Below are positions 1 to 45,797 of a stretch of DNA of 45,797 bases, one piece after another (within the stretch, counting starts at the first letter, position 1; the number at the start of each line of letters is the position of its first letter). The notes under the pieces are model-generated. The model saw only the letters and a list, made by a program, of their open reading frames with translations. It ran no database searches and was not told the DNA's origin. The DNA comes from a virus, in the IMG/VR virus record IMGVR_UViG_3300040770_000236, positions 1 through 45,797 of that record; one strand, 5' to 3'. The translations under genes were made by a program, and so were the position numbers.

Positions 1-2
1 AT

Positions 3-149
3 TTATTAATTGGCTGGGCCTCAAGGCCAGTCAAACCAAATTTAACAATTAGTTTTGGAACAATTAGACGCACAAGTGCGTCAGCAAATGCAATTACAAT
101 ATTAACATCAAGTCCAAATTTTTGGACAATAATAGACGGGGGAATATGA
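3..149 (+). CDS. C-terminal end of an unidentified, probably structural protein (partial)
   Basis: This reading frame is open from the left edge of the window to a TGA at 147-149, so only the last 48 residues are visible. The tail is rich in Thr, Ser and Ile and ends in TSSPNFWTIIDGGI. This repetitive beta-type composition is common in phage tail and adhesion proteins, but the family cannot be named from this fragment. The stop codon overlaps the start of the next gene in an ATGA arrangement at 146-149, which suggests translational coupling and supports the frame. The frame is inferred from continuity and the overlap only. Confidence 0.6.
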   Translation, partial: LLIGWASRPVKPNLTISFGTIRRTSASANAITILTSSPNFWTIIDGGI

Positions 150-370
150 GATACTTTTTAACACATAACGATGTAATCGTTAATAATTATGGAATAATTA
201 ACGACAACCAATTTATTCAAACTGGTCAAAAAAAATTAGAATTTTTTAATGAAATTGATAAACTTAAAAATAGATTATTAGAATTTAACGTAACTTACGT
301 TGAGGTAGATAATAAAACATTACCAATTTTAAATATTGGTGAATTAAATCTTGATGGGTTAAATCTTTAA
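146..370 (+). CDS. Small hypothetical protein, 74 aa
   Basis: The protein starts MRYFLTHNDVIVNNYG and ends with repeated NL-rich turns (IGELNLDGLNL). I do not recognise it. An in-frame ATG exists at 122, but it lies inside the preceding gene. The ATG at 146 overlaps the upstream TGA as ATGA and is the more natural start. There is no signal peptide or membrane segment, and the middle (about residues 28-50) is charged and probably helical. Its coupling to the upstream gene suggests a role with that protein, perhaps as a tail-fibre chaperone or small virion part, but that is a guess from position only. Confidence 0.6.
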   Translation: MRYFLTHNDVIVNNYGIINDNQFIQTGQKKLEFFNEIDKLKNRLLEFNVTYVEVDNKTLPILNIGELNLDGLNL

Positions 371-409
371 AGTTTTTAAATTATTTTTTGAACAATTGCA
401 AATATAATT

Positions 410-424
410 ATATTTATAATAAAA
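410..424 (+). promoter_or_regulatory. Candidate late promoter, 15-mer motif copy 1
   Basis: The exact 15-mer ATATTTATAATAAAA lies 9 bases before the ATG at 434. The same 15-mer occurs at 20804-20818 (-), 43206-43220 (-) and 43235-43249 (+), each time just before a structural gene. Its role as a promoter for the gp55-like sigma factor is inferred. Confidence 0.55.
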
Positions 425-433
425 GAAAAAATT

Positions 434-679
434 ATGCCAAGAATAAGTGATATACATAGTATTATCGTACGAGCAGAGAATCCAAATATGTCAGCGCACA
501 CATATACTGAAATATATGGTGGTTCTGCTGGTTGTAATATAGTGATTAATGGGGTAACGGTTAGTATCGGCCAATCTACTAATGTAGCTGTCTGGGTTAG
601 AAGTGTTAGCGGTGGAACTGGATGTTACCTTTTAGGTGAAAATAAAGATGTGTTTAATGGTACTAATCGTATCGGTTAA
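434..679 (+). CDS. Small beta-rich hypothetical protein, probably virion-associated, 81 aa
   Basis: This compact protein has alternating hydrophobic and polar residues (IVINGVTVSIGQSTNVAVWV) and a Gly/Ser-rich end, typical of a small all-beta domain. Two cysteines (in GCNIV and GCYLL) might pair. It has no signal peptide or transmembrane segment. One copy of the 15-mer motif precedes it, so it probably belongs to the late, structural class. A head-decoration or fibre-type role would fit its size and composition, but I do not recognise the family. The ATG at 434 is the first in frame after the motif. Confidence 0.65.
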   Translation: MPRISDIHSIIVRAENPNMSAHTYTEIYGGSAGCNIVINGVTVSIGQSTNVAVWVRSVSGGTGCYLLGENKDVFNGTNRIG

Positions 680-709
680 TCAAAATAATAAAAAATAATT
701 ATAAAAGAT

Positions 710-1480
710 ATGAAAAATAGAATAAACCCAATAGGTCTTAAAGGTAATGAAATTAATGAACGTATGAAAACATTGATGGGTATTTCAACTCTAAATGAAA
801 ATAAATCAAATATTGTTGTGGAATTAACTAAACTTGGACCTGACAATAAAGTTTACGCTATCATTAGAGAAAATCACGAATATTATATTAAATCAACAGA
901 TAAAGTATCAAATATTGTAAGTGAAGATTTCAAATATATTGGTGGTTTACAAAATAAAAAACAAGAAGCATATTCTTCATATGCTAAAGCTATTAAATTC
1001 TTAAACTTAAAATTTAACAGTCTTGCTGAGGCACATGATAAAAACAATAGTGTTAACGCATTCTTAAATGATGATTTATTAACCGAAAATGGTTTAGCTG
1101 GTGGGTTTTCTGACTTCCCAAAAGGTGGTGGATTTTCAGGTGCTGGTAATCTAGAAGGTAATGAATCATTATATGAGGAAGAAGAAGAAGAAGGTATAGT
1201 AGCTGAATATAATAACCAAGATGACGAACCTTATTATGATGATGTTAAACCAACAAAAAAATCACCAAGTAAAAAAAGATGGGATGACGATGAAGATGAG
1301 GATGATGAATCTTTAAACGAAATTGAACAAGCTATTGATGATATGTCTTCAGAAAAAGAAGAAGAAGTATCTGAAAAAATAAATGAAAATAAATTGTCAA
1401 TATCTAGAGCAATTAGAAATATGGACGCTATTATTGACAGTCTTTCTGAAGGAAAAAAAAAAGTTTACACTCTAAAGTAA
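710..1480 (+). CDS. Acidic hypothetical protein, 5' part of a probable frameshifted gene
   Basis: The 256-residue product has a folded-looking N-terminal half (about residues 1-105, with VVELTKLGPDNKVYAIIREN and a helical KAIKFLNLKFNSLAEAH). A Gly-rich linker follows, then a very acidic stretch (EEEEEE, DDDEDEDDE) and a C-terminal helix. It ends at TAA 1478-1480 just after an A10 run (1453-1462). The next open frame (-1) continues without a break past the run and has no good start of its own near there. The two are therefore probably one protein of about 550 residues, made by frameshifting or broken by a homopolymer error. The family is not recognised. Its place before the terminase and its acidity suggest a virion or assembly protein. 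Confidence 0.65.
   Translation: MKNRINPIGLKGNEINERMKTLMGISTLNENKSNIVVELTKLGPDNKVYAIIRENHEYYIKSTDKVSNIVSEDFKYIGGLQNKKQEAYSSYAKAIKFLNLKFNSLAEAHDKNNSVNAFLNDDLLTENGLAGGFSDFPKGGGFSGAGNLEGNESLYEEEEEEGIVAEYNNQDDEPYYDDVKPTKKSPSKKRWDDDEDEDDESLNEIEQAIDDMSSEKEEEVSEKINENKLSISRAIRNMDAIIDSLSEGKKKVYTLK
1450..1480 (+). other. Possible -1 frameshift or slippage site (A10 run)
   Basis: The upstream frame stops at 1478-1480, and the downstream frame is blocked only by a TGA at 1447-1449. The two therefore overlap for about 28 bases, exactly around the A10 run at 1453-1462. In the upstream frame the run contains A AAA AAA (1456-1462), a slippery heptamer for -1 frameshifting. A -1 slip there gives KKKSLHSKVNED. 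A change near 1477 would give KKKVYTLKVNEDKKYTLK, which reads even more smoothly. A sequencing error is equally possible. Confidence 0.5.
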
Positions 1481-1569
1481 ACGAAGATAAAAAATATACT
1501 TTAAAAATACCAACACCAGCTGCTACACCAACAGCAGCTGCACCTGTTGAAGAACCATTAGATGAACCT

Positions 1570-2367
1570 ATGGGACAACCAGACATGAGCGAACCAGATA
1601 TGGAGCAGCCAGATATGGAACCATCCGATAAACCATTTGACGATAAAGAACCATTTGATGCTGGTGTTGAAGCTAATGAAGAAACTGACCCTAAAAAATT
1701 TATCGAACAATTAAGCGGTAAAATTGGTCAATCACTTAGAAAATTCACTGAAACTCAAGGGCAACCAGATTTCGAACTAGAAAAATTTGCAATTAATTCA
1801 TTATTATCGGCAACTCATACTTCTGAGATGGATGATAACGATAAAAACGATATTATAAAAAAAGTAAATACCGCTGGGAATAATGATTCAAAAGAACCTG
1901 ATATGGGTGATAATAACAACAACAACGATAATGGAAATGATAATGAGGGTGGGTCTAATGATAACAACGATTTATCTTTTGACTCCAATAATGAAGAAGG
2001 TTTGGAAGAATATAAAGTTTATGAAAGTGATGATTTATTCTTAGATAAACCTAAGAAAAATAATATGTTTCAACCTAATTCAAATGATATCCTTGATTCG
2101 ACTGAACCAACAATAAAAGAGACAATTAAAAACTTGTTTAATTCAAAAAAAAATAGTATGTTTGACAGAAAAATATTAATGTCAAAATTACAAGAAACTT
2201 TTAACCAAGAAATTATGTCAGAACCAATAGTAGAACCAAAAACAAAACCTGTTACAGCACCTACAGTTAAACCAAGTAGAAGAAATAATCCATTTACAAT
2301 TGAACCAGATACTATGCCACAGGTACCACCTAAAGCTAGTGATGATTCATTTAACAATATCGTATAA
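1570..2367 (+). CDS. Acidic low-complexity protein, probable 3' part of the gene starting at 710
   Basis: From the first ATG the product is 265 residues, but the frame is open back to 1450 and includes a Pro/Ala linker (IPTPAATPTAAAPVEEP) directly after the A10 run. The start has degenerate repeats of the type QPDMSEPDMEQPDMEP. A short ordered part (about residues 40-100, PKKFIEQLSGKIGQSLRKF) follows, then an Asn/Asp-rich stretch and a C-terminal region with a probable helix (ETIKNLFNSKKNSMFDRKILMSKLQ) and a Pro/Thr tail. No catalytic motif is visible. The gene overlaps the next by one base (TAATG). I regard it as the second half of one acidic virion or assembly protein. Confidence 0.55.
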   Translation: MGQPDMSEPDMEQPDMEPSDKPFDDKEPFDAGVEANEETDPKKFIEQLSGKIGQSLRKFTETQGQPDFELEKFAINSLLSATHTSEMDDNDKNDIIKKVNTAGNNDSKEPDMGDNNNNNDNGNDNEGGSNDNNDLSFDSNNEEGLEEYKVYESDDLFLDKPKKNNMFQPNSNDILDSTEPTIKETIKNLFNSKKNSMFDRKILMSKLQETFNQEIMSEPIVEPKTKPVTAPTVKPSRRNNPFTIEPDTMPQVPPKASDDSFNNIV

Positions 2368-2759
2368 TGGGTGACTTACGTTTAATTTATATAAATAAGG
2401 TGGGTATTGATTATTTAGGTAAATACATATATGAATTTATGTTTTCTGATATAATTAAAGACATTGATGGTGATGGTTGGGATGAGAATCCAGCGGCTGG
2501 AAGACCATCACCGCCTCAGAGAGAATATATTAAAAAAGTTGGTAGGTTAGAAGCGGAAATACTTTTTGAATTAATTCAATATAGTTCTATGTTAGGTGTG
2601 TGGGATGCTGTTGATGGTGTTATTGCGTTAGGGTATGAGAATATTGATGATTATGAAAGTTATCCTGAATCTAGATTACATTTCCATTTTGGTGATACTA
2701 TCAAGGATGTCGAAAATAAATTATATGAAAAAGATTTAATATTACAATATAAAAAATAA
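2367..2759 (+). CDS. Hypothetical protein, 130 aa
   Basis: The protein starts MGDLRLIYINKVGIDYLGKY and has a DGDGWDENPAAGRPSPP loop near residues 34-50, followed by an amphipathic helical part (VGRLEAEILFELIQ) and an acidic segment ending FHFGDTIKDVENKLYEKDL. It has no signal peptide or membrane segment. Its start overlaps the upstream stop by one base and only four bases separate it from the next gene, so it belongs to a tight operon leading to the terminase. The DGDG turn could bind a metal, but this is not diagnostic. I do not recognise the family. Confidence 0.7.
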   Translation: MGDLRLIYINKVGIDYLGKYIYEFMFSDIIKDIDGDGWDENPAAGRPSPPQREYIKKVGRLEAEILFELIQYSSMLGVWDAVDGVIALGYENIDDYESYPESRLHFHFGDTIKDVENKLYEKDLILQYKK

Positions 2760-2763
2760 AACC

Positions 2764-3549
2764 ATGGAAAATAACGAAATAAATGAGATGATGCCATCAT
2801 TAAATGCTAGTAGTTCACCAACATCTACGTCAAATTCAAGTAAGGATAGCACTAGCGTAAATATTAAAAAGAAAGATTTAAGTGACCCAACAGTTACTGC
2901 TAACATTAGTAAATTAGGTAATGTTAATATAAACGTTATTGATGAAGAAGTAGTTGTTAAACCAGAAGCTATAATTGAACCTAAGGACCAAGAAACTATT
3001 AAATACCTATCGAATGTAACAGACGCTAGTAGTGGTGAAGTTTCTAAACCATTTATAATTAGTGATAAAAAATATCAAATGGTTAGAGGTATTACACCAT
3101 CTAGAGAAAAAGTAATGGGTGTATATTGTCATAATGACGTTAACGATAGTGGTAAGAATATAATACATAGAATTGAAGAATTTGAAAAAAACATTGTTGG
3201 TCCAGTAATGGAAAAAGAAAAAATGATGGGTAATGATATTGAAGAAGTGGAAAACCCTGTAGTTAAAAAAAAACCAGATAGTAAGGCTATTGATTCATTA
3301 AATCTAGCTGAATTCAAACATTTTTTAGTAAACGAAAAAAGCGGTAAATTTAGGAAATTTAAAAGTGTTGGTGAATTAGCTAAGGCTACAATGGAAGAAG
3401 GTGAAAAATATATGACAATAAAAGAATTTAAAAAATTCTTTGAAGGTAAAATATTTGGAAATAAGAAAGTAATTACAAAGTCTGAGTTAACTGAAAGTCT
3501 AACACCTAAAACAATAATAAGAACAATCAAAGTAAAAGATATTAAATAA
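2764..3549 (+). CDS. Hypothetical protein with Ser/Thr-rich N-terminus, 261 aa
   Basis: The first 45 residues are Ser/Thr/Asn-rich and probably disordered (SLNASSSPTSTSNSSKDS). A central part (about residues 85-150) looks folded (KPFIISDKKYQMVRGITPSR) and includes GVYCHNDVNDSGKNIIHRI. The last third is lysine-rich and helical (SLNLAEFKHFLVNEKSG, MTIKEFKKFFEGKIFG). No enzyme motif is visible. The stop overlaps the next start by one base. It is probably a structural or assembly protein, by context only. Confidence 0.65.
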   Translation: MENNEINEMMPSLNASSSPTSTSNSSKDSTSVNIKKKDLSDPTVTANISKLGNVNINVIDEEVVVKPEAIIEPKDQETIKYLSNVTDASSGEVSKPFIISDKKYQMVRGITPSREKVMGVYCHNDVNDSGKNIIHRIEEFEKNIVGPVMEKEKMMGNDIEEVENPVVKKKPDSKAIDSLNLAEFKHFLVNEKSGKFRKFKSVGELAKATMEEGEKYMTIKEFKKFFEGKIFGNKKVITKSELTESLTPKTIIRTIKVKDIK

Positions 3550-4847
3550 TGGCTAATTATAAGAAAATAGTTGAAGAAGCATTAATAAAAGCTAGAGCTA
3601 AAGCTGGTATAATACCAACCACCTTGACTAGCACTAAAAAATTAGATGAAAGTTTAGTTTATCCAGATGGTTTAAAAGAAAGAATGCACCCACAATTAGT
3701 TGATGAGTTGATTAATCAGAAAACATCTTTAGGTAAACACCCAATTTTCCCAGATAGTGACGAAAACTCTTTTGAACAAAAAATTATGGGTAAACGTTTT
3801 AATGAAGTTGCAAAACGTTACATGGGCGCACATGATGTTCGTACTATTAACCCTGATAAAGTTATATCAGAATTAATGCCGTTGGTTAGACTTGGAATGG
3901 CAATAGAAGGTCCACACATACAAGAGTTAGAGGAATTAGCGATTAAAATGATTCGTGAAGATTTCGATATGGATGAAGATGTTGTTGAAATTAGAGCTAA
4001 ACTAACACCTAATATTAGCTTAGAGGGTACAGTTAAAAACCCAACACCAGTTAACCATGATATGGATTTTAAAAACCATGATGAAATGGTAAGTATTACT
4101 GGTGAAGTTTATAAAAGAAGATTTGTGAACGCTATGATTCAAGGTGCAGCTAAAACATGTAATCATATGTTTCATATGGTTAATAATGAATTAGAAGATA
4201 TCGACCCAAAGCTAAGTAACTTATATAAAAAAATGATGACTAGCGCTGATTATGTTTATTATGTTATCCCTAAAATGGAAAATGGTATTAATGGTGGTGT
4301 TGTTAAAGTTACATTCCCAACTAAAGATAACTCAAAAATATTAATTGAAGCTGAAGCTATGGTATTTCCAGTTCTTATTCACGAATTAGTAAAAGGTGTT
4401 ATGGAAGTATTATCAGCTCGTGGTTTACCTAAGGGTAAAATGGGTAAATATGTTATTAGTAAAGCTGATTTTTTATCAGCAGAGCCTTGGGATATGAGAA
4501 TAGGCCCAGCATTATGGTCTAGATTTACTGACATGATTGAAAATGATGATTTTAAATTAAAACACCATATTTGGAATGAATTAGTTTCGTTACCAGTAAA
4601 AGAATTCAATAAAAAAATGAAAGAAATAATGGCTGGTACTAAAGAAGGTAAAAACATAATTAAAAGTATTGTAGAAGAAGTTAAAAATGACTTAAAAAAT
4701 GATGAGTTTAATGATGCAATGTCCGAAATAGACACTAAAAATGACGAAAACACTGATAGTTATGATTGGGAGGAATTAATGGGTAATAACCCAGATAATT
4801 TAGACGATGATGATGGTTATGATTTTGACGAATTATTTAAAAACTAA
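3549..4847 (+). CDS. Conserved-looking hypothetical protein upstream of terminase, 432 aa
   Basis: This long, mostly helical protein begins MANYKKIVEEALIKARAKAG and has a well-ordered middle (about residues 75-330) with HDVRTINPDKVISELMPLVR and EELAIKMIREDFDMDEDVVEI. The HELVKGVME segment (about residue 277) looks like a zinc-protease HExxH at first sight, but the second His is absent, so I do not call a protease. The C-terminal 50 residues are acidic and disordered. It starts on the last base of the previous stop codon and is followed by a strong terminator. A structural or neck-type role is possible; the family is not recognised. Confidence 0.65.
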   Translation: MANYKKIVEEALIKARAKAGIIPTTLTSTKKLDESLVYPDGLKERMHPQLVDELINQKTSLGKHPIFPDSDENSFEQKIMGKRFNEVAKRYMGAHDVRTINPDKVISELMPLVRLGMAIEGPHIQELEELAIKMIREDFDMDEDVVEIRAKLTPNISLEGTVKNPTPVNHDMDFKNHDEMVSITGEVYKRRFVNAMIQGAAKTCNHMFHMVNNELEDIDPKLSNLYKKMMTSADYVYYVIPKMENGINGGVVKVTFPTKDNSKILIEAEAMVFPVLIHELVKGVMEVLSARGLPKGKMGKYVISKADFLSAEPWDMRIGPALWSRFTDMIENDDFKLKHHIWNELVSLPVKEFNKKMKEIMAGTKEGKNIIKSIVEEVKNDLKNDEFNDAMSEIDTKNDENTDSYDWEELMGNNPDNLDDDDGYDFDELFKN

Positions 4848-4850
4848 ATA

Positions 4851-4876
4851 AAGAGACCCTAAAAGGTCTCTTTTTT
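4851..4876 (+). terminator. Rho-independent terminator
   Basis: The stem AAGAGACC (4851-4858) pairs with GGTCTCTT (4865-4872) around a CTAAAA loop and runs into a T tract. It ends the operon upstream of the terminase gene. Confidence 0.9.
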
Positions 4877-4894
4877 GTTTTATAAAATATTAAC

Positions 4895-4911
4895 ATATTT
4901 ATATATAAAAG
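4895..4911 (+). promoter_or_regulatory. Candidate late promoter for the terminase gene
   Basis: ATATTTATATATAAAAG resembles the 15-mer motif (ATATTTATAATAAAA) and sits between the terminator and the ATG at 4915, where a new promoter is needed. The promoter role is inferred. Confidence 0.5.
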
Positions 4912-4914
4912 AAT

Positions 4915-7900
4915 ATGTTAACAAATAGAGAGATATTACAAGAATTCGCCAAAGGTTTAATGGACCCCACATATGCCATTGAGAACTATTTGGAGACTTT
5001 TGATAAAACACAAGAAGGGTTTGTACCATTCAAATTATTCCCAAGGCAAAAAGAGATTATACGTGCTTACGAAAAACATAGATTTAATTTAGTTACAAAA
5101 CCAAGACAAGCTGGAGTATCGACAACAACAGCTGCTTATATGTCAATAAAAGTTGGTTGGGCAGATGTTAAAAACCCAGAAGCTGTTTTGATTATTGCAA
5201 ATAAACAGGAACTTGCTTTTGAATTCTTGGGTAAAATTAAAGATTTTCTAAGTCAATTACCAAGATGGGTTTGGGGTGAAGAATATTATGGTGATGAGAA
5301 AAGGGAATCCAAGACAATTTTCTTGATGGACTCAAAAAAAGAAATTAGATTACCTAATGGTAGTCGTGTAAAAGCAGTTGCGACATCTAAGGATGCACTT
5401 CGTGGATTTACACCAACATATCTTATTATGGATGAGGCAGCATATATTGAAAATGGTGCTGAAGTATTTGGTGCCGCATTAACAGCGTTAGGTTGCTTAA
5501 CTAAAGATTCATTAATATTAACTGATAAAGGATTAGTTGAGTTAGATGAGTTAGTTTCTGAAAAAGACAAATTAGGTTTTAACAACTTAGAAGTACCACA
5601 TATGGTATGTAACAAAAATGGTATATTAACCCCAGCGACACATACATTTGTTAGTGAATATGGTGAAACTTATAAAATAAAAACAAAGCTAGGTATAGAG
5701 TTAGAAGGTAGTTGGAAACATCCCGTATTAATTAAACGAAATGGTGAAGAAATATGGTCTAAAATGGACGAATTAATAATAGGTGATAAACCAATCATTA
5801 ATTATGGTCAAAATTATTTTAATGATGATAGCACATTTAATTTTTCATTTGAGAAACATTTTAACCAAAAAAATATTAATATACCTAATAAATTGTCAGA
5901 TAATTTAGATTTCTGTTATTTATTAGGTTTATTTGTCGCTGAAGGTAACTTTACTAGTAGAGGTATAACGATTACAAATGTTGATAAACAAATTACTGAT
6001 TTCTTAACTAACGATATAGCTAAATTAGGTAATGGGTTTAAACAAGTTGATGATAGGCATTATATGTTTCACTCAACGGAGCTTGTTAATTGGCTTGAAG
6101 CTTTTGGTTTGAAGAAACATAACGCTAAAGATAAAGAAATACCATTAGCAATACTTAAAATGTCTAGAGAAGTTATTATTAATTTCTTACAAGGTATGTT
6201 TGATGGAGATGGTATGTCAACAATTAAAGATATAAAATATTCTAGTACATCTAAAAAATTAATTAAAACATTACAAACTTTACTATTAAATTTCGGTATC
6301 GTCTCACACATAAAAAAAGAAGTACAGAAAACTAGTGTGTCATCTATAATACCTAATAAAGAACATATTTGCATTATTTATAATTTAAAAATTTATTCCG
6401 ATTATGCGACAAAATTTTATAATGAAATAGGTTTTAGATTAGATAGAAAACAAAAAAATAGTGCAAATTTATTAAATAAAAAATTAAATTCTAGATTTAT
6501 TAATGTAACTAAAGAATCAATATTAGAAATTTTAAAAGAAAATAATATAACTAAGAGTAGTGTCAGATTCTTGGATAGATTTTGGGTATCTAAATACGAT
6601 AGATTAACTTATCACTCTTTCAATCGATTAATATTAAAAATACCTAATAATGCTGTATTGATAGAGTTATCAAACCAAATCAGTTACAATGAAAAATACT
6701 ATATTGATGAGATAGTTCTTATAACTAAGGGTGAAGACTACACTTATGATTTACATGTACCAGAAACTAATTCATTTATATCAAATGGTATTGTTAGTCA
6801 TAATACTGGGGGAAAAGCCACGCTTATCTCAACACCTAAAGGTATGGATACTTTGTATTTTAAAACATATGACCAAGCTAAAAAAGGTAAAAACAATTTC
6901 AACATTGTTGAGATGAAGTGGTATGAAGATTTACGTTATAATAAGGACCTTAGATGGCTTAAAGGGGAAGAAGTAGAGAGAGAGATAGAATTTACCTTTA
7001 AATCATACACCAAATGGATTGAGGATGGTTGGAAGCCAACATCTGGTTGGTATGAACAAATGTGTTTAGGTATGAATGGTGATGCTAAAATGATTGCACA
7101 AGAGTTAGATGTATCATTTATTGGGTCTGGTGGTAACGTAATTGCTGAAGAATTTATAGATTATCAGGAAAAGAATAATGTTAGAGAACCAATATTCACC
7201 GAAGGGTTAGAACAAGAAACTTGGATTTGGGCAATACCAGAAGAAGGTCACCAATACGTTATGGGTGTAGACGTTTCTAGAGGTGATGGTGAGGATGCAT
7301 CTACAATAGTAATTATTGATGTAACAACGATGGAACAAGTAATGGAATATCAAGGTAAGATACAACCAGATTTACTAGCACAAATAGTTGAACAATATGG
7401 AGATTTATACAAGGCATATACTGTAGTTGATATTACGGGTGGTATGGGTGTTTCAACTGTATTAAAATTACTAGAATTTCAATATAAAAGACTTCATTAT
7501 GATACATCTAACGGTAAAATATTATCATCAAGACAAAGAGAATTAAGTTCACACGGTAAAACCGACAAAATACCAGGTTTCCAAGCAACATCTGTTCGTT
7601 TACCAATGATTTCAAATTTTGAATATCAGGTTAGGACCAATGGTATTAAAATACGTTCAATTAGATTAATTTCAGAAATGAAGACTTTTGTATTTAAAAA
7701 TGGTAGACCTGACCATATGGAAGGTTACCATGATGATATTTTAATGTCTTGTGCTATGGCATTATGGGCTATAGAATACTCATTTAAAAGTTTAGAAAGA
7801 TTAGAAAAACAAACCAAAGCTATGTTAGGTAGTTGGGTTGCTGGTTCACCTACAGCTACTGTTACTGATATTGAACGTGGAAATGGTTTTGTACCTATTG

Positions 7901-8010
7901 CTGGTAAAAACATAGGCGCATTACCAAAACCAAAATTTAGCCCATTAGTTAGTAAGAACATGCAAGACCCAACTGGCAAATACATGTGGCTATTTAGTGG
8001 TTCGAAATAA
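4915..8010 (+). CDS. terL: Terminase large subunit (T4 gp17-like) with in-frame intein
   Basis: This is the ATPase-nuclease motor that pumps DNA into the prohead. The precursor is 1031 residues; removing the intein (residues 194-630) leaves about 594, close to T4 gp17. The ATPase half shows a deviant Walker A (KPRQAGVST, residues 62-70, with Val where Lys is usual) and Walker B YLIMDEA (169-175). The coupling segment TGGKATLISTPKG follows the intein. The nuclease half shows GVDVSRGDGEDAST (Asp786), VVDITGG (Asp839) and GYHDDILMSCAMA (Asp940/941), the expected RNase H-fold acidic triad. It has its own candidate promoter after a terminator, and the portal gene follows, as expected for a T4-type packaging module. 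Confidence 0.96.
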   Translation: MLTNREILQEFAKGLMDPTYAIENYLETFDKTQEGFVPFKLFPRQKEIIRAYEKHRFNLVTKPRQAGVSTTTAAYMSIKVGWADVKNPEAVLIIANKQELAFEFLGKIKDFLSQLPRWVWGEEYYGDEKRESKTIFLMDSKKEIRLPNGSRVKAVATSKDALRGFTPTYLIMDEAAYIENGAEVFGAALTALGCLTKDSLILTDKGLVELDELVSEKDKLGFNNLEVPHMVCNKNGILTPATHTFVSEYGETYKIKTKLGIELEGSWKHPVLIKRNGEEIWSKMDELIIGDKPIINYGQNYFNDDSTFNFSFEKHFNQKNINIPNKLSDNLDFCYLLGLFVAEGNFTSRGITITNVDKQITDFLTNDIAKLGNGFKQVDDRHYMFHSTELVNWLEAFGLKKHNAKDKEIPLAILKMSREVIINFLQGMFDGDGMSTIKDIKYSSTSKKLIKTLQTLLLNFGIVSHIKKEVQKTSVSSIIPNKEHICIIYNLKIYSDYATKFYNEIGFRLDRKQKNSANLLNKKLNSRFINVTKESILEILKENNITKSSVRFLDRFWVSKYDRLTYHSFNRLILKIPNNAVLIELSNQISYNEKYYIDEIVLITKGEDYTYDLHVPETNSFISNGIVSHNTGGKATLISTPKGMDTLYFKTYDQAKKGKNNFNIVEMKWYEDLRYNKDLRWLKGEEVEREIEFTFKSYTKWIEDGWKPTSGWYEQMCLGMNGDAKMIAQELDVSFIGSGGNVIAEEFIDYQEKNNVREPIFTEGLEQETWIWAIPEEGHQYVMGVDVSRGDGEDASTIVIIDVTTMEQVMEYQGKIQPDLLAQIVEQYGDLYKAYTVVDITGGMGVSTVLKLLEFQYKRLHYDTSNGKILSSRQRELSSHGKTDKIPGFQATSVRLPMISNFEYQVRTNGIKIRSIRLISEMKTFVFKNGRPDHMEGYHDDILMSCAMALWAIEYSFKSLERLEKQTKAMLGSWVAGSPTATVTDIERGNGFVPIAGKNIGALPKPKFSPLVSKNMQDPTGKYMWLFSGSK
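5494..6804 (+). mobile_element. Intein with LAGLIDADG homing endonuclease inside terL
   Basis: The 437-residue insert begins with Cys194 (CLTKDSLILT, block A) and ends SNGIVSHN before Thr631, the standard splice junctions (Cys start, His-Asn end, Thr +1 nucleophile). A block B-like GSWKHPVLI lies near residue 265, and block F is YDLHVPETNSFISNG. Two dodecapeptide endonuclease motifs are visible: YLLGLFVAEGNF (from residue 335) and FLQGMFDGDG (from residue 425), both keeping the acidic residue, so the endonuclease is probably active. It sits between Walker B and the coupling motif, a conserved active-site region typical of intein homing targets. Confidence 0.95.
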
Positions 8011-8060
8011 ATAATACTATTTATTTTTAAAATAATTTACATATATTTAATTAAAAAAAC

Positions 8061-10127
8061 ATGGCAAATAAAAATTTAACAGTATTCCAAAAATTAGGAC
8101 AAATATTAGGACCTGATGCTGGGACTAAAAGACAAATTCAACAAACACAAAAATACAATATTGGTAGTAGCGAATTATTAAAAACCGATAATAAGGCTGA
8201 GTTTGACACTGCAAAACTACAAGCACAACAAAGCAAATATCTAGGTCAAGTTTGGAAAAAAGTCGAAAATGGATTATTCCAACAGTCTATGAATTATGAG
8301 ACAACTCGAATTGGTTCTTACTCTGATTTTGAAGCTATGGAGTTTTACCCTACGATAGCCGCAGCATTAGATGTTATGATGGAAGAATCAACAACACTTA
8401 ATTCACATGGTAAAATGCTTAACATATATTCTGATAGTAAACGTGTTAAAACAATATTAGAAGATTTATTTTTCAATAGGTTAGACTTACATACATCATT
8501 ACCAATGTTTACAAGAAACACTTGTAAATATGGTGATAATTTTGTCTATTTAAATATTGATGAAACACATGGTGTTTTAGGTGGTAAACAAATGCCAAAC
8601 TATGAAATGGAAAGACGAGAGACTGGTCTTTTTGATATGATATCTGGTAGAGAAATGGTTAACAGTAATGATGAAGAAACTTCTGGTGATAAAGTAAAAT
8701 TCTTTTGGAGAGGTCGTGATATCGAATTTAACTCATGGATGATTGCACATTTTAGATTATTAGGTGACGATAGAAGATTACCATATGGTACCAGTGTATT
8801 AGAAAAAGCTAGACGTATATGGAAACAATTAATTTTATCTGAAGATTCAATGTTAGTTTATCGTGTAACTAGAGCACCAGAAAGACGTGTATATAAAATA
8901 TTTGTCGGTAATATTGATGATGCTGATGTTGAAGCTTATGTAAATACAATCGCTGATAGATTTAAGCGTATGCCGATTACTGACCCACAAACTGGTCAAA
9001 TCGATTTAAGATATAACATGATGTCAAATGACCAAGATTTTTTCATCCCAGTTAGAACTGAAGATGCACCTAACCCTATTGATGTATTGCCTGGTGCTAG
9101 TAATTTAGACCAAATTGCAGATATAGAATACTTACAAAGAAACTTATTTACAGCTCTTAGAGTACCAAAACCATTTTTAGGATTTGATGATGCTGTAGGT
9201 GATGGTAAGAACCTTGCAATACAAGATATTCGTTTTTCTAGAACAATTAATAGAATACAACAATCAATGATTCAAGAACTTAATAAAATTGCTATTATAC
9301 ATCTTTATATTTTAGGGTTTGAAGATGATTTAGATAATTTTACACTTACATTAAATAACCCTTCAACCCAAGCTGAAATGCTTAAAGTAGAACACACTCA
9401 ATTAAAAGTTACATTATTTAAAGACGCTACTAGTGATTTAGGTAATGGTTTTGCAACAATGTCTATGACACGTGGACATAGAGAAATTATGGGTTGGTCT
9501 GACGATGAAATTAAACAAGATTTGCTTGAGCAAAGAATGGAAAAAGCTGCTGGTAATGAATTAGCTAATACCAGTAGTGTGATTAAACATACTGGTATGT
9601 TTGATAATGTAGATAGATTATATGGTGATTTTGATATGGCCCTTAAAGGTGGTTCTGCCAGTGAAGATGGCGGTGAAGATGGCGGTGCACTTGGTGGTGG
9701 TGGTGGCGCTTCATTCGGTGGCGGTGGTATCGGTGGTGAAGATTTAGATTTTAGCGATGAAGAACCAACTGAAGGTGAAGAAGCATCATTAGAAGGTGGT
9801 GAGATACCAGCTGAAGGTGGTGAAGCACCAGATGAAACCCCAATTGATAATAGTGAAGTACCAGCTGAACCAGCATCTGTTTCAGAATATGTTAATAAAA
9901 CTGAAAAATTATTAAAAGAACAAAAACATATTTTAACTAAGAAATTAGAAGATAGAAAAAATAAATATAGAAACATCTATTTTGATAAGCTACTTGAATC
10001 TATTAAGCCTAGTGATGTAATTACTGAAAATAAAAACGATAAAGTTAAATTTTACGATAAGACGATTACCGTAAATGAAGAAATAAATAATATGATAAAG
10101 GGTATTGATAAAATATTAGACGAATAA
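8061..10127 (+). CDS. gp20: Portal vertex protein (T4 gp20-like)
   Basis: The portal forms the dodecameric ring through which DNA enters and leaves the head, and it nucleates prohead assembly. Residues from about 60 to 500 carry portal features: YETTRIGSYSDFEAMEFYP, a wing/stem region with FWRGRDIEFNSWMIAHFRLL, PYGTSVLEKARRIWKQL, and RAPERRVYKIFVGNID. At 688 residues it is clearly longer than T4 gp20 (524). The extra C-terminus has a Gly/Glu-rich low-complexity linker (about residues 530-615) and then a charged coiled-coil (EYVNKTEKLLKEQKHILTKK). It follows terL closely and precedes core and protease genes, matching T4 gene order. The start at 8061 leaves full-length N-terminal similarity. 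Confidence 0.93.
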   Translation: MANKNLTVFQKLGQILGPDAGTKRQIQQTQKYNIGSSELLKTDNKAEFDTAKLQAQQSKYLGQVWKKVENGLFQQSMNYETTRIGSYSDFEAMEFYPTIAAALDVMMEESTTLNSHGKMLNIYSDSKRVKTILEDLFFNRLDLHTSLPMFTRNTCKYGDNFVYLNIDETHGVLGGKQMPNYEMERRETGLFDMISGREMVNSNDEETSGDKVKFFWRGRDIEFNSWMIAHFRLLGDDRRLPYGTSVLEKARRIWKQLILSEDSMLVYRVTRAPERRVYKIFVGNIDDADVEAYVNTIADRFKRMPITDPQTGQIDLRYNMMSNDQDFFIPVRTEDAPNPIDVLPGASNLDQIADIEYLQRNLFTALRVPKPFLGFDDAVGDGKNLAIQDIRFSRTINRIQQSMIQELNKIAIIHLYILGFEDDLDNFTLTLNNPSTQAEMLKVEHTQLKVTLFKDATSDLGNGFATMSMTRGHREIMGWSDDEIKQDLLEQRMEKAAGNELANTSSVIKHTGMFDNVDRLYGDFDMALKGGSASEDGGEDGGALGGGGGASFGGGGIGGEDLDFSDEEPTEGEEASLEGGEIPAEGGEAPDETPIDNSEVPAEPASVSEYVNKTEKLLKEQKHILTKKLEDRKNKYRNIYFDKLLESIKPSDVITENKNDKVKFYDKTITVNEEINNMIKGIDKILDE

Positions 10128-10147
10128 AAACTTTTGGGAAAATAATG

Positions 10148-10162
10148 ATATTTATTATTAAA
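10148..10162 (+). promoter_or_regulatory. Candidate late promoter
   Basis: ATATTTATTATTAAA, a relative of the repeated 15-mer, lies 8 bases before the ATG at 10171 in the gap after the portal gene. Promoter function is inferred. Confidence 0.4.
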
Positions 10163-10170
10163 CATATAAA

Positions 10171-10950
10171 ATGCAAAATTTTGGGGAAATAAAAAACGAA
10201 TTTAACGGTTTATTAGCTGAAAGTTTAGTGACTAAAAATAACATCAGTAAAGGGTTATTTAAAAACTATCTTAAAACTATTAAAGAAAGTGATATACTAA
10301 AGACACAATTTTTAATTTATAATAGTATTGAAAACAAAATAAGTGATGATAGTTTTAGCGATAATCTTTTCGTAAACGAATCACTAAAACTATTAGAAAA
10401 ATATAAAATTAGTGATATAGTAAAAGAAAATAAAAAACTAGTAACCTTGTTTAATAACTTTGATACGGGTATTAAAGAGACATATGATACAAGGTTATCT
10501 AATTTACATAAAGCATTATCAACATTAATTTTAACAAAAAAATCACCGACAAGTGTTGGTGTAGTGGTTGAGAATTTAAAGGGGGTATTAGAATATATTA
10601 GAGAGAATAAACTAAAAGAAGTAACAGAAGCAATTAATTTACCAAATAGCTTGCTCTCTTCAATTATGGTAGATACTTATAATAGTAGATATTCAGATTT
10701 AAACGAATCTGATAAAAAAACACTTAAAATACTTATTAACTCTACTGATATAGAAAAGAAAGAACTTTATAGTAGTTTAGTTAAAGAATGTATTACATTA
10801 ATTGACGAAAACCTTAAAACTTCTGATTTAGAAGCTAAAGAAAAACTATTAATGGTTAAAGATAAATTATTAAATAAAGTTTCAGAAGTATCTGAAGATT
10901 TTAATAGAGATATTTCAAAATTAATTGATTTAAGGGGTAACCTTAGTTAA
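10171..10950 (+). CDS. Putative prohead core protein with LAE cleavage-type site, 259 aa
   Basis: The protein is almost wholly helical, charged and lacks membrane segments. Its N-terminus MQNFGEIKNEFNGLLAESL contains L-A-E followed by Ser (cut after residue 17). This fits the T4 gp21 protease rule of L/I-x-E before a small residue, as in capsid-targeted internal proteins. It sits between portal and protease genes, where T4 carries the small core genes 67 and 68. By position and N-terminus it may be a scaffold-core or internal head protein. No family is recognised from the body of the protein, so the role is inferred from context. Confidence 0.6.
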   Translation: MQNFGEIKNEFNGLLAESLVTKNNISKGLFKNYLKTIKESDILKTQFLIYNSIENKISDDSFSDNLFVNESLKLLEKYKISDIVKENKKLVTLFNNFDTGIKETYDTRLSNLHKALSTLILTKKSPTSVGVVVENLKGVLEYIRENKLKEVTEAINLPNSLLSSIMVDTYNSRYSDLNESDKKTLKILINSTDIEKKELYSSLVKECITLIDENLKTSDLEAKEKLLMVKDKLLNKVSEVSEDFNRDISKLIDLRGNLS

Positions 10951-10968
10951 TGATTAAATATTAGTATT

Positions 10969-11181
10969 ATGAATAATGTTCCAAGTAAATACATAAAGAG
11001 ATTACGAATTTTAACAGATGAAATGTGTAACACTAATGATAAAATTTTACTCAAAGAGTTAAAACAAATTATAGAGTTATCACAAAGTGAGATAAGTAAA
11101 AAAATAACACTTAAGTCAAAACTTAAGAATTATGAATTATTATGTATAACAATAACGAAATTATTACAAACATTAGATTAA
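10969..11181 (+). CDS. Small helical hypothetical protein, 70 aa
   Basis: This short, lysine- and leucine-rich protein has two likely helices (YIKRLRILTDEMCNTNDKIL and LLKELKQIIELSQSEISKKI). There is no signal peptide or transmembrane segment. Its stop codon is immediately followed by the ATG of the next gene (TAAATG), so the two are translationally linked. The region between portal and protease in T4 phages holds small core proteins, which is a possible role. The sequence alone gives no family. Confidence 0.6.
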   Translation: MNNVPSKYIKRLRILTDEMCNTNDKILLKELKQIIELSQSEISKKITLKSKLKNYELLCITITKLLQTLD

Positions 11182-11523
11182 ATGTCAGAAGAAAAAGATA
11201 CTTGGGCTGAATATAGTAAATTAGTCCTTAAAGAATTAGAACGATTAAACGATAACCATGAAAGAATGCGTAGTGATTTTGACAATAGATTTAATGAAAT
11301 AAACACAAAATTGAGTGAAGTTAAAACATTAGAAAAAAACATACAACTTAATATTAACTGGATTGATAAAGTTAATGAGGTATGGTCACCAAGTCAAATG
11401 AAAGAGGCAAAGAATGAAATATACAGACAAAAAAGTATAATAGCCGCAGCAATCGCTATAATAACATTTGTCCAAATAATCATCGGTATTGGGATATCAA
11501 TTTGGAGTCATCTTTGGAAATAA
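11182..11523 (+). CDS. Coiled-coil protein with C-terminal transmembrane anchor, 113 aa
   Basis: Residues 1-65 are charged and form a predicted coiled coil (LVLKELERLNDNHERMRSDF, FNEINTKLSEVKTLEKN). Residues about 88-110 are one strong hydrophobic segment (IIAAAIAIITFVQIIIGIGI) ending SIWSHLWK. This layout, a soluble helical domain and a C-terminal membrane anchor, resembles XhlA-like or tail-anchored phage membrane proteins and some holin accessory proteins. Its start directly follows the previous stop. No lysis cassette is visible nearby, so a lysis role is only one possibility; anchoring head assembly to the membrane, as T4 proheads are, is another. Confidence 0.65.
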   Translation: MSEEKDTWAEYSKLVLKELERLNDNHERMRSDFDNRFNEINTKLSEVKTLEKNIQLNINWIDKVNEVWSPSQMKEAKNEIYRQKSIIAAAIAIITFVQIIIGIGISIWSHLWK

Positions 11524-11529
11524 GGGGTA

Positions 11530-11560
11530 TTGACTTCCTGGTTTATTTTTACTATATTTG
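11530..11560 (+). promoter_or_regulatory. Candidate host-type (Bacteroidota) promoter
   Basis: TTG at 11530-11532 and TATATTTG at 11553-11560, 20 bases apart, match the Bacteroidota pattern of a TTTG-type -33 box and TANNTTTG -7 box. It lies just before the ATG at 11578, within a head-gene region otherwise preceded by the late-type motif. Use by the host sigma factor is inferred. Confidence 0.5.
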
Positions 11561-11577
11561 TATATAAACCAGTTAAT

Positions 11578-12021
11578 ATGAAAAACGGAAAAGAATTAAA
11601 AACCAATAGCTTTAGAAATTATAATGTAGTTTTTGGTAGTATTAATAATAAACACTCAAAAGCAGTTTATATCAATATTTCAGCGTGGGCTGAACCGCAA
11701 CATAACGAACAAATTGCTTATACTAGAGTAATTAAAGATATAAATAAAAAAGTTAAACAAACACTATTTAATCTTTTTGATACCATAGATGAATACGATA
11801 TTAAAAAAAACAACACTATTGTTGATTTAGATATTAGGGAGTCAGGAATAAGATACGGTAAACGCAGTTTCATTAATTGTGAAATAACAATCTTTTTAAA
11901 TAGCGAAATACCTGTTAATTCTGAAAATATGAAAGATAAATTAGAAAACATTACACAATCCTTAATCAATTCTAGTTTTGATAATAATAAAATATTTAAA
12001 TTTTACAAGAAAAAATTATAA
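11578..12021 (+). CDS. Hypothetical protein, probably early-expressed, 147 aa
   Basis: The protein begins MKNGKELKTNSFRNYNVVFG and looks like a small alpha/beta domain (KAVYINISAWAEPQHNEQIA, NTIVDLDIRESGIRYG, SFINCEITIFLN). The frame extends upstream to a TTG at 11530, but that extension overlaps the TATATTTG promoter-like box, so I choose the ATG at 11578. No known catalytic motif is visible. It has its own promoter-like element and a very strong terminator, suggesting an independent single-gene transcript made by host RNA polymerase early in infection, unlike its head-gene neighbours. Function unknown. Confidence 0.65.
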   Translation: MKNGKELKTNSFRNYNVVFGSINNKHSKAVYINISAWAEPQHNEQIAYTRVIKDINKKVKQTLFNLFDTIDEYDIKKNNTIVDLDIRESGIRYGKRSFINCEITIFLNSEIPVNSENMKDKLENITQSLINSSFDNNKIFKFYKKKL

Positions 12022-12041
12022 AAAACTATAATATAATATAA

Positions 12042-12069
12042 CCCTCTATCGAAAGATAGAGGGTTTTTT
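12042..12069 (+). terminator. Rho-independent terminator with GAAA tetraloop
   Basis: CCCTCTATC (12042-12050) and GATAGAGGG (12055-12063) form a perfect 9-bp stem around GAAA, followed by TTTTTT. It ends the 11578 transcript and insulates the protease gene. Confidence 0.95.
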
Positions 12070-12081
12070 AGTTTATCCAAC

Positions 12082-12104
12082 ATATTTATATCTATATATA
12101 AATA
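12082..12104 (+). promoter_or_regulatory. Candidate late promoter for the protease gene
   Basis: ATATTTATATCTATA starts at 12082 and resembles the repeated 15-mer. A T4-style TATAAATA also occurs at 12097-12104, only 4 bases before the ATG. A new promoter is expected here because a terminator lies just upstream. Function is inferred. Confidence 0.45.
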
Positions 12105-12108
12105 ACTA

Positions 12109-12828
12109 ATGGATATAAATTATAAAGACTTTAAAGTATTAAAACGTGGACAATCAGGTTGGGGTGGATTAATTGAACATGACGCTGGTTATATTAGTCC
12201 AGATGAACCAAGAAACCAACCATTCATAAATGAAATAAAAAAATTAGAAAGTGGTAAACTAGTAATAATAGAACCACTTGTTGTTTATGTTGTATTACAA
12301 AAATACGGAATACTTAACCGTAATGGTAGAATTTACCCTGAAAGTGTACTTAGAAAACAAAATGATTTATACCAACAAGCAATTAGAGAACGTAGAGCTG
12401 TAGGTGAATTAGACCACCCAGAATCTTCAGTTATAGCTGGTGATAGAATATCTCACAATATTACCGAAACATGGTGGGAAAACCATACACTTATGGGTAA
12501 AATGGAAATTCTTATGAGTCCTGGATATATTAATTTTGGTATTATATCATGTAAAGGTGATAATGTTGCCGATTTATTAAGACATAGAATTAAAATTGGT
12601 GTTTCTTCTAGAGGTGTTGGTTCTTTAAAAGAGGCTAGGAATGGTGACCAAATAGTTCAAGATGATTTTGAAATTATTTGTTGGGATGTCGTTACAGCCC
12701 CATCAACACCAGATGCTTGGATATTTAGAACACATGAAGAAAGTAGACCATATGTTGAGAACATTGAAAAAAAACCAATATTAATAGAAACATTAATAGA
12801 TAAATTAGATAAATTCCTATTAGATTAA
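12109..12828 (+). CDS. gp21: Prohead core protease (T4 gp21-like)
   Basis: This serine protease matures the prohead by cutting scaffold, capsid and internal proteins, usually after L/I-x-E. The 239-residue product shows the expected landmarks: ILNRNGRIYPESVL (about residues 68-81), the catalytic-His segment GELDHPES (His103) and the catalytic-Ser segment IGVSSRGVGS (Ser166 or Ser167). A C-terminal DVVTAPSTPDAW block, typical of these herpesvirus-fold phage proteases, follows. It is slightly longer than T4 gp21 (212 residues). Scaffold and capsid genes follow directly, as in T4. Predicted target sites are visible in the capsid protein (LSE at residue 60) and several other products in this window. 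Confidence 0.95.
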   Translation: MDINYKDFKVLKRGQSGWGGLIEHDAGYISPDEPRNQPFINEIKKLESGKLVIIEPLVVYVVLQKYGILNRNGRIYPESVLRKQNDLYQQAIRERRAVGELDHPESSVIAGDRISHNITETWWENHTLMGKMEILMSPGYINFGIISCKGDNVADLLRHRIKIGVSSRGVGSLKEARNGDQIVQDDFEIICWDVVTAPSTPDAWIFRTHEESRPYVENIEKKPILIETLIDKLDKFLLD

Positions 12829-12880
12829 TAAAAAAACTATAAATTTTTTAACCTAAAAATGGCTTTTATTAAAATAACAC

Positions 12881-12895
12881 ATATTTATTAACAAA
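12881..12895 (+). promoter_or_regulatory. Candidate late promoter for the scaffold gene
   Basis: ATATTTATTAACAAA lies in the 108-base gap before the scaffold gene and resembles the repeated 15-mer; the gap holds nothing else recognisable. Function is inferred. Confidence 0.35.
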
Positions 12896-12936
12896 TGAGT
12901 GTATCTCAATAAACAAAACAAAACAAAAAAAAAGAA

Positions 12937-14256
12937 ATGGCTGAAAAAAAATCAATACTTGAAGATGCGATGTTGGATATTAAAAAAATCCAAGAAGCTC
13001 TAAATGCCAACACAAAAGAAATACTTCGTAGCGTTGCTAAAGAAGAAATTGATAGTGTGGTAAAAGAATCTCTTATGGAAAAAGAGTATGAGGAAGAAGA
13101 TTTAGAAGGTGATGAAACAGGTTTAGAAGTTGGACCAGAAATTGGTGATGATGAAGAACTTGGTTTAGATGGACCATCTGATGATTTAGAAGACATTGAG
13201 AACTCTGAAGAAGTAGGACCAGAAATGGGCCTAGATACAGGAATGGACCCAGAAATGGGGATGGACTCAAGTGAGTTTGGTGGAGACGAAATGGATATGA
13301 CAGCATCATCTGATGATGACGTTATTGCAATTTACAAAAAATTAAGTGGAGAAGATGAAATTGAAATCGTGGGTGACCAGATTCATATGAATGTATCTGA
13401 ACCTGGAGAATACATTATTAATCTTAAAGATGGTGGTTCTGCTGGTGCTTCAGCTGACGAATTAGGTGGTGAACTTGGTGGTGAATTAGAACTTGATGGT
13501 TCTGAGGAATTTGATAGTGTATCAGATAGTGAATTTGGTGGTGAAGAAGATGCTGAGGATGATGGTGTTGATTATGAAATCGAAATGGGTGATGAAGAAG
13601 AAGGTGAAAGCGAAGAATCTGAAGAAGGTGAAAGCGAAGAATCTGAAGAAGAATCTGCTGAAGAAGAAGAAGAAGAATTGGAAGAAAACATAGGAAATGT
13701 AAACGGTCATGCTGGTGCTCAAGGTGCTAGAAGAAACGGTTCATCTCATTTAGGTTTTGGTAAATCTTCAATGGATGGTGAAAAAGTTAATGAGAATAAA
13801 AAATCAAAAGCTGTAATTTCAGAAATCACAAATAAATATAATAATTTATTAAGTGAGGCTAAAAAAATCCAAACAGAAGCGAAGAGTTTAAGAGTTGAAA
13901 ATAATGAGTTTAGAATTGCATTAAAAGAATTCAGAACAAAATTAGTTGAAACTGTAGTGTTTAATTCGAACCTTACATACGTTGTAAGAATCTTAGAAGA
14001 AAATTCTACAACACAAGCTGAGAAAAAAGAAATTATCAGAAGATTTGACGAAGAGGTTTCGAATTTAATCGAATCAAAAAATCTTTATAAATCTATTAGT
14101 AACGGATTGGCTTCTAGAAAACCAATTATCGAATCAGTAGAAAACAAAATTATTAAAGAGGGTGCTACTAGTAGTTCAAAACAGTTAAATCAAAATACTG
14201 CATATGTTGACCCATCAACCAAAAGAATCATCGATTTGATGAAAAGAGTTGGTTAA
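12937..14256 (+). CDS. gp22: Prohead core scaffold protein (T4 gp22-like)
   Basis: Placed between protease and major capsid genes, this 439-residue acidic, low-complexity protein fits the gp22 scaffold, which fills the prohead and is later degraded. Residues 1-45 are helical (EDAMLDIKKIQEALNANTKE). Residues 46-250 are Glu/Asp/Gly-rich, with a duplicated EGESEESE unit. The C-terminal 150 residues are a long helical domain (EITNKYNNLLSEAKKIQTEA, NNEFRIALKEFRTKLVETVV), ending VDPSTKRIIDLMKRVG as scaffold proteins of this group often do. Several L/I-x-E sites are compatible with cutting by the neighbouring protease. The acidic middle is larger than in T4 gp22. Confidence 0.85.
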   Translation: MAEKKSILEDAMLDIKKIQEALNANTKEILRSVAKEEIDSVVKESLMEKEYEEEDLEGDETGLEVGPEIGDDEELGLDGPSDDLEDIENSEEVGPEMGLDTGMDPEMGMDSSEFGGDEMDMTASSDDDVIAIYKKLSGEDEIEIVGDQIHMNVSEPGEYIINLKDGGSAGASADELGGELGGELELDGSEEFDSVSDSEFGGEEDAEDDGVDYEIEMGDEEEGESEESEEGESEESEEESAEEEEEELEENIGNVNGHAGAQGARRNGSSHLGFGKSSMDGEKVNENKKSKAVISEITNKYNNLLSEAKKIQTEAKSLRVENNEFRIALKEFRTKLVETVVFNSNLTYVVRILEENSTTQAEKKEIIRRFDEEVSNLIESKNLYKSISNGLASRKPIIESVENKIIKEGATSSSKQLNQNTAYVDPSTKRIIDLMKRVG

Positions 14257-14298
14257 AAAAAATTAAAATAAGATTACATTAAATAAAACAAAAAAAAT

Positions 14299-16143
14299 AT
14301 GTCACATTTATTAACAAGTGGAATGGTTGGAAATATTGGTATGAACCATATGAAAGCTATTCGTTTAGAAACCCAATCAAAATGGGATTCATTAGGTTTC
14401 TTGGAAGGTCTTAAAGGACACGTAAAAGAAAATATCGCTCAATTATATGAAAACCAAGCGTCAACATTATTAAGCGAATCTACAACTGCTAACAATTCAG
14501 GTTCTTTCGAAACTGTTGTTTTCCCAATTGTACGTAGAGTATTCTCTAAATTATTAGCTAACGATATCGTATCTGTACAAGCTATGAACATGCCAATTGG
14601 TAAATTGTTCTTCTTCGTTCCACAAACTTCATCACGTGTTGATGCATTGGGTGTAATGGGTAACAACTATGCTGCTAATGGTGGAGATGGTGCTTATGGT
14701 ACTACATATTCTGCACACACAGGATTAAATGGTTTACACAATGGTGTACCAACTGCTGCTGCATTGCCAGTTGCTTCAACTAAAGCTAATCAGCCTATTA
14801 CTCAAATGCAAGCTAAAAACTTGTACGATGCGTTCTACAATGATGGTTTATTTGATAACTCTAAAGGTACAATGACTATTATGGCTGACCCAGCTCCAAC
14901 TAAATGGGCTTTAGGGAATGATGGTCAATATACTCAAATAACTAATGGTACTACAGTATTAGCTACTGCAACTGATGGTTCTGTTAGACAAATTATCTTA
15001 GGTGTTTCTGGTTTTTCTGCTGGTCTTACAACTAATGGTAGAGAAGTTATGACAGGTGCTGATGGTAACCAAATGGATACTGAATCATTCTTAGCTTCAC
15101 TTCACGTATTGACTACTAATGATATTAAAGATAGAGATGGTAATACTATTGTTGCTGCTGGTAAAGAAGTTCCTTTCAGACTTGTTACTCAACAATATGG
15201 TAAAGGTATCGTATCTGGTTCTAAATCATTAACTGATGCTACAGGTGTTTGTTACTTAGGATTAGATATTACTCACCCTGTTGGAAATGCTGGTGTTGCG
15301 TCTTATGATGGTTATATTGGAGCTTCTGCTACAACTGCATCTGCATTCACTTTCACAGCTGCTTGGGCTAACTATGCAACATTAGAACTTGAAACTGAAA
15401 TGGGAGAAGTATCTTTCAAATTAGATGAGGTTGTTGTATCTGTTGAAGAAAGAAAATTACGTGCTACTTGGTCTCCAGAGCTTGCTCAAGACGTTAGTGC
15501 ATTCCATAACATCGATGCTGAAGCTGAATTAACTGCAATGTTATCAGAACAAGTTGCTGCTGAAATTGACCGTGAAATCCTTAGAGATATCCGTAAAGCT
15601 GCTGCATGGCAATTGAGATGGGATTATAATGGATGGAGAAAAGCTGCAACTTCAGCTAACCCATACACGCAAAAAGAATGGAACCAAACTTTAATTACTA
15701 AAGTTAACCAAACTTCAGCACAAATCCACAAATCTACTCTTAGAGGTGGTGCTAACTTTATCGTAGTTTCTTCTGAAATCTCTGCTATCTTTGATGATTT
15801 AGAATACTTCCACGTAAGTGATGCTAACCCAGAACAAGATAGTTATAACATGGGTATTGAAAGAATCGGTTCATTGAGTGGACGTTACCAAGTGTACCGT
15901 GACCCTTATGCTCCAGCTTACTCTATCATCGTTGGACACAAAGGAAAATCATTGTTAGACACTGGGTATATCTATGCTCCATACGTGCCATTGCAATTGA
16001 CTCCAACAATGTACAACCCATTTAACTTTGCGCCAGTTAAAGGAATTATGACAAGATACGCTAAAAAAGTTGTTAACAATAGATTCTACGGTCACGTAAG
16101 AGTTGATGGTGTTGTAACTTTCGATATGAACGAATTAAGATAA
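14299..16143 (+). CDS. gp23: Major capsid protein precursor (T4 gp23-like)
   Basis: The 614-residue product is a HK97-fold capsid protein of the gp23 type. The N-terminal segment carries KWDSLGFLEGLKGHVKENIA and then TLLSE, a predicted gp21 cut site after Glu60 before Ser61, comparable to the T4 cut near residue 65. Downstream are FPIVRRVFSKLLANDIVSVQ and PIGKLFFF; later come LSEQVAAEIDREILRDIRKA and the C-terminal RFYGHVRVDGVVTFDMNELR, all characteristic of gp23. Codons here include more C-ending forms than in neighbouring genes, as expected for a highly expressed protein. It is the last gene of the head set, followed by a terminator. Confidence 0.96.
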   Translation: MSHLLTSGMVGNIGMNHMKAIRLETQSKWDSLGFLEGLKGHVKENIAQLYENQASTLLSESTTANNSGSFETVVFPIVRRVFSKLLANDIVSVQAMNMPIGKLFFFVPQTSSRVDALGVMGNNYAANGGDGAYGTTYSAHTGLNGLHNGVPTAAALPVASTKANQPITQMQAKNLYDAFYNDGLFDNSKGTMTIMADPAPTKWALGNDGQYTQITNGTTVLATATDGSVRQIILGVSGFSAGLTTNGREVMTGADGNQMDTESFLASLHVLTTNDIKDRDGNTIVAAGKEVPFRLVTQQYGKGIVSGSKSLTDATGVCYLGLDITHPVGNAGVASYDGYIGASATTASAFTFTAAWANYATLELETEMGEVSFKLDEVVVSVEERKLRATWSPELAQDVSAFHNIDAEAELTAMLSEQVAAEIDREILRDIRKAAAWQLRWDYNGWRKAATSANPYTQKEWNQTLITKVNQTSAQIHKSTLRGGANFIVVSSEISAIFDDLEYFHVSDANPEQDSYNMGIERIGSLSGRYQVYRDPYAPAYSIIVGHKGKSLLDTGYIYAPYVPLQLTPTMYNPFNFAPVKGIMTRYAKKVVNNRFYGHVRVDGVVTFDMNELR

Positions 16144-16169
16144 TCAAATATCTTTCTTATATAAACAAA

Positions 16170-16195
16170 AAACCTTAGAGAAATCTAGGGTTTTT
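16170..16195 (+). terminator. Rho-independent terminator after the capsid gene
   Basis: AAACCTTAGA (16170-16179) pairs with TCTAGGGTTT (16184-16193, one G-T pair) around GAAA and is followed by T's. Confidence 0.88.
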
Positions 16196-16207
16196 CGTTT
16201 TATATTG

Positions 16208-16222
16208 ATATTTATATTAAAG
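16208..16222 (+). promoter_or_regulatory. Candidate late promoter for the nuclease gene
   Basis: ATATTTATATTAAAG lies 9 bases before the ATG at 16232, between the capsid terminator and the nuclease gene, and resembles the repeated 15-mer. Function is inferred. Confidence 0.45.
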
Positions 16223-16231
16223 AATTTATAA

Positions 16232-16879
16232 ATGAAAAAAATAACTTTACTACTATTAATGTTAGCTTTTACTAATATTTACTCACAACTTAAAATAAAG
16301 ACTTCTAACGGACTAAAAATTAATCATGGTGACATAACATTATATTTAAGTAACGATACCTTATCATTAGTCTCTGTGCATGTGATAACATATGATAACC
16401 TTAATAAACTTACCCATGTTAGAGATGATAATTGGTATTCTGATACCTACAATACTTATGATAGAAAATACTATCGTTTTAGTGGTTATGATTTAGGTCA
16501 TTTAACACCATCAGATATTACATCTTATGACAAGGTAACTAACCATAATTCGTTTAGCCTATATAATCAAGCACCACAATTAGCTGGGTTTAATAGAGGT
16601 AAATGGGCAAGGTTAGAAAATAGCGTTTATGACACTATTAGAAAATATAAAAAAGATGCTGTAGTAATTACTGGTGTAATATATGATAATAATAATATTA
16701 AATACTTACCTAAATCTAGAATTAAAATACCAGTATCATATTACAAAATATTAACAATAAACAAAATAATTTATTGTTGGATAGGCTCTAATATAAACGG
16801 TGAAATAATAATTACAGATTTATTAACCCTAAATAAAATATTTAAGGTTAATAAACTTAATTTAAATATTAATCTTTAA
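16232..16879 (+). CDS. Secreted DNA/RNA non-specific endonuclease (His-Me finger, NUC family)
   Basis: The first 18 residues (MKKITLLLLMLAFTNIYS) form a signal peptide, with the cut before Gln19 as is common in Bacteroidota. The mature protein shows SGYDLGHLTPSD (residues 84-95), matching the DRGH active-site motif with Leu in place of Arg and His90 as the general base. The metal-site block NQAPQLAGFNRGKWARLEN follows (Asn112, Asn121, Glu129). At 215 residues it is a minimal family member. It would cut nucleic acid in the periplasm or outside the cell, since export should keep it away from phage DNA in the cytoplasm. It sits alone between the capsid terminator and a convergent gene, with a late-type motif upstream. 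Confidence 0.85.
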   Translation: MKKITLLLLMLAFTNIYSQLKIKTSNGLKINHGDITLYLSNDTLSLVSVHVITYDNLNKLTHVRDDNWYSDTYNTYDRKYYRFSGYDLGHLTPSDITSYDKVTNHNSFSLYNQAPQLAGFNRGKWARLENSVYDTIRKYKKDAVVITGVIYDNNNIKYLPKSRIKIPVSYYKILTINKIIYCWIGSNINGEIIITDLLTLNKIFKVNKLNLNINL

Positions 16880-16893
16880 CTTATTCAACCGTA

Positions 16894-17115
16894 TTAATCT
16901 TGGATTAATTTATAAATTGAATAGCTAACCTCGTCACCGAATTTATTTTTACTTTTAACCGTTTCAGATGATATATTATGACCATCTTGTTTTAAAGTAA
17001 AAATTGTTGCAGCTAATCTAGTATTACCTAAATGTTCTATCGCATACCATGGGCTAATTGTTCTACCATTTGCCATAGCGTTTAAAACTCTTTCTTTCTG
17101 TGTTGTTTTTGACAT
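16894..17115 (-). CDS. Small helix-turn-helix protein (HTH_39-like), 73 aa
   Basis: The protein MSKTTQKERVLNAMANGRTI continues with SPWYAIEHLGNTRLAATIFTLKQDG and ends KFGDEVSYSIYKL. This is the pattern of small phage winged-helix proteins: an N-terminal helix, a turn with a conserved Gly, a recognition helix with LxATIFxLKxxG, and a beta wing. It probably binds DNA and could regulate transcription. It is convergent with the nuclease gene (14 bases between stops) and has a TATATTTG box upstream, suggesting expression by host polymerase. Its operator is unknown; the palindrome at 18181-18194 is one candidate, without direct support. Confidence 0.75.
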   Translation of the reverse strand: MSKTTQKERVLNAMANGRTISPWYAIEHLGNTRLAATIFTLKQDGHNISSETVKSKNKFGDEVSYSIYKLIQD

Positions 17116-17143
17116 TTTTATTTATTTTAATTAATATTTTTTA

Positions 17144-17151
17144 CAAATATA
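17144..17151 (-). promoter_or_regulatory. Candidate host-type -7 box for the HTH gene
   Basis: On the minus strand this reads TATATTTG, matching the Bacteroidota TANNTTTG -7 box, 29 bases before the HTH start codon. A convincing -33 box is not visible. Confidence 0.35.
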
Positions 17152-17157
17152 CATAAA

Positions 17158-17187
17158 AAAAACCAAATAACTTAATATTTGGTTTTT
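17158..17187 (-). terminator. Bidirectional-looking hairpin terminator after the zinc-ribbon gene
   Basis: AAAACCAAATA (17159-17169) pairs perfectly with TATTTGGTTTT (17176-17186). A-rich sequence before and T-rich sequence after let it work on either strand; it sits downstream of the minus-strand gene ending at 17219. Confidence 0.75.
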
Positions 17188-17218
17188 ATTTTTACGTTAA
17201 CTTTATTTTTTTTTATTT

Positions 17219-18103
17219 TTATGCTTTATTACCACAAGACGAGCAGAATTTATCTGTCTTACCTAATTTGGCACCACAATTTGTACAATATCTTTTTACA
17301 TTAATATCTTCAGTAGTGTTTATTTTTTGAGATATAGGTAACATTTTATATTTGATGGTGTGAAATGGGTAAGTACTAAATTCTGCATCAATTAGTTTTA
17401 TTTTCTGGTCAGAATTAGACCCTTTCTCAACTCTACCAGTTTCAATAGATTTACTATTTGAAGCGCTTTTAACTGATAGTTCATCTAACTCATTTAAATC
17501 CATTAATGGGTTTAAATTTGCCGAACTAAAATAAGCACTAGGTGTTACGTTAGTTGTGGTGAATGAACTATTGTTAGTTGTGAATGTCGTATTAACTAAA
17601 CCACCATTATATACGTTGGTGCTAGAACTGCCATTTAATGGGACAAAACTTGCACCTCTTAATATACCACCACCGAATGAACCGCTATGTACGACATTAG
17701 TAGTTGTTAGTATATTATTTAATATTAGTCTCTCTTTTTCAGTATAGAACTCTACTTTAAAATCACCATTATCAGCTATCGCTTTTGCAACTTCTTTTGA
17801 CTTACTAACTTCATAAGTATCAAATAAGAATTTTTTAGGGACATCTAAATAACGGTCTAAAAAAACACGTTGGCCAGGTTTTAACACCAAACCACCTTGT
17901 GATATGTAATCACCATTTAATGAAATTTTAGCTAATATTATTTTTTTTGAAGGATTGAATAACTCTATCGCAAATTCTTGACCTTTTTGTAGGTAATAAG
18001 TTGGCATATCGAAATTTGGGTTATAGACTTTAAGTCTAGATTTATTCACAGCTAGATTTGCTGTAGGAGTCATCGGACCCCCAATTGTTTGTGTGTAGTT
18101 CAT
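17219..18103 (-). CDS. Zinc-ribbon protein of unknown role, 294 aa
   Basis: Residues about 20-125 form a beta-rich domain (YYLQKGQEFAIELFNPSKK, ILAKISLNGDYISQGGLVLK, PGQRVFLDRYLDVPKKFLFD). A Ser/Thr/Asn-rich linker (about 145-225) follows. The last 22 residues are a zinc ribbon with CTNCGAKLGKTDKFCSSCG, a CxxC-x10-CxxC pattern. The first domain resembles one I have seen in Bacteroidota phage proteins, but its function is not established. The gene has its own promoter-like sequence with a palindrome at the likely start site, about 70 bases of untranslated leader and a hairpin terminator, so it is an independent unit. It may be a regulatory or virion-surface protein. Confidence 0.75.
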   Translation of the reverse strand: MNYTQTIGGPMTPTANLAVNKSRLKVYNPNFDMPTYYLQKGQEFAIELFNPSKKIILAKISLNGDYISQGGLVLKPGQRVFLDRYLDVPKKFLFDTYEVSKSKEVAKAIADNGDFKVEFYTEKERLILNNILTTTNVVHSGSFGGGILRGASFVPLNGSSSTNVYNGGLVNTTFTTNNSSFTTTNVTPSAYFSSANLNPLMDLNELDELSVKSASNSKSIETGRVEKGSNSDQKIKLIDAEFSTYPFHTIKYKMLPISQKINTTEDINVKRYCTNCGAKLGKTDKFCSSCGNKA

Positions 18104-18180
18104 TTTTAACTTTTTTTTTATTTGTGTACCAATACCTTTGTTTATCTAAACTCTGAACCGTTTTAATGGTCGGGACTAAT

Positions 18181-18229
18181 ACGTTAGTTAACGTAAATAT
18201 AAATATATGTAATATTACAAAAAAGTCAA
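18181..18229 (-). promoter_or_regulatory. Candidate promoter with palindromic operator for the zinc-ribbon gene
   Basis: On the minus strand, TTG (18227-18229) and TATATTTA (18200-18207) lie 19 bases apart, like a Bacteroidota promoter. Immediately downstream, at the expected start of transcription, is the palindrome ACGTTA-N2-TAACGT (18181-18194). The 139-base gap contains no gene. Promoter and operator roles are inferred. Confidence 0.4.
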
Positions 18230-18242
18230 GTAATTTTAAAAT

Positions 18243-18902
18243 TTAAACATTTCTGTATTTTCGACTAAAATAATTATTAGCTAATTTTACTGCGTCTTTT
18301 AATAAATAACCAGCGTTTTCATATTTTAAACCTCTATTTATTAAAGTACTAAATTGTGCGTTTGGTTGCATAGTATAAATTGTATTGAATAACGATAATA
18401 TTTTTTTATCTTCTTCGTTTAAACTTGAATAATAATCTATAAATTCTTCTTCATTATTAAAAGTTAAATCTATTTTATTTAAAATAGAAACACTATAATT
18501 TTTATTTATAGTTTTATCTGAATTAATTGGTTCGATAGTTTCTTTTTTAACATCATCTCTAGAATAGAATTTAGACCAAACATTTAACGCAGTCTTTCTT
18601 ATATCACCTTCTCTATTTGGCATTAAACCCTTACCCTTAATATTTAGTAACATCATCATTAATTCATAAATATATGGTCCAAAACCTTTTTCAGCAGCAA
18701 CACCACCAACACCATAATATTTACCATAATCTTCAGCATCTAACATACCGTAAACAACATTACTCGATGGGTCTATTAAAATTATCTGGGTATAGTTACC
18801 TGGGTTTACAAATAATGCAACTTCTTGTGGTAGATGTTCTAAGGATAACATTTCTTCATCAAGTAAAGATTCCCTAAGTAGCACTTTAATTAATTTTTTC
18901 AT
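18243..18902 (-). CDS. Putative internal head protein with acetyltransferase-like (GNAT-type) region
   Basis: The frame opens further upstream, but the internal ATG at 18902 gives MKKLIKVLLRESLL, which closely matches the start of the neighbouring gene (MKKLIKKLLREEIS), so I choose it. L9-R10-E11 followed by Ser fits the gp21-type protease rule, and an 11-residue basic-hydrophobic leader ending in L-x-E resembles the T4 capsid-targeting sequence. The centre (AAEKGFGPYIYELMMMLL, GLMPNREGDIRKTALNVWSK) resembles phage GNAT-like proteins with a G-GP-LYD and PDR pattern, but no acetyl-CoA loop is clear. It overlaps the upstream gene by 17 bases and probably shares its late transcript. Confidence 0.7.
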   Translation of the reverse strand: MKKLIKVLLRESLLDEEMLSLEHLPQEVALFVNPGNYTQIILIDPSSNVVYGMLDAEDYGKYYGVGGVAAEKGFGPYIYELMMMLLNIKGKGLMPNREGDIRKTALNVWSKFYSRDDVKKETIEPINSDKTINKNYSVSILNKIDLTFNNEEEFIDYYSSLNEEDKKILSLFNTIYTMQPNAQFSTLINRGLKYENAGYLLKDAVKLANNYFSRKYRNV

Positions 18903-19410
18903 TTTGTTTAATTTGTTTGAATAGACATCTATGAAATTCATCATAACCAAGTTTATTAGTTATTTTAGTTATAGGGTTTGCCTTTATCTCTAAGTTTACG
19001 TTTAAAGTTTTATTTAATGTTTTAGCTGCAAAATACCTATGATGACCATCTTCTAAATAGAATTTTAATCCATACCCATTAGATTCATACGATATATCAA
19101 TTGGTTCGCTTAAATTTATTTTCTCACTCCATTTTTTTGGAGTTAAACCGCTTTTTTTAACTTCCCAGATAACATTTTCTAAATCATCACGCCATTTTAT
19201 TGCAATTTTAGATGGATGTAACTCAGTTATATCTTTTTCTGAAAACCCAAATGCGTATCTATCAAGAATAATAGTAGGTAAACCACCACTTCTTAATAAC
19301 TGTTCGTCTGAGTCAAAATTTTTAATATAATTAATAACTTCGTCAGTTGGGAATAACTGAACACATTTAGAAATTTCTTCTCTTAGTAGTTTTTTTATTA
19401 ATTTTTTCAT
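18886..19410 (-). CDS. Putative internal head protein with ParB/sulfiredoxin-like DGHHR motif
   Basis: The 174-residue protein starts MKKLIKKLLREEIS, nearly the same leader as the next gene, with L9-R10-E11 as a possible gp21-type cleavage site. Near residues 123-135 it has FYLEDGHHRYFAAKTLN, the hallmark of ParB/Srx-fold domains, which bind or cleave nucleotides or DNA. The segment around IILDRYAFGFSEKDI may be part of the same fold. One base separates it from the upstream structural gene, so it is probably made late with virion proteins. A packaged and ejected effector, as T4 Alt is, is an inference from the leader and context. Confidence 0.75.
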   Translation of the reverse strand: MKKLIKKLLREEISKCVQLFPTDEVINYIKNFDSDEQLLRSGGLPTIILDRYAFGFSEKDITELHPSKIAIKWRDDLENVIWEVKKSGLTPKKWSEKINLSEPIDISYESNGYGLKFYLEDGHHRYFAAKTLNKTLNVNLEIKANPITKITNKLGYDEFHRCLFKQIKQNEKIN

Positions 19411-19411
19411 A

Positions 19412-20797
19412 TTACTGAGACTTACGTAAATCCACTTGATTAATAATATCGAATTGTACTACTTTTTTAAGTGTTGTAACTTCTAAGTTAGAAGTTGCTA
19501 ATATGTCTAAATAATAAGTATTAGGTATTAAACTATCAGTATCTAATAAGAAATAATAGTGGTTATTTGTCATTTCAATTGGCTCCATATCAATTACAGT
19601 TAATTCTGCAGAACCCTCAGAAACATATAACCTATATTTTAAACCACTAATTATTTGTGTCTGCTCTACAGTATACGGTATTCTAGCAGATACTATTACT
19701 TTACGAATATCACCACGTTTAATCTTTTCTTTATTATGTAAACCACCAACTGATATAGCTACCTTCTTAGGTAATAAGTCAGCACTACCTAGAGAGTAAT
19801 ACTCTATAGAGTCTTTTAGTACGAAATCAAGCGTTATATTAGGTCTATTAACACCGTTTATTATAATACCAGACCATTCATCTGTCCAAATGGTATTTAC
19901 CATACCAGATAGGCTGCTAACTAAGACATCTACCGAATATACGCCTTTGGTTATATGATTAACTTGTGGTGTTAATAAAGAATCACCATTAATAATAACA
20001 GTGGGTAATGCATCTAAGTTTGTTGGATTACCACCAACATTAACATATAGGTATAATTTATTTAATTTATCTAATATAAAGTTATTTCTATCATCAATAA
20101 TATGATTATCATATTTTGTTTCAATATATGGTTCATAAAATGTTTGAGTGTTATTAGTAAAAAACCCAACATATTTAAGACATGGTGTATTCAGTAACTC
20201 ATAACCTCTATTAAAGGCTATGCCTAAACCATAATTAGTATTACCAGTTAGTACACTATTAACGTATTCAGTAATGTCCATTTCGATATTCTCGTTTCCT
20301 TTGTCAAAATGTTGTGTTGCTATTGTTATACTTGATGGGTCCCCAGAATATACACCGCTACCGTTAAGCCAAGCTTGTCCAGTACCAGATTCAACCCAAT
20401 TTGATGGGCTATTAGAGTAAGCACAATCAGCGTTATTACTATCACAAATACTATAATCATATCCAACACCATTATCCCAATTTTGATTTATTTTAAACGT
20501 TATAAGGTCAAATGAAGAAGTTCTATTTTTACCAACCATAGTACCATTTAATAGATTATCAAATGAACCAGTGTTTGTTAATCTAAGTGTATGCGTAAGT
20601 TTAGATAAGTCAGTATATGTGCCACCAGTATATAAACCCATAAGTCTAGATTCATCAAAATTGAATAAAAATCTACTATATTGTTCAACACCATTATAAC
20701 CACCATAATATATTTCACTTACTGGGTTTAAACCTGTATTTACTGTTTGGTTTTTAACTATTGTATTATTCTTATTGAAGTATGTTCTGATTACCAT
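19412..20797 (-). CDS. Putative virion structural protein, 461 aa
   Basis: The protein is beta-rich. Residues 1-225 resemble a DNRLRE-type surface domain: an N-terminal YSRFLFNFDESRL, a WDNGVGYDY segment, and IEMDITEYVNSVLTGNTNYG. The second half contains repeating immunoglobulin-like strands (KVAISVGGLHNKEKIKRGDI, KYRLYVSEGSAELTVIDMEP). No enzymatic motif is seen. An exact copy of the 15-mer late motif lies 7 bases upstream of its start, and baseplate-type genes lie next to it on the same strand. A tail, neck or baseplate appendage is likely; the precise part is not known. Confidence 0.7.
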   Translation of the reverse strand: MVIRTYFNKNNTIVKNQTVNTGLNPVSEIYYGGYNGVEQYSRFLFNFDESRLMGLYTGGTYTDLSKLTHTLRLTNTGSFDNLLNGTMVGKNRTSSFDLITFKINQNWDNGVGYDYSICDSNNADCAYSNSPSNWVESGTGQAWLNGSGVYSGDPSSITIATQHFDKGNENIEMDITEYVNSVLTGNTNYGLGIAFNRGYELLNTPCLKYVGFFTNNTQTFYEPYIETKYDNHIIDDRNNFILDKLNKLYLYVNVGGNPTNLDALPTVIINGDSLLTPQVNHITKGVYSVDVLVSSLSGMVNTIWTDEWSGIIINGVNRPNITLDFVLKDSIEYYSLGSADLLPKKVAISVGGLHNKEKIKRGDIRKVIVSARIPYTVEQTQIISGLKYRLYVSEGSAELTVIDMEPIEMTNNHYYFLLDTDSLIPNTYYLDILATSNLEVTTLKKVVQFDIINQVDLRKSQ

Positions 20798-20803
20798 TTT
20801 TTA

Positions 20804-20818
20804 TTTTATTATAAATAT
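20804..20818 (-). promoter_or_regulatory. Candidate late promoter, 15-mer motif copy 2
   Basis: On the minus strand this reads ATATTTATAATAAAA, identical to the copies at 410, 43206 and 43235, and it lies just before the ATG of the 461-residue structural gene (start 20797). Promoter function is inferred. Confidence 0.55.
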
Positions 20819-20848
20819 CTTAATAAAATAAAAAATTTACTAATCATT

Positions 20849-21844
20849 TTAATTAATCCTGATATTATTAGATAACATTTCTTTTTCTAATTTCTCAGCT
20901 TTAGCTTTAAATTCAGTCAAAGCTTGTTTATTACCAGATGATGTTAAATCTGTTGCGGTATTACCATTACCATTATGAACATGTGAAAATAAAGCCTCTT
21001 TTAATAACTTTAAATACTCTAATAACACATCACCAAATGGTAATCTATGAGCACCACCATCAATTTCGGATGATAATATTTTACTTAGCTCAGAATCACT
21101 AATTAAATTTTCATTATTAGTCACGTTGAATCTAGGTGTACCTTCTTTATGTGTTATTAAGTTTATTTTATTAGCAACTATATTAGTAACGGTACCTTTA
21201 TCTATGACATCGTTTTTAACACTAATATTAACATCATTTTTAATTTGAATAAAAGCCTGTGTTAAACTATTAAATTTAAAAGGGAAAGGGTTTATATTTG
21301 TTATTGGTGAAGATATAAATTTACCAGCCCTAATTAATATTTCATTATTTTTATGAGTTATATCTGTATTATCTCTACCTTCCATAGACACATCACTAGG
21401 ATTTGGGAATACACCCTTTAATTCTGGTATAGTATTTAAATCAATATTAGCGGCTTGCGTTCCAAAACTAAAACCAGCTAAACCACTACCATTATAAGAA
21501 TCAAACCCTAATTTTTGAGATTGCGAGATTATTGGCCCAATGTATAATCTATCAGTATGTTGTTTATCACGACTAAACGTAAGTATTAATACGGTTTCAT
21601 TATTCTTAGGTTGTACTGAAAAATGTTTAGGCATTAATGGAAAACACCATGGTAATTTATTATCTAAAACACCATCGTCACCACCCAAACCAGTACCACC
21701 TTTAATCCTTACTTTTATCCTACCTAAGTTTTGTGGGTCAATAACGGAAATAACCTCACCATATAAAACATGTTTATAATTATCTGTAGATGCGTATACA
21801 CTATCCCTACCAGTTATATTTTTATTGTTACCAGAGTTTATCAT
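20849..21844 (-). CDS. Baseplate hub protein with gp5/VgrG-type OB fold
   Basis: Residues about 27-110 form the OB fold seen at the N-terminus of T4 gp5 and in VgrG and gpV spike proteins: YGEVISVIDPQNLGRIKV, then KLPWCFPLMPKHFSVQPKNN and ETVLILTFSRDKQHTDR. No lysozyme domain follows. The C-terminal part has beta-rich segments (INLITHKEGTPRF), GAHRLPFGDVLLEYLKLLKE and HVHNGNGNTATDL, a pattern common at the end of such baseplate proteins. It probably sits at the baseplate centre and supports the tail spike. Its start directly follows the stop of a tiny upstream gene (TAA then ATG), suggesting coupling. Confidence 0.85.
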   Translation of the reverse strand: MINSGNNKNITGRDSVYASTDNYKHVLYGEVISVIDPQNLGRIKVRIKGGTGLGGDDGVLDNKLPWCFPLMPKHFSVQPKNNETVLILTFSRDKQHTDRLYIGPIISQSQKLGFDSYNGSGLAGFSFGTQAANIDLNTIPELKGVFPNPSDVSMEGRDNTDITHKNNEILIRAGKFISSPITNINPFPFKFNSLTQAFIQIKNDVNISVKNDVIDKGTVTNIVANKINLITHKEGTPRFNVTNNENLISDSELSKILSSEIDGGAHRLPFGDVLLEYLKLLKEALFSHVHNGNGNTATDLTSSGNKQALTEFKAKAEKLEKEMLSNNIRIN

Positions 21845-22021
21845 TTATTCACCTTTTAATCTTTTAGTTAATATTTTATTTGCCTCATCGAATTTTTTTT
21901 CTAACTCGACCATAGTATCATAATTTTTAAGCATCTTTAATTTAACCGCTTCATGCGCTGCTTCTAGTTGTTTTATCTCAAATAAAATTTCATTATTCGA
22001 TTTATTCATTAAATCATTCAT
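21845..22021 (-). CDS. Tiny coiled-coil protein, 58 aa
   Basis: This short open frame fills the gap before the baseplate hub gene. It starts MNDLMNKSNNEILFEIKQLE, continues as one long charged helix (MLKNYDTMVELEKKFDEANK) and ends TKRLKGE. The stop is directly joined to the ATG of the hub gene, which supports a real, translationally coupled gene. It has no cysteines, signal peptide or membrane segment. By position it may be a chaperone or minor component for the baseplate hub. The family is unknown. Confidence 0.6.
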   Translation of the reverse strand: MNDLMNKSNNEILFEIKQLEAAHEAVKLKMLKNYDTMVELEKKFDEANKILTKRLKGE

Positions 22022-22035
22022 AGCGTTTATTTTTA

Positions 22036-22473
22036 TTACCTGATTATTCCATTACCAATTCCTAAGGTTGTTGTTGTACCTAAAGAAATAACTGGTGCGC
22101 CTAAGTTACCAACACCAGTAGTAGTGACACCAATACCTAATGGTATTACAACATTCACTACCGACTCATTTAATAAAGCGTTAATTACCTCTTCAATTAT
22201 TATTAATATCATAGCCTCACTAGTGTTTGGCCCATCGGCAAATACGTCACCAGTTACTATACCAGCTTCTGATTGTCTAGATATTATTCTAGATAAAATT
22301 GATTCTGATGATAGCCCTGGTCTTAAATTTGAACCTAATAATATTAATGGCGGTGGTAGTGGCGCTATTGGTATATTAGGTACTGTAAAAGCTGCTAAGA
22401 TGGTATTTAATACACCATCTATAGAGTCTATCGAATCGTTACCAATATTTTCATCTATCTTTGTTGTGTCCAT
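22036..22473 (-). CDS. Hydrophobic glycine-rich baseplate-region protein, 145 aa
   Basis: The protein has a long Pro/Leu/Ile stretch (VPNIPIAPLPPPLILLGSNL) around residues 31-50. A helical part (LSSESILSRIISRQSEAGIV) follows, then a C-terminal Gly/Thr/Val-rich region (IPLGIGVTTTGVGNLGAPVI). The minus frame is chosen over an open plus-strand frame (22124-22483) because it fits a tight minus-strand operon, with a one-base overlap with the next gene. The residue mix suggests an oligomeric virion component rather than a membrane protein. No family is recognised. Confidence 0.65.
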   Translation of the reverse strand: MDTTKIDENIGNDSIDSIDGVLNTILAAFTVPNIPIAPLPPPLILLGSNLRPGLSSESILSRIISRQSEAGIVTGDVFADGPNTSEAMILIIIEEVINALLNESVVNVVIPLGIGVTTTGVGNLGAPVISLGTTTTLGIGNGIIR

Positions 22474-23969
22474 TATATTTTAAGGTTATTTAATGTTTCT
22501 TGATTTTGACCACTTAATGAAAGTACTTGACTTTTTCTTTGTTTAGTTTTCTCGGTATTCCTTTTAATTATTACCTTAACCATTAATTTAGCTATTTCTT
22601 TTAACGCTAATCGCATTAATTTTGCAATAATAACTTTAGATATACTTCTAATAACACTTTTAAATATGTTTTTATTTTTCTTTATAAAATCAACACCATC
22701 TTCATAAACAGCATCTTCACCGTAAATTATTTTTAAATTAATTAAAAATATCATGATGACCTTTGGTGATATTGTAGTACTAACAATTGTAGTTGTTAAA
22801 TTTTTAAATATATCAGAAGCAAAGTTTAATTTTACCGTGGCTTTATCTGGTAATGCTGATATACTTGGCATTTTTGGTAAATTAGGTAAATTACTAGGTA
22901 TTGGTAGAATTGGTGTTAATTTAGCTGTTGTAGCTTCAGCCATTTTATTTAAATTTGAGGCTATTATATCTTTTTGCGCAGCTAATGATTCCCCATTATT
23001 TGTTATACTTTGAGCAACATTCATTTCATCTGTAAAATTATTTAATAATTTTACAGGGACTGAAGCATCGATTTGGTTTGAAAGGTTTATTTTATGTATT
23101 CCCTGTTGTCTTAGCGTTGCTAGTTCACCATGTTTAGCTGTTTCATCATTAGTAAACGTGAAAAAATCATCTGTAATCTGTTCATTAGCGTCAGCGTCAA
23201 TTAGTTTATTAATAACAGTATTTATCTTAGCTTCATTAATTAATTGTTTTTTACTTTTATTAACTGTAAATGATATTGAACCGTATATGCTATCGATTAT
23301 TCTATTCACAATTTCTTTAGAGTTGAATAGTGTCAAACTATCAATAAAATCATTATTTAAATCTGTTAGTTTTTTATTATCATAACTAACGTTAGCTTTT
23401 ATTGTTAAACTATTATTTGGTCTTGTGGTTGTACCAATAGAATCAAATCTAATGTCTAATATATTTTTACCATTACTAGACCAAGTATTTGTAGTACCAT
23501 CATTTTGAATCACAGCATACATAAAAGTATTAAAATCTGTACTACTTAATTGGTTAGTAGTATCATTGTATATTAATTGGCCAGATTTTGTTGTTGGGTC
23601 AATTTTAAATATATCAAAAAAATCAACCTTAGAAACATCTATAACAATACCATTACCAGTAGACTTTAAAAAGACTGGTAAACTTGGGTTAACACCACAA
23701 CTAGTGATTATTTTTAACTCACTTTTTAACCCTTTTTTAATTTCTTTTTCGATTCTAACTAAATAAAAAGTTAAGGTATCAACAATAGCATTAACTAATA
23801 CAATAAAACCAACCAAAAGGCTAATAACATCAGTTAGATAGTCAACTATTTTACCTTTTTTATTATTAAAAGATTCTAACGACTCTATTTTTCTTTTATT
23901 AGCGTTTGCAAGTGTTTTACTTGAAGCTATTTTACTGTACGTTTCTCTCTTTTTGCTTTGTATTGACAT
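22473..23969 (-). CDS. Large baseplate-region structural protein, 498 aa
   Basis: Residues 1-40 are basic and helical. A hydrophobic segment (YLTDVISLLVGFIVLVNAIV, about 44-63) could be membrane-active or buried. A beta-rich middle follows (GIVIDVSKVDFFDIFKIDPT, RPNNSLTIKANVSYDNKKL), then a long helical stretch with a Pro-rich linker (PILPIPSNLPNLPKMPSISA) and another hydrophobic segment (STTISPKVIMIFLINLKIIY, about residues 390-410). The lysine-rich tail ends NLKI. Two hydrophobic segments in a large protein of a baseplate cluster could suit a tape-measure-like or hub role, but this is conjecture. It overlaps both neighbours by one base. Confidence 0.65.
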   Translation of the reverse strand: MSIQSKKRETYSKIASSKTLANANKRKIESLESFNNKKGKIVDYLTDVISLLVGFIVLVNAIVDTLTFYLVRIEKEIKKGLKSELKIITSCGVNPSLPVFLKSTGNGIVIDVSKVDFFDIFKIDPTTKSGQLIYNDTTNQLSSTDFNTFMYAVIQNDGTTNTWSSNGKNILDIRFDSIGTTTRPNNSLTIKANVSYDNKKLTDLNNDFIDSLTLFNSKEIVNRIIDSIYGSISFTVNKSKKQLINEAKINTVINKLIDADANEQITDDFFTFTNDETAKHGELATLRQQGIHKINLSNQIDASVPVKLLNNFTDEMNVAQSITNNGESLAAQKDIIASNLNKMAEATTAKLTPILPIPSNLPNLPKMPSISALPDKATVKLNFASDIFKNLTTTIVSTTISPKVIMIFLINLKIIYGEDAVYEDGVDFIKKNKNIFKSVIRSISKVIIAKLMRLALKEIAKLMVKVIIKRNTEKTKQRKSQVLSLSGQNQETLNNLKI

Positions 23970-24355
23970 TATTCTTCTGCGATATCTTCATTATTTTTTG
24001 GGTCTTTAAACATCGCTCTAATTGAGTTAAACCCATCAAGCACTGAACCAGTTTCACTTCTTTCTTTTACTGTAACGTCAACATCACCTCTATTTTTAAG
24101 TATATCGCTTTGTAGTTTAGCTATCTCTAATTTAATTTTAATAGCTGAATCTTTAACTTTTAAAAAGTTAACTTTTTCTTTTGCAATTTTAGTTATATCG
24201 TCAACACCATCTGGCGTTAGTGTTAGTGTTAATTGGTTGATACCAATTTGACTATCCGTTATTTGTAAACAAGCATCACTATACGTTTCTTGCATTAACC
24301 CTTCTAATGAGTCATTAGAATTTACTCTTATATCTTGTTTTCTTTTTCTAGGCAT
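23969..24355 (-). CDS. Small helical protein, possibly terminase small subunit, 128 aa
   Basis: The protein begins MPRKRKQDIRVNSNDSLEGL and has a central helical part (VNFLKVKDSAIKIKLEIAKL) ending in an acidic tail (KNNEDIAEE). The arrangement of a basic N-terminus, central coiled coil with a DSAIKIKxExxKLQxDI pattern and acidic tail recalls small terminase subunits of T4-like phages, but the gene is far from terL, so this is only a possibility. A TATTTATAG sequence resembling the late motif lies about 30 bases upstream. The stop overlaps the next gene by one base. Confidence 0.5.
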   Translation of the reverse strand: MPRKRKQDIRVNSNDSLEGLMQETYSDACLQITDSQIGINQLTLTLTPDGVDDITKIAKEKVNFLKVKDSAIKIKLEIAKLQSDILKNRGDVDVTVKERSETGSVLDGFNSIRAMFKDPKNNEDIAEE

Positions 24356-24420
24356 TTTAATAGTTTTAAGTTATTGTTATTTACTATAAATACCCGTAAA
24401 AATCTTTTTATTTTAAAATT

Positions 24421-25377
24421 CTATAAACCATGTTGTTTTAACACTTCGTATAAATCTTTAAACCTTTTCATAGATAGTCGAATATCTTTAGTTGACAAGT
24501 TGGTATAATTTCTCATTGTTTCTAAAACCGAATTTTTATTATATTTAGAACCACCTTCCATAGATTGAAAAGCCCTTTCCCAATTTTCTAAAATTTCAAC
24601 CAATGCATAACCAACTTTTTTCTCATTCTCATTTAACCTCTTTTTTGTTGGTAAATTAACATCTTCTAACTCTGTTTTAATACCATCAGATATTTTTTTA
24701 ATAAATGCATCCATAGAAAACTCGTCATCATCAATATAATATATTAAATCATCACGTTCTTCAATGTATGAAGAAATATCTTCATACGATGAATTTTGTT
24801 TCATATATTTTTCGTCTTTAATTAAAAGACCTAGTATATAATTTTTACATATTGTTCCAAAATAAGAATACGCTTTTTTATTTAAAGTAGGTTTAAATTT
24901 ATGTACTTTAGTCATTAAAAATGATACAGTATCACCATGAAGTTCTTCGAATGTCTCACCTTTTCTATATAACTTATAACGTCTAATAATCGCCTCTATC
25001 ATTTTATCTAACGGGGCTTTTAACCATTCGTTAAAAATGGTGTTTCTCAATATATCGTCACTTATGATAACATTAGCACCTACGATATCTTCCACTGACA
25101 TTATATCTAAAGACGTATCAGTTAAGTTTGATGTTAAAATATCAATATCAATTGTTATAAATTTACTATCGGTACCATACCAGTTTTCATTTGGTATGGT
25201 ATAACTACCACTAACAACAACGTCTTTACCTAATTTATGGGTAATCGTTATATGTTTATTAGCAATTAAATCGACAGTCTCTACATATCTAGAACTTAAA
25301 AATTTTATTACAGCTTCTTCCTCGTTTGGACCAAAGTACATTTCATTTGTTCTTTTTCGTCCTCGTTTATTAACCAT
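24421..25377 (-). CDS. gp55: Late transcription sigma factor (T4 gp55-like)
   Basis: The central part (about residues 110-185) has sigma region-2 features: NEWLKAPLDKMIEAIIRRYK, EELHGDTVSFLMTKVHKFKP and YSYFGTICKNYILGLLIKD, the pattern of a D-x3-x2 helix, a K-F-x-P turn and an F-x-YF-x6-N helix. The start MVNKRGRKRTNEMYFG and the C-terminal LSTKDIRLSMKRFKDLYEVL extend it to 318 residues, well above T4 gp55 (185). It would direct host RNA polymerase to phage late promoters. The repeated ATATTTATAATAAAA motif is the obvious candidate target. Its start follows directly on the stop of a glycosyltransferase gene. Confidence 0.8.
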   Translation of the reverse strand: MVNKRGRKRTNEMYFGPNEEEAVIKFLSSRYVETVDLIANKHITITHKLGKDVVVSGSYTIPNENWYGTDSKFITIDIDILTSNLTDTSLDIMSVEDIVGANVIISDDILRNTIFNEWLKAPLDKMIEAIIRRYKLYRKGETFEELHGDTVSFLMTKVHKFKPTLNKKAYSYFGTICKNYILGLLIKDEKYMKQNSSYEDISSYIEERDDLIYYIDDDEFSMDAFIKKISDGIKTELEDVNLPTKKRLNENEKKVGYALVEILENWERAFQSMEGGSKYNKNSVLETMRNYTNLSTKDIRLSMKRFKDLYEVLKQHGL

Positions 25378-26172
25378 TTATACATTTTGAGCTTCATATG
25401 TTATTTTTCTATCATTAGAGAAGTAATATTCTTTTTTAGCAACACTTAACCACCATTTAGCCTCAATCGGGTCCATATTAGTTCTATAATTTGCGAATAG
25501 TGATTCTTCTCTTTGGTTTACGTGTTTATACCCAAATCTAGGGATTACCATAACTTTAACATCTTTGAATGTCATACGTAATAGGAATTCATAAATAAAT
25601 GTCAATTTAATACTAGGTTTAAACCCACCATTTTCCTCATAAACTGATTTTCTAATTACCATACCATCGGTGTTGAAATTTTGATATGTTAATAAAGCAT
25701 TATTGTCTAAGATACCTAATTCATCTGAAAAACTAGCAGCCCATACAGCTTCATTTGTAAAACCAACAAATTGGTTTTGATTATCAACATCAACAATGAT
25801 TGGCATGAAGATATCAATATTCTCATGTGCTTTTTGATAGGTGATAACGTTTTTAATCCAAATATTTGCAAGCTCATCATCAAATTCTAATACACTAACC
25901 CATTCTGTTTTCGCAACACTAACACCGTAATTAACTTGCGATGCAAAATCGGTTAAACCTGGATTAGAAGCAACAGTAACAGTGTAATCACCATAATCAA
26001 AACCTAACACGTATTTTTCTACTTCACTATCTTTAGGTACCACAATAATTAAATTATCTGGTCTAGTATTCTGAGTTTTAACACTTTCTACTGCGTTAAA
26101 AAATAATTTTTTTGTCTCATCGTTCAATTCGTGAACAGGAAGTATAACACTAATATTATTTAATTCTTTCAT
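25378..26172 (-). CDS. Glycosyltransferase family 2 (GT-A fold), 264 aa
   Basis: Residues 6-20 (NISVILPVHELNDETK) and the TRPDNLIIV segment are typical GT2 nucleotide-sugar binding features, followed by WVSVLEFDDELANIW (about 92-106), where FDD takes the place of the DxD metal site. The C-terminal half (NTDGMVIRKSVYEENGGF, IYEFLLRMTF) matches the acceptor region of this group. The cytosolic enzyme would transfer a sugar from a nucleotide donor to an unknown acceptor. It is directly joined to the sigma factor gene downstream and starts the glycosyltransferase block that extends to 40.4 kb. Confidence 0.8.
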   Translation of the reverse strand: MKELNNISVILPVHELNDETKKLFFNAVESVKTQNTRPDNLIIVVPKDSEVEKYVLGFDYGDYTVTVASNPGLTDFASQVNYGVSVAKTEWVSVLEFDDELANIWIKNVITYQKAHENIDIFMPIIVDVDNQNQFVGFTNEAVWAASFSDELGILDNNALLTYQNFNTDGMVIRKSVYEENGGFKPSIKLTFIYEFLLRMTFKDVKVMVIPRFGYKHVNQREESLFANYRTNMDPIEAKWWLSVAKKEYYFSNDRKITYEAQNV

Positions 26173-26184
26173 ATTTTTTTTTAT

Positions 26185-26598
26185 TTATTTGTTAATTTCT
26201 AAATTTTTATTAAAGTTTACAAAATCAGAAATTTCTTCTAGATTTTTAAACCATTTACCACCATTTTCTTTAACCATATTACCAACCATATCTAAAGATT
26301 TTATTTGATGTTTGTTAAATTCTTTACCATCATCATCTAGTAGATACGTGAAAATTGTTTTTTCTGGTCGTTTATTCGAATCGTCAATTAGTTCAGCTAT
26401 TGAGTAAACACCTTCCATTTTTGGTGTGATTACATATAATACATAATCACAGTTTTTACGTTGTTTTATTTCTTCTTTCTGTGCATTATCATCCCAGTCA
26501 CTAACAACTGGATTAAAATACTCTATTTTAATTTTTTTTATTAAAATATCTCGCCAATCAGATTTATTAGTAGTTCCACCTAAGAATATTTTTTTCAT
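26185..26598 (-). CDS. Nucleoside 2-deoxyribosyltransferase-like protein, 137 aa
   Basis: The protein begins MKKIFLGGTTNKSDWRDIL, continues with YFNPVVSDWDDNAQKEEIKQ and DYVLYVITPKMEGVYSIAEL, the layout of the nucleoside 2-deoxyribosyltransferase-like superfamily (Rossmann-like, with the active-site Glu in the SIAELID helix). Members cleave or exchange the base of (deoxy)nucleosides or nucleotides, in salvage or in modified-nucleotide metabolism. The family also includes sugar-nucleotide sensing domains, so the reaction is not certain. It overlaps the upstream glycosyltransferase by one base. Confidence 0.7.
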   Translation of the reverse strand: MKKIFLGGTTNKSDWRDILIKKIKIEYFNPVVSDWDDNAQKEEIKQRKNCDYVLYVITPKMEGVYSIAELIDDSNKRPEKTIFTYLLDDDGKEFNKHQIKSLDMVGNMVKENGGKWFKNLEEISDFVNFNKNLEINK

Positions 26599-27758
26599 TA
26601 AATCTCAATAGTTTTAACTTCGGTAGTTGCAAGTTCATCACTAGTTAATTTTAACATGTGTTCAAATTCAGCGATTCTATTACCTACTAACGCACCATAG
26701 ACAGTATTTAAAGTTTCTTTTTGTTTTTCCGATGTATATTGACCTTTACTTTCACCCATTTGTTTTAATAGTTCAGCTGGTACAGCATCTTCTAACCATA
26801 CTTTTAAATATGTTGCGATTAATTCTGGGATATTAAGTGTTGTGTTTGTCCAAATACCATTATTTTTAATAGCTGTTTGTCCTTCTTCATTAACAGTTTC
26901 CATCCATTCTGGAATTAAGTTAGGAATTTTACCAATAATTGGAGTATCACACTCTAACGCTTCAATTGGAAAAGTTCCAAAACCTGAAACATCATCAACC
27001 CATACAGCCAAACAAGATTTACTTAACTCAGTTGCGAAATCAGGTCTAGATAACCCTCTTAATTCTTTAAATGTAACCCATTTATAAGCTGGATATTGTA
27101 AATAAAATGATTTAGCAATTTTAGCTGCATCACCTTGTGTTCTAGTGTGTACCGCAACAATTGGTAATTTAGGTTTATCACTAGACTTAAAATAATCTGG
27201 TATCGATACAGGCACTAAATGTACATTTATAGATGGGAAAAGATTATGAATATATTGAGCTTGTTTAGCACTAGTCGTTATCACATCATTGAATCCGTAA
27301 TCAACATTCCATCTTTTACCAACTGGTAATAATTCTAATAAATAATCATAACTTTGAGATAGAACAATTTTTCTACATGGAAAACTTTTAACTTGGTCCA
27401 TAATGTTTGAAAAAATTTCTGGTATAATGATAAAATCAGCTGGTCCAACATTTAACCCTTCACCCTCAATTGAAGCGTGTGGTAAATTAGCGTATTCTTC
27501 GCCTAACCATTCATTGATACCATTAGCATTTTCATCACCAATACGTTGATAATCATTTTTCTCATGTAAGATAGTTGCATTGTAACCTAACTCATTAAGT
27601 AACTTTACATGCTCATAAATATTTGCAATACCAGCAGTAGGGTTACCCTTAGTATCTAAAGTAAAAAAATACATTTTAAATTCTTTATTATTTAAAACAG
27701 CTAAAGTATTTTCAATTTGTTTTTTTTGTTCTTCCATTTGTTTTTTTTGTTCTTCCAT
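26598..27758 (-). CDS. Glycosyltransferase (GT-B/GT4-like), 386 aa
   Basis: After a short lysine/glutamine-rich start made of two MEEQKKQ units, the protein reads KMYFFTLDTKGNPTAGIANI, with GGxxxH-like features of a GT-B N-terminal domain (ELGYNATILHEK). The middle shows DVITTSAKQAQYIHNLFP and HLVPVSIPDYF. The C-terminal domain has VDDVSGFGTFPIEALECDTP, which matches the donor-binding E-x7-E region of GT4 enzymes. It probably transfers a sugar to a glycan or protein. The first 14 residues come from a perfect 21-base tandem duplication. Confidence 0.75.
   Translation of the reverse strand: MEEQKKQMEEQKKQIENTLAVLNNKEFKMYFFTLDTKGNPTAGIANIYEHVKLLNELGYNATILHEKNDYQRIGDENANGINEWLGEEYANLPHASIEGEGLNVGPADFIIIPEIFSNIMDQVKSFPCRKIVLSQSYDYLLELLPVGKRWNVDYGFNDVITTSAKQAQYIHNLFPSINVHLVPVSIPDYFKSSDKPKLPIVAVHTRTQGDAAKIAKSFYLQYPAYKWVTFKELRGLSRPDFATELSKSCLAVWVDDVSGFGTFPIEALECDTPIIGKIPNLIPEWMETVNEEGQTAIKNNGIWTNTTLNIPELIATYLKVWLEDAVPAELLKQMGESKGQYTSEKQKETLNTVYGALVGNRIAEFEHMLKLTSDELATTEVKTIEI
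27717..27758 (-). repeat. Two perfect 21-base tandem repeats at a gene start
   Basis: Units 27738-27758 and 27717-27737 each encode MEEQKKQ, so the start codon itself is duplicated and each unit holds an A8 run. Copy number can change without shifting frame. Confidence 0.9.
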
Positions 27759-27806
27759 TTTTATTTATTAATTTTTATTAACTCTTATATAAGTTTGTAT
27801 TTTTTA

Positions 27807-28154
27807 TTATTTTCCTTTTATTATTCCATACTCATAAAGTGTATTGAAAGCTATTTTAAATGATAATGAAGATTTTTCTAACCCCATTTCCGCACCTAAT
27901 GTTTCATCAATTTCTTCTGTAACATCTAATACAACATCTAACATTGTTCTAAGTATATCGTATTTTGCCGCATTAACCTCTCTAATTCTTTCTGTCATAA
28001 TCTCATTAACCTCTATACTAATTATATTGGTATTTTCATCTAGATATGTTTTTTTGTGTATTTCAACTACTTTAGTTTCATCTAATTTTGCACTAATAAT
28101 ATTTTCTAACACGTCAATATCTATACTATATATTATACCACCAAATTCTATCAT
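27807..28154 (-). CDS. Hypothetical protein, 115 aa
   Basis: The protein starts MIEFGGIIYSIDIDVLENII and contains a long helical segment (IMTERIREVNAAKYDILRTM, then MLDVVLDVTEEIDETLGAEM), ending KIAFNTLYEYGIIKGK. It has no cysteine, signal peptide or membrane segment and no known motif. It lies 4 bases after the HAD-like gene, so the two probably form one transcript. Its acidic helical make-up resembles small T4-like phage proteins of unknown role. I do not recognise it. Confidence 0.6.
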   Translation of the reverse strand: MIEFGGIIYSIDIDVLENIISAKLDETKVVEIHKKTYLDENTNIISIEVNEIMTERIREVNAAKYDILRTMLDVVLDVTEEIDETLGAEMGLEKSSLSFKIAFNTLYEYGIIKGK

Positions 28155-28158
28155 ATTT

Positions 28159-28761
28159 TTAAATTTCTTCGTAACTTGTTATTTTTGTATTTAATATTTT
28201 GTTTCTAAATTCTTCATTTTTCATAAATTCTAAAAGTGAATCTATTTCATAGTCAGCTGAAACATTTTTATTGTAAGATGCGTTAACTTTAATACTTATT
28301 TTACCTTCAGGTTTTGACTCTAAAGCTTTAGGATTGGCAGTTATTAAGACATCTATACCATCCCATTTTTTAGCGTAATCTGTAACAAATCTAATATTTT
28401 CAATTTTACACCCAGTTTTGGATAGAAAGAAGAAAGTTGAGGGGATTGCTTTTTCAACCTCTCGACTAACTAACTCTATTTGGTGTTCTTCTTCATCTTT
28501 AATTTCACCTAAAAATATATTAAAATGGTTAATTAAACCATCTGATAATTGGTCAGCATGTCCGAAAATTTCTAATGATGCTTCAGTATAAAGAAACATA
28601 TTAAGCTTATCAATATTTTCAAATTTAAAAAATTCTAATAAATTAAAATTTGTAACATCACCCTCTTTGATATTACTATCAGCGATATATTTATCGTAAG
28701 TGTACGTTATTTGACCAATGTAGTCCCTTAAAACCTCGTTAATGCTAATTCCTATCTTCAT
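28159..28761 (-). CDS. HAD-like protein of unknown function, 200 aa
   Basis: The N-terminus MKIGISINEVLRDYIGQITY resembles phage HAD-like proteins where the first motif normally has DxD (IDIDEVLRD). Here the first Asp is Asn (ISINEVLRD), so hydrolase activity is doubtful. Later come WDGIDVLITANPKALESKPE and GKISIKVNASYNKNVSADY, which match the HAD motif III/IV region (LITANP, then the acidic SADYEIDSL). It may be a degenerate phosphatase or a structural derivative. Its start codon lies inside a perfect 10-bp hairpin stem (28759-28784), suggesting translational control. Confidence 0.55.
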   Translation of the reverse strand: MKIGISINEVLRDYIGQITYTYDKYIADSNIKEGDVTNFNLLEFFKFENIDKLNMFLYTEASLEIFGHADQLSDGLINHFNIFLGEIKDEEEHQIELVSREVEKAIPSTFFFLSKTGCKIENIRFVTDYAKKWDGIDVLITANPKALESKPEGKISIKVNASYNKNVSADYEIDSLLEFMKNEEFRNKILNTKITSYEEI

Positions 28762-28784
28762 ATAACCAATTTAATGGTTATATG
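28759..28784 (-). promoter_or_regulatory. Perfect inverted repeat covering a start codon
   Basis: CATATAACCA (28759-28768) and TGGTTATATG (28775-28784) are perfect reverse complements around a 6-base ATTTAA loop. On the minus strand the second arm in the RNA includes the ATG of the HAD-like gene, so the hairpin could hide it or serve as a protein-binding site. Confidence 0.55.
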
Positions 28785-28811
28785 AGTATAAGTAAAGAAA
28801 AGAAATGATTT

Positions 28812-29675
28812 TTATTTAAAAATAGATAAAAATTTGTCTTTAAAGGTTTTTTCTTCTATAATAATGGGTGTGATTATTTTTTTATCTTTTACAACTATAG
28901 GTGTTGCATCTAATCTTGGGTAATTAGCGATAATTTTTTTAATTATTGGGTTTCTAACAATATCAGCATCGCTAAACACAACAAATCCAATATCTGTAAT
29001 GTTTTTATGTCTAGTCATAGCATCATATAAACCACTTTTAGTGTAATCTCTATATTTATCTGATTGGTCTAAATCACCAGAAATGATAAATTTACTATGT
29101 TCACCAATACGTGTTAAGAGTGTTTTCATTTGGGCTGGACTCATATTTTGAGCTTCTTCCATTATTAATATTGTATTATCAATTGATTTACCCCTAATGT
29201 AGGCCAATGCTTGTACTTCTAACACCCCAATTTCCTCTAGTTTAAGTCTATTTGTTTTACCGATAAGTTTATCGAATATATCTAACGACGACGATAGATA
29301 AGGGTCCATTTTCTCACGCATATCACCAGGTAGGAAACCTAATTTTTCATCTGCTTCAACTATCGGTGTTGATATGATAATTTTATTAAATTTATTATCA
29401 TCACTTCTAAGTAATTCAATAGCCCTAGCTATTGACACGTATGATTTACCAACACCAGCGGCACCAGCAGATATAATAATCTCTTTACCATTAATAGCGA
29501 TGATTAAATCTTTTTGTGTTTTAGTTTTGCATTTAAAATCATGCATAGCTAACATATTTTTTAAATCTACAACACCTTTAGGTTTTGACACTTGAAGATT
29601 GTTGTCATTCTTTTTATCTTTAGTCGTTTTCGTAGTACCAGTTTTAGATACAGAATTTGTAGCTTTTTTTATCAT
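28812..29675 (-). CDS. phoH: PhoH-like ATPase
   Basis: The first 40 residues are basic and disordered. The ATPase domain then shows Walker A GAAGVGKSY (residues 71-79), GFLPGDMREKMDPYLSS, Walker B ILIMEEAQNMSPAQMKTLL and the sensor segment FIISGDLDQSD, all typical of PhoH. PhoH-family ATPases are widespread in phages; related proteins are linked to RNA metabolism, but the phage role is not established. Here it lies directly after GDP-mannose dehydratase (one base between stop and start) and before the HAD-like gene, separated from the latter by the start-codon hairpin. Confidence 0.92.
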   Translation of the reverse strand: MIKKATNSVSKTGTTKTTKDKKNDNNLQVSKPKGVVDLKNMLAMHDFKCKTKTQKDLIIAINGKEIIISAGAAGVGKSYVSIARAIELLRSDDNKFNKIIISTPIVEADEKLGFLPGDMREKMDPYLSSSLDIFDKLIGKTNRLKLEEIGVLEVQALAYIRGKSIDNTILIMEEAQNMSPAQMKTLLTRIGEHSKFIISGDLDQSDKYRDYTKSGLYDAMTRHKNITDIGFVVFSDADIVRNPIIKKIIANYPRLDATPIVVKDKKIITPIIIEEKTFKDKFLSIFK

Positions 29676-29676
29676 A

Positions 29677-30666
29677 TTATTTAATTCGTTTACTAATTAT
29701 TTCATCCCAACTATCAACCATGTCATCCATTAAAGTTTCAAACGTATATTCTGGTTTCCAACCCAATGTTTCTCTAATCTTTGTTGAGTCACCTTTAAGG
29801 TATTTTAATTCTTCTGGTCGCATAAACTTAGGATTTTGTGTAACATAATCCCTATAATCCATACCTAATCTTTTAAACACATAATCAACCATTTCTCTAA
29901 CTGAATGTGTAGTCATTGTAGATACTACAAAATCTTCAGGTTCAGTGTGGTTTATCATTAAATGCATAGCTTTAACATAGTCTTTTGAATGACCCCAATC
30001 TCTATAAGAGTCCATATTACCTAATTCTAATTTATCAGTAATACCATATTTAATTTCAACAGCTGTTTTAACCACTTTATTTGTTACAAAATTAGATGCA
30101 CGTCTTGGTGATTCATGATTAAATAATATACCATTACACGCATGTAATTTATAGGCGTTTCTATAATGTCTAACAATATTATATCCAAATACTTTAGAAC
30201 AACCATAAGGGCTTACTGGTGACATAGCTGTACTTTCTCTTTGAAAACCATCTTCATCAACAGAGTTTCCAAACATTTCAGACGAACTAGCTTGATAAAA
30301 TTTAGCAGTAGGGCAAGAACGTCTATAAGCTTCTAATATGTTCAACACACCAATTGCGTTAGTTTGAACGGTAAATTGTGGAACATCAAAACTAATCCTA
30401 ACATGACTTTGCGCTGCTAAGTTATAAATTTCATCTGGTTGAATATCATCCAATAATCTCTCTAAACAACCTTGGTCTAATAAGTCACCATAGTATATAT
30501 TTAGATTATCTCTGGTTTCATCACCTAATCTACTTTGTTGGTTTTCAGAAACTGAGTTTCTTCTTACTATACCATGTACTTCGTAACCTAATGATATTAA
30601 ATATTCTGCCAAGTATGACCCATCTTGACCATTGATACCTGTAATAAATGCTTTTTTCTTTTTCAT
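29677..30666 (-). CDS. gmd: GDP-mannose 4,6-dehydratase
   Basis: This SDR enzyme converts GDP-D-mannose to GDP-4-keto-6-deoxy-D-mannose, the branch point to GDP-fucose, GDP-rhamnose and GDP-perosamine. The sequence shows the NADP site GINGQDGSYLAEYL (residues 9-22), YGDLLDQ, NLAAQSHVRISFDVP, the substrate segment YQASSSEMFGN, the catalytic SPYGCSK and the RDWGHSKDYVKAMHLM block that distinguishes this family. Length (329) is close to the usual 340-370. It is followed on the same strand by phoH and preceded by an aminotransferase, suggesting GDP-perosamine as a possible product. Confidence 0.95.
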   Translation of the reverse strand: MKKKKAFITGINGQDGSYLAEYLISLGYEVHGIVRRNSVSENQQSRLGDETRDNLNIYYGDLLDQGCLERLLDDIQPDEIYNLAAQSHVRISFDVPQFTVQTNAIGVLNILEAYRRSCPTAKFYQASSSEMFGNSVDEDGFQRESTAMSPVSPYGCSKVFGYNIVRHYRNAYKLHACNGILFNHESPRRASNFVTNKVVKTAVEIKYGITDKLELGNMDSYRDWGHSKDYVKAMHLMINHTEPEDFVVSTMTTHSVREMVDYVFKRLGMDYRDYVTQNPKFMRPEELKYLKGDSTKIRETLGWKPEYTFETLMDDMVDSWDEIISKRIK

Positions 30667-30677
30667 ATTTTAATTTA

Positions 30678-31415
30678 CTAATTAATTTTAGAAAAGTAAA
30701 TTCTTTCCATTATTTTTTCTACATCAACATACGTTTTACTATTACCAGTATCTGGATTAATGTCTGGAACTGTATCGATTATTATAATACCTCTAGCCGC
30801 ATCTTCTGGTGTCATATACATATGGTAACCAAGCATTTGGACATGGTTTTCATCGGTATATGGGAGATTTAAGTCTCTACCATCGTAAGATGCCATTTTA
30901 AGCCATTTATACGCCTCAAAATCATCAGTTAATATAATACCACCCTTTCCAATCGGTATCCTTTTTTTTATTTGAAATGAAACTACTTGTAAAGCGTCAA
31001 GACCAACATACATATCTTTGGTCCATCTAACAGCACCATCCCAAACTCTAGAACCTTTTAATTGATAGACACCTGACCATTCTAAGTCTTCAAAGGTTAC
31101 TTTATTACCAGCGTTTATAATTTGCATAGGTGCTGACACATAAGTCATTTTAGGTATTTCAAGTTCAACACTTGTATTTAATTCGCCAATATGTTGCAAA
31201 TATTTTAAAGATAAAAATAAACCATGTGAACAACAATCGATACTTACAGCATATTTACTACCAGCAAATTTAGCGACTTTTTCTTCAAACATATTTATAA
31301 CATCTCTTGGGTCTGACCAATTATACCCTAATTCTTTTAATCTATCTAATTCTGGTCGTTGTAACTCTTTAGGTACTTGTCCTAGTGGCCAACTTGTGTA
31401 TTTTACTTCTTTCAT
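30678..31415 (-). CDS. DegT/DnrJ-type PLP aminotransferase, short form
   Basis: The protein resembles sugar aminotransferases of the DegT/DnrJ/EryC1/StrS class: FEEKVAKFAGSKYAVSIDCC (PLP phosphate-site region), VELEIPKMTYVSAPMQIINA, and VVSFQIKKRIPIGKGGIILT, where one Lys would bind PLP. At 245 residues it is much shorter than usual (about 360-400), lacking the C-terminal domain, so it may be a compact phage form or inactive alone. Next to gmd, it could aminate the 4-keto sugar towards GDP-perosamine. Its start overlaps the stop of the GT10 gene as ATGA. Confidence 0.8.
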   Translation of the reverse strand: MKEVKYTSWPLGQVPKELQRPELDRLKELGYNWSDPRDVINMFEEKVAKFAGSKYAVSIDCCSHGLFLSLKYLQHIGELNTSVELEIPKMTYVSAPMQIINAGNKVTFEDLEWSGVYQLKGSRVWDGAVRWTKDMYVGLDALQVVSFQIKKRIPIGKGGIILTDDFEAYKWLKMASYDGRDLNLPYTDENHVQMLGYHMYMTPEDAARGIIIIDTVPDINPDTGNSKTYVDVEKIMERIYFSKIN

Positions 31416-32215
31416 TTTATATAATTTTCAAATATGTAATCTTCAGCAACTGGCATATTGATAACCCTGTTGTAATTATCATTTATTGCGTCAATTTTAT
31501 TATAATATAATTCAGGTGTTAAGTCATTGATATTAAAATTTTCATTCAACATTATAATACCATCCATATTAAAAACATCACCAATCATATCAGTACCATA
31601 ATAAATTGGTATGGTCCCTGTGGCAAAACAATCGCTTATTTTTTCACTATACGCTAGTGGGTATGTATGATTTTCCATAGTTATTGAAAAATGGTAATCT
31701 TTAAGCCCTATTTCTTTATTCTTAATTTCATTGTAACCACGACCAAAAAGGTCAATTTTATCACGATATTTATCTATAATTGTTTGTCTATATAAGTGTT
31801 CTTGACACATAATTTTATTTGATGCAATCATAGATATTAATTTACTCTTAGTGTGAACACCAATATCTGTAACCCAAGGTTTTGCACTACAAGTAACTAA
31901 CTTAAATTTAGGTGATAATTTTAATAATTCAGTATCGTGAGTAAATAGTAACCTATAGTTATCCTCTAAATATTTTACATTAAATACACACCATTGGTAT
32001 AATGATAAGTTTATAGTTTTTGATTCAGATAACCAAGCATAATTTATCTTTGATTTATCTGGAATAATTTCCATAACTCCATAATCAATATGTATAGATA
32101 TATCAGCAGAATTAGAGCCTTTAATCCACTCAATTTCTTTTGGGATACTTCCAGATGATGAACATACATCATGTTGAAATCCACCACCTACCATATTTAT
32201 TTTTACTTTACTCAT
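31412..32215 (-). CDS. GT10 family fucosyltransferase
   Basis: The C-terminal half has the GT10 (alpha-1,3/4-fucosyltransferase) signature: DLFGRGYNEIKNKEIGLKDY, FSITMENHTYPLAYSEKIS and DCFATGTIPIYYGTDMIGDV, including the ENxxxxxYxxEK pattern that binds GDP-fucose. The N-terminal part is a divergent acceptor domain (VGGGFQHDVCSSSGS). The 267-residue length fits bacterial GT10 enzymes. It would transfer L-fucose (or a related 6-deoxy sugar) from a GDP donor. ATGA overlaps at both ends tie it to the aminotransferase and acetyltransferase genes. Confidence 0.85.
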   Translation of the reverse strand: MSKVKINMVGGGFQHDVCSSSGSIPKEIEWIKGSNSADISIHIDYGVMEIIPDKSKINYAWLSESKTINLSLYQWCVFNVKYLEDNYRLLFTHDTELLKLSPKFKLVTCSAKPWVTDIGVHTKSKLISMIASNKIMCQEHLYRQTIIDKYRDKIDLFGRGYNEIKNKEIGLKDYHFSITMENHTYPLAYSEKISDCFATGTIPIYYGTDMIGDVFNMDGIIMLNENFNINDLTPELYYNKIDAINDNYNRVINMPVAEDYIFENYIK

Positions 32216-32736
32216 TCTGGTTTAATAATATTACCATATTTAATTATATTTTCTTTCTCACGATATTTTACAAATACAGCTGGAGTTCCAACATATACAC
32301 CCCAAGGTTCAGTGTCTTTAGTTACAACTGAATTAACACCAATTGTAGACCCTTCACCTATCGTAACCCCAGGCATAATAACACAATTAACCCCAATACA
32401 AGCATACTTACCAATCGTTACCGTGGTAAATTTTGTTTCTTTATATTCTAAAGGTATTTGTGGGTTTGTCATCCCCTTAGTAAAATCATCACTACCACAA
32501 ATAATTTTTGAACCAGCAGCTACACCACTAAAATCACCCATAACTAATTTTGAATTAACCCCACCTATTATACAAACGTATGGTGCTATATGTACATAAT
32601 CACCAATAATTGCTTCAGTAGCTAAATATACTCCAACATCTATAGCTACATGGTCACCAACCTCAACTAAATGTGGTTGTTTAATTTGTGCATTATCCGC
32701 AACAAATAAATCTATACCTTCTTTTTTAAATACCAT
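32212..32736 (-). CDS. Left-handed beta-helix acyltransferase (hexapeptide repeat)
   Basis: The product shows repeated hexapeptide turns (VGDHVAIDVGVYLATEAIIG, IAPYVCIIGGVNSKLVMGDF, VTIGKYACIGVNCVIMPGVT). It ends with GSTIGVNSVVTKDTEPWGVY and VGTPAVFV, typical of sugar O- or N-acetyltransferases such as those acting on perosamine and other amino-sugars. It would use acetyl-CoA (or another acyl-CoA) to modify a nucleotide sugar or glycan. Together with gmd and the aminotransferase, it fits a route to N-acetyl-perosamine, though this is inferred. It overlaps the GT10 gene as ATGA. Confidence 0.85.
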   Translation of the reverse strand: MVFKKEGIDLFVADNAQIKQPHLVEVGDHVAIDVGVYLATEAIIGDYVHIAPYVCIIGGVNSKLVMGDFSGVAAGSKIICGSDDFTKGMTNPQIPLEYKETKFTTVTIGKYACIGVNCVIMPGVTIGEGSTIGVNSVVTKDTEPWGVYVGTPAVFVKYREKENIIKYGNIIKPE

Positions 32737-32737
32737 A

Positions 32738-33391
32738 TTATAATAATCCTCCGCTAATATTTATATTTTGACCTGTTATGTATTCTGTTTCAATTAAAAA
32801 ATCAATTGTTTTATATAGTTCAACTATATCACCAAAACGTTTTAACCCTATTGATTCTTTTATTGTTTCTGCAAATTTAATTGGTAATTTGTTTGTCATA
32901 CCACCATCGAAATAACCTAACTGTAAACTGTTACAAGTAATATTTTTAGATATGTTTTCAGCGCTAACCATTTTCGTTATACTATCAGTAAATGTTTTAC
33001 TTGCACTATATAAACCAGTACCTAAAGTTACCTTTTCAGCTAAGACAGATGAAATTAGTATTATTCTACCATATTTTTGCTCTCTCATTTTTATCAATGC
33101 ATTAGTAACAACATTAATACAACCCTTGATATTAACATCAATTATTTTATCAATTTCAGATATGCTATTTTCATCTAATTTATGTATAAATGAGTTAAAA
33201 TTATATCCAGATAAATTAATAACAATATCAATATCGTTAGACTCAAAAAAATATTTAACATCATTAAAATTAGTAATATTAACCATTTTTGAGGATGGAC
33301 TAACAACATTATATTTATCTTTTAATAATGGTATTAATTTTTCACCTAAACCACCACGCCCACCGAATAACCCTATTGTTTTCTTTTCCAT
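32738..33391 (-). CDS. Short-chain dehydrogenase/reductase
   Basis: The N-terminus TIGLFGGRGGLGEKLIPLL gives the GxxxGxG nucleotide-binding loop. INLSGYN stands in the NAG position. The catalytic segment IILISSVLAEKVTLGTGLYSASK gives the Ser...Tyr-x3-Lys triad. The C-terminus TEYITGQNINISGGLL is typical of FabG-like SDRs. At 217 residues it is a minimal classical SDR. In this cluster it might reduce a keto sugar, but it lacks the features of GDP-fucose synthase, so the substrate is unknown. It lies one base upstream of the acetyltransferase gene. Confidence 0.85.
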   Translation of the reverse strand: MEKKTIGLFGGRGGLGEKLIPLLKDKYNVVSPSSKMVNITNFNDVKYFFESNDIDIVINLSGYNFNSFIHKLDENSISEIDKIIDVNIKGCINVVTNALIKMREQKYGRIILISSVLAEKVTLGTGLYSASKTFTDSITKMVSAENISKNITCNSLQLGYFDGGMTNKLPIKFAETIKESIGLKRFGDIVELYKTIDFLIETEYITGQNINISGGLL

Positions 33392-33393
33392 GC

Positions 33394-33813
33394 TTAATCT
33401 TTATTTAAAAATACCTTATCTAATTTTTGACCCTCATAAGGTCCAGTTTTATACTCATAAACAATAGTATCATCTTCTAAAATTTGATATGTATGTCCAC
33501 CATATAAAGTGAAACTAGCATCACCAGCTTTTAATATTGGTGTTGCTATTATACTATCATCAATATCGTAGAAAATACATTTAACACTACCCTTAATTAC
33601 AACCCAAGACTCTTGAGCTATTTGTGCTGGGTAAGTTCGTTCTTTAGTAATGTGTTTATGAGGTGGAAAAGTTTTACCCTTTTCCATTTTTAACGTTGCA
33701 CATTGAATAAAGTTATCTTCTGGTACCATTTCGGTTCTACCATTTATTTCATCTAGTCTATTAATTATGTGTAATAGTTTTCCTTCTTCAATTTTAGAAT
33801 ATATTTTTTTCAT
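33394..33813 (-). CDS. Cupin-fold protein, probably sugar-modifying
   Basis: The 139-residue protein has the cupin pattern FPPHKHITKERTYPAQIAQE, SWVVIKGSVKCIFYDID, LKAGDASFTLYGGHTYQILE, with metal-binding His residues in HKH and GGHTY. Short single-domain cupins occur in O-antigen and nucleotide-sugar clusters (FdtA/WxcM or WbuC types, often isomerases or epimerases), and the setting fits. The exact reaction cannot be read from the sequence. It lies 2 bases from the SDR and 3 bases from the GT11 gene, so it belongs to the same operon. Confidence 0.75.
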   Translation of the reverse strand: MKKIYSKIEEGKLLHIINRLDEINGRTEMVPEDNFIQCATLKMEKGKTFPPHKHITKERTYPAQIAQESWVVIKGSVKCIFYDIDDSIIATPILKAGDASFTLYGGHTYQILEDDTIVYEYKTGPYEGQKLDKVFLNKD

Positions 33814-33816
33814 AGT

Positions 33817-34617
33817 TTATAATTTAATCCAATTGTCTGGTAACACATCAACTGCGTTAAAAGTTATTGATGGTCCGAACCATATTTTAGGTCCAACCAC
33901 TATTTTATTTTCATTTTGGTTCATTATTGCAGCCCATAATGAAAACGATGAATTAGCAATAATATTATTATCACACATACCCATCAAGTATATCTCAATA
34001 TAATCTTTTTCACTATCTATGTAAATAGGGTTTATAAAATTAAAATTATCTTTACACCACTCTATATCATCACTAAAAATTATAAATTTATCAGTGTCTT
34101 TTTTTAATATTTCGATAGCCTCATTATAATAATCCATTGATAACATCGGATGATGATTTGGTAGTTTAGCATAATCACCACGTCTAATGTGTATAGAAGT
34201 AGTTCTCTCCTTTAAAATTTCACCATATTTTTTAGTTATATGGGTTTGGATTGATTTTGGTATTTTAAGGAATTCATTGATTTGTAACTTATTATGACCA
34301 AAATATTTCTCACATTGAAAAAACCCATCAATATAAAATTCATCATTTGGTGTTTCTGAAACTTGATACTCAAAAGGGTAACGTATTACTGGTAATTGTT
34401 GTGTCGGTTGTGTGTATCTTAATCTAGAAAACATTTCTTGATATTCAAAACTATGTTTTAATCTTGGGTTATAATAATCGTCCGAATCCATAAGATTATA
34501 TTGATAAATCAAATTAGGGAAACTACAACCAACACCTAAGTCAATCGCCATGGATTTTGTTGTTGCTATCTGGAAAAGCATATTAGCTAATCCACCTTTT
34601 AAATTACAATATATCAT
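33817..34617 (-). CDS. GT11 family fucosyltransferase (alpha-1,2 type)
   Basis: The protein opens MIYCNLKGGLANMLFQIATT, the GGLGNQLFQ-type motif of GT11, and has SIHIRRGDYAKLPNHHPMLS (the HxRRGDY donor-binding motif, about residues 141-147), FIIFSDDIEWCK and NSSFSLWAAIMN (motif III). These are the three classical alpha-1,2-fucosyltransferase motifs. It uses GDP-fucose as donor. Its 14-base overlap with the next glycosyltransferase gene implies coordinated translation. With the GT10 gene it suggests a fucosylated glycan. Confidence 0.9.
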   Translation of the reverse strand: MIYCNLKGGLANMLFQIATTKSMAIDLGVGCSFPNLIYQYNLMDSDDYYNPRLKHSFEYQEMFSRLRYTQPTQQLPVIRYPFEYQVSETPNDEFYIDGFFQCEKYFGHNKLQINEFLKIPKSIQTHITKKYGEILKERTTSIHIRRGDYAKLPNHHPMLSMDYYNEAIEILKKDTDKFIIFSDDIEWCKDNFNFINPIYIDSEKDYIEIYLMGMCDNNIIANSSFSLWAAIMNQNENKIVVGPKIWFGPSITFNAVDVLPDNWIKL

Positions 34618-35392
34618 TACTTAATTTGCTATACCTATTACCGTTATTTTTTATATAGTTACCATATATCATCGCATTATCAATACTTTTATTATGTTCA
34701 TTTGTAGGTAACTCATTATTATATACATAAAGAACCTCATTAAGAAAATATGATTTTTCATTACCACACATTTCAATAAATGGGAATAAAAAAGCCGCAT
34801 CACCAGCATATGTGTAATATGAACCATCAACAAATGGGTCCATCATATCCGTTTTATTTAATTTTTTATATAAAAATGCTTTAGAAGTTCTAAAATGAGT
34901 TACTGACCAATAATTTCTGTTATTATATATAACATCATCTGATGGTAATGACCTAGATTGTCCAATATTACCATTGGTGTTTCTATGTTGTGACCAAACT
35001 AACCATTTATTTTCCGTATCATATACATATGATATTCTATTCACAGCTTTACTATTTGATAGTCTATCGTCTCCATCTACAACTGCAATGATTGAGTTAT
35101 CATCTGAGGTATAGTTAATGACACTATCATACGTATTACCAATTGGGTAAAATTTTGTGGTATTTCGAATATAGATAATGTCCTTACCATTAAATTCAAT
35201 TTTCCAAAAATCACCACTCATACCAAAAAAATCGTTAATTATGGTATTAGTACCATCAGTTGATATGTCATCCCTGATTATCACACCTAAATCATCAAAA
35301 TCTTGACTAATTATAGATGACAGACATTCTACAATTAAATCTTTTGCATTATATACTGGTACTATTATTATAAATTTATTATCTAATTTCAT
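34604..35392 (-). CDS. Glycosyltransferase family 2, 262 aa
   Basis: Residues 8-16 (IIVPVYNAK), ECLSSIISQDFDDLGVIIRD, DISTDGTN and AVVDGDDRLSN (DGD as the metal-binding DxD) are canonical for GT2. The acceptor part contains HRNTNGNIGQSRSL and YYTYAGDAAFLFPFIEMCG. It is a cytosolic transferase using a nucleotide sugar. It overlaps the GT11 gene by 14 bases downstream and the unknown structural gene as ATGA upstream, placing a virion-like gene inside the glycan operon. Confidence 0.85.
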   Translation of the reverse strand: MKLDNKFIIIVPVYNAKDLIVECLSSIISQDFDDLGVIIRDDISTDGTNTIINDFFGMSGDFWKIEFNGKDIIYIRNTTKFYPIGNTYDSVINYTSDDNSIIAVVDGDDRLSNSKAVNRISYVYDTENKWLVWSQHRNTNGNIGQSRSLPSDDVIYNNRNYWSVTHFRTSKAFLYKKLNKTDMMDPFVDGSYYTYAGDAAFLFPFIEMCGNEKSYFLNEVLYVYNNELPTNEHNKSIDNAMIYGNYIKNNGNRYSKLSNDIL

Positions 35393-36351
35393 TTCTTTTC
35401 TTTAGTTCTATATCTTTCTTCTAAATCAAGTTGTCTATGTTTAGCTAAAATATCTAAACCATTAATAATTGGCGTTGCGATAAATTTAATCACATAATTA
35501 CCATTAAATTCGACTATTTTATCAAAAGATTTTATGTTATATTGGTATTGGTGATTATCATAAGCACCAATTGTTTTATCAGTTATAAAATGTACTTCGT
35601 CAATCTCTAAAATTGATGAACCATTTTTAGACGTAATTGCTTTTTTAACTTCACTTAAAAATAACCTACTAGTTCTATTATACATGTCTGGATAGACACT
35701 AACATAAAATTCTAATAGTTTTTCAGTGTCATTAATAGTCCTAACATTAAGTTTAGTGGTATAATTCTCTAAATTAAATTGTCTACTTAAATTACTAATA
35801 ATTAATATTGGTCTTTCAGTTTTACTACTGGCAAAATATTCTTCACCATTAATCGTACCATGTGTCTTACTAATTGGTTTACCATAATCATCATAATTTA
35901 TAATGGCAGTATTAGTTAAACTAATATACTCATTATCCATAGCCTCATTAGCACCAATAGTTATTTCATCATTATTAACAACTAATTCTAATTTGTAATC
36001 ATCATAAGAATCAACTTTAATACCTTTTAACCCTATTTTCTTATCAATTTTAGTAGTAAGTGTAATAGGGGTACCATCAGCTTCATAACCAGTTATTTCA
36101 GCGGTAAACGATTCACTGGCTTGCATAATTTTATATGTTCGCCATCTAAGGTCCATAACTTCTTGTGTTACCTCACCATTAACTAGCGAATCTAAAACTT
36201 GACCTTGAGTTAATCGTTGTGATTGTGTGATATTAGTGGACATAAGTTCACCTGTTTGAGATAAGGCATTTTTTTCAACATTAGCAAATGCCATAGAAGC
36301 CGTTCCTGTTTTTTTATTTACCCAATCAAGGATTTTTTTAACCGCACTCAT
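35389..36351 (-). CDS. Unknown, probably structural protein inside the glycan block, 320 aa
   Basis: The protein begins MSAVKKILDWVNKKTGTASM and has FANVEKNALSQTGELMSTNI, WRTYKIMQASESFTAEITGY, then beta-rich repeats (LELVVNNDEITIGANEAMDN) and a basic C-terminus (HRQLDLEERYRTKEKK). No sugar-enzyme motif is visible. Its beta-rich body, size and lack of catalytic features suggest a virion or baseplate-wedge component rather than a sugar gene, so its place between two glycosyltransferase genes is notable. It overlaps neighbours by four and one bases. The family is not recognised. Confidence 0.6.
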   Translation of the reverse strand: MSAVKKILDWVNKKTGTASMAFANVEKNALSQTGELMSTNITQSQRLTQGQVLDSLVNGEVTQEVMDLRWRTYKIMQASESFTAEITGYEADGTPITLTTKIDKKIGLKGIKVDSYDDYKLELVVNNDEITIGANEAMDNEYISLTNTAIINYDDYGKPISKTHGTINGEEYFASSKTERPILIISNLSRQFNLENYTTKLNVRTINDTEKLLEFYVSVYPDMYNRTSRLFLSEVKKAITSKNGSSILEIDEVHFITDKTIGAYDNHQYQYNIKSFDKIVEFNGNYVIKFIATPIINGLDILAKHRQLDLEERYRTKEKK

Positions 36352-37994
36352 TATAATACTGATTTATAAATTTCCATTATTTGCTTACCTACAATATCAC
36401 TTCTAAATTTATCAACATCTGTTGGTATTTCATTAAGGGTTTTATTTTTAATATTACCACTAGAATCAACATCATAAATCCATCCTTTTTTACCACATAA
36501 CCAACCCTCAATTGTTGTTCTACCTAATAAAATACCAGCAGTTTCATCACATTGATGAATATATTTTTCAGTGTTAGATGTTGGTTCGAAATAAGTTACA
36601 TGTTCTTGACCTTTAATCATATCATCTAGATACGTATCATTTTTTTTACCAACAATCCATAATTCTTCATTATTTTCTTTAGTAGTATTAACTAAATCTT
36701 GTATTGTATTTTTTCGTAAATAATCTATTGTACCAACAAACAATATTCTTTTTTTAACCCTATGTTGTTCAGGTCCTAATTTAAATCTAATATTATCGAT
36801 AGGGTTGTAAACAACTTCAACTAAATTTGAATCAACATTGAAATCATCAACAATATATTTTTTAATTTCAGGTCTAATAGCTATATATTTTTTAATTTCA
36901 GGTGTTAGTACTGGTTCTTCTAACGCAATAACCTCTGAATGTATAGTACAGACCATTGGAGTATTAGGGTAAAAACGTAATAAATGTTCTGTTATTGGTT
37001 TATGATTTAAATGTATTACATCGAAATTAACATCATTAACTTTATATAACGTATTAACAGCTGAAACAACGTCACCCTCTGTTGATTTTAATAACCATTT
37101 ACCATCACCCAATTTAAACCCAGGCGGTTCTTGTAAGTTAAACAAATTAATACCTAATTTCTTAGCAGAAGCGGCTAAAGGTAACCCAAGATTAGAACAA
37201 ATACTAACATTGCAGTTTTCCTTTAATAATTGTTTAGCTAATTCAAACACATATAATTCAGAACCAGTATAACCGTTAAAATTTAAACACCCAATTAAGA
37301 CATTTAATTTTTCACCCTTACGTAAAATCCTAGGTAAGGTCACAGGTAGATTATCTTTAAATTTTTCAGAAAAAATAACTCTATTTTCTTCCCATTTTTC
37401 ATTAGTAACACCTATTGACTGATGATTAACCTTAATTAGTGTAGTAACACCGATGACAACTTCTTTTAGGAAGTTTTCAAAACAAAAAGTTACATCATAA
37501 AAATGGAACCCCTCAACTTCTTCATTAAAGTTTGTTGCTATTTTTGTTTTATCAACAGCAAAGAAAAGCCCATCCACAGATACTACAGATTCTAATTCTT
37601 GACCTAAATCATTACTATAGGCTGATAACCAAGTTTTACCTTCATTAGTATGTTTAACTCTACCATACATTTTCTTAGGGTTTTCCCACCATCTACCATT
37701 ACTTGGTAGGTACTTAGAACCAGCAACACCAATAATACCAAACGTTGGATTTTTTTCAAATTGTTTTAATAATTTAGAACCCCATTGTTTTGTTTCAATA
37801 GTTATATCATCATGACAGAACACCACAATATTAGTTTTAGCTTGTTCTAAGCCACGATTATAACATTTAGTTAATGATTCACCATTATTAATTATTTCTA
37901 TCACATCTATGTGATTATGAAGCCCAGAAGACTTTTTTAAGTGTTCTATATGTTCTGGGTTTGATTTTCTCGTGCAGTATACGACTGTTATCAT
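36351..37994 (-). CDS. Bifunctional glycosyltransferase (GT2 plus GT4-like), 547 aa
   Basis: Residues 1-215 form a GT2-like domain (MITVVYCTRKSNPEHIEHLK, NIVVFCHDDITIETKQWGSK, VVSVDGLFFAVDKTKI), with HDD as the likely metal site. Residues about 230-547 form a GT-B domain (LNVLIGCLNFNGYTGSELYV, VYNPIDNIRFKLGP, RILFVGTIDYLRKNTIQDLV) with a C-terminal GRTTIEGWLCGKKGWIYDVD matching the GT4 donor site. A fusion of this kind may add two sugars in sequence or make a repeat. It heads the glycan operon after a terminator, with AT-rich promoter-like sequence just upstream. Confidence 0.8.
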   Translation of the reverse strand: MITVVYCTRKSNPEHIEHLKKSSGLHNHIDVIEIINNGESLTKCYNRGLEQAKTNIVVFCHDDITIETKQWGSKLLKQFEKNPTFGIIGVAGSKYLPSNGRWWENPKKMYGRVKHTNEGKTWLSAYSNDLGQELESVVSVDGLFFAVDKTKIATNFNEEVEGFHFYDVTFCFENFLKEVVIGVTTLIKVNHQSIGVTNEKWEENRVIFSEKFKDNLPVTLPRILRKGEKLNVLIGCLNFNGYTGSELYVFELAKQLLKENCNVSICSNLGLPLAASAKKLGINLFNLQEPPGFKLGDGKWLLKSTEGDVVSAVNTLYKVNDVNFDVIHLNHKPITEHLLRFYPNTPMVCTIHSEVIALEEPVLTPEIKKYIAIRPEIKKYIVDDFNVDSNLVEVVYNPIDNIRFKLGPEQHRVKKRILFVGTIDYLRKNTIQDLVNTTKENNEELWIVGKKNDTYLDDMIKGQEHVTYFEPTSNTEKYIHQCDETAGILLGRTTIEGWLCGKKGWIYDVDSSGNIKNKTLNEIPTDVDKFRSDIVGKQIMEIYKSVL

Positions 37995-38052
37995 ATTATA
38001 TTTATTTTAAATAAAGATACACAAAAAAATTTACATAGTAAAGTAGTTAAAC

Positions 38053-38076
38053 AAAAAAACCCACAATAAAGTGGGT
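38053..38076 (-). terminator. Rho-independent terminator after dUTPase
   Basis: ACCCAC (38059-38064) pairs with GTGGGT (38071-38076) around a 6-base loop. On the minus strand it is followed by seven T's (A run 38053-38059 on the plus strand). The 146-base gap otherwise holds a weak inverted repeat (TTAGGGTT 38086, AACCCTAA 38127) and no gene. Confidence 0.85.
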
Positions 38077-38140
38077 CTTAACGTTTTAGGGTTTTAAAAT
38101 GTATTATTTTTATAGTAAGTTAATCTAACCCTAATTATTT

Positions 38141-38587
38141 TTATTTAACTCCAGTACTACCAAATCCACCAGTACCACGTCCAGAATTTTCATCTAAGTT
38201 GATAACTTCTATTAGATTTATTTTTGTTTGACTTAAAACTGAGGCAAAAACTCCTTGTGCAATTCTATCACCTTTTTCTACAATAAATGGTTCATCACCT
38301 AAATTTATTAGAATTACTTTAATTTCACCACGATAATCAGCATCAATCGTACCAGGTGTGTTTAATACCGTAACACCATATTTAGCAGCCAAACCACTTC
38401 TAGGTCTAATTTGTATTTCATGATTATCTGGTATGTTAAAAAATAAACCAGTTGGTATTATTTCTATTTTCATTGGTAAAATAGTTACAGACTCAAGTAC
38501 GTTTGCCCTTAAATCAAACCCTGATGAACCATTTGTTGCATATTCAGGGTTTTCATTAGTCGATTCATTTTTTAATTGTAAATCCAT
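38141..38587 (-). CDS. dut: dUTP diphosphatase (dUTPase)
   Basis: All five motifs of trimeric dUTPases are present in the 148-residue protein: SSGFDLRAN (motif 1), RPRSGLA (motif 2), [10 protein letters not shown] (motif 3, catalytic Asp), KGDRIAQ (motif 4) and [10 protein letters not shown] (motif 5). The enzyme splits dUTP to dUMP and pyrophosphate, keeping uracil out of phage DNA and supplying dUMP for thymidine synthesis. Length is typical. It overlaps the upstream gene by one base and is followed by a strong terminator, forming a two-gene transcript with the HD-like gene. Confidence 0.97.
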
Positions 38588-39150
38588 TATTTATTTGCTT
38601 TTTCATGTTTAACAGCAAATAAAGTTGCCATTTTTAATAGGTCACCTAACATTGAGTTATGGTATTCTGCCATTTTATCATCTGTTTTATCAGAAAATGT
38701 AATAGCAGCAAATTCTTCCTCGCTTAATTCAATACCATTAGCTAAGGCATAATATGCGCTTCTCTCACTAACACGCATTGATGTTAAGTTATCTATAAAC
38801 TCATACATTTTACCTAAGTTATCACGATGCCATTTTGACTCGCATGGTTTAAATGTTTTAGCTTTACCAATTTGGTGTAGAAAACAAACTTTTAATAAAG
38901 ATATTTGGTCTACTCTTTCATTCTCTGGTAATGCAGTATTAAATTTAACAGCGTAAGATGCTACTCTTAATAAATGGTCAATTAAACCACCTGTAAATGC
39001 ATTATTTAAACTTTCCATCGTCGATGCTGGTGCATTAATAAATTCCTCACCTAAAAAACTCATTAGTTTTTCATTCATAAAACCTAACTTAGTCGCTGTT
39101 TCAAAATACTTTTTAGTATTAGCTATTATTTTTCCTTGTTCTAAAGACAT
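38587..39150 (-). CDS. HD-domain-like protein with altered metal site, 187 aa
   Basis: The arrangement of [19 protein letters not shown] followed by [18 protein letters not shown] resembles HD-domain phosphohydrolases of phages: a first His in a helix, then the HD pair. Here the HD pair is HQ (LHQIG), so the usual metal-binding Asp is lost. The later [21 protein letters not shown] segment matches the C-terminal part of such proteins. It may have lost hydrolysis and bind a nucleotide, or use other residues. It is co-transcribed with dut, suggesting a nucleotide-pool role. A TAAGTTTG box lies upstream. Confidence 0.65.
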
Positions 39151-39183
39151 TTAATTAATTTATTATAATTTTGTTATTTTTTA

Positions 39184-39191
39184 CAAACTTA
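39184..39191 (-). promoter_or_regulatory. Candidate host-type -7 box for the HD-like/dut transcript
   Basis: On the minus strand this reads TAAGTTTG, a match to the Bacteroidota TANNTTTG box, 33 bases before the HD-like start codon. No clear -33 element is seen. Confidence 0.35.
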
Positions 39192-39206
39192 CAATATTTA
39201 TTTTAA

Positions 39207-40448
39207 TTAAATGGTTTTTTTACTAATTAAATCTAAATATAATTTTCTTCGTTGCTCAGTAACGTTATTAATTGAGTAAGTATTTTTAACTGTTTCGTGT
39301 AAATTATCTTGTAATGTTTTAACGATTTCTGGATTTTGTATTAATTTTTTAATAGCACCATACCAATCTTTACCATTTTTAGCTGTATCAACTAAAATAC
39401 TATTAGCGGTTAAATCAAAACCACCACCAAACACCAAAGAGTTTTTCAAGTCAATTTGATATGGTCCGAAATTCTGCGCAATAATAGCCTTATTATGGAA
39501 ACCAGCTTCAATTACTTTTAATTGACTTTTAACTTTATTAAAAATGTGTTCATCTAATGGAGCTAAAGAGATATCGAATAAGTTATAATTTAATGCGTAT
39601 GTTGAAATTGGTTTTGTCCAAACTCTACGATATGGTTCATTAGCGATATCAGCATATTCTGTTTGTGTAAATTTCATCAAAAAATCTTTATATTCTGGGC
39701 TAATAGTTTTATAATCATCCGTAAATATTTTTTCATATTGATACCAAACACTTTCTTTAGGTGTAATGTTTCTAGTTGTTTGCTCATTTGTTTGCTCGTT
39801 AATCATTGTATGTGTTCCTCTAATATCAAAACCACATAAAACGAATTGTACCTTGTCTAGTAAATTATCGTTTCTAAGACGACCAACAACACCGTTTAAA
39901 ATTTCTAAATCTTTTAAATGACTACTACCACCTAACCAACCTATTCTAACTCTTTCAGATTTTTCTAAATTTGGTGTGAATTGTTTTTCTGTTGGGTCTA
40001 CAGCATTAGCTAATATAAACACATTTTTATTAAATTTAGCTATTTCTTTTGCAAAAATATCTGTTGTTGTAGTAACATATTGTGCTGTTTTAATGTTAGA
40101 CAATATCTTAATATCTAAACCATTATTTTTAATTAAATAATAAGCTGGGTGGTGAATACCTGGTGACCAGTAATCATCTAAGTCCATTATAGATATAATC
40201 CCTAAATTTTTTAACCTTTCAGTTAATTTTTCCATATTATCATAATCACCAAGTGTTCTATGGTAATGGATAATATCATATTGTTTTAACCATTCATCAT
40301 TATCAATTTGAGGCTCATAGTCAACATCAACGTGAAACTCATCTGGGTAATTGTTTTCTAAAGCGATATGTGGTTTTGTAGAACGAAAGTAACTTACACC
40401 TGTACGGTCAGATGGTACAACTAATATTTTAATTTTTTTGTTTTCCAT
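39207..40448 (-). CDS. Glycosyltransferase (GT4-like), 413 aa
   Basis: Features of the GT-B fold are visible: KILVVPSDRTGVSYFRSTKP, YDIIHYHRTLGDYDNMEKL, SIMDLDDYWSPGIHH, RVRIGWLGGSSHLKDLEILN (the GWxGG start of the C-terminal domain), and a C-terminal SQLKVIEAGFHNKAIIAQNF where GT4 enzymes carry their donor-binding Glu. The donor and acceptor are unknown. It has a T4-style TATAAATA within its upstream gap (about 40466-40473 on the minus strand), and the upstream gene ends in a strong terminator, so it is probably a separate transcript from the 41-43 kb structural genes. Confidence 0.8.
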   Translation of the reverse strand: MENKKIKILVVPSDRTGVSYFRSTKPHIALENNYPDEFHVDVDYEPQIDNDEWLKQYDIIHYHRTLGDYDNMEKLTERLKNLGIISIMDLDDYWSPGIHHPAYYLIKNNGLDIKILSNIKTAQYVTTTTDIFAKEIAKFNKNVFILANAVDPTEKQFTPNLEKSERVRIGWLGGSSHLKDLEILNGVVGRLRNDNLLDKVQFVLCGFDIRGTHTMINEQTNEQTTRNITPKESVWYQYEKIFTDDYKTISPEYKDFLMKFTQTEYADIANEPYRRVWTKPISTYALNYNLFDISLAPLDEHIFNKVKSQLKVIEAGFHNKAIIAQNFGPYQIDLKNSLVFGGGFDLTANSILVDTAKNGKDWYGAIKKLIQNPEIVKTLQDNLHETVKNTYSINNVTEQRRKLYLDLISKKTI

Positions 40449-40505
40449 GTTTTAACTTGTTTTATCTTATTTATAAAACAAAAAAAATAAAAGGAAATAC
40501 TATAT

Positions 40506-40532
40506 AATAAAAAAAGACCCGATTGGGTCTTT
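40506..40532 (-). terminator. Rho-independent terminator, usable on both strands
   Basis: AAAGACCC (40513-40520) and GGGTCTTT (40525-40532) form a perfect 8-bp stem around GATT. On the minus strand the arm leads into a T run. It ends the structural operon that starts at 43196. Confidence 0.92.
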
Positions 40533-40538
40533 ATTTTG

Positions 40539-41132
40539 TTAAACTGTTTTTTTCTTTGTAGTAATTTTACCTTCTTTGATTAATAAATTAATCGTTTTAG
40601 TAATTGCTGACTCAGTGAGTTTTTTCTCATAACTACTTTTTAGGAAATTCATTAAAGTCTCGTTCATAATCTCTTTTAATTCAGTTCGACTAATAGTGAT
40701 TAAATCCGAATTATTTCTAGACTCACTTAATTGTTGTGGTTGTTGTTGTCTTTGTTGTGGTTGTTGCCTTTTTGGGTTTATTTCTTCAATATCTTCAGCT
40801 GAGAATGATGTACCCATAGATGGTTTATCTATCGGTCTATTTATCATAGCCTCTTTAATATTTTGAGGTAGTTTAGATGCCATTATATGTTCCCTTGAGA
40901 AATTTTGTAATGGTGCTGTACTACTTAATTGTTGGCTATGTTGTTCATAATTAGGTTCTCTTTCATCTCTTTCATTATAATGTTCAGTATTGTATGATTT
41001 TGTTTCGGAAACGTTTTGTCTACTACTACTACTCACACTAGGACTTATATCTTCAACTTTATTCATCACTTTTTTAGCATTAGCTAAAATGTTTTTAAGT
41101 GCTGATAAATTTACTGGTACTGGTTGTTCCAT
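40539..41132 (-). CDS. Gln-rich structural or assembly protein, 197 aa
   Basis: The start MEQPVPVNLSALKNILANAK is helical. A Ser/Asn/Gln-rich, probably disordered middle follows, with RQQPQQRQQQPQQL around residues 122-137, and a C-terminal helical domain (ISRTELKEIMNETLMNFLKS, ESAITKTINLLIKEGK) ends KKKTV. No enzyme motif is visible. It is the last gene of the 43.2-40.5 kb minus-strand operon, which has structural character, and is followed by a strong terminator. A minor virion or assembly role is likely, but the family is not recognised. Confidence 0.6.
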   Translation of the reverse strand: MEQPVPVNLSALKNILANAKKVMNKVEDISPSVSSSSRQNVSETKSYNTEHYNERDEREPNYEQHSQQLSSTAPLQNFSREHIMASKLPQNIKEAMINRPIDKPSMGTSFSAEDIEEINPKRQQPQQRQQQPQQLSESRNNSDLITISRTELKEIMNETLMNFLKSSYEKKLTESAITKTINLLIKEGKITTKKKTV

Positions 41133-41134
41133 AA

Positions 41135-41839
41135 TTATATTTTTATTTCATCGTTATTTAAACCATCATCTGAAATTTCTTCTTCATCTGGTTCTTGTAA
41201 TTGTAACCCTTGTTTAGGTTCTTGTAATTGTAACCCTTGTTTAGGTTGTGGTTTTAACTCTTGTTTAGGTTGTGGTTTTAACTCTTGCCTTTTTTGATTT
41301 AAACCTTGTTGTTGTTGTTGGTAATCTCCACGTAAATTCGCCTCTTTATCTTTAATTGATTGTAATTCATCTGGTGTTTTTATTTTATTTTTACCACCTT
41401 GACTATAACTATAATTATAATCAGCCCATTTTACAGTATTAGCTATATTTTTAGAATCATTACCACCATCAGTCCTAGACTTAATACCAGGTTGGAAATA
41501 TGCGACTTTAGTTATTTTAAAATTATTAATACCATCTAATCTAAATTTTTTATATACATCATTCGGCATAACTAAACCATTTTTAGATAAAACCCTAGCA
41601 TCAATTAAATTACTACCACTAGTTGATACGTTTCGTTGGTTAACCTCTATAAATTGGTTAGAACGTTCACCCTTTGCATTAGTATAATTAATTTCAACTC
41701 TATAATGTTTACCTGGTTTGTCTTTATCACCTAATAGTAGCGTATCCACCAAATTGGTAGATACACCTTCAGATATTTTATTAACCTGTTTTCTACTTTC
41801 TTCTAATATAACTTCTGCGTATAGATTGTAAAGTCTCAT
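41135..41839 (-). CDS. Hypothetical virion-type protein with C-terminal tandem repeats, 234 aa
   Basis: The N-terminus MRLYNLYAEVILEESRKQVN contains I-L-E near residue 13, a weaker version of the L/I-x-E protease site seen elsewhere in this window. A beta-rich domain (HYRVEINYTNAKGERSNQFI, ARVLSKNGLVMPNDVYKKF) follows. The C-terminus has tandem units: ELKPQPKQ twice, then GLQLQEPKQ and GLQLQEPDE. The repeats suggest an extended linker. It is cotranscribed with other structural-type genes. Function unknown; an internal head protein is possible. Confidence 0.6.
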   Translation of the reverse strand: MRLYNLYAEVILEESRKQVNKISEGVSTNLVDTLLLGDKDKPGKHYRVEINYTNAKGERSNQFIEVNQRNVSTSGSNLIDARVLSKNGLVMPNDVYKKFRLDGINNFKITKVAYFQPGIKSRTDGGNDSKNIANTVKWADYNYSYSQGGKNKIKTPDELQSIKDKEANLRGDYQQQQQGLNQKRQELKPQPKQELKPQPKQGLQLQEPKQGLQLQEPDEEEISDDGLNNDEIKI

Positions 41840-41845
41840 TTTTTT

Positions 41846-42223
41846 TTAAATAATTACTTGACCAATATTTAATGACATATTAGGTTGTGTGTAACTTGTA
41901 CCAGCAATCGCTGTAGGTCCATAACCCCATGTTGCTGCGTTAAGTATTATTTCTTGGTCTCTACCAGAACCAATAGAAATTGCTTGGTTACCGTTTTTAT
42001 CCCAATCACCACCAACACCACCATAATTATAAATGTCTAGAAATTGACCTGAACCTTTACCATGTATTGGTGAATTCTTATCAGATATCGCTCTAGTATG
42101 TGTTGCACCATATTGGTTTGTCGCATCTATATTATTATAAATATTTTTAGGTAAAAGTGTATTTCTAGCAGCTATAGCGGCTTTTTCCAATGGTGATTGT
42201 TCACCGTTATAAATTGATGGCAT
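41846..42223 (-). CDS. Small Gly/Asn-rich structural protein, 125 aa
   Basis: The protein begins MPSIYNGEQSPLEKAAIAAR and has ATHTRAISDKNSPIHGKGSG, FLDIYNYGGVGGDWDKNGNQ and ending AGTSYTQPNMSLNIGQVII. The Gly/Asn/Tyr-rich, turn-filled sequence without hydrophobic core segments resembles small phage baseplate or tail proteins. It has no known catalytic motif. It sits 2 bases after one gene and 6 before the next in a tightly packed minus-strand operon. The family is unknown. Confidence 0.6.
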   Translation of the reverse strand: MPSIYNGEQSPLEKAAIAARNTLLPKNIYNNIDATNQYGATHTRAISDKNSPIHGKGSGQFLDIYNYGGVGGDWDKNGNQAISIGSGRDQEIILNAATWGYGPTAIAGTSYTQPNMSLNIGQVII

Positions 42224-42225
42224 AA

Positions 42226-42714
42226 TTATAAATTTTGTTTTTTATTATTGTTATTGTTATTCATATACTCTATTAAATATCTCATATTTGAAATTTCTTC
42301 AGATAAAGCTTGTGAATTTGTTATTATTTTATCTTTTGTTTCTTTTGATTGTAAGGCCATATCATTACTTAAAATTTTATTAGTAACACTTGGACCAGAG
42401 TGGTCACTACCTTTGGTAACCATTGGTGTTGAAACTTCAGTACCCTTTTTAGCTTTTTGGAATTGGTTTTCACGACCAGCATCCATGCCAATTTTTTTCT
42501 TATTATAATTTATCTCTTGTGTTTTACTAACTAGCGGTTCTATTTCGTTAAACCTATTGTTCCCACCTAATGAATCATATTCAGAACAATTTTTAGTTTC
42601 ATCACAAATATTTTTAGCTTTATTAAGTCTAGATAACTCCATTGAGTATGCTTGATGGTTTTTACCATCGTCACTTTTAGTTGTTAAAAACTTATTATTA
42701 ATTTGTGAATTCAT
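42226..42714 (-). CDS. Hypothetical protein, probably structural, 162 aa
   Basis: The protein is polar and Lys/Asn-rich. It starts MNSQINNKFLTTKSDDGKNH, contains LNKAKNICDETKNCSEYDSL with two cysteines, and a helical end (MALQSKETKDKIITNSQALS, then MRYLIEYMNNNNNNKK). No recognised motif. It lies 2 bases from both neighbours in the 43.2-40.5 kb operon and shares their low-complexity character. An assembly or tail role is possible by context only. Confidence 0.55.
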   Translation of the reverse strand: MNSQINNKFLTTKSDDGKNHQAYSMELSRLNKAKNICDETKNCSEYDSLGGNNRFNEIEPLVSKTQEINYNKKKIGMDAGRENQFQKAKKGTEVSTPMVTKGSDHSGPSVTNKILSNDMALQSKETKDKIITNSQALSEEISNMRYLIEYMNNNNNNKKQNL

Positions 42715-42716
42715 TA

Positions 42717-43196
42717 TTAGATTCTTTTTGAACTATTATTATTATTTTTTTTGTCTGATATTAATTTTGATAATTCTTCTAATTGTTGAATACTCAAATC
42801 ATTATCTTTTATCATATCAATTATTTTACCAACTTTTGGATTATAATTCTTTTCAGTAACGTCAGATGATTTACTTTTTTTAACTAAATCTTCTACTCTT
42901 TCTTCCACATTTTTTTTTGTGATTATTTTATTAGTATTTTCAGCTCTAATACCACGACCACTACGAGAACCACCAAAACTATATACTGCAAACCAAGGTA
43001 TATTTTGTCTATAATTACCAAAAACTTTATCTGTTGTTGTTGATTGACCCTTTTCATAATATGAGTCATCACCCCATTGTTTATCAACGGGTCCAGTTTC
43101 TATTTCACTATTATTAACAATGTTTCTATCACCACCACTGGAAGTAACATCACCACCAACTAGTTCATTTAGCTCACTCTTTTTAAATGTTGCCAT
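42717..43196 (-). CDS. Hypothetical first protein of the divergent structural operon, 159 aa
   Basis: The frame can be read from a TTG at 43226, but that stretch is the promoter-like 15-mer itself. The ATG at 43196 gives MATFKKSELNELVGGDVTSS and sits 10 bases after the motif, so I choose it. The middle contains QNIPWFAVYSFGGSRSGRGI, and the C-terminus is helical (MIKDNDLSIQQLEELSKLIS) followed by an Asn/Lys tail. It has no known motif. It is the first gene of the minus-strand operon and shares its control region with the divergent plus-strand gene. Confidence 0.6.
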   Translation of the reverse strand: MATFKKSELNELVGGDVTSSGGDRNIVNNSEIETGPVDKQWGDDSYYEKGQSTTTDKVFGNYRQNIPWFAVYSFGGSRSGRGIRAENTNKIITKKNVEERVEDLVKKSKSSDVTEKNYNPKVGKIIDMIKDNDLSIQQLEELSKLISDKKNNNNSSKRI

Positions 43197-43205
43197 ATTT
43201 TTGTC

Positions 43206-43220
43206 TTTTATTATAAATAT
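43206..43220 (-). promoter_or_regulatory. Candidate late promoter, 15-mer motif copy 3 (divergent pair)
   Basis: On the minus strand this reads ATATTTATAATAAAA, identical to the other copies, 10 bases upstream of the ATG at 43196. It forms a divergent pair with the copy at 43235-43249. Confidence 0.55.
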
Positions 43221-43234
43221 ATTCAAAAGTTAGA

Positions 43235-43249
43235 ATATTTATAATAAAA
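43235..43249 (+). promoter_or_regulatory. Candidate late promoter, 15-mer motif copy 4 (divergent pair)
   Basis: ATATTTATAATAAAA on the plus strand, 11 bases before the ATG at 43261, faces away from the minus-strand copy with 14 bases between them. Confidence 0.55.
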
Positions 43250-43260
43250 CATATAAATAC

Positions 43261-43896
43261 ATGGCTTTTATAACAAAAATAGATTTTTCAAACAATAGAC
43301 AAGTTAAACAACGTGAGCAAACTAACACTAGTTTATCAGGTTCAACAAGTTTTGGGTTACCTTTTAGTGCGTTAACTAGTGGTCCTAATTTAGATAGTAT
43401 AGTAATAATAAGTGGTTATACTAATTTAAATAGCACATTTTCTGGTAATAGTGGTTCAACAACATATTATTGGGCTAATGCGAATATGGTATTAGGTGAA
43501 CCATCGTTATCTGCGATAACAATTTCAAATTCTGGTGTAACTCAAATAGCTAGTGGTTATGTACCAACATCATCAACGGTTATTGATGGTAATACCGTTA
43601 TTACTAGTTATAGTGGTGTTAGTTACGATGTTAATATTCAGACAATGGTTAGTTTAGGTGGAGGTTCATATAGTGGTACTATATTCACTTCTTTATTAGA
43701 AACACAAACAACTGGAAGTCTTGGGTATCTAGGTAGAACTATTTGGGTTGATGTACCTGGGATTATTAGGGGTGAAAAAATAATATTAACAAAATTAGGT
43801 GTTTATGCTGATAATTCAGCCGCTACCGCTGCGGGTTTAGATGATGGAACGGTATATAGAACTAGCACTGGTGACCTTAAAGTAAAATATACATAA
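43261..43896 (+). CDS. Putative tail or fibre structural protein, 211 aa
   Basis: The protein is Ser/Thr/Gly-rich and all-beta in character: MAFITKIDFSNNRQVKQREQ, TSFGLPFSALTSGPNLDSI, ITISNSGVTQIASGYVPTSS and a well-defined C-terminal region (GYLGRTIWVDVPGIIRGEKI, KLGVYADNSAATAAGLDDGT, RTSTGDLKVKYT). The ending DGTVYRTSTGDLKVKYT resembles short attachment domains of phage fibres or appendages. It is the first gene of the rightward structural block, next to a large adhesion protein, and has an exact copy of the 15-mer promoter motif. The family is not recognised. Confidence 0.65.
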   Translation: MAFITKIDFSNNRQVKQREQTNTSLSGSTSFGLPFSALTSGPNLDSIVIISGYTNLNSTFSGNSGSTTYYWANANMVLGEPSLSAITISNSGVTQIASGYVPTSSTVIDGNTVITSYSGVSYDVNIQTMVSLGGGSYSGTIFTSLLETQTTGSLGYLGRTIWVDVPGIIRGEKIILTKLGVYADNSAATAAGLDDGTVYRTSTGDLKVKYT

Positions 43897-43898
43897 AA

Positions 43899-45590
43899 AT
43901 GGGTAACATAAAAAATTATAATTTTAATAAACTAGACCTTAAATTATCTAATAGTGACTATTGGGATTTTTATTTAAGCACAGATGATAATGGTAATAAT
44001 TGTAATACCCTTTCTATTGGTGACTCATTTGTCGTTTGGTATGACTTTAATAACTCTAATACCTATTTTAATAATGATTATTCTTCATCAGATATTTATA
44101 GTTTAATTACTTGGACAGGTGCAACTAATACTGGTTATACTATGGATACAATAGGTTTAACAGGTATTGATAATGGGTTAGTACCTTATAATAAAATAAG
44201 TGGTGACACTTTAAATTTAGGGTTATTATCGGCATTAACGGGTACTACCCTATTCATACCATCTGGTGATACTAGATTACATATGGTTAAGGTAAGTGGT
44301 TCAACTAATCAATTTATATATGAAAATAATTATAAAATTGACCCTATTTTAAATTTTGGTTATTCTAATTTAAATGGTGGTTTTTATCAAGGCTATTATA
44401 AGTTAGATGGTAATTCATATGAAGTTTTACCAGTTAGAGTTAACCAGTCTTGGTCTGCTGAGTTTTGGATTAAACCTAACTCAACAGTATTAACAGGTAA
44501 TACACTTAATAATAAATACCCAGATAATAAAGGTATCTTTTTTTACATGGGCACACGTGCTGAAAATAAATTTTGGAATACATTTGAAGGTAATAATACT
44601 GGAGATACTAGTGGGTGCACTAGTGGGTGTACTAGTGGGTGTACAATACCTAAAGAAATAGATATTGTGTTATTGGGTGATTATAATATTAACATACCAC
44701 TAAACCCACCATTAATTAATATCAAATTAGAGTTTAACCCATTCCTTATATATGGTAGGGCAAGTAAAACTAATTCTACTTGCAGTTGTGGTAGAAAGCA
44801 CGATGGTTTAGGTACAGAAACTGCTTGTTCATATAGTGGTGGTGGTGTCCCAGTCATAACTTATAGTCAAAACATTACAAATACAACAAACCCATTTCTT
44901 ATATATGGTAGGGCAAGTAAGACTAACGCTACTTGCAGTTGTGGTAGAAAGCACGATGGTTTAGGCACGGAAACTGCTTGTTCTTTTAGTGGTTTTAGTC
45001 AAGACCAAACTGAACTTAATTATAATTTAGACATTATTGATAATGCAATTGGTTTCAGGATAAAAGATGATGGGAGTATTGGGTATAGGTTATTAACAGT
45101 AACTGGTAAATGTAGCGATGATAGAGTTTATAGTAGTGGTATTACTATAGAAGAATCTTATTCAGTTAGTGGTATTGTATCACCAGATATCTGGTCTTAC
45201 ATCGTAATTAAATTTGTAACTGACTATATGGATGATTGTCAACTTAAAACGGAAAAAACTAGAAAGGGTAAACTTATGTTTTACGTAAATGGTAAACTTA
45301 AACATATTATTGATGATTTTGATGAGATAATAGCTAGGAGACTTAACGATAATAATTTAAAACAAGTCGGGGTTCCTTTTAATTTCACTTTAGGTGGTGG
45401 TTCTCAGGGGTTATTAGAGAGCCAGACGTTTGATGGTATAGATGAAATGGATAGAGGTTTACCAATTGAGGAAAATTTTGCTGGTACTTTTATTGGTGGT
45501 TTATCAGAATTTAAATTCAACATAAATAACCTGTCGTTTTGTAATATTACCGATAATTATAATCAAGATAGTTTAAAATATGGATTATAA
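43899..45590 (+). CDS. Putative adhesion protein with LamG-like domain and Cys-rich repeats, 563 aa
   Basis: The N-terminal region (about residues 1-150) is beta-rich. A concanavalin/LamG-like domain follows, with LDGNSYEVLPVRVNQSWSAE, FWIKPNS, then WSYIVIKFVTDYMDDCQ, GKLMFYVNGKLKHIIDDF and EENFAGTFIGGLSEFKFNIN. These segments are typical of carbohydrate-binding LamG-type domains. Between the two halves lies an insert (about residues 237-365) with three TSGC units and two copies of a Cys-rich motif (TCSCGRKHDGLGTETACS). The protein probably sits on the tail or fibres and binds the host surface. It overlaps no other gene and is 2 bases after its neighbour. Confidence 0.65.
   Translation: MGNIKNYNFNKLDLKLSNSDYWDFYLSTDDNGNNCNTLSIGDSFVVWYDFNNSNTYFNNDYSSSDIYSLITWTGATNTGYTMDTIGLTGIDNGLVPYNKISGDTLNLGLLSALTGTTLFIPSGDTRLHMVKVSGSTNQFIYENNYKIDPILNFGYSNLNGGFYQGYYKLDGNSYEVLPVRVNQSWSAEFWIKPNSTVLTGNTLNNKYPDNKGIFFYMGTRAENKFWNTFEGNNTGDTSGCTSGCTSGCTIPKEIDIVLLGDYNINIPLNPPLINIKLEFNPFLIYGRASKTNSTCSCGRKHDGLGTETACSYSGGGVPVITYSQNITNTTNPFLIYGRASKTNATCSCGRKHDGLGTETACSFSGFSQDQTELNYNLDIIDNAIGFRIKDDGSIGYRLLTVTGKCSDDRVYSSGITIEESYSVSGIVSPDIWSYIVIKFVTDYMDDCQLKTEKTRKGKLMFYVNGKLKHIIDDFDEIIARRLNDNNLKQVGVPFNFTLGGGSQGLLESQTFDGIDEMDRGLPIEENFAGTFIGGLSEFKFNINNLSFCNITDNYNQDSLKYGL
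44607..44642 (+). repeat. Three tandem 12-base repeats (Thr-Ser-Gly-Cys)
   Basis: ACTAGTGGGTGC, ACTAGTGGGTGT and ACTAGTGGGTGT follow each other at 44607-44642, encoding TSGC three times in the adhesion protein. Copy number can change without breaking the frame. Confidence 0.9.
44736..44993 (+). repeat. Two 105-base direct repeats encoding a Cys-rich motif
   Basis: The copies at 44736-44840 and 44889-44993 are nearly identical and offset by 153 bases (51 codons). Each encodes NPFLIYGRASKTN followed by TCSCGRKHDGLGTETACS. Of about ten base differences most are silent; protein changes are Ser/Ala and Tyr/Phe. Confidence 0.9.
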
Positions 45591-45621
45591 AATAATATAA
45601 AATATTAAAATATAAATAGAT

Positions 45622-45797
45622 ATGGCTGATAAAAAAATTAGTGAATTAATTGATAATACGAACCCATCTGGTGATAATATAATACCAATAGTTGCTAGTG
45701 GTGTTACAATGAAACAATCACTTAGTGGTTTAAGCGCTTTTTTTAAAACAACTGAAGTATACGTTACTGGTGGAACTTATACAGCTGGAACAGCTGT
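45622..45797 (+). CDS. Tail-fibre-type protein, N-terminal part (runs off the window)
   Basis: The frame opens with MADKKISELIDNTNPSGDNI and continues IPIVASGVTMKQSLSGLSAF up to the right edge, so only 58 residues are seen. The ISEL-x-DxxxPxGDNxIPIVxxGxTxKxSLSxL pattern is common at the N-terminus of phage tail-fibre or appendage proteins of T4-like phages, where it attaches the fibre to the tail. A T4-like TATAAATA occurs just before the start (45611-45618). It lies 31 bases after the adhesion gene. The rest of the gene is outside the window. Confidence 0.7.
   Translation, partial: MADKKISELIDNTNPSGDNIIPIVASGVTMKQSLSGLSAFFKTTEVYVTGGTYTAGTA

Follow-up and report, generated by a model that had tools for sequence, protein, structure and literature searches.

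A capsid targeting sequence (CTS) on the internal proteins of phage T4 has reportedly been described by Mullaney and Black. The internal proteins IPI, IPII, IPIII and Alt carry this sequence (PMC3012670, PMC5694885), and Silas et al. report that Ip1-3 have nothing but the leader in common (PMC12373910). T4 served as a positive control: the products of ipII and ipIII have the common N-terminus MKTYQEFIAE|A, and ipI has ITE|A. In the giant phages SPN3US and phiKZ the prohead protease trims N-terminal propeptides of head-internal proteins that are ejected; the SPN3US propeptides are mostly over 100 residues, and no single short tag on unrelated bodies is reported there (PMC5694885). For polyvalent injected proteins, and for virion-packaged ART and NUDIX proteins, packaging was inferred from MuF/portal fusions and from gene neighbourhood (PMC5512222, PMC9503650).

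The stretch of viral DNA analysed here (the window, a 45.8-kb IMG/VR fragment of 45,797 nucleotides) encodes two adjacent proteins that open with an 11-residue leader, MKKLIKxLLRE, which is very probably a capsid-targeting sequence working like that of T4. As in T4, a short N-terminal leader ending at (L/I)xE sits on otherwise unrelated proteins, the phage encodes a gp21-type protease, a gp23-type capsid protein and a scaffold, and the cargo includes an ART-like domain (T4 Alt being an ADP-ribosyltransferase). The leader differs from that of T4 in sequence (MKxLIKKLLRE rather than MKTYQEFIAE), and sequence comparison finds no homology between the two; the logic is the same. Scale and content also differ: there are dozens of body clusters where T4 has a handful, up to about 16 scattered tagged genes per genome with several leader classes in one phage, and RNA-repair and metabolic enzymes among the cargo. 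N-terminal trimming by a prohead protease, predicted here from sequence, is a likeness to the ejection proteins of SPN3US and phiKZ; the polyvalent injected proteins share overlapping domains (ART-PolyVal, GNAT, NUDIX) and a predicted delivery with the DNA, but the proteins described here are small and bear a short, cleavable-looking tag. The principle is already known from T4, and the same pattern is found on a small scale in Silas et al. (PMC12373910); what appears to be new lies in the leader families as such, in how widely they occur among large Bacteroidota phages, in the coexistence of several classes per genome and in the range of cargo. Targeted searches of the open-access literature found no description of these leaders.

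The two leader genes

Protein A (19410–18886, minus strand; 174 aa from ATG) begins MKKLIKKLLREEISK, further on reads ...FYLEDGHHRY, and has the N-terminus MKKLIKKLLREE as read from its ORF. Protein B (18902–18243, minus strand; 219 aa from ATG) begins MKKLIKVLLRESLLDE, with the N-terminus MKKLIKVLLRES. The leader of A, MKKLIKKLLRE (19378–19410, minus strand), is conserved in relatives G001, G002 and G004; the leader of B is MKKLIKVLLRE (18870–18902, minus strand). Both are predicted to be cut after E11, and protein B has a possible second predicted cut site, ..LLDE, at residue 16. The two leaders are identical at 10 of 11 residues and 27 of 33 bases. The mechanical ORF list opens B at an upstream TTG (18950), which leaves the leader methionine internal to the longest ORF; the ATG at 18902 is likely the real start, because the recurring conserved leader marks it. 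The original prediction of a near-identical 11-residue start on two otherwise different proteins is borne out: both ORFs are real, and their bodies are unrelated, one sulfiredoxin/ParB-like and the other with a weak GNAT-like fold. An apparent loss of the leader of B in the near-identical G002 was set aside, as that record is broken by frameshift-like errors, including right at the leader.

The genes are tightly packed. A 461-aa gene (19412–20797, minus strand) lies directly upstream of A, 1 base apart, and is probably in one transcript with it; B overlaps the end of A.

Recurrence and conservation of the leader

In related viruses the tag heads dozens of otherwise unrelated proteins. Searched as a degenerate DNA pattern, the leader gives 58 matches in 15 related viral records, and the reversed control gives 0. 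A position weight matrix (PWM) built from 39 leaders and run over 1.09 Mb of phage sequence picks out 53 gene starts among 1,436, and not one of the 3,329 internal methionines; its seeds were drawn from the scanned set itself, the informative figure being the internal zero. At least 119 stretches of a viral collection carry the leader pattern; among the matches listed nearly all are gene starts, opening genes of about 80–700 aa. Cellular genomes, 257 Gb in all, hold 32 stretches that fit the pattern; none is clearly of the MKKLIKxLLRE type, and most are short ORFs or encode membrane proteins that lack the LLRE core; on these scans the leader is viral rather than cellular.

The original prediction would have been refuted had the leader failed to recur on unrelated bodies among relatives; it recurs amply, on 162 distinct leader proteins in 53 body clusters. 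Profile searches that apparently united the bodies were found to join them through the leader alone, and the bodies were therefore clustered after removal of the first 16 residues. Clusters were joined at a blastp E of 1e-3, and some share domains, so that the number of unrelated folds is below 53 and still large; gene calls are simple longest-ATG ORFs, and the records are metagenomic and in part nearly identical (G006, G007 and G009; G008 and G012), so that protein counts are not counts of independent events. A leader of 10–20 residues common to otherwise unrelated proteins of one phage, as expected of a CTS, is thus present, and G009 holds 16 such genes by PWM.

The leader often reaches about 16 residues, with the consensus MKxLIKKLLRExLLxE. 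Conservation is near complete at I5 (162/162), E11 (161/162), L9 (158/162) and R10 (157/162), and 134 genes between them spell LLRE with 36 different encodings; selection therefore acts on the peptide, not on the DNA. The same count bears on the view that the shared N-termini are a functionless product of recent duplication or gene conversion of a gene start. The two window leaders, adjacent and 27/33 identical in bases, are what such an event would leave, but the 36 encodings, and the scattering of the genes along genomes and across divergent phages, make this explanation barely credible; on the codon evidence, duplication without function was rejected.

The head module and the predicted cut site

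The phage behind the window is probably large, as the 193-kb record G002 carries nearly the same sequence (its capsid piece is 99.7% identical). The plus strand of the window holds a T4-type head module. Its upstream part includes a gp20-type portal protein (8061–10127), homologous to an immuto gene annotated as gp20-like; a gp21-type prohead (head maturation) protease follows at 12109–12828 (PHROG 207, E 5.9e-37). Between the protease and capsid genes, in the gp22 position, lies a putative acidic prohead scaffold/core protein (12937–14256), assigned from composition, position and conservation. The T4 gp23-type major capsid protein (14299–16143) was recognised by tblastn to annotated gp23-type capsid proteins, and is 74–80% identical to those of most other leader phages. 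The protease, gp23-type capsid protein and scaffold that accompany a CTS in T4 are therefore all encoded here.

The gp23 propeptide of T4 is cut at residue 65. Near this position, around residues 57–60, the capsid proteins of LLRE phages read LL[STN]E|[SAT] (one MLTE); in the window the predicted maturation site is LLSE|S (residues 57–60; 14467–14478, plus strand), kept as LL[STN]E in relatives. The leader ends as LLRE|[NGSAQ], and the residue after the predicted cut (P1') is N, G, S, A or Q in 81% of leaders against a background of 28%. The original prediction had noted that the leader's L-R-E fits the L/I-x-E rule of the protease at 12109; it also matches the capsid maturation site of the same phages, so that by sequence match the leader ends at the gp21 consensus (L/I)xE as the capsid propeptide does. 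More generally, the motif (LIV)(LI)xE(small) is about 2–4 times commoner in residues 1–30 than in the next 30 in 5 of 6 phages, and as an N-terminal motif it is commoner than xD, xK or reversed controls.

Of 23 LLRE records, 17 encode a gp21-type protease, as does each leader record tested in which the head module is present. Eleven leader records without the protease were considered as possible exceptions; none of them has an intact capsid gene or a real portal match, so that they are probably fragments, not counter-examples.

The leader could instead be an uncleaved docking or localisation helix, directed to a membrane, replication compartment, tail or host factor, and not a head-packaging signal. 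It is a short, basic, amphipathic helix in AF2 models, at low confidence (residues 2–10 or 2–15; in the model of protein B leader residues 1–13 have pLDDT below 50), and R10 is near-invariant though the LxE rule requires no such residue. However, cleavage is indicated by the P1' bias and by the agreement with the capsid site, (L/I)xE is common to several leader classes that otherwise differ in sequence, and the protease and T4-type head genes accompany the leader wherever a head module is present; an uncleaved helix is considered improbable. Under the capsid-targeting model, R10 may serve docking.

Bodies of the tagged proteins

The body of A (18886–19377, minus strand), the predicted cargo, is a DGHHR domain modelled at a mean AF2 pLDDT of 88. 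Its best Foldseek match is sulfiredoxin 6ky4 (E 9.4e-4), with Noc, KorB and the serine kinase SerK among lower matches; TM-scores are modest, and the PHROG match to ParB-like proteins is weak (E 0.0026). The model nonetheless shows the Srx/ParB fold with a DGHHR-type motif that defines the ParB/sulfiredoxin superfamily, as had been proposed from the motif. Close homologues of protein A were sought in cultured phages and none was found. The body of B (18243–18869, minus strand; mean pLDDT 81) is modelled as a divergent GNAT-like domain with a helical C-terminus. B had been proposed to be acetyltransferase-like: nearly all top structural matches are GNAT acetyltransferases, but these are weak (best E 4.9e-3) and there is no Pfam match. 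Against Pfam and PHROG together, the window bodies give weak matches only.

The DGHHR body is found with the LLRE leader alone in the window and in G001, with the LLRE leader and an ART-like domain in G004, and with a different leader, MKIILFESQ, in G005; G003 has a DGHHR homologue and a close capsid protein, without the LLRE leader or any clear leader, a case that speaks against the capsid-targeting model. With the leader of one body varying in this way across phages, tag and body are, as read from these genes, separable modules.

Pfam matches among 53 representative tagged proteins comprise ART-PolyVal (6), GNAT models (about 3) and NUDIX (2), with a CCA-adding enzyme, a pterin-4a-carbinolamine dehydratase, a phage lysozyme, a protein kinase, a PNK-like AAA with tRNA-ligase CPD and further domains once each; many of the bodies are unknowns. 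Homology to solved enzymes begins at residue 19 of the pterin dehydratase, and at about residue 33 of the CCA-adding enzyme, so that by alignment the leader stands ahead of an enzyme that is complete without it. Of 14 ART-PolyVal matches found by direct search of these records, 9 open with the leader or a variant, several of the records having been chosen for the leader.

These contents bear on a further alternative, that the tagged proteins are parts of the prohead core or scaffold, needed for assembly and then degraded or expelled, and not delivered effectors. Gp21 also cuts T4 core proteins (PMC5694885), and a 112-aa tagged protein kept in many of these phages could resemble T4 gp67/gp68. 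Most bodies, however, are patchy in distribution and often enzymatic (ART, NUDIX, GNAT, CCA-adding enzyme, pterin dehydratase), unlike scaffold, and the core-component explanation is held to be very improbable; the predicted functions of the bodies fit injected effectors. The repertoire resembles a large stock of enzymes, mostly of unassigned function, for early action against host defences and for takeover of the host. A leader-tagged CCA-adding enzyme and a PNK/CPD-type RNA-repair enzyme are seen in G009 at 203675 (L030:3675-4847) and 213762 (L030:13762-14700); it is speculated from them that some of the cargo serves to mend RNA that host defences damage as the phage enters.

Further leader classes in related phages

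A de novo search for shared N-termini finds further leader classes, each with (L/I)xE. G009 has NIKKANLLSEQRYL and MKTKLIITESQ; the 295-kb record G041 has MKIIITESQ on about 10 genes, and also MKKIIRLTESDL..RVIxE, MKDLIRKILRE, MNLQENI.RIKEMMGL and [IS]EEEKNRIL.MH..LNE (also written ITEEEKNRIL.MH..LNE). The MKKIIRLTESDL (LTESDL) class is found in at least 120 viral stretches on many unrelated bodies, and accompanies a gp21-type protease (15 of 20 LTESDL records). In its longer form, MKKIIRLTESDL..RIVKRVIxE, this leader is very common in large phages, where it heads many small genes of unrelated content, in places several in tandem, as in L284:4359-5932 (five consecutive genes) and in G041 at about 126–193 kb.

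The capsid site is LINE|A in each of 10 phages with the LTESDL..VIxE leader, where LLRE phages show LL[STN]E. Leader and capsid site appear to differ together, though not strictly and with few independent events; an exception is G034, in which the LLRE leader occurs with LINE-type and LVTE-type capsid proteins. This record (268,739 bases) holds two gp21-type proteases (31246–31806 and 233503–233997) and two different capsid proteins, of LINE type and immuto type, and would be either a chimeric assembly or a phage with two head modules.

The nearest cultured Bacteroidota relative, Flavobacterium phage immuto, has the MENFDLKKFLVE class, and the LLRE leader is not present in it. The N-termini MENFDLKKFLVEN and MKKSQLRxIIKE are common to unrelated immuto genes, the MENFDLKKFLVEN class reading LVE; genes with shared N-termini lie in NC_055915 at 1803–2318, 118632–118931, 103806 and 117631, and at 102294, 102880 and 113188. 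A search of the open-access literature for published immuto virion proteomics found none; being cultured and having shared N-termini, immuto would be a convenient phage for such work.

It is about an even bet that large T4-like Bacteroidota phages use multi-address packaging, in which several parallel leaders of one phage, unrelated in sequence and each with the protease site, preload dozens of small effectors, RNA-repair enzymes among them, that act before phage genes are expressed; different leaders may dock to different core proteins.

Expression and host

A late-promoter-like box, ATATTTAT (20811–20818, minus strand), lies upstream of the run formed by the gene at 19412, A and B, and a similar box stands ahead of the protease and scaffold genes. 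Counted in relatives, boxes of the ATATTTAT type lie at most 45 bases upstream of 17 of 46 leader genes and 130 of 836 others (p = 7e-4), the identity of the box as a late promoter being putative. The Bacteroidota-type promoter TAnnTTTG is depleted ahead of leader genes (3 of 46, against 162 of 836 others; p = 0.03). The leader-tagged CCA-adding and PNK/CPD genes of G009 have host-type TAnnTTTG promoters directly upstream, and for this reason some tagged proteins may also be made early. The late transcript suggested in the original prediction thus agrees with the enrichment of the late-like box, but not with these two genes. Its assignment to a Bacteroidota phage has fared well: TAnnTTTG occurs upstream of 17.8% of G009 genes and in about 3% of random windows, an enrichment that supports a Bacteroidota host.

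A model for packaging and delivery

The tag probably serves as an address by which proteins are directed into the virus head and so carried to the next bacterium, since it is found on dozens of unrelated proteins and always ends at the cut expected of the head-trimming enzyme. Recurrence of the leader, its match to the capsid site, a protease encoded with the head module and effector-like bodies together give strong support, at the level of sequence, to the T4-like capsid-targeting model put forward at the outset. By analogy with T4, the leader would act as an amphipathic helix of 11–16 residues that docks otherwise unrelated late proteins on the prohead core; the gp21-type protease is predicted to remove it after E11, at an (L)LxE|small site like that of the capsid protein, and the trimmed cargo would remain in the DNA-filled head and enter the host with the genome. 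The cargo of the window would be the ParB/sulfiredoxin-fold DGHHR protein and the GNAT-like protein; across relatives the modular tag would load a large and changing set of effector-like enzymes, and the further leader classes of the same phages, different in sequence, would keep to the same protease rule.

A short, recognisable tag would allow phage-delivered proteins to be listed from sequence, including those of uncultured metagenomic phages, and could be used to load chosen proteins into the heads of Bacteroidota phages, much as has been done in T4 with its own leader.

Other genes near the head module

Adjoining the capsid gene, the window encodes a secreted-looking DNA/RNA nuclease (16232–16879, plus strand; PHROG 14168, E 7.8e-17) with an N-terminal signal-like sequence. 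In several related phages a small, separate ORF holds a 40–65 residue piece of the major capsid protein, corresponding to window capsid residues about 377–432 or 436–502 (G009 226370–226822; G016:16086-16223; G018:88751-88924; G021:121574-121741; G022:118104-118301); these ORFs are possibly relics, or decoys for capsid-sensing defences.

Follow-up and report, generated by a model that had tools for sequence, protein, structure and literature searches.

Duplications of small domains in the tail-fibre adhesin of T4 reportedly expand the host range of the phage. The putative adhesin gene described here appears to share with these duplications recombination between short internal repeats of a fibre adhesin. 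Copy number changes in T4, whereas here it stays at two and the sequence is homogenised. In gp38, the tail-fibre-tip adhesin of T-even phages, hypervariable loops located between conserved motifs rich in glycine decide receptor specificity (PMC12892980). Both systems belong to T4-like phages and combine a conserved scaffold with hypervariable loops, and in both the gene directly follows a long tail fibre gene. In contrast to the polyglycine-II sandwich of gp38, a LamG-like jelly roll is predicted for our protein, glycine-rich motifs and a polyglycine-II sandwich of the gp38 kind are absent from its sequence, and its loops form a homologous pair evolving in concert. Whereas gp38 is located at the fibre tip and determines host range, the place of our protein is known from gene position only. 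Tandem repeats of BACON domains in crAss-like phages, in which a module of a tail-associated phage protein is likewise repeated, comprise whole domains and arose via duplication and transfer; the study describing them makes no mention of concerted evolution or gene conversion (PMC6949934). Phage virion proteins of the Laminin_G_3 or concanavalin A-like (ConA-like) type, including those of S-PM2, share the predicted fold, to which the family studied here adds a two-unit insert of about 150 residues within the jelly roll. Hypervariable loops in phage adhesins are already known; for paired loops of one protein that change in concert, no precedent was found in the open-access literature searched.

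The window, i.e. the whole stretch of DNA analysed (45,797 nt, IMG/VR record IMGVR_UViG_3300040770_000236), is part of a T4-like phage and encodes a Portal_T4 portal protein, a Gp23-type capsid protein, and a terminase with an intein. The terminase large subunit (4915-8010) is split by this intein, which contains a LAGLIDADG endonuclease domain. The same virus is represented by IMGVR_UViG_3300040786_000030 (L008, 193 kb), which differs from the window by several homopolymer indels; these break the adhesin ORF and are probably caused by long-read assembly errors. This ORF (43899-45590) encodes a putative tail-fibre-associated LamG/ConA-like adhesin of 563 aa, assigned from the ORF, its relatives, and the predicted fold. 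It is preceded in the same cluster by an ORF of 211 aa (43261-43896), in whose place the fibre encoded by relatives is longer and includes a Peptidase_S74 chaperone domain, and followed by an ORF starting with MADKKISELIDNT... that runs off the window (45622-45797) and has similar N-termini downstream in relatives; all three are located on the plus strand. The adhesin gene of relatives lies directly downstream of a chaperone-of-endosialidase (Peptidase_S74) fibre gene, this domain being confirmed by Pfam in both relatives tested and matched by a crude motif-like pattern in 19 out of 45 upstream ORFs, and further fibres and DNA polymerase are encoded downstream. The adhesin gene is thus placed in a tail-fibre cluster.

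Fibres beside the adhesin in two relatives (L002, 3233-6001; L005, 1-10105) are composed of long NFIG or SHAEG (YadA-head-like) repeats with near-identical blocks inside and have a chaperone-of-endosialidase end. An ORF with tandem repeats of the QGLQLQEPK type is located in the window at 41135-41839. In L033 and L046 the ORF just upstream of the LamG gene contains HNH-like motifs (CKDCHKELHK, CKNCHNEIHK), which suggests a homing endonuclease inside the neighbouring fibre gene. All relatives of the adhesin are metagenomic, and freshwater Bacteroidetes are only suspected to be the hosts, by likeness to similar huge phages (PMC9723584).

The AlphaFold2 model of the adhesin (36 sequences; pLDDT 74.6, pTM 0.74) was matched by Foldseek to LamG/ConA-like proteins, PilC, CBM40, many phage ConA-like entries, and virion proteins of cyanophage S-PM2. 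This fold and the location in a tail-fibre gene cluster support the initial annotation of the protein as a LamG-like virion adhesin. The beta jelly roll of the LamG/ConA-like lectin superfamily was found at the fold level only. At the level of sequence profiles, the window protein had no match in Pfam (E<=1), including the profiles of this superfamily, or in PHROG, and Laminin_G_3 was weakly matched by 2 out of 36 members of the family (best E 0.0005). A tblastn search of GenBank phages with the window protein gave no match, and a sequence search of the PDB gave chance matches only. Foldseek alignments extended over 430-540 columns against targets of 220-250 residues, which suggests that the two-unit insert interrupts the predicted jelly roll. 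TM-scores to LamG/ConA-like proteins were low because of this insert. Foldseek matches to neurotoxin receptor-binding domains reflect jelly-roll resemblance only and are uninformative on function here. From its fold, position, and hypervariability, the protein is a putative receptor-binding tip protein, and receptor contact is likely. Surface exposure of the insert loops, which were modelled with moderate confidence (52-71), is plausible.

The insert comprises a direct repeat of 2 x 105 nt with 92% identity and a start-to-start distance of 153 nt. The copies encode NPFLIYGRASKTN[S/A]TCSCGRKHDGLGTETACS[Y/F]SG, each starting exactly at the N of NPFLIYGR, extending through the Cys loop, and ending in CS[YF]SG. 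Unit 1 (44736-44840, residues 280-314) and unit 2 (44889-44993, residues 331-365), both composed of the anchor and the hypervariable Cys loop, are separated by a position-specific linker showing no homogenisation (44841-44888). The C-terminal part of the jelly roll, conserved from DNAIGFRIKDDGSIGYR... onward, follows the insert (45039-45590). Three TSGC units precede the repeat as a 12-nt tandem repeat (44607-44642), all of these features being on the plus strand. The two copies and the TSGC units had been noted before at 44607-44993, and this description was confirmed, as was the statement that most base differences are silent: Six of the 8 substitutions are silent (in F, K, N, G, T, and S codons) and two change amino acids (S/A and Y/F). 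The TSGC units are the form that a Cys-containing linker (TGCTxxC...GCT...CTxPKE) takes in the window; this type of linker varies among relatives and is absent from L001. According to the low model confidence (residues 232-247, pLDDT<50), the TSGC segment is probably disordered. Since 105 nt are repeated at 92% identity and the same paired unit occurs in independent relatives, the repeat is not due to chance.

Scanning IMG/VR with the single window sequence resulted in 16 relatives, and scanning with an alignment resulted in 502 confirmed candidates of which 80 were kept. An anchor pattern search yielded 54 stretches overlapping largely with the scan relatives, and added scans from three relatives mostly returned the same contigs. 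Six distant relatives are located in bacterial genome bins. Removal of near-duplicates left a non-redundant set of 51 genes with two recognisable anchors. Among 75 motif-bearing ORFs, two anchors were present in 64, one (strict pattern) in 11, and three or more in none. In nearly all relatives examined in detail, which mostly share 45-65% whole-protein identity with the window, exactly two NxFLIYGR-anchored units occur in the same position. Anchors are conserved between genes at above 80% (17 genes, equal core lengths), and loop residues at the same position are about 18% identical (17 genes, ungapped register). As two anchors recur across diverse relatives and none has more than two, the pair predates the family and its copy number is stable. 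Hence, the duplication of the unit is ancient. The paired unit occurs in other phages, across the IMG/VR relatives, and the adjustable copy number proposed in the initial annotation is contradicted by a number that stays at two in related phages. In distant members (L010, L012 and similar loci; L082 and L152), the paired segments of the insert are different ones (QNWFQYQGSG..., LLFNRTCTGQTV...), which suggests that two-unit inserts with other anchors may extend beyond the members with NxFLIYGR.

With loop boundaries set by regular expressions, the 51 genes were divided into a class of 31 with both loops compact and a class of 20 with a long extra insertion in loop 1. In the compact class, within-gene loop similarity was 0.620 versus 0.245 for random pairing on the amino acid level (permutation maximum 0.358) and 0.427 versus -0.009 on the nucleotide level (permutation maximum 0.119), random pairing meaning that loop 1 of one gene is compared with loop 2 of another in 10,000 permutations each (p<=1e-4). 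In 17 out of 31 compact genes, the paralogous loop was more similar at the nucleotide level than every ortholog at both positions, which is the relation of paralogs and orthologs expected from gene conversion. Since copies evolving independently after an ancient duplication should be equally similar within and across genes, little correction for relatedness is required here; the 51 genes share a phylogeny, so that pooled binomial p-values are optimistic and the permutation test is firmer. The two loops of the compact-loop members have repeatedly been made alike within lineages, i.e. they undergo concerted evolution. No within-gene excess was found in the long-loop-1 class (n=20; 0.168 versus 0.157, p=0.08), and restricting the comparison to the last 20 core residues gave the same outcome. 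On the scaffold tree, one change is enough to explain the long-insert genes, in line with their having arisen once (support 49/76), and the loss of concert with the insertion thus counts as one comparison and is not proof of cause.

Silent sites point to exchange of DNA between the units. The compact class used the same codon at 551 of 722 identical residues (76%), whereas 57.5% is predicted by the codon usage of each gene itself; the values for the long-insert class were 63% and 58%, and in the window 26 out of 32 codons were the same versus an expected share of 0.54 (p=0.0013). Silent divergence within a gene was 0.28 for the window, 0.07 for L007, and 0.13 for L135, the median silent divergence of the scaffold between genomes being 0.60. 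Nucleotide identity of copy versus copy changed from about 0.36 upstream to 0.94 at the first anchor codon, remained at about 0.88 in the loop, and dropped to about 0.37 downstream, as determined for 17 equal-length genes, a set that favours homogenised cases. The flanks of the units are position-specific, with similarity to the corresponding position of other genes. The paralogous units of the window share 0.95 nucleotide identity over 25 codons, compared to 0.61-0.65 for same-position units and 0.71-0.73 for the scaffold versus the nearest relative L001. In the close pair L041/L036, copy-versus-copy identity is 0.87 in L041 and 0.68 in its sister, as expected if conversion took place in one of them after the split. 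Homogenisation of silent sites with tract edges was thus found, though not in every gene. From these sequence patterns, the main process is likely to be intragenic gene conversion, with selection for matched loops also acting.

The explanation that we regard as reasonably probable is a LamG-like tail-fibre-associated adhesin with ancient paired loops homogenised by short-tract recombination together with selection for matching. Its jelly roll would be interrupted by an insert of two homologous units, each composed of a conserved NxFLIYGR anchor and a hypervariable loop that usually contains Cys. That short tracts recombine between the units, bounded by the limits of homology, is suggested by the silent sites and the sharp edges of the tracts. 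Selection would favour matching loops because both probably share one binding surface or Cys-braced site. The loops would most likely contact the receptor of the host, with pressure from the host driving their diversification.

Selection on the protein level, owing to the same ligand or to mutual pairing, may alternatively keep the loops alike without any exchange of DNA. L062 has near-identical protein loops (pN 0.06) with saturated silent sites (pS 0.55), and silent similarity is also weak in L036 (0.68) and L001 (0.55), so that selection alone suffices in those genes. The equal number of Cys residues in both loops of 27 out of 31 compact genes, compared to 14.6 expected, also agrees with this mechanism. 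As a general explanation it is rather unlikely, given the low pS in L007 and L135 and a sharing of silent codons above the gene's own codon usage that is summed over the class at p=3e-26, the genes being partly non-independent. If one unit were lost time and again and the other then duplicated anew, within-gene similarity and silent identity would likewise result, but this is improbable since both flanks of the units are still position-specific and genes with one or three units are rare or absent. Selection on the motif or recent duplication had initially been offered as alternatives to explain the mostly silent differences. Selection on the motif is retained. A duplication that is recent, confined to one lineage, and adjustable in copy number would fit the 92% identity and the mostly silent differences but is very improbable, because the pair, always as two units, is found across a diverse family down to relatives of about 45% identity; the silent identity instead stems from an old pair having been homogenised repeatedly. 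A diversity-generating retroelement using one copy as template would fit a ligand-binding phage protein with a paired repeat and a variable loop but was rejected as having hardly any probability, since both copies are within coding sequence, the differences are mostly silent and show no A-specific mutagenesis, and only one of the 14 large relatives, the records of which may be incomplete, had a reverse transcriptase domain. A match to the reverse transcriptase profile RVT_1 (E 4.5e-22) is located at 350999-351589 of the 362-kb record of L092 (G010).

The Cys-rich loop is common in the family, but not universal. Compact genes mostly have 3+3 or 1+1 Cys residues, with an odd number per loop in 26 out of 31; 7 of them have 1+1, and in two the second loop has none. 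Equal Cys numbers would follow from concerted evolution alone. In long-insert genes the Cys numbers of the two loops usually differ and parity is not fixed. Cys parity was rejected as proof of an inter-loop disulfide, because even totals were found in 27 out of 31 compact but 13 out of 20 long-loop genes and no general rule emerged. CxxCG is found in each of the two loops in many relatives but is missing from several others, and the window carries CxCG instead. Only compact genes show significant co-occurrence of CxxC between the loops, and for these it is already accounted for by concerted evolution. Given the odd Cys count per loop, one Cys of each loop could pair across as a disulfide. Judging from the motif, paired CxxCG knuckles could hold one metal as a candidate zinc knuckle pair. 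Disulfide formation or metal binding by the Cys loops is plausible. That the two loops constitute one Cys-braced receptor site, both symmetric halves of which are changed at once by gene conversion, is a tentative possibility.

If the loops form such a joint site, the phage would be able to track changes of the receptor without mismatched intermediates. Gene conversion between paired loops under selection for matching, if right, would show a virus altering two halves of a binding surface together. It would also allow a large and mostly unannotated phage protein family, with more than 500 relatives in IMG/VR, to be tested for a role in determining host range.
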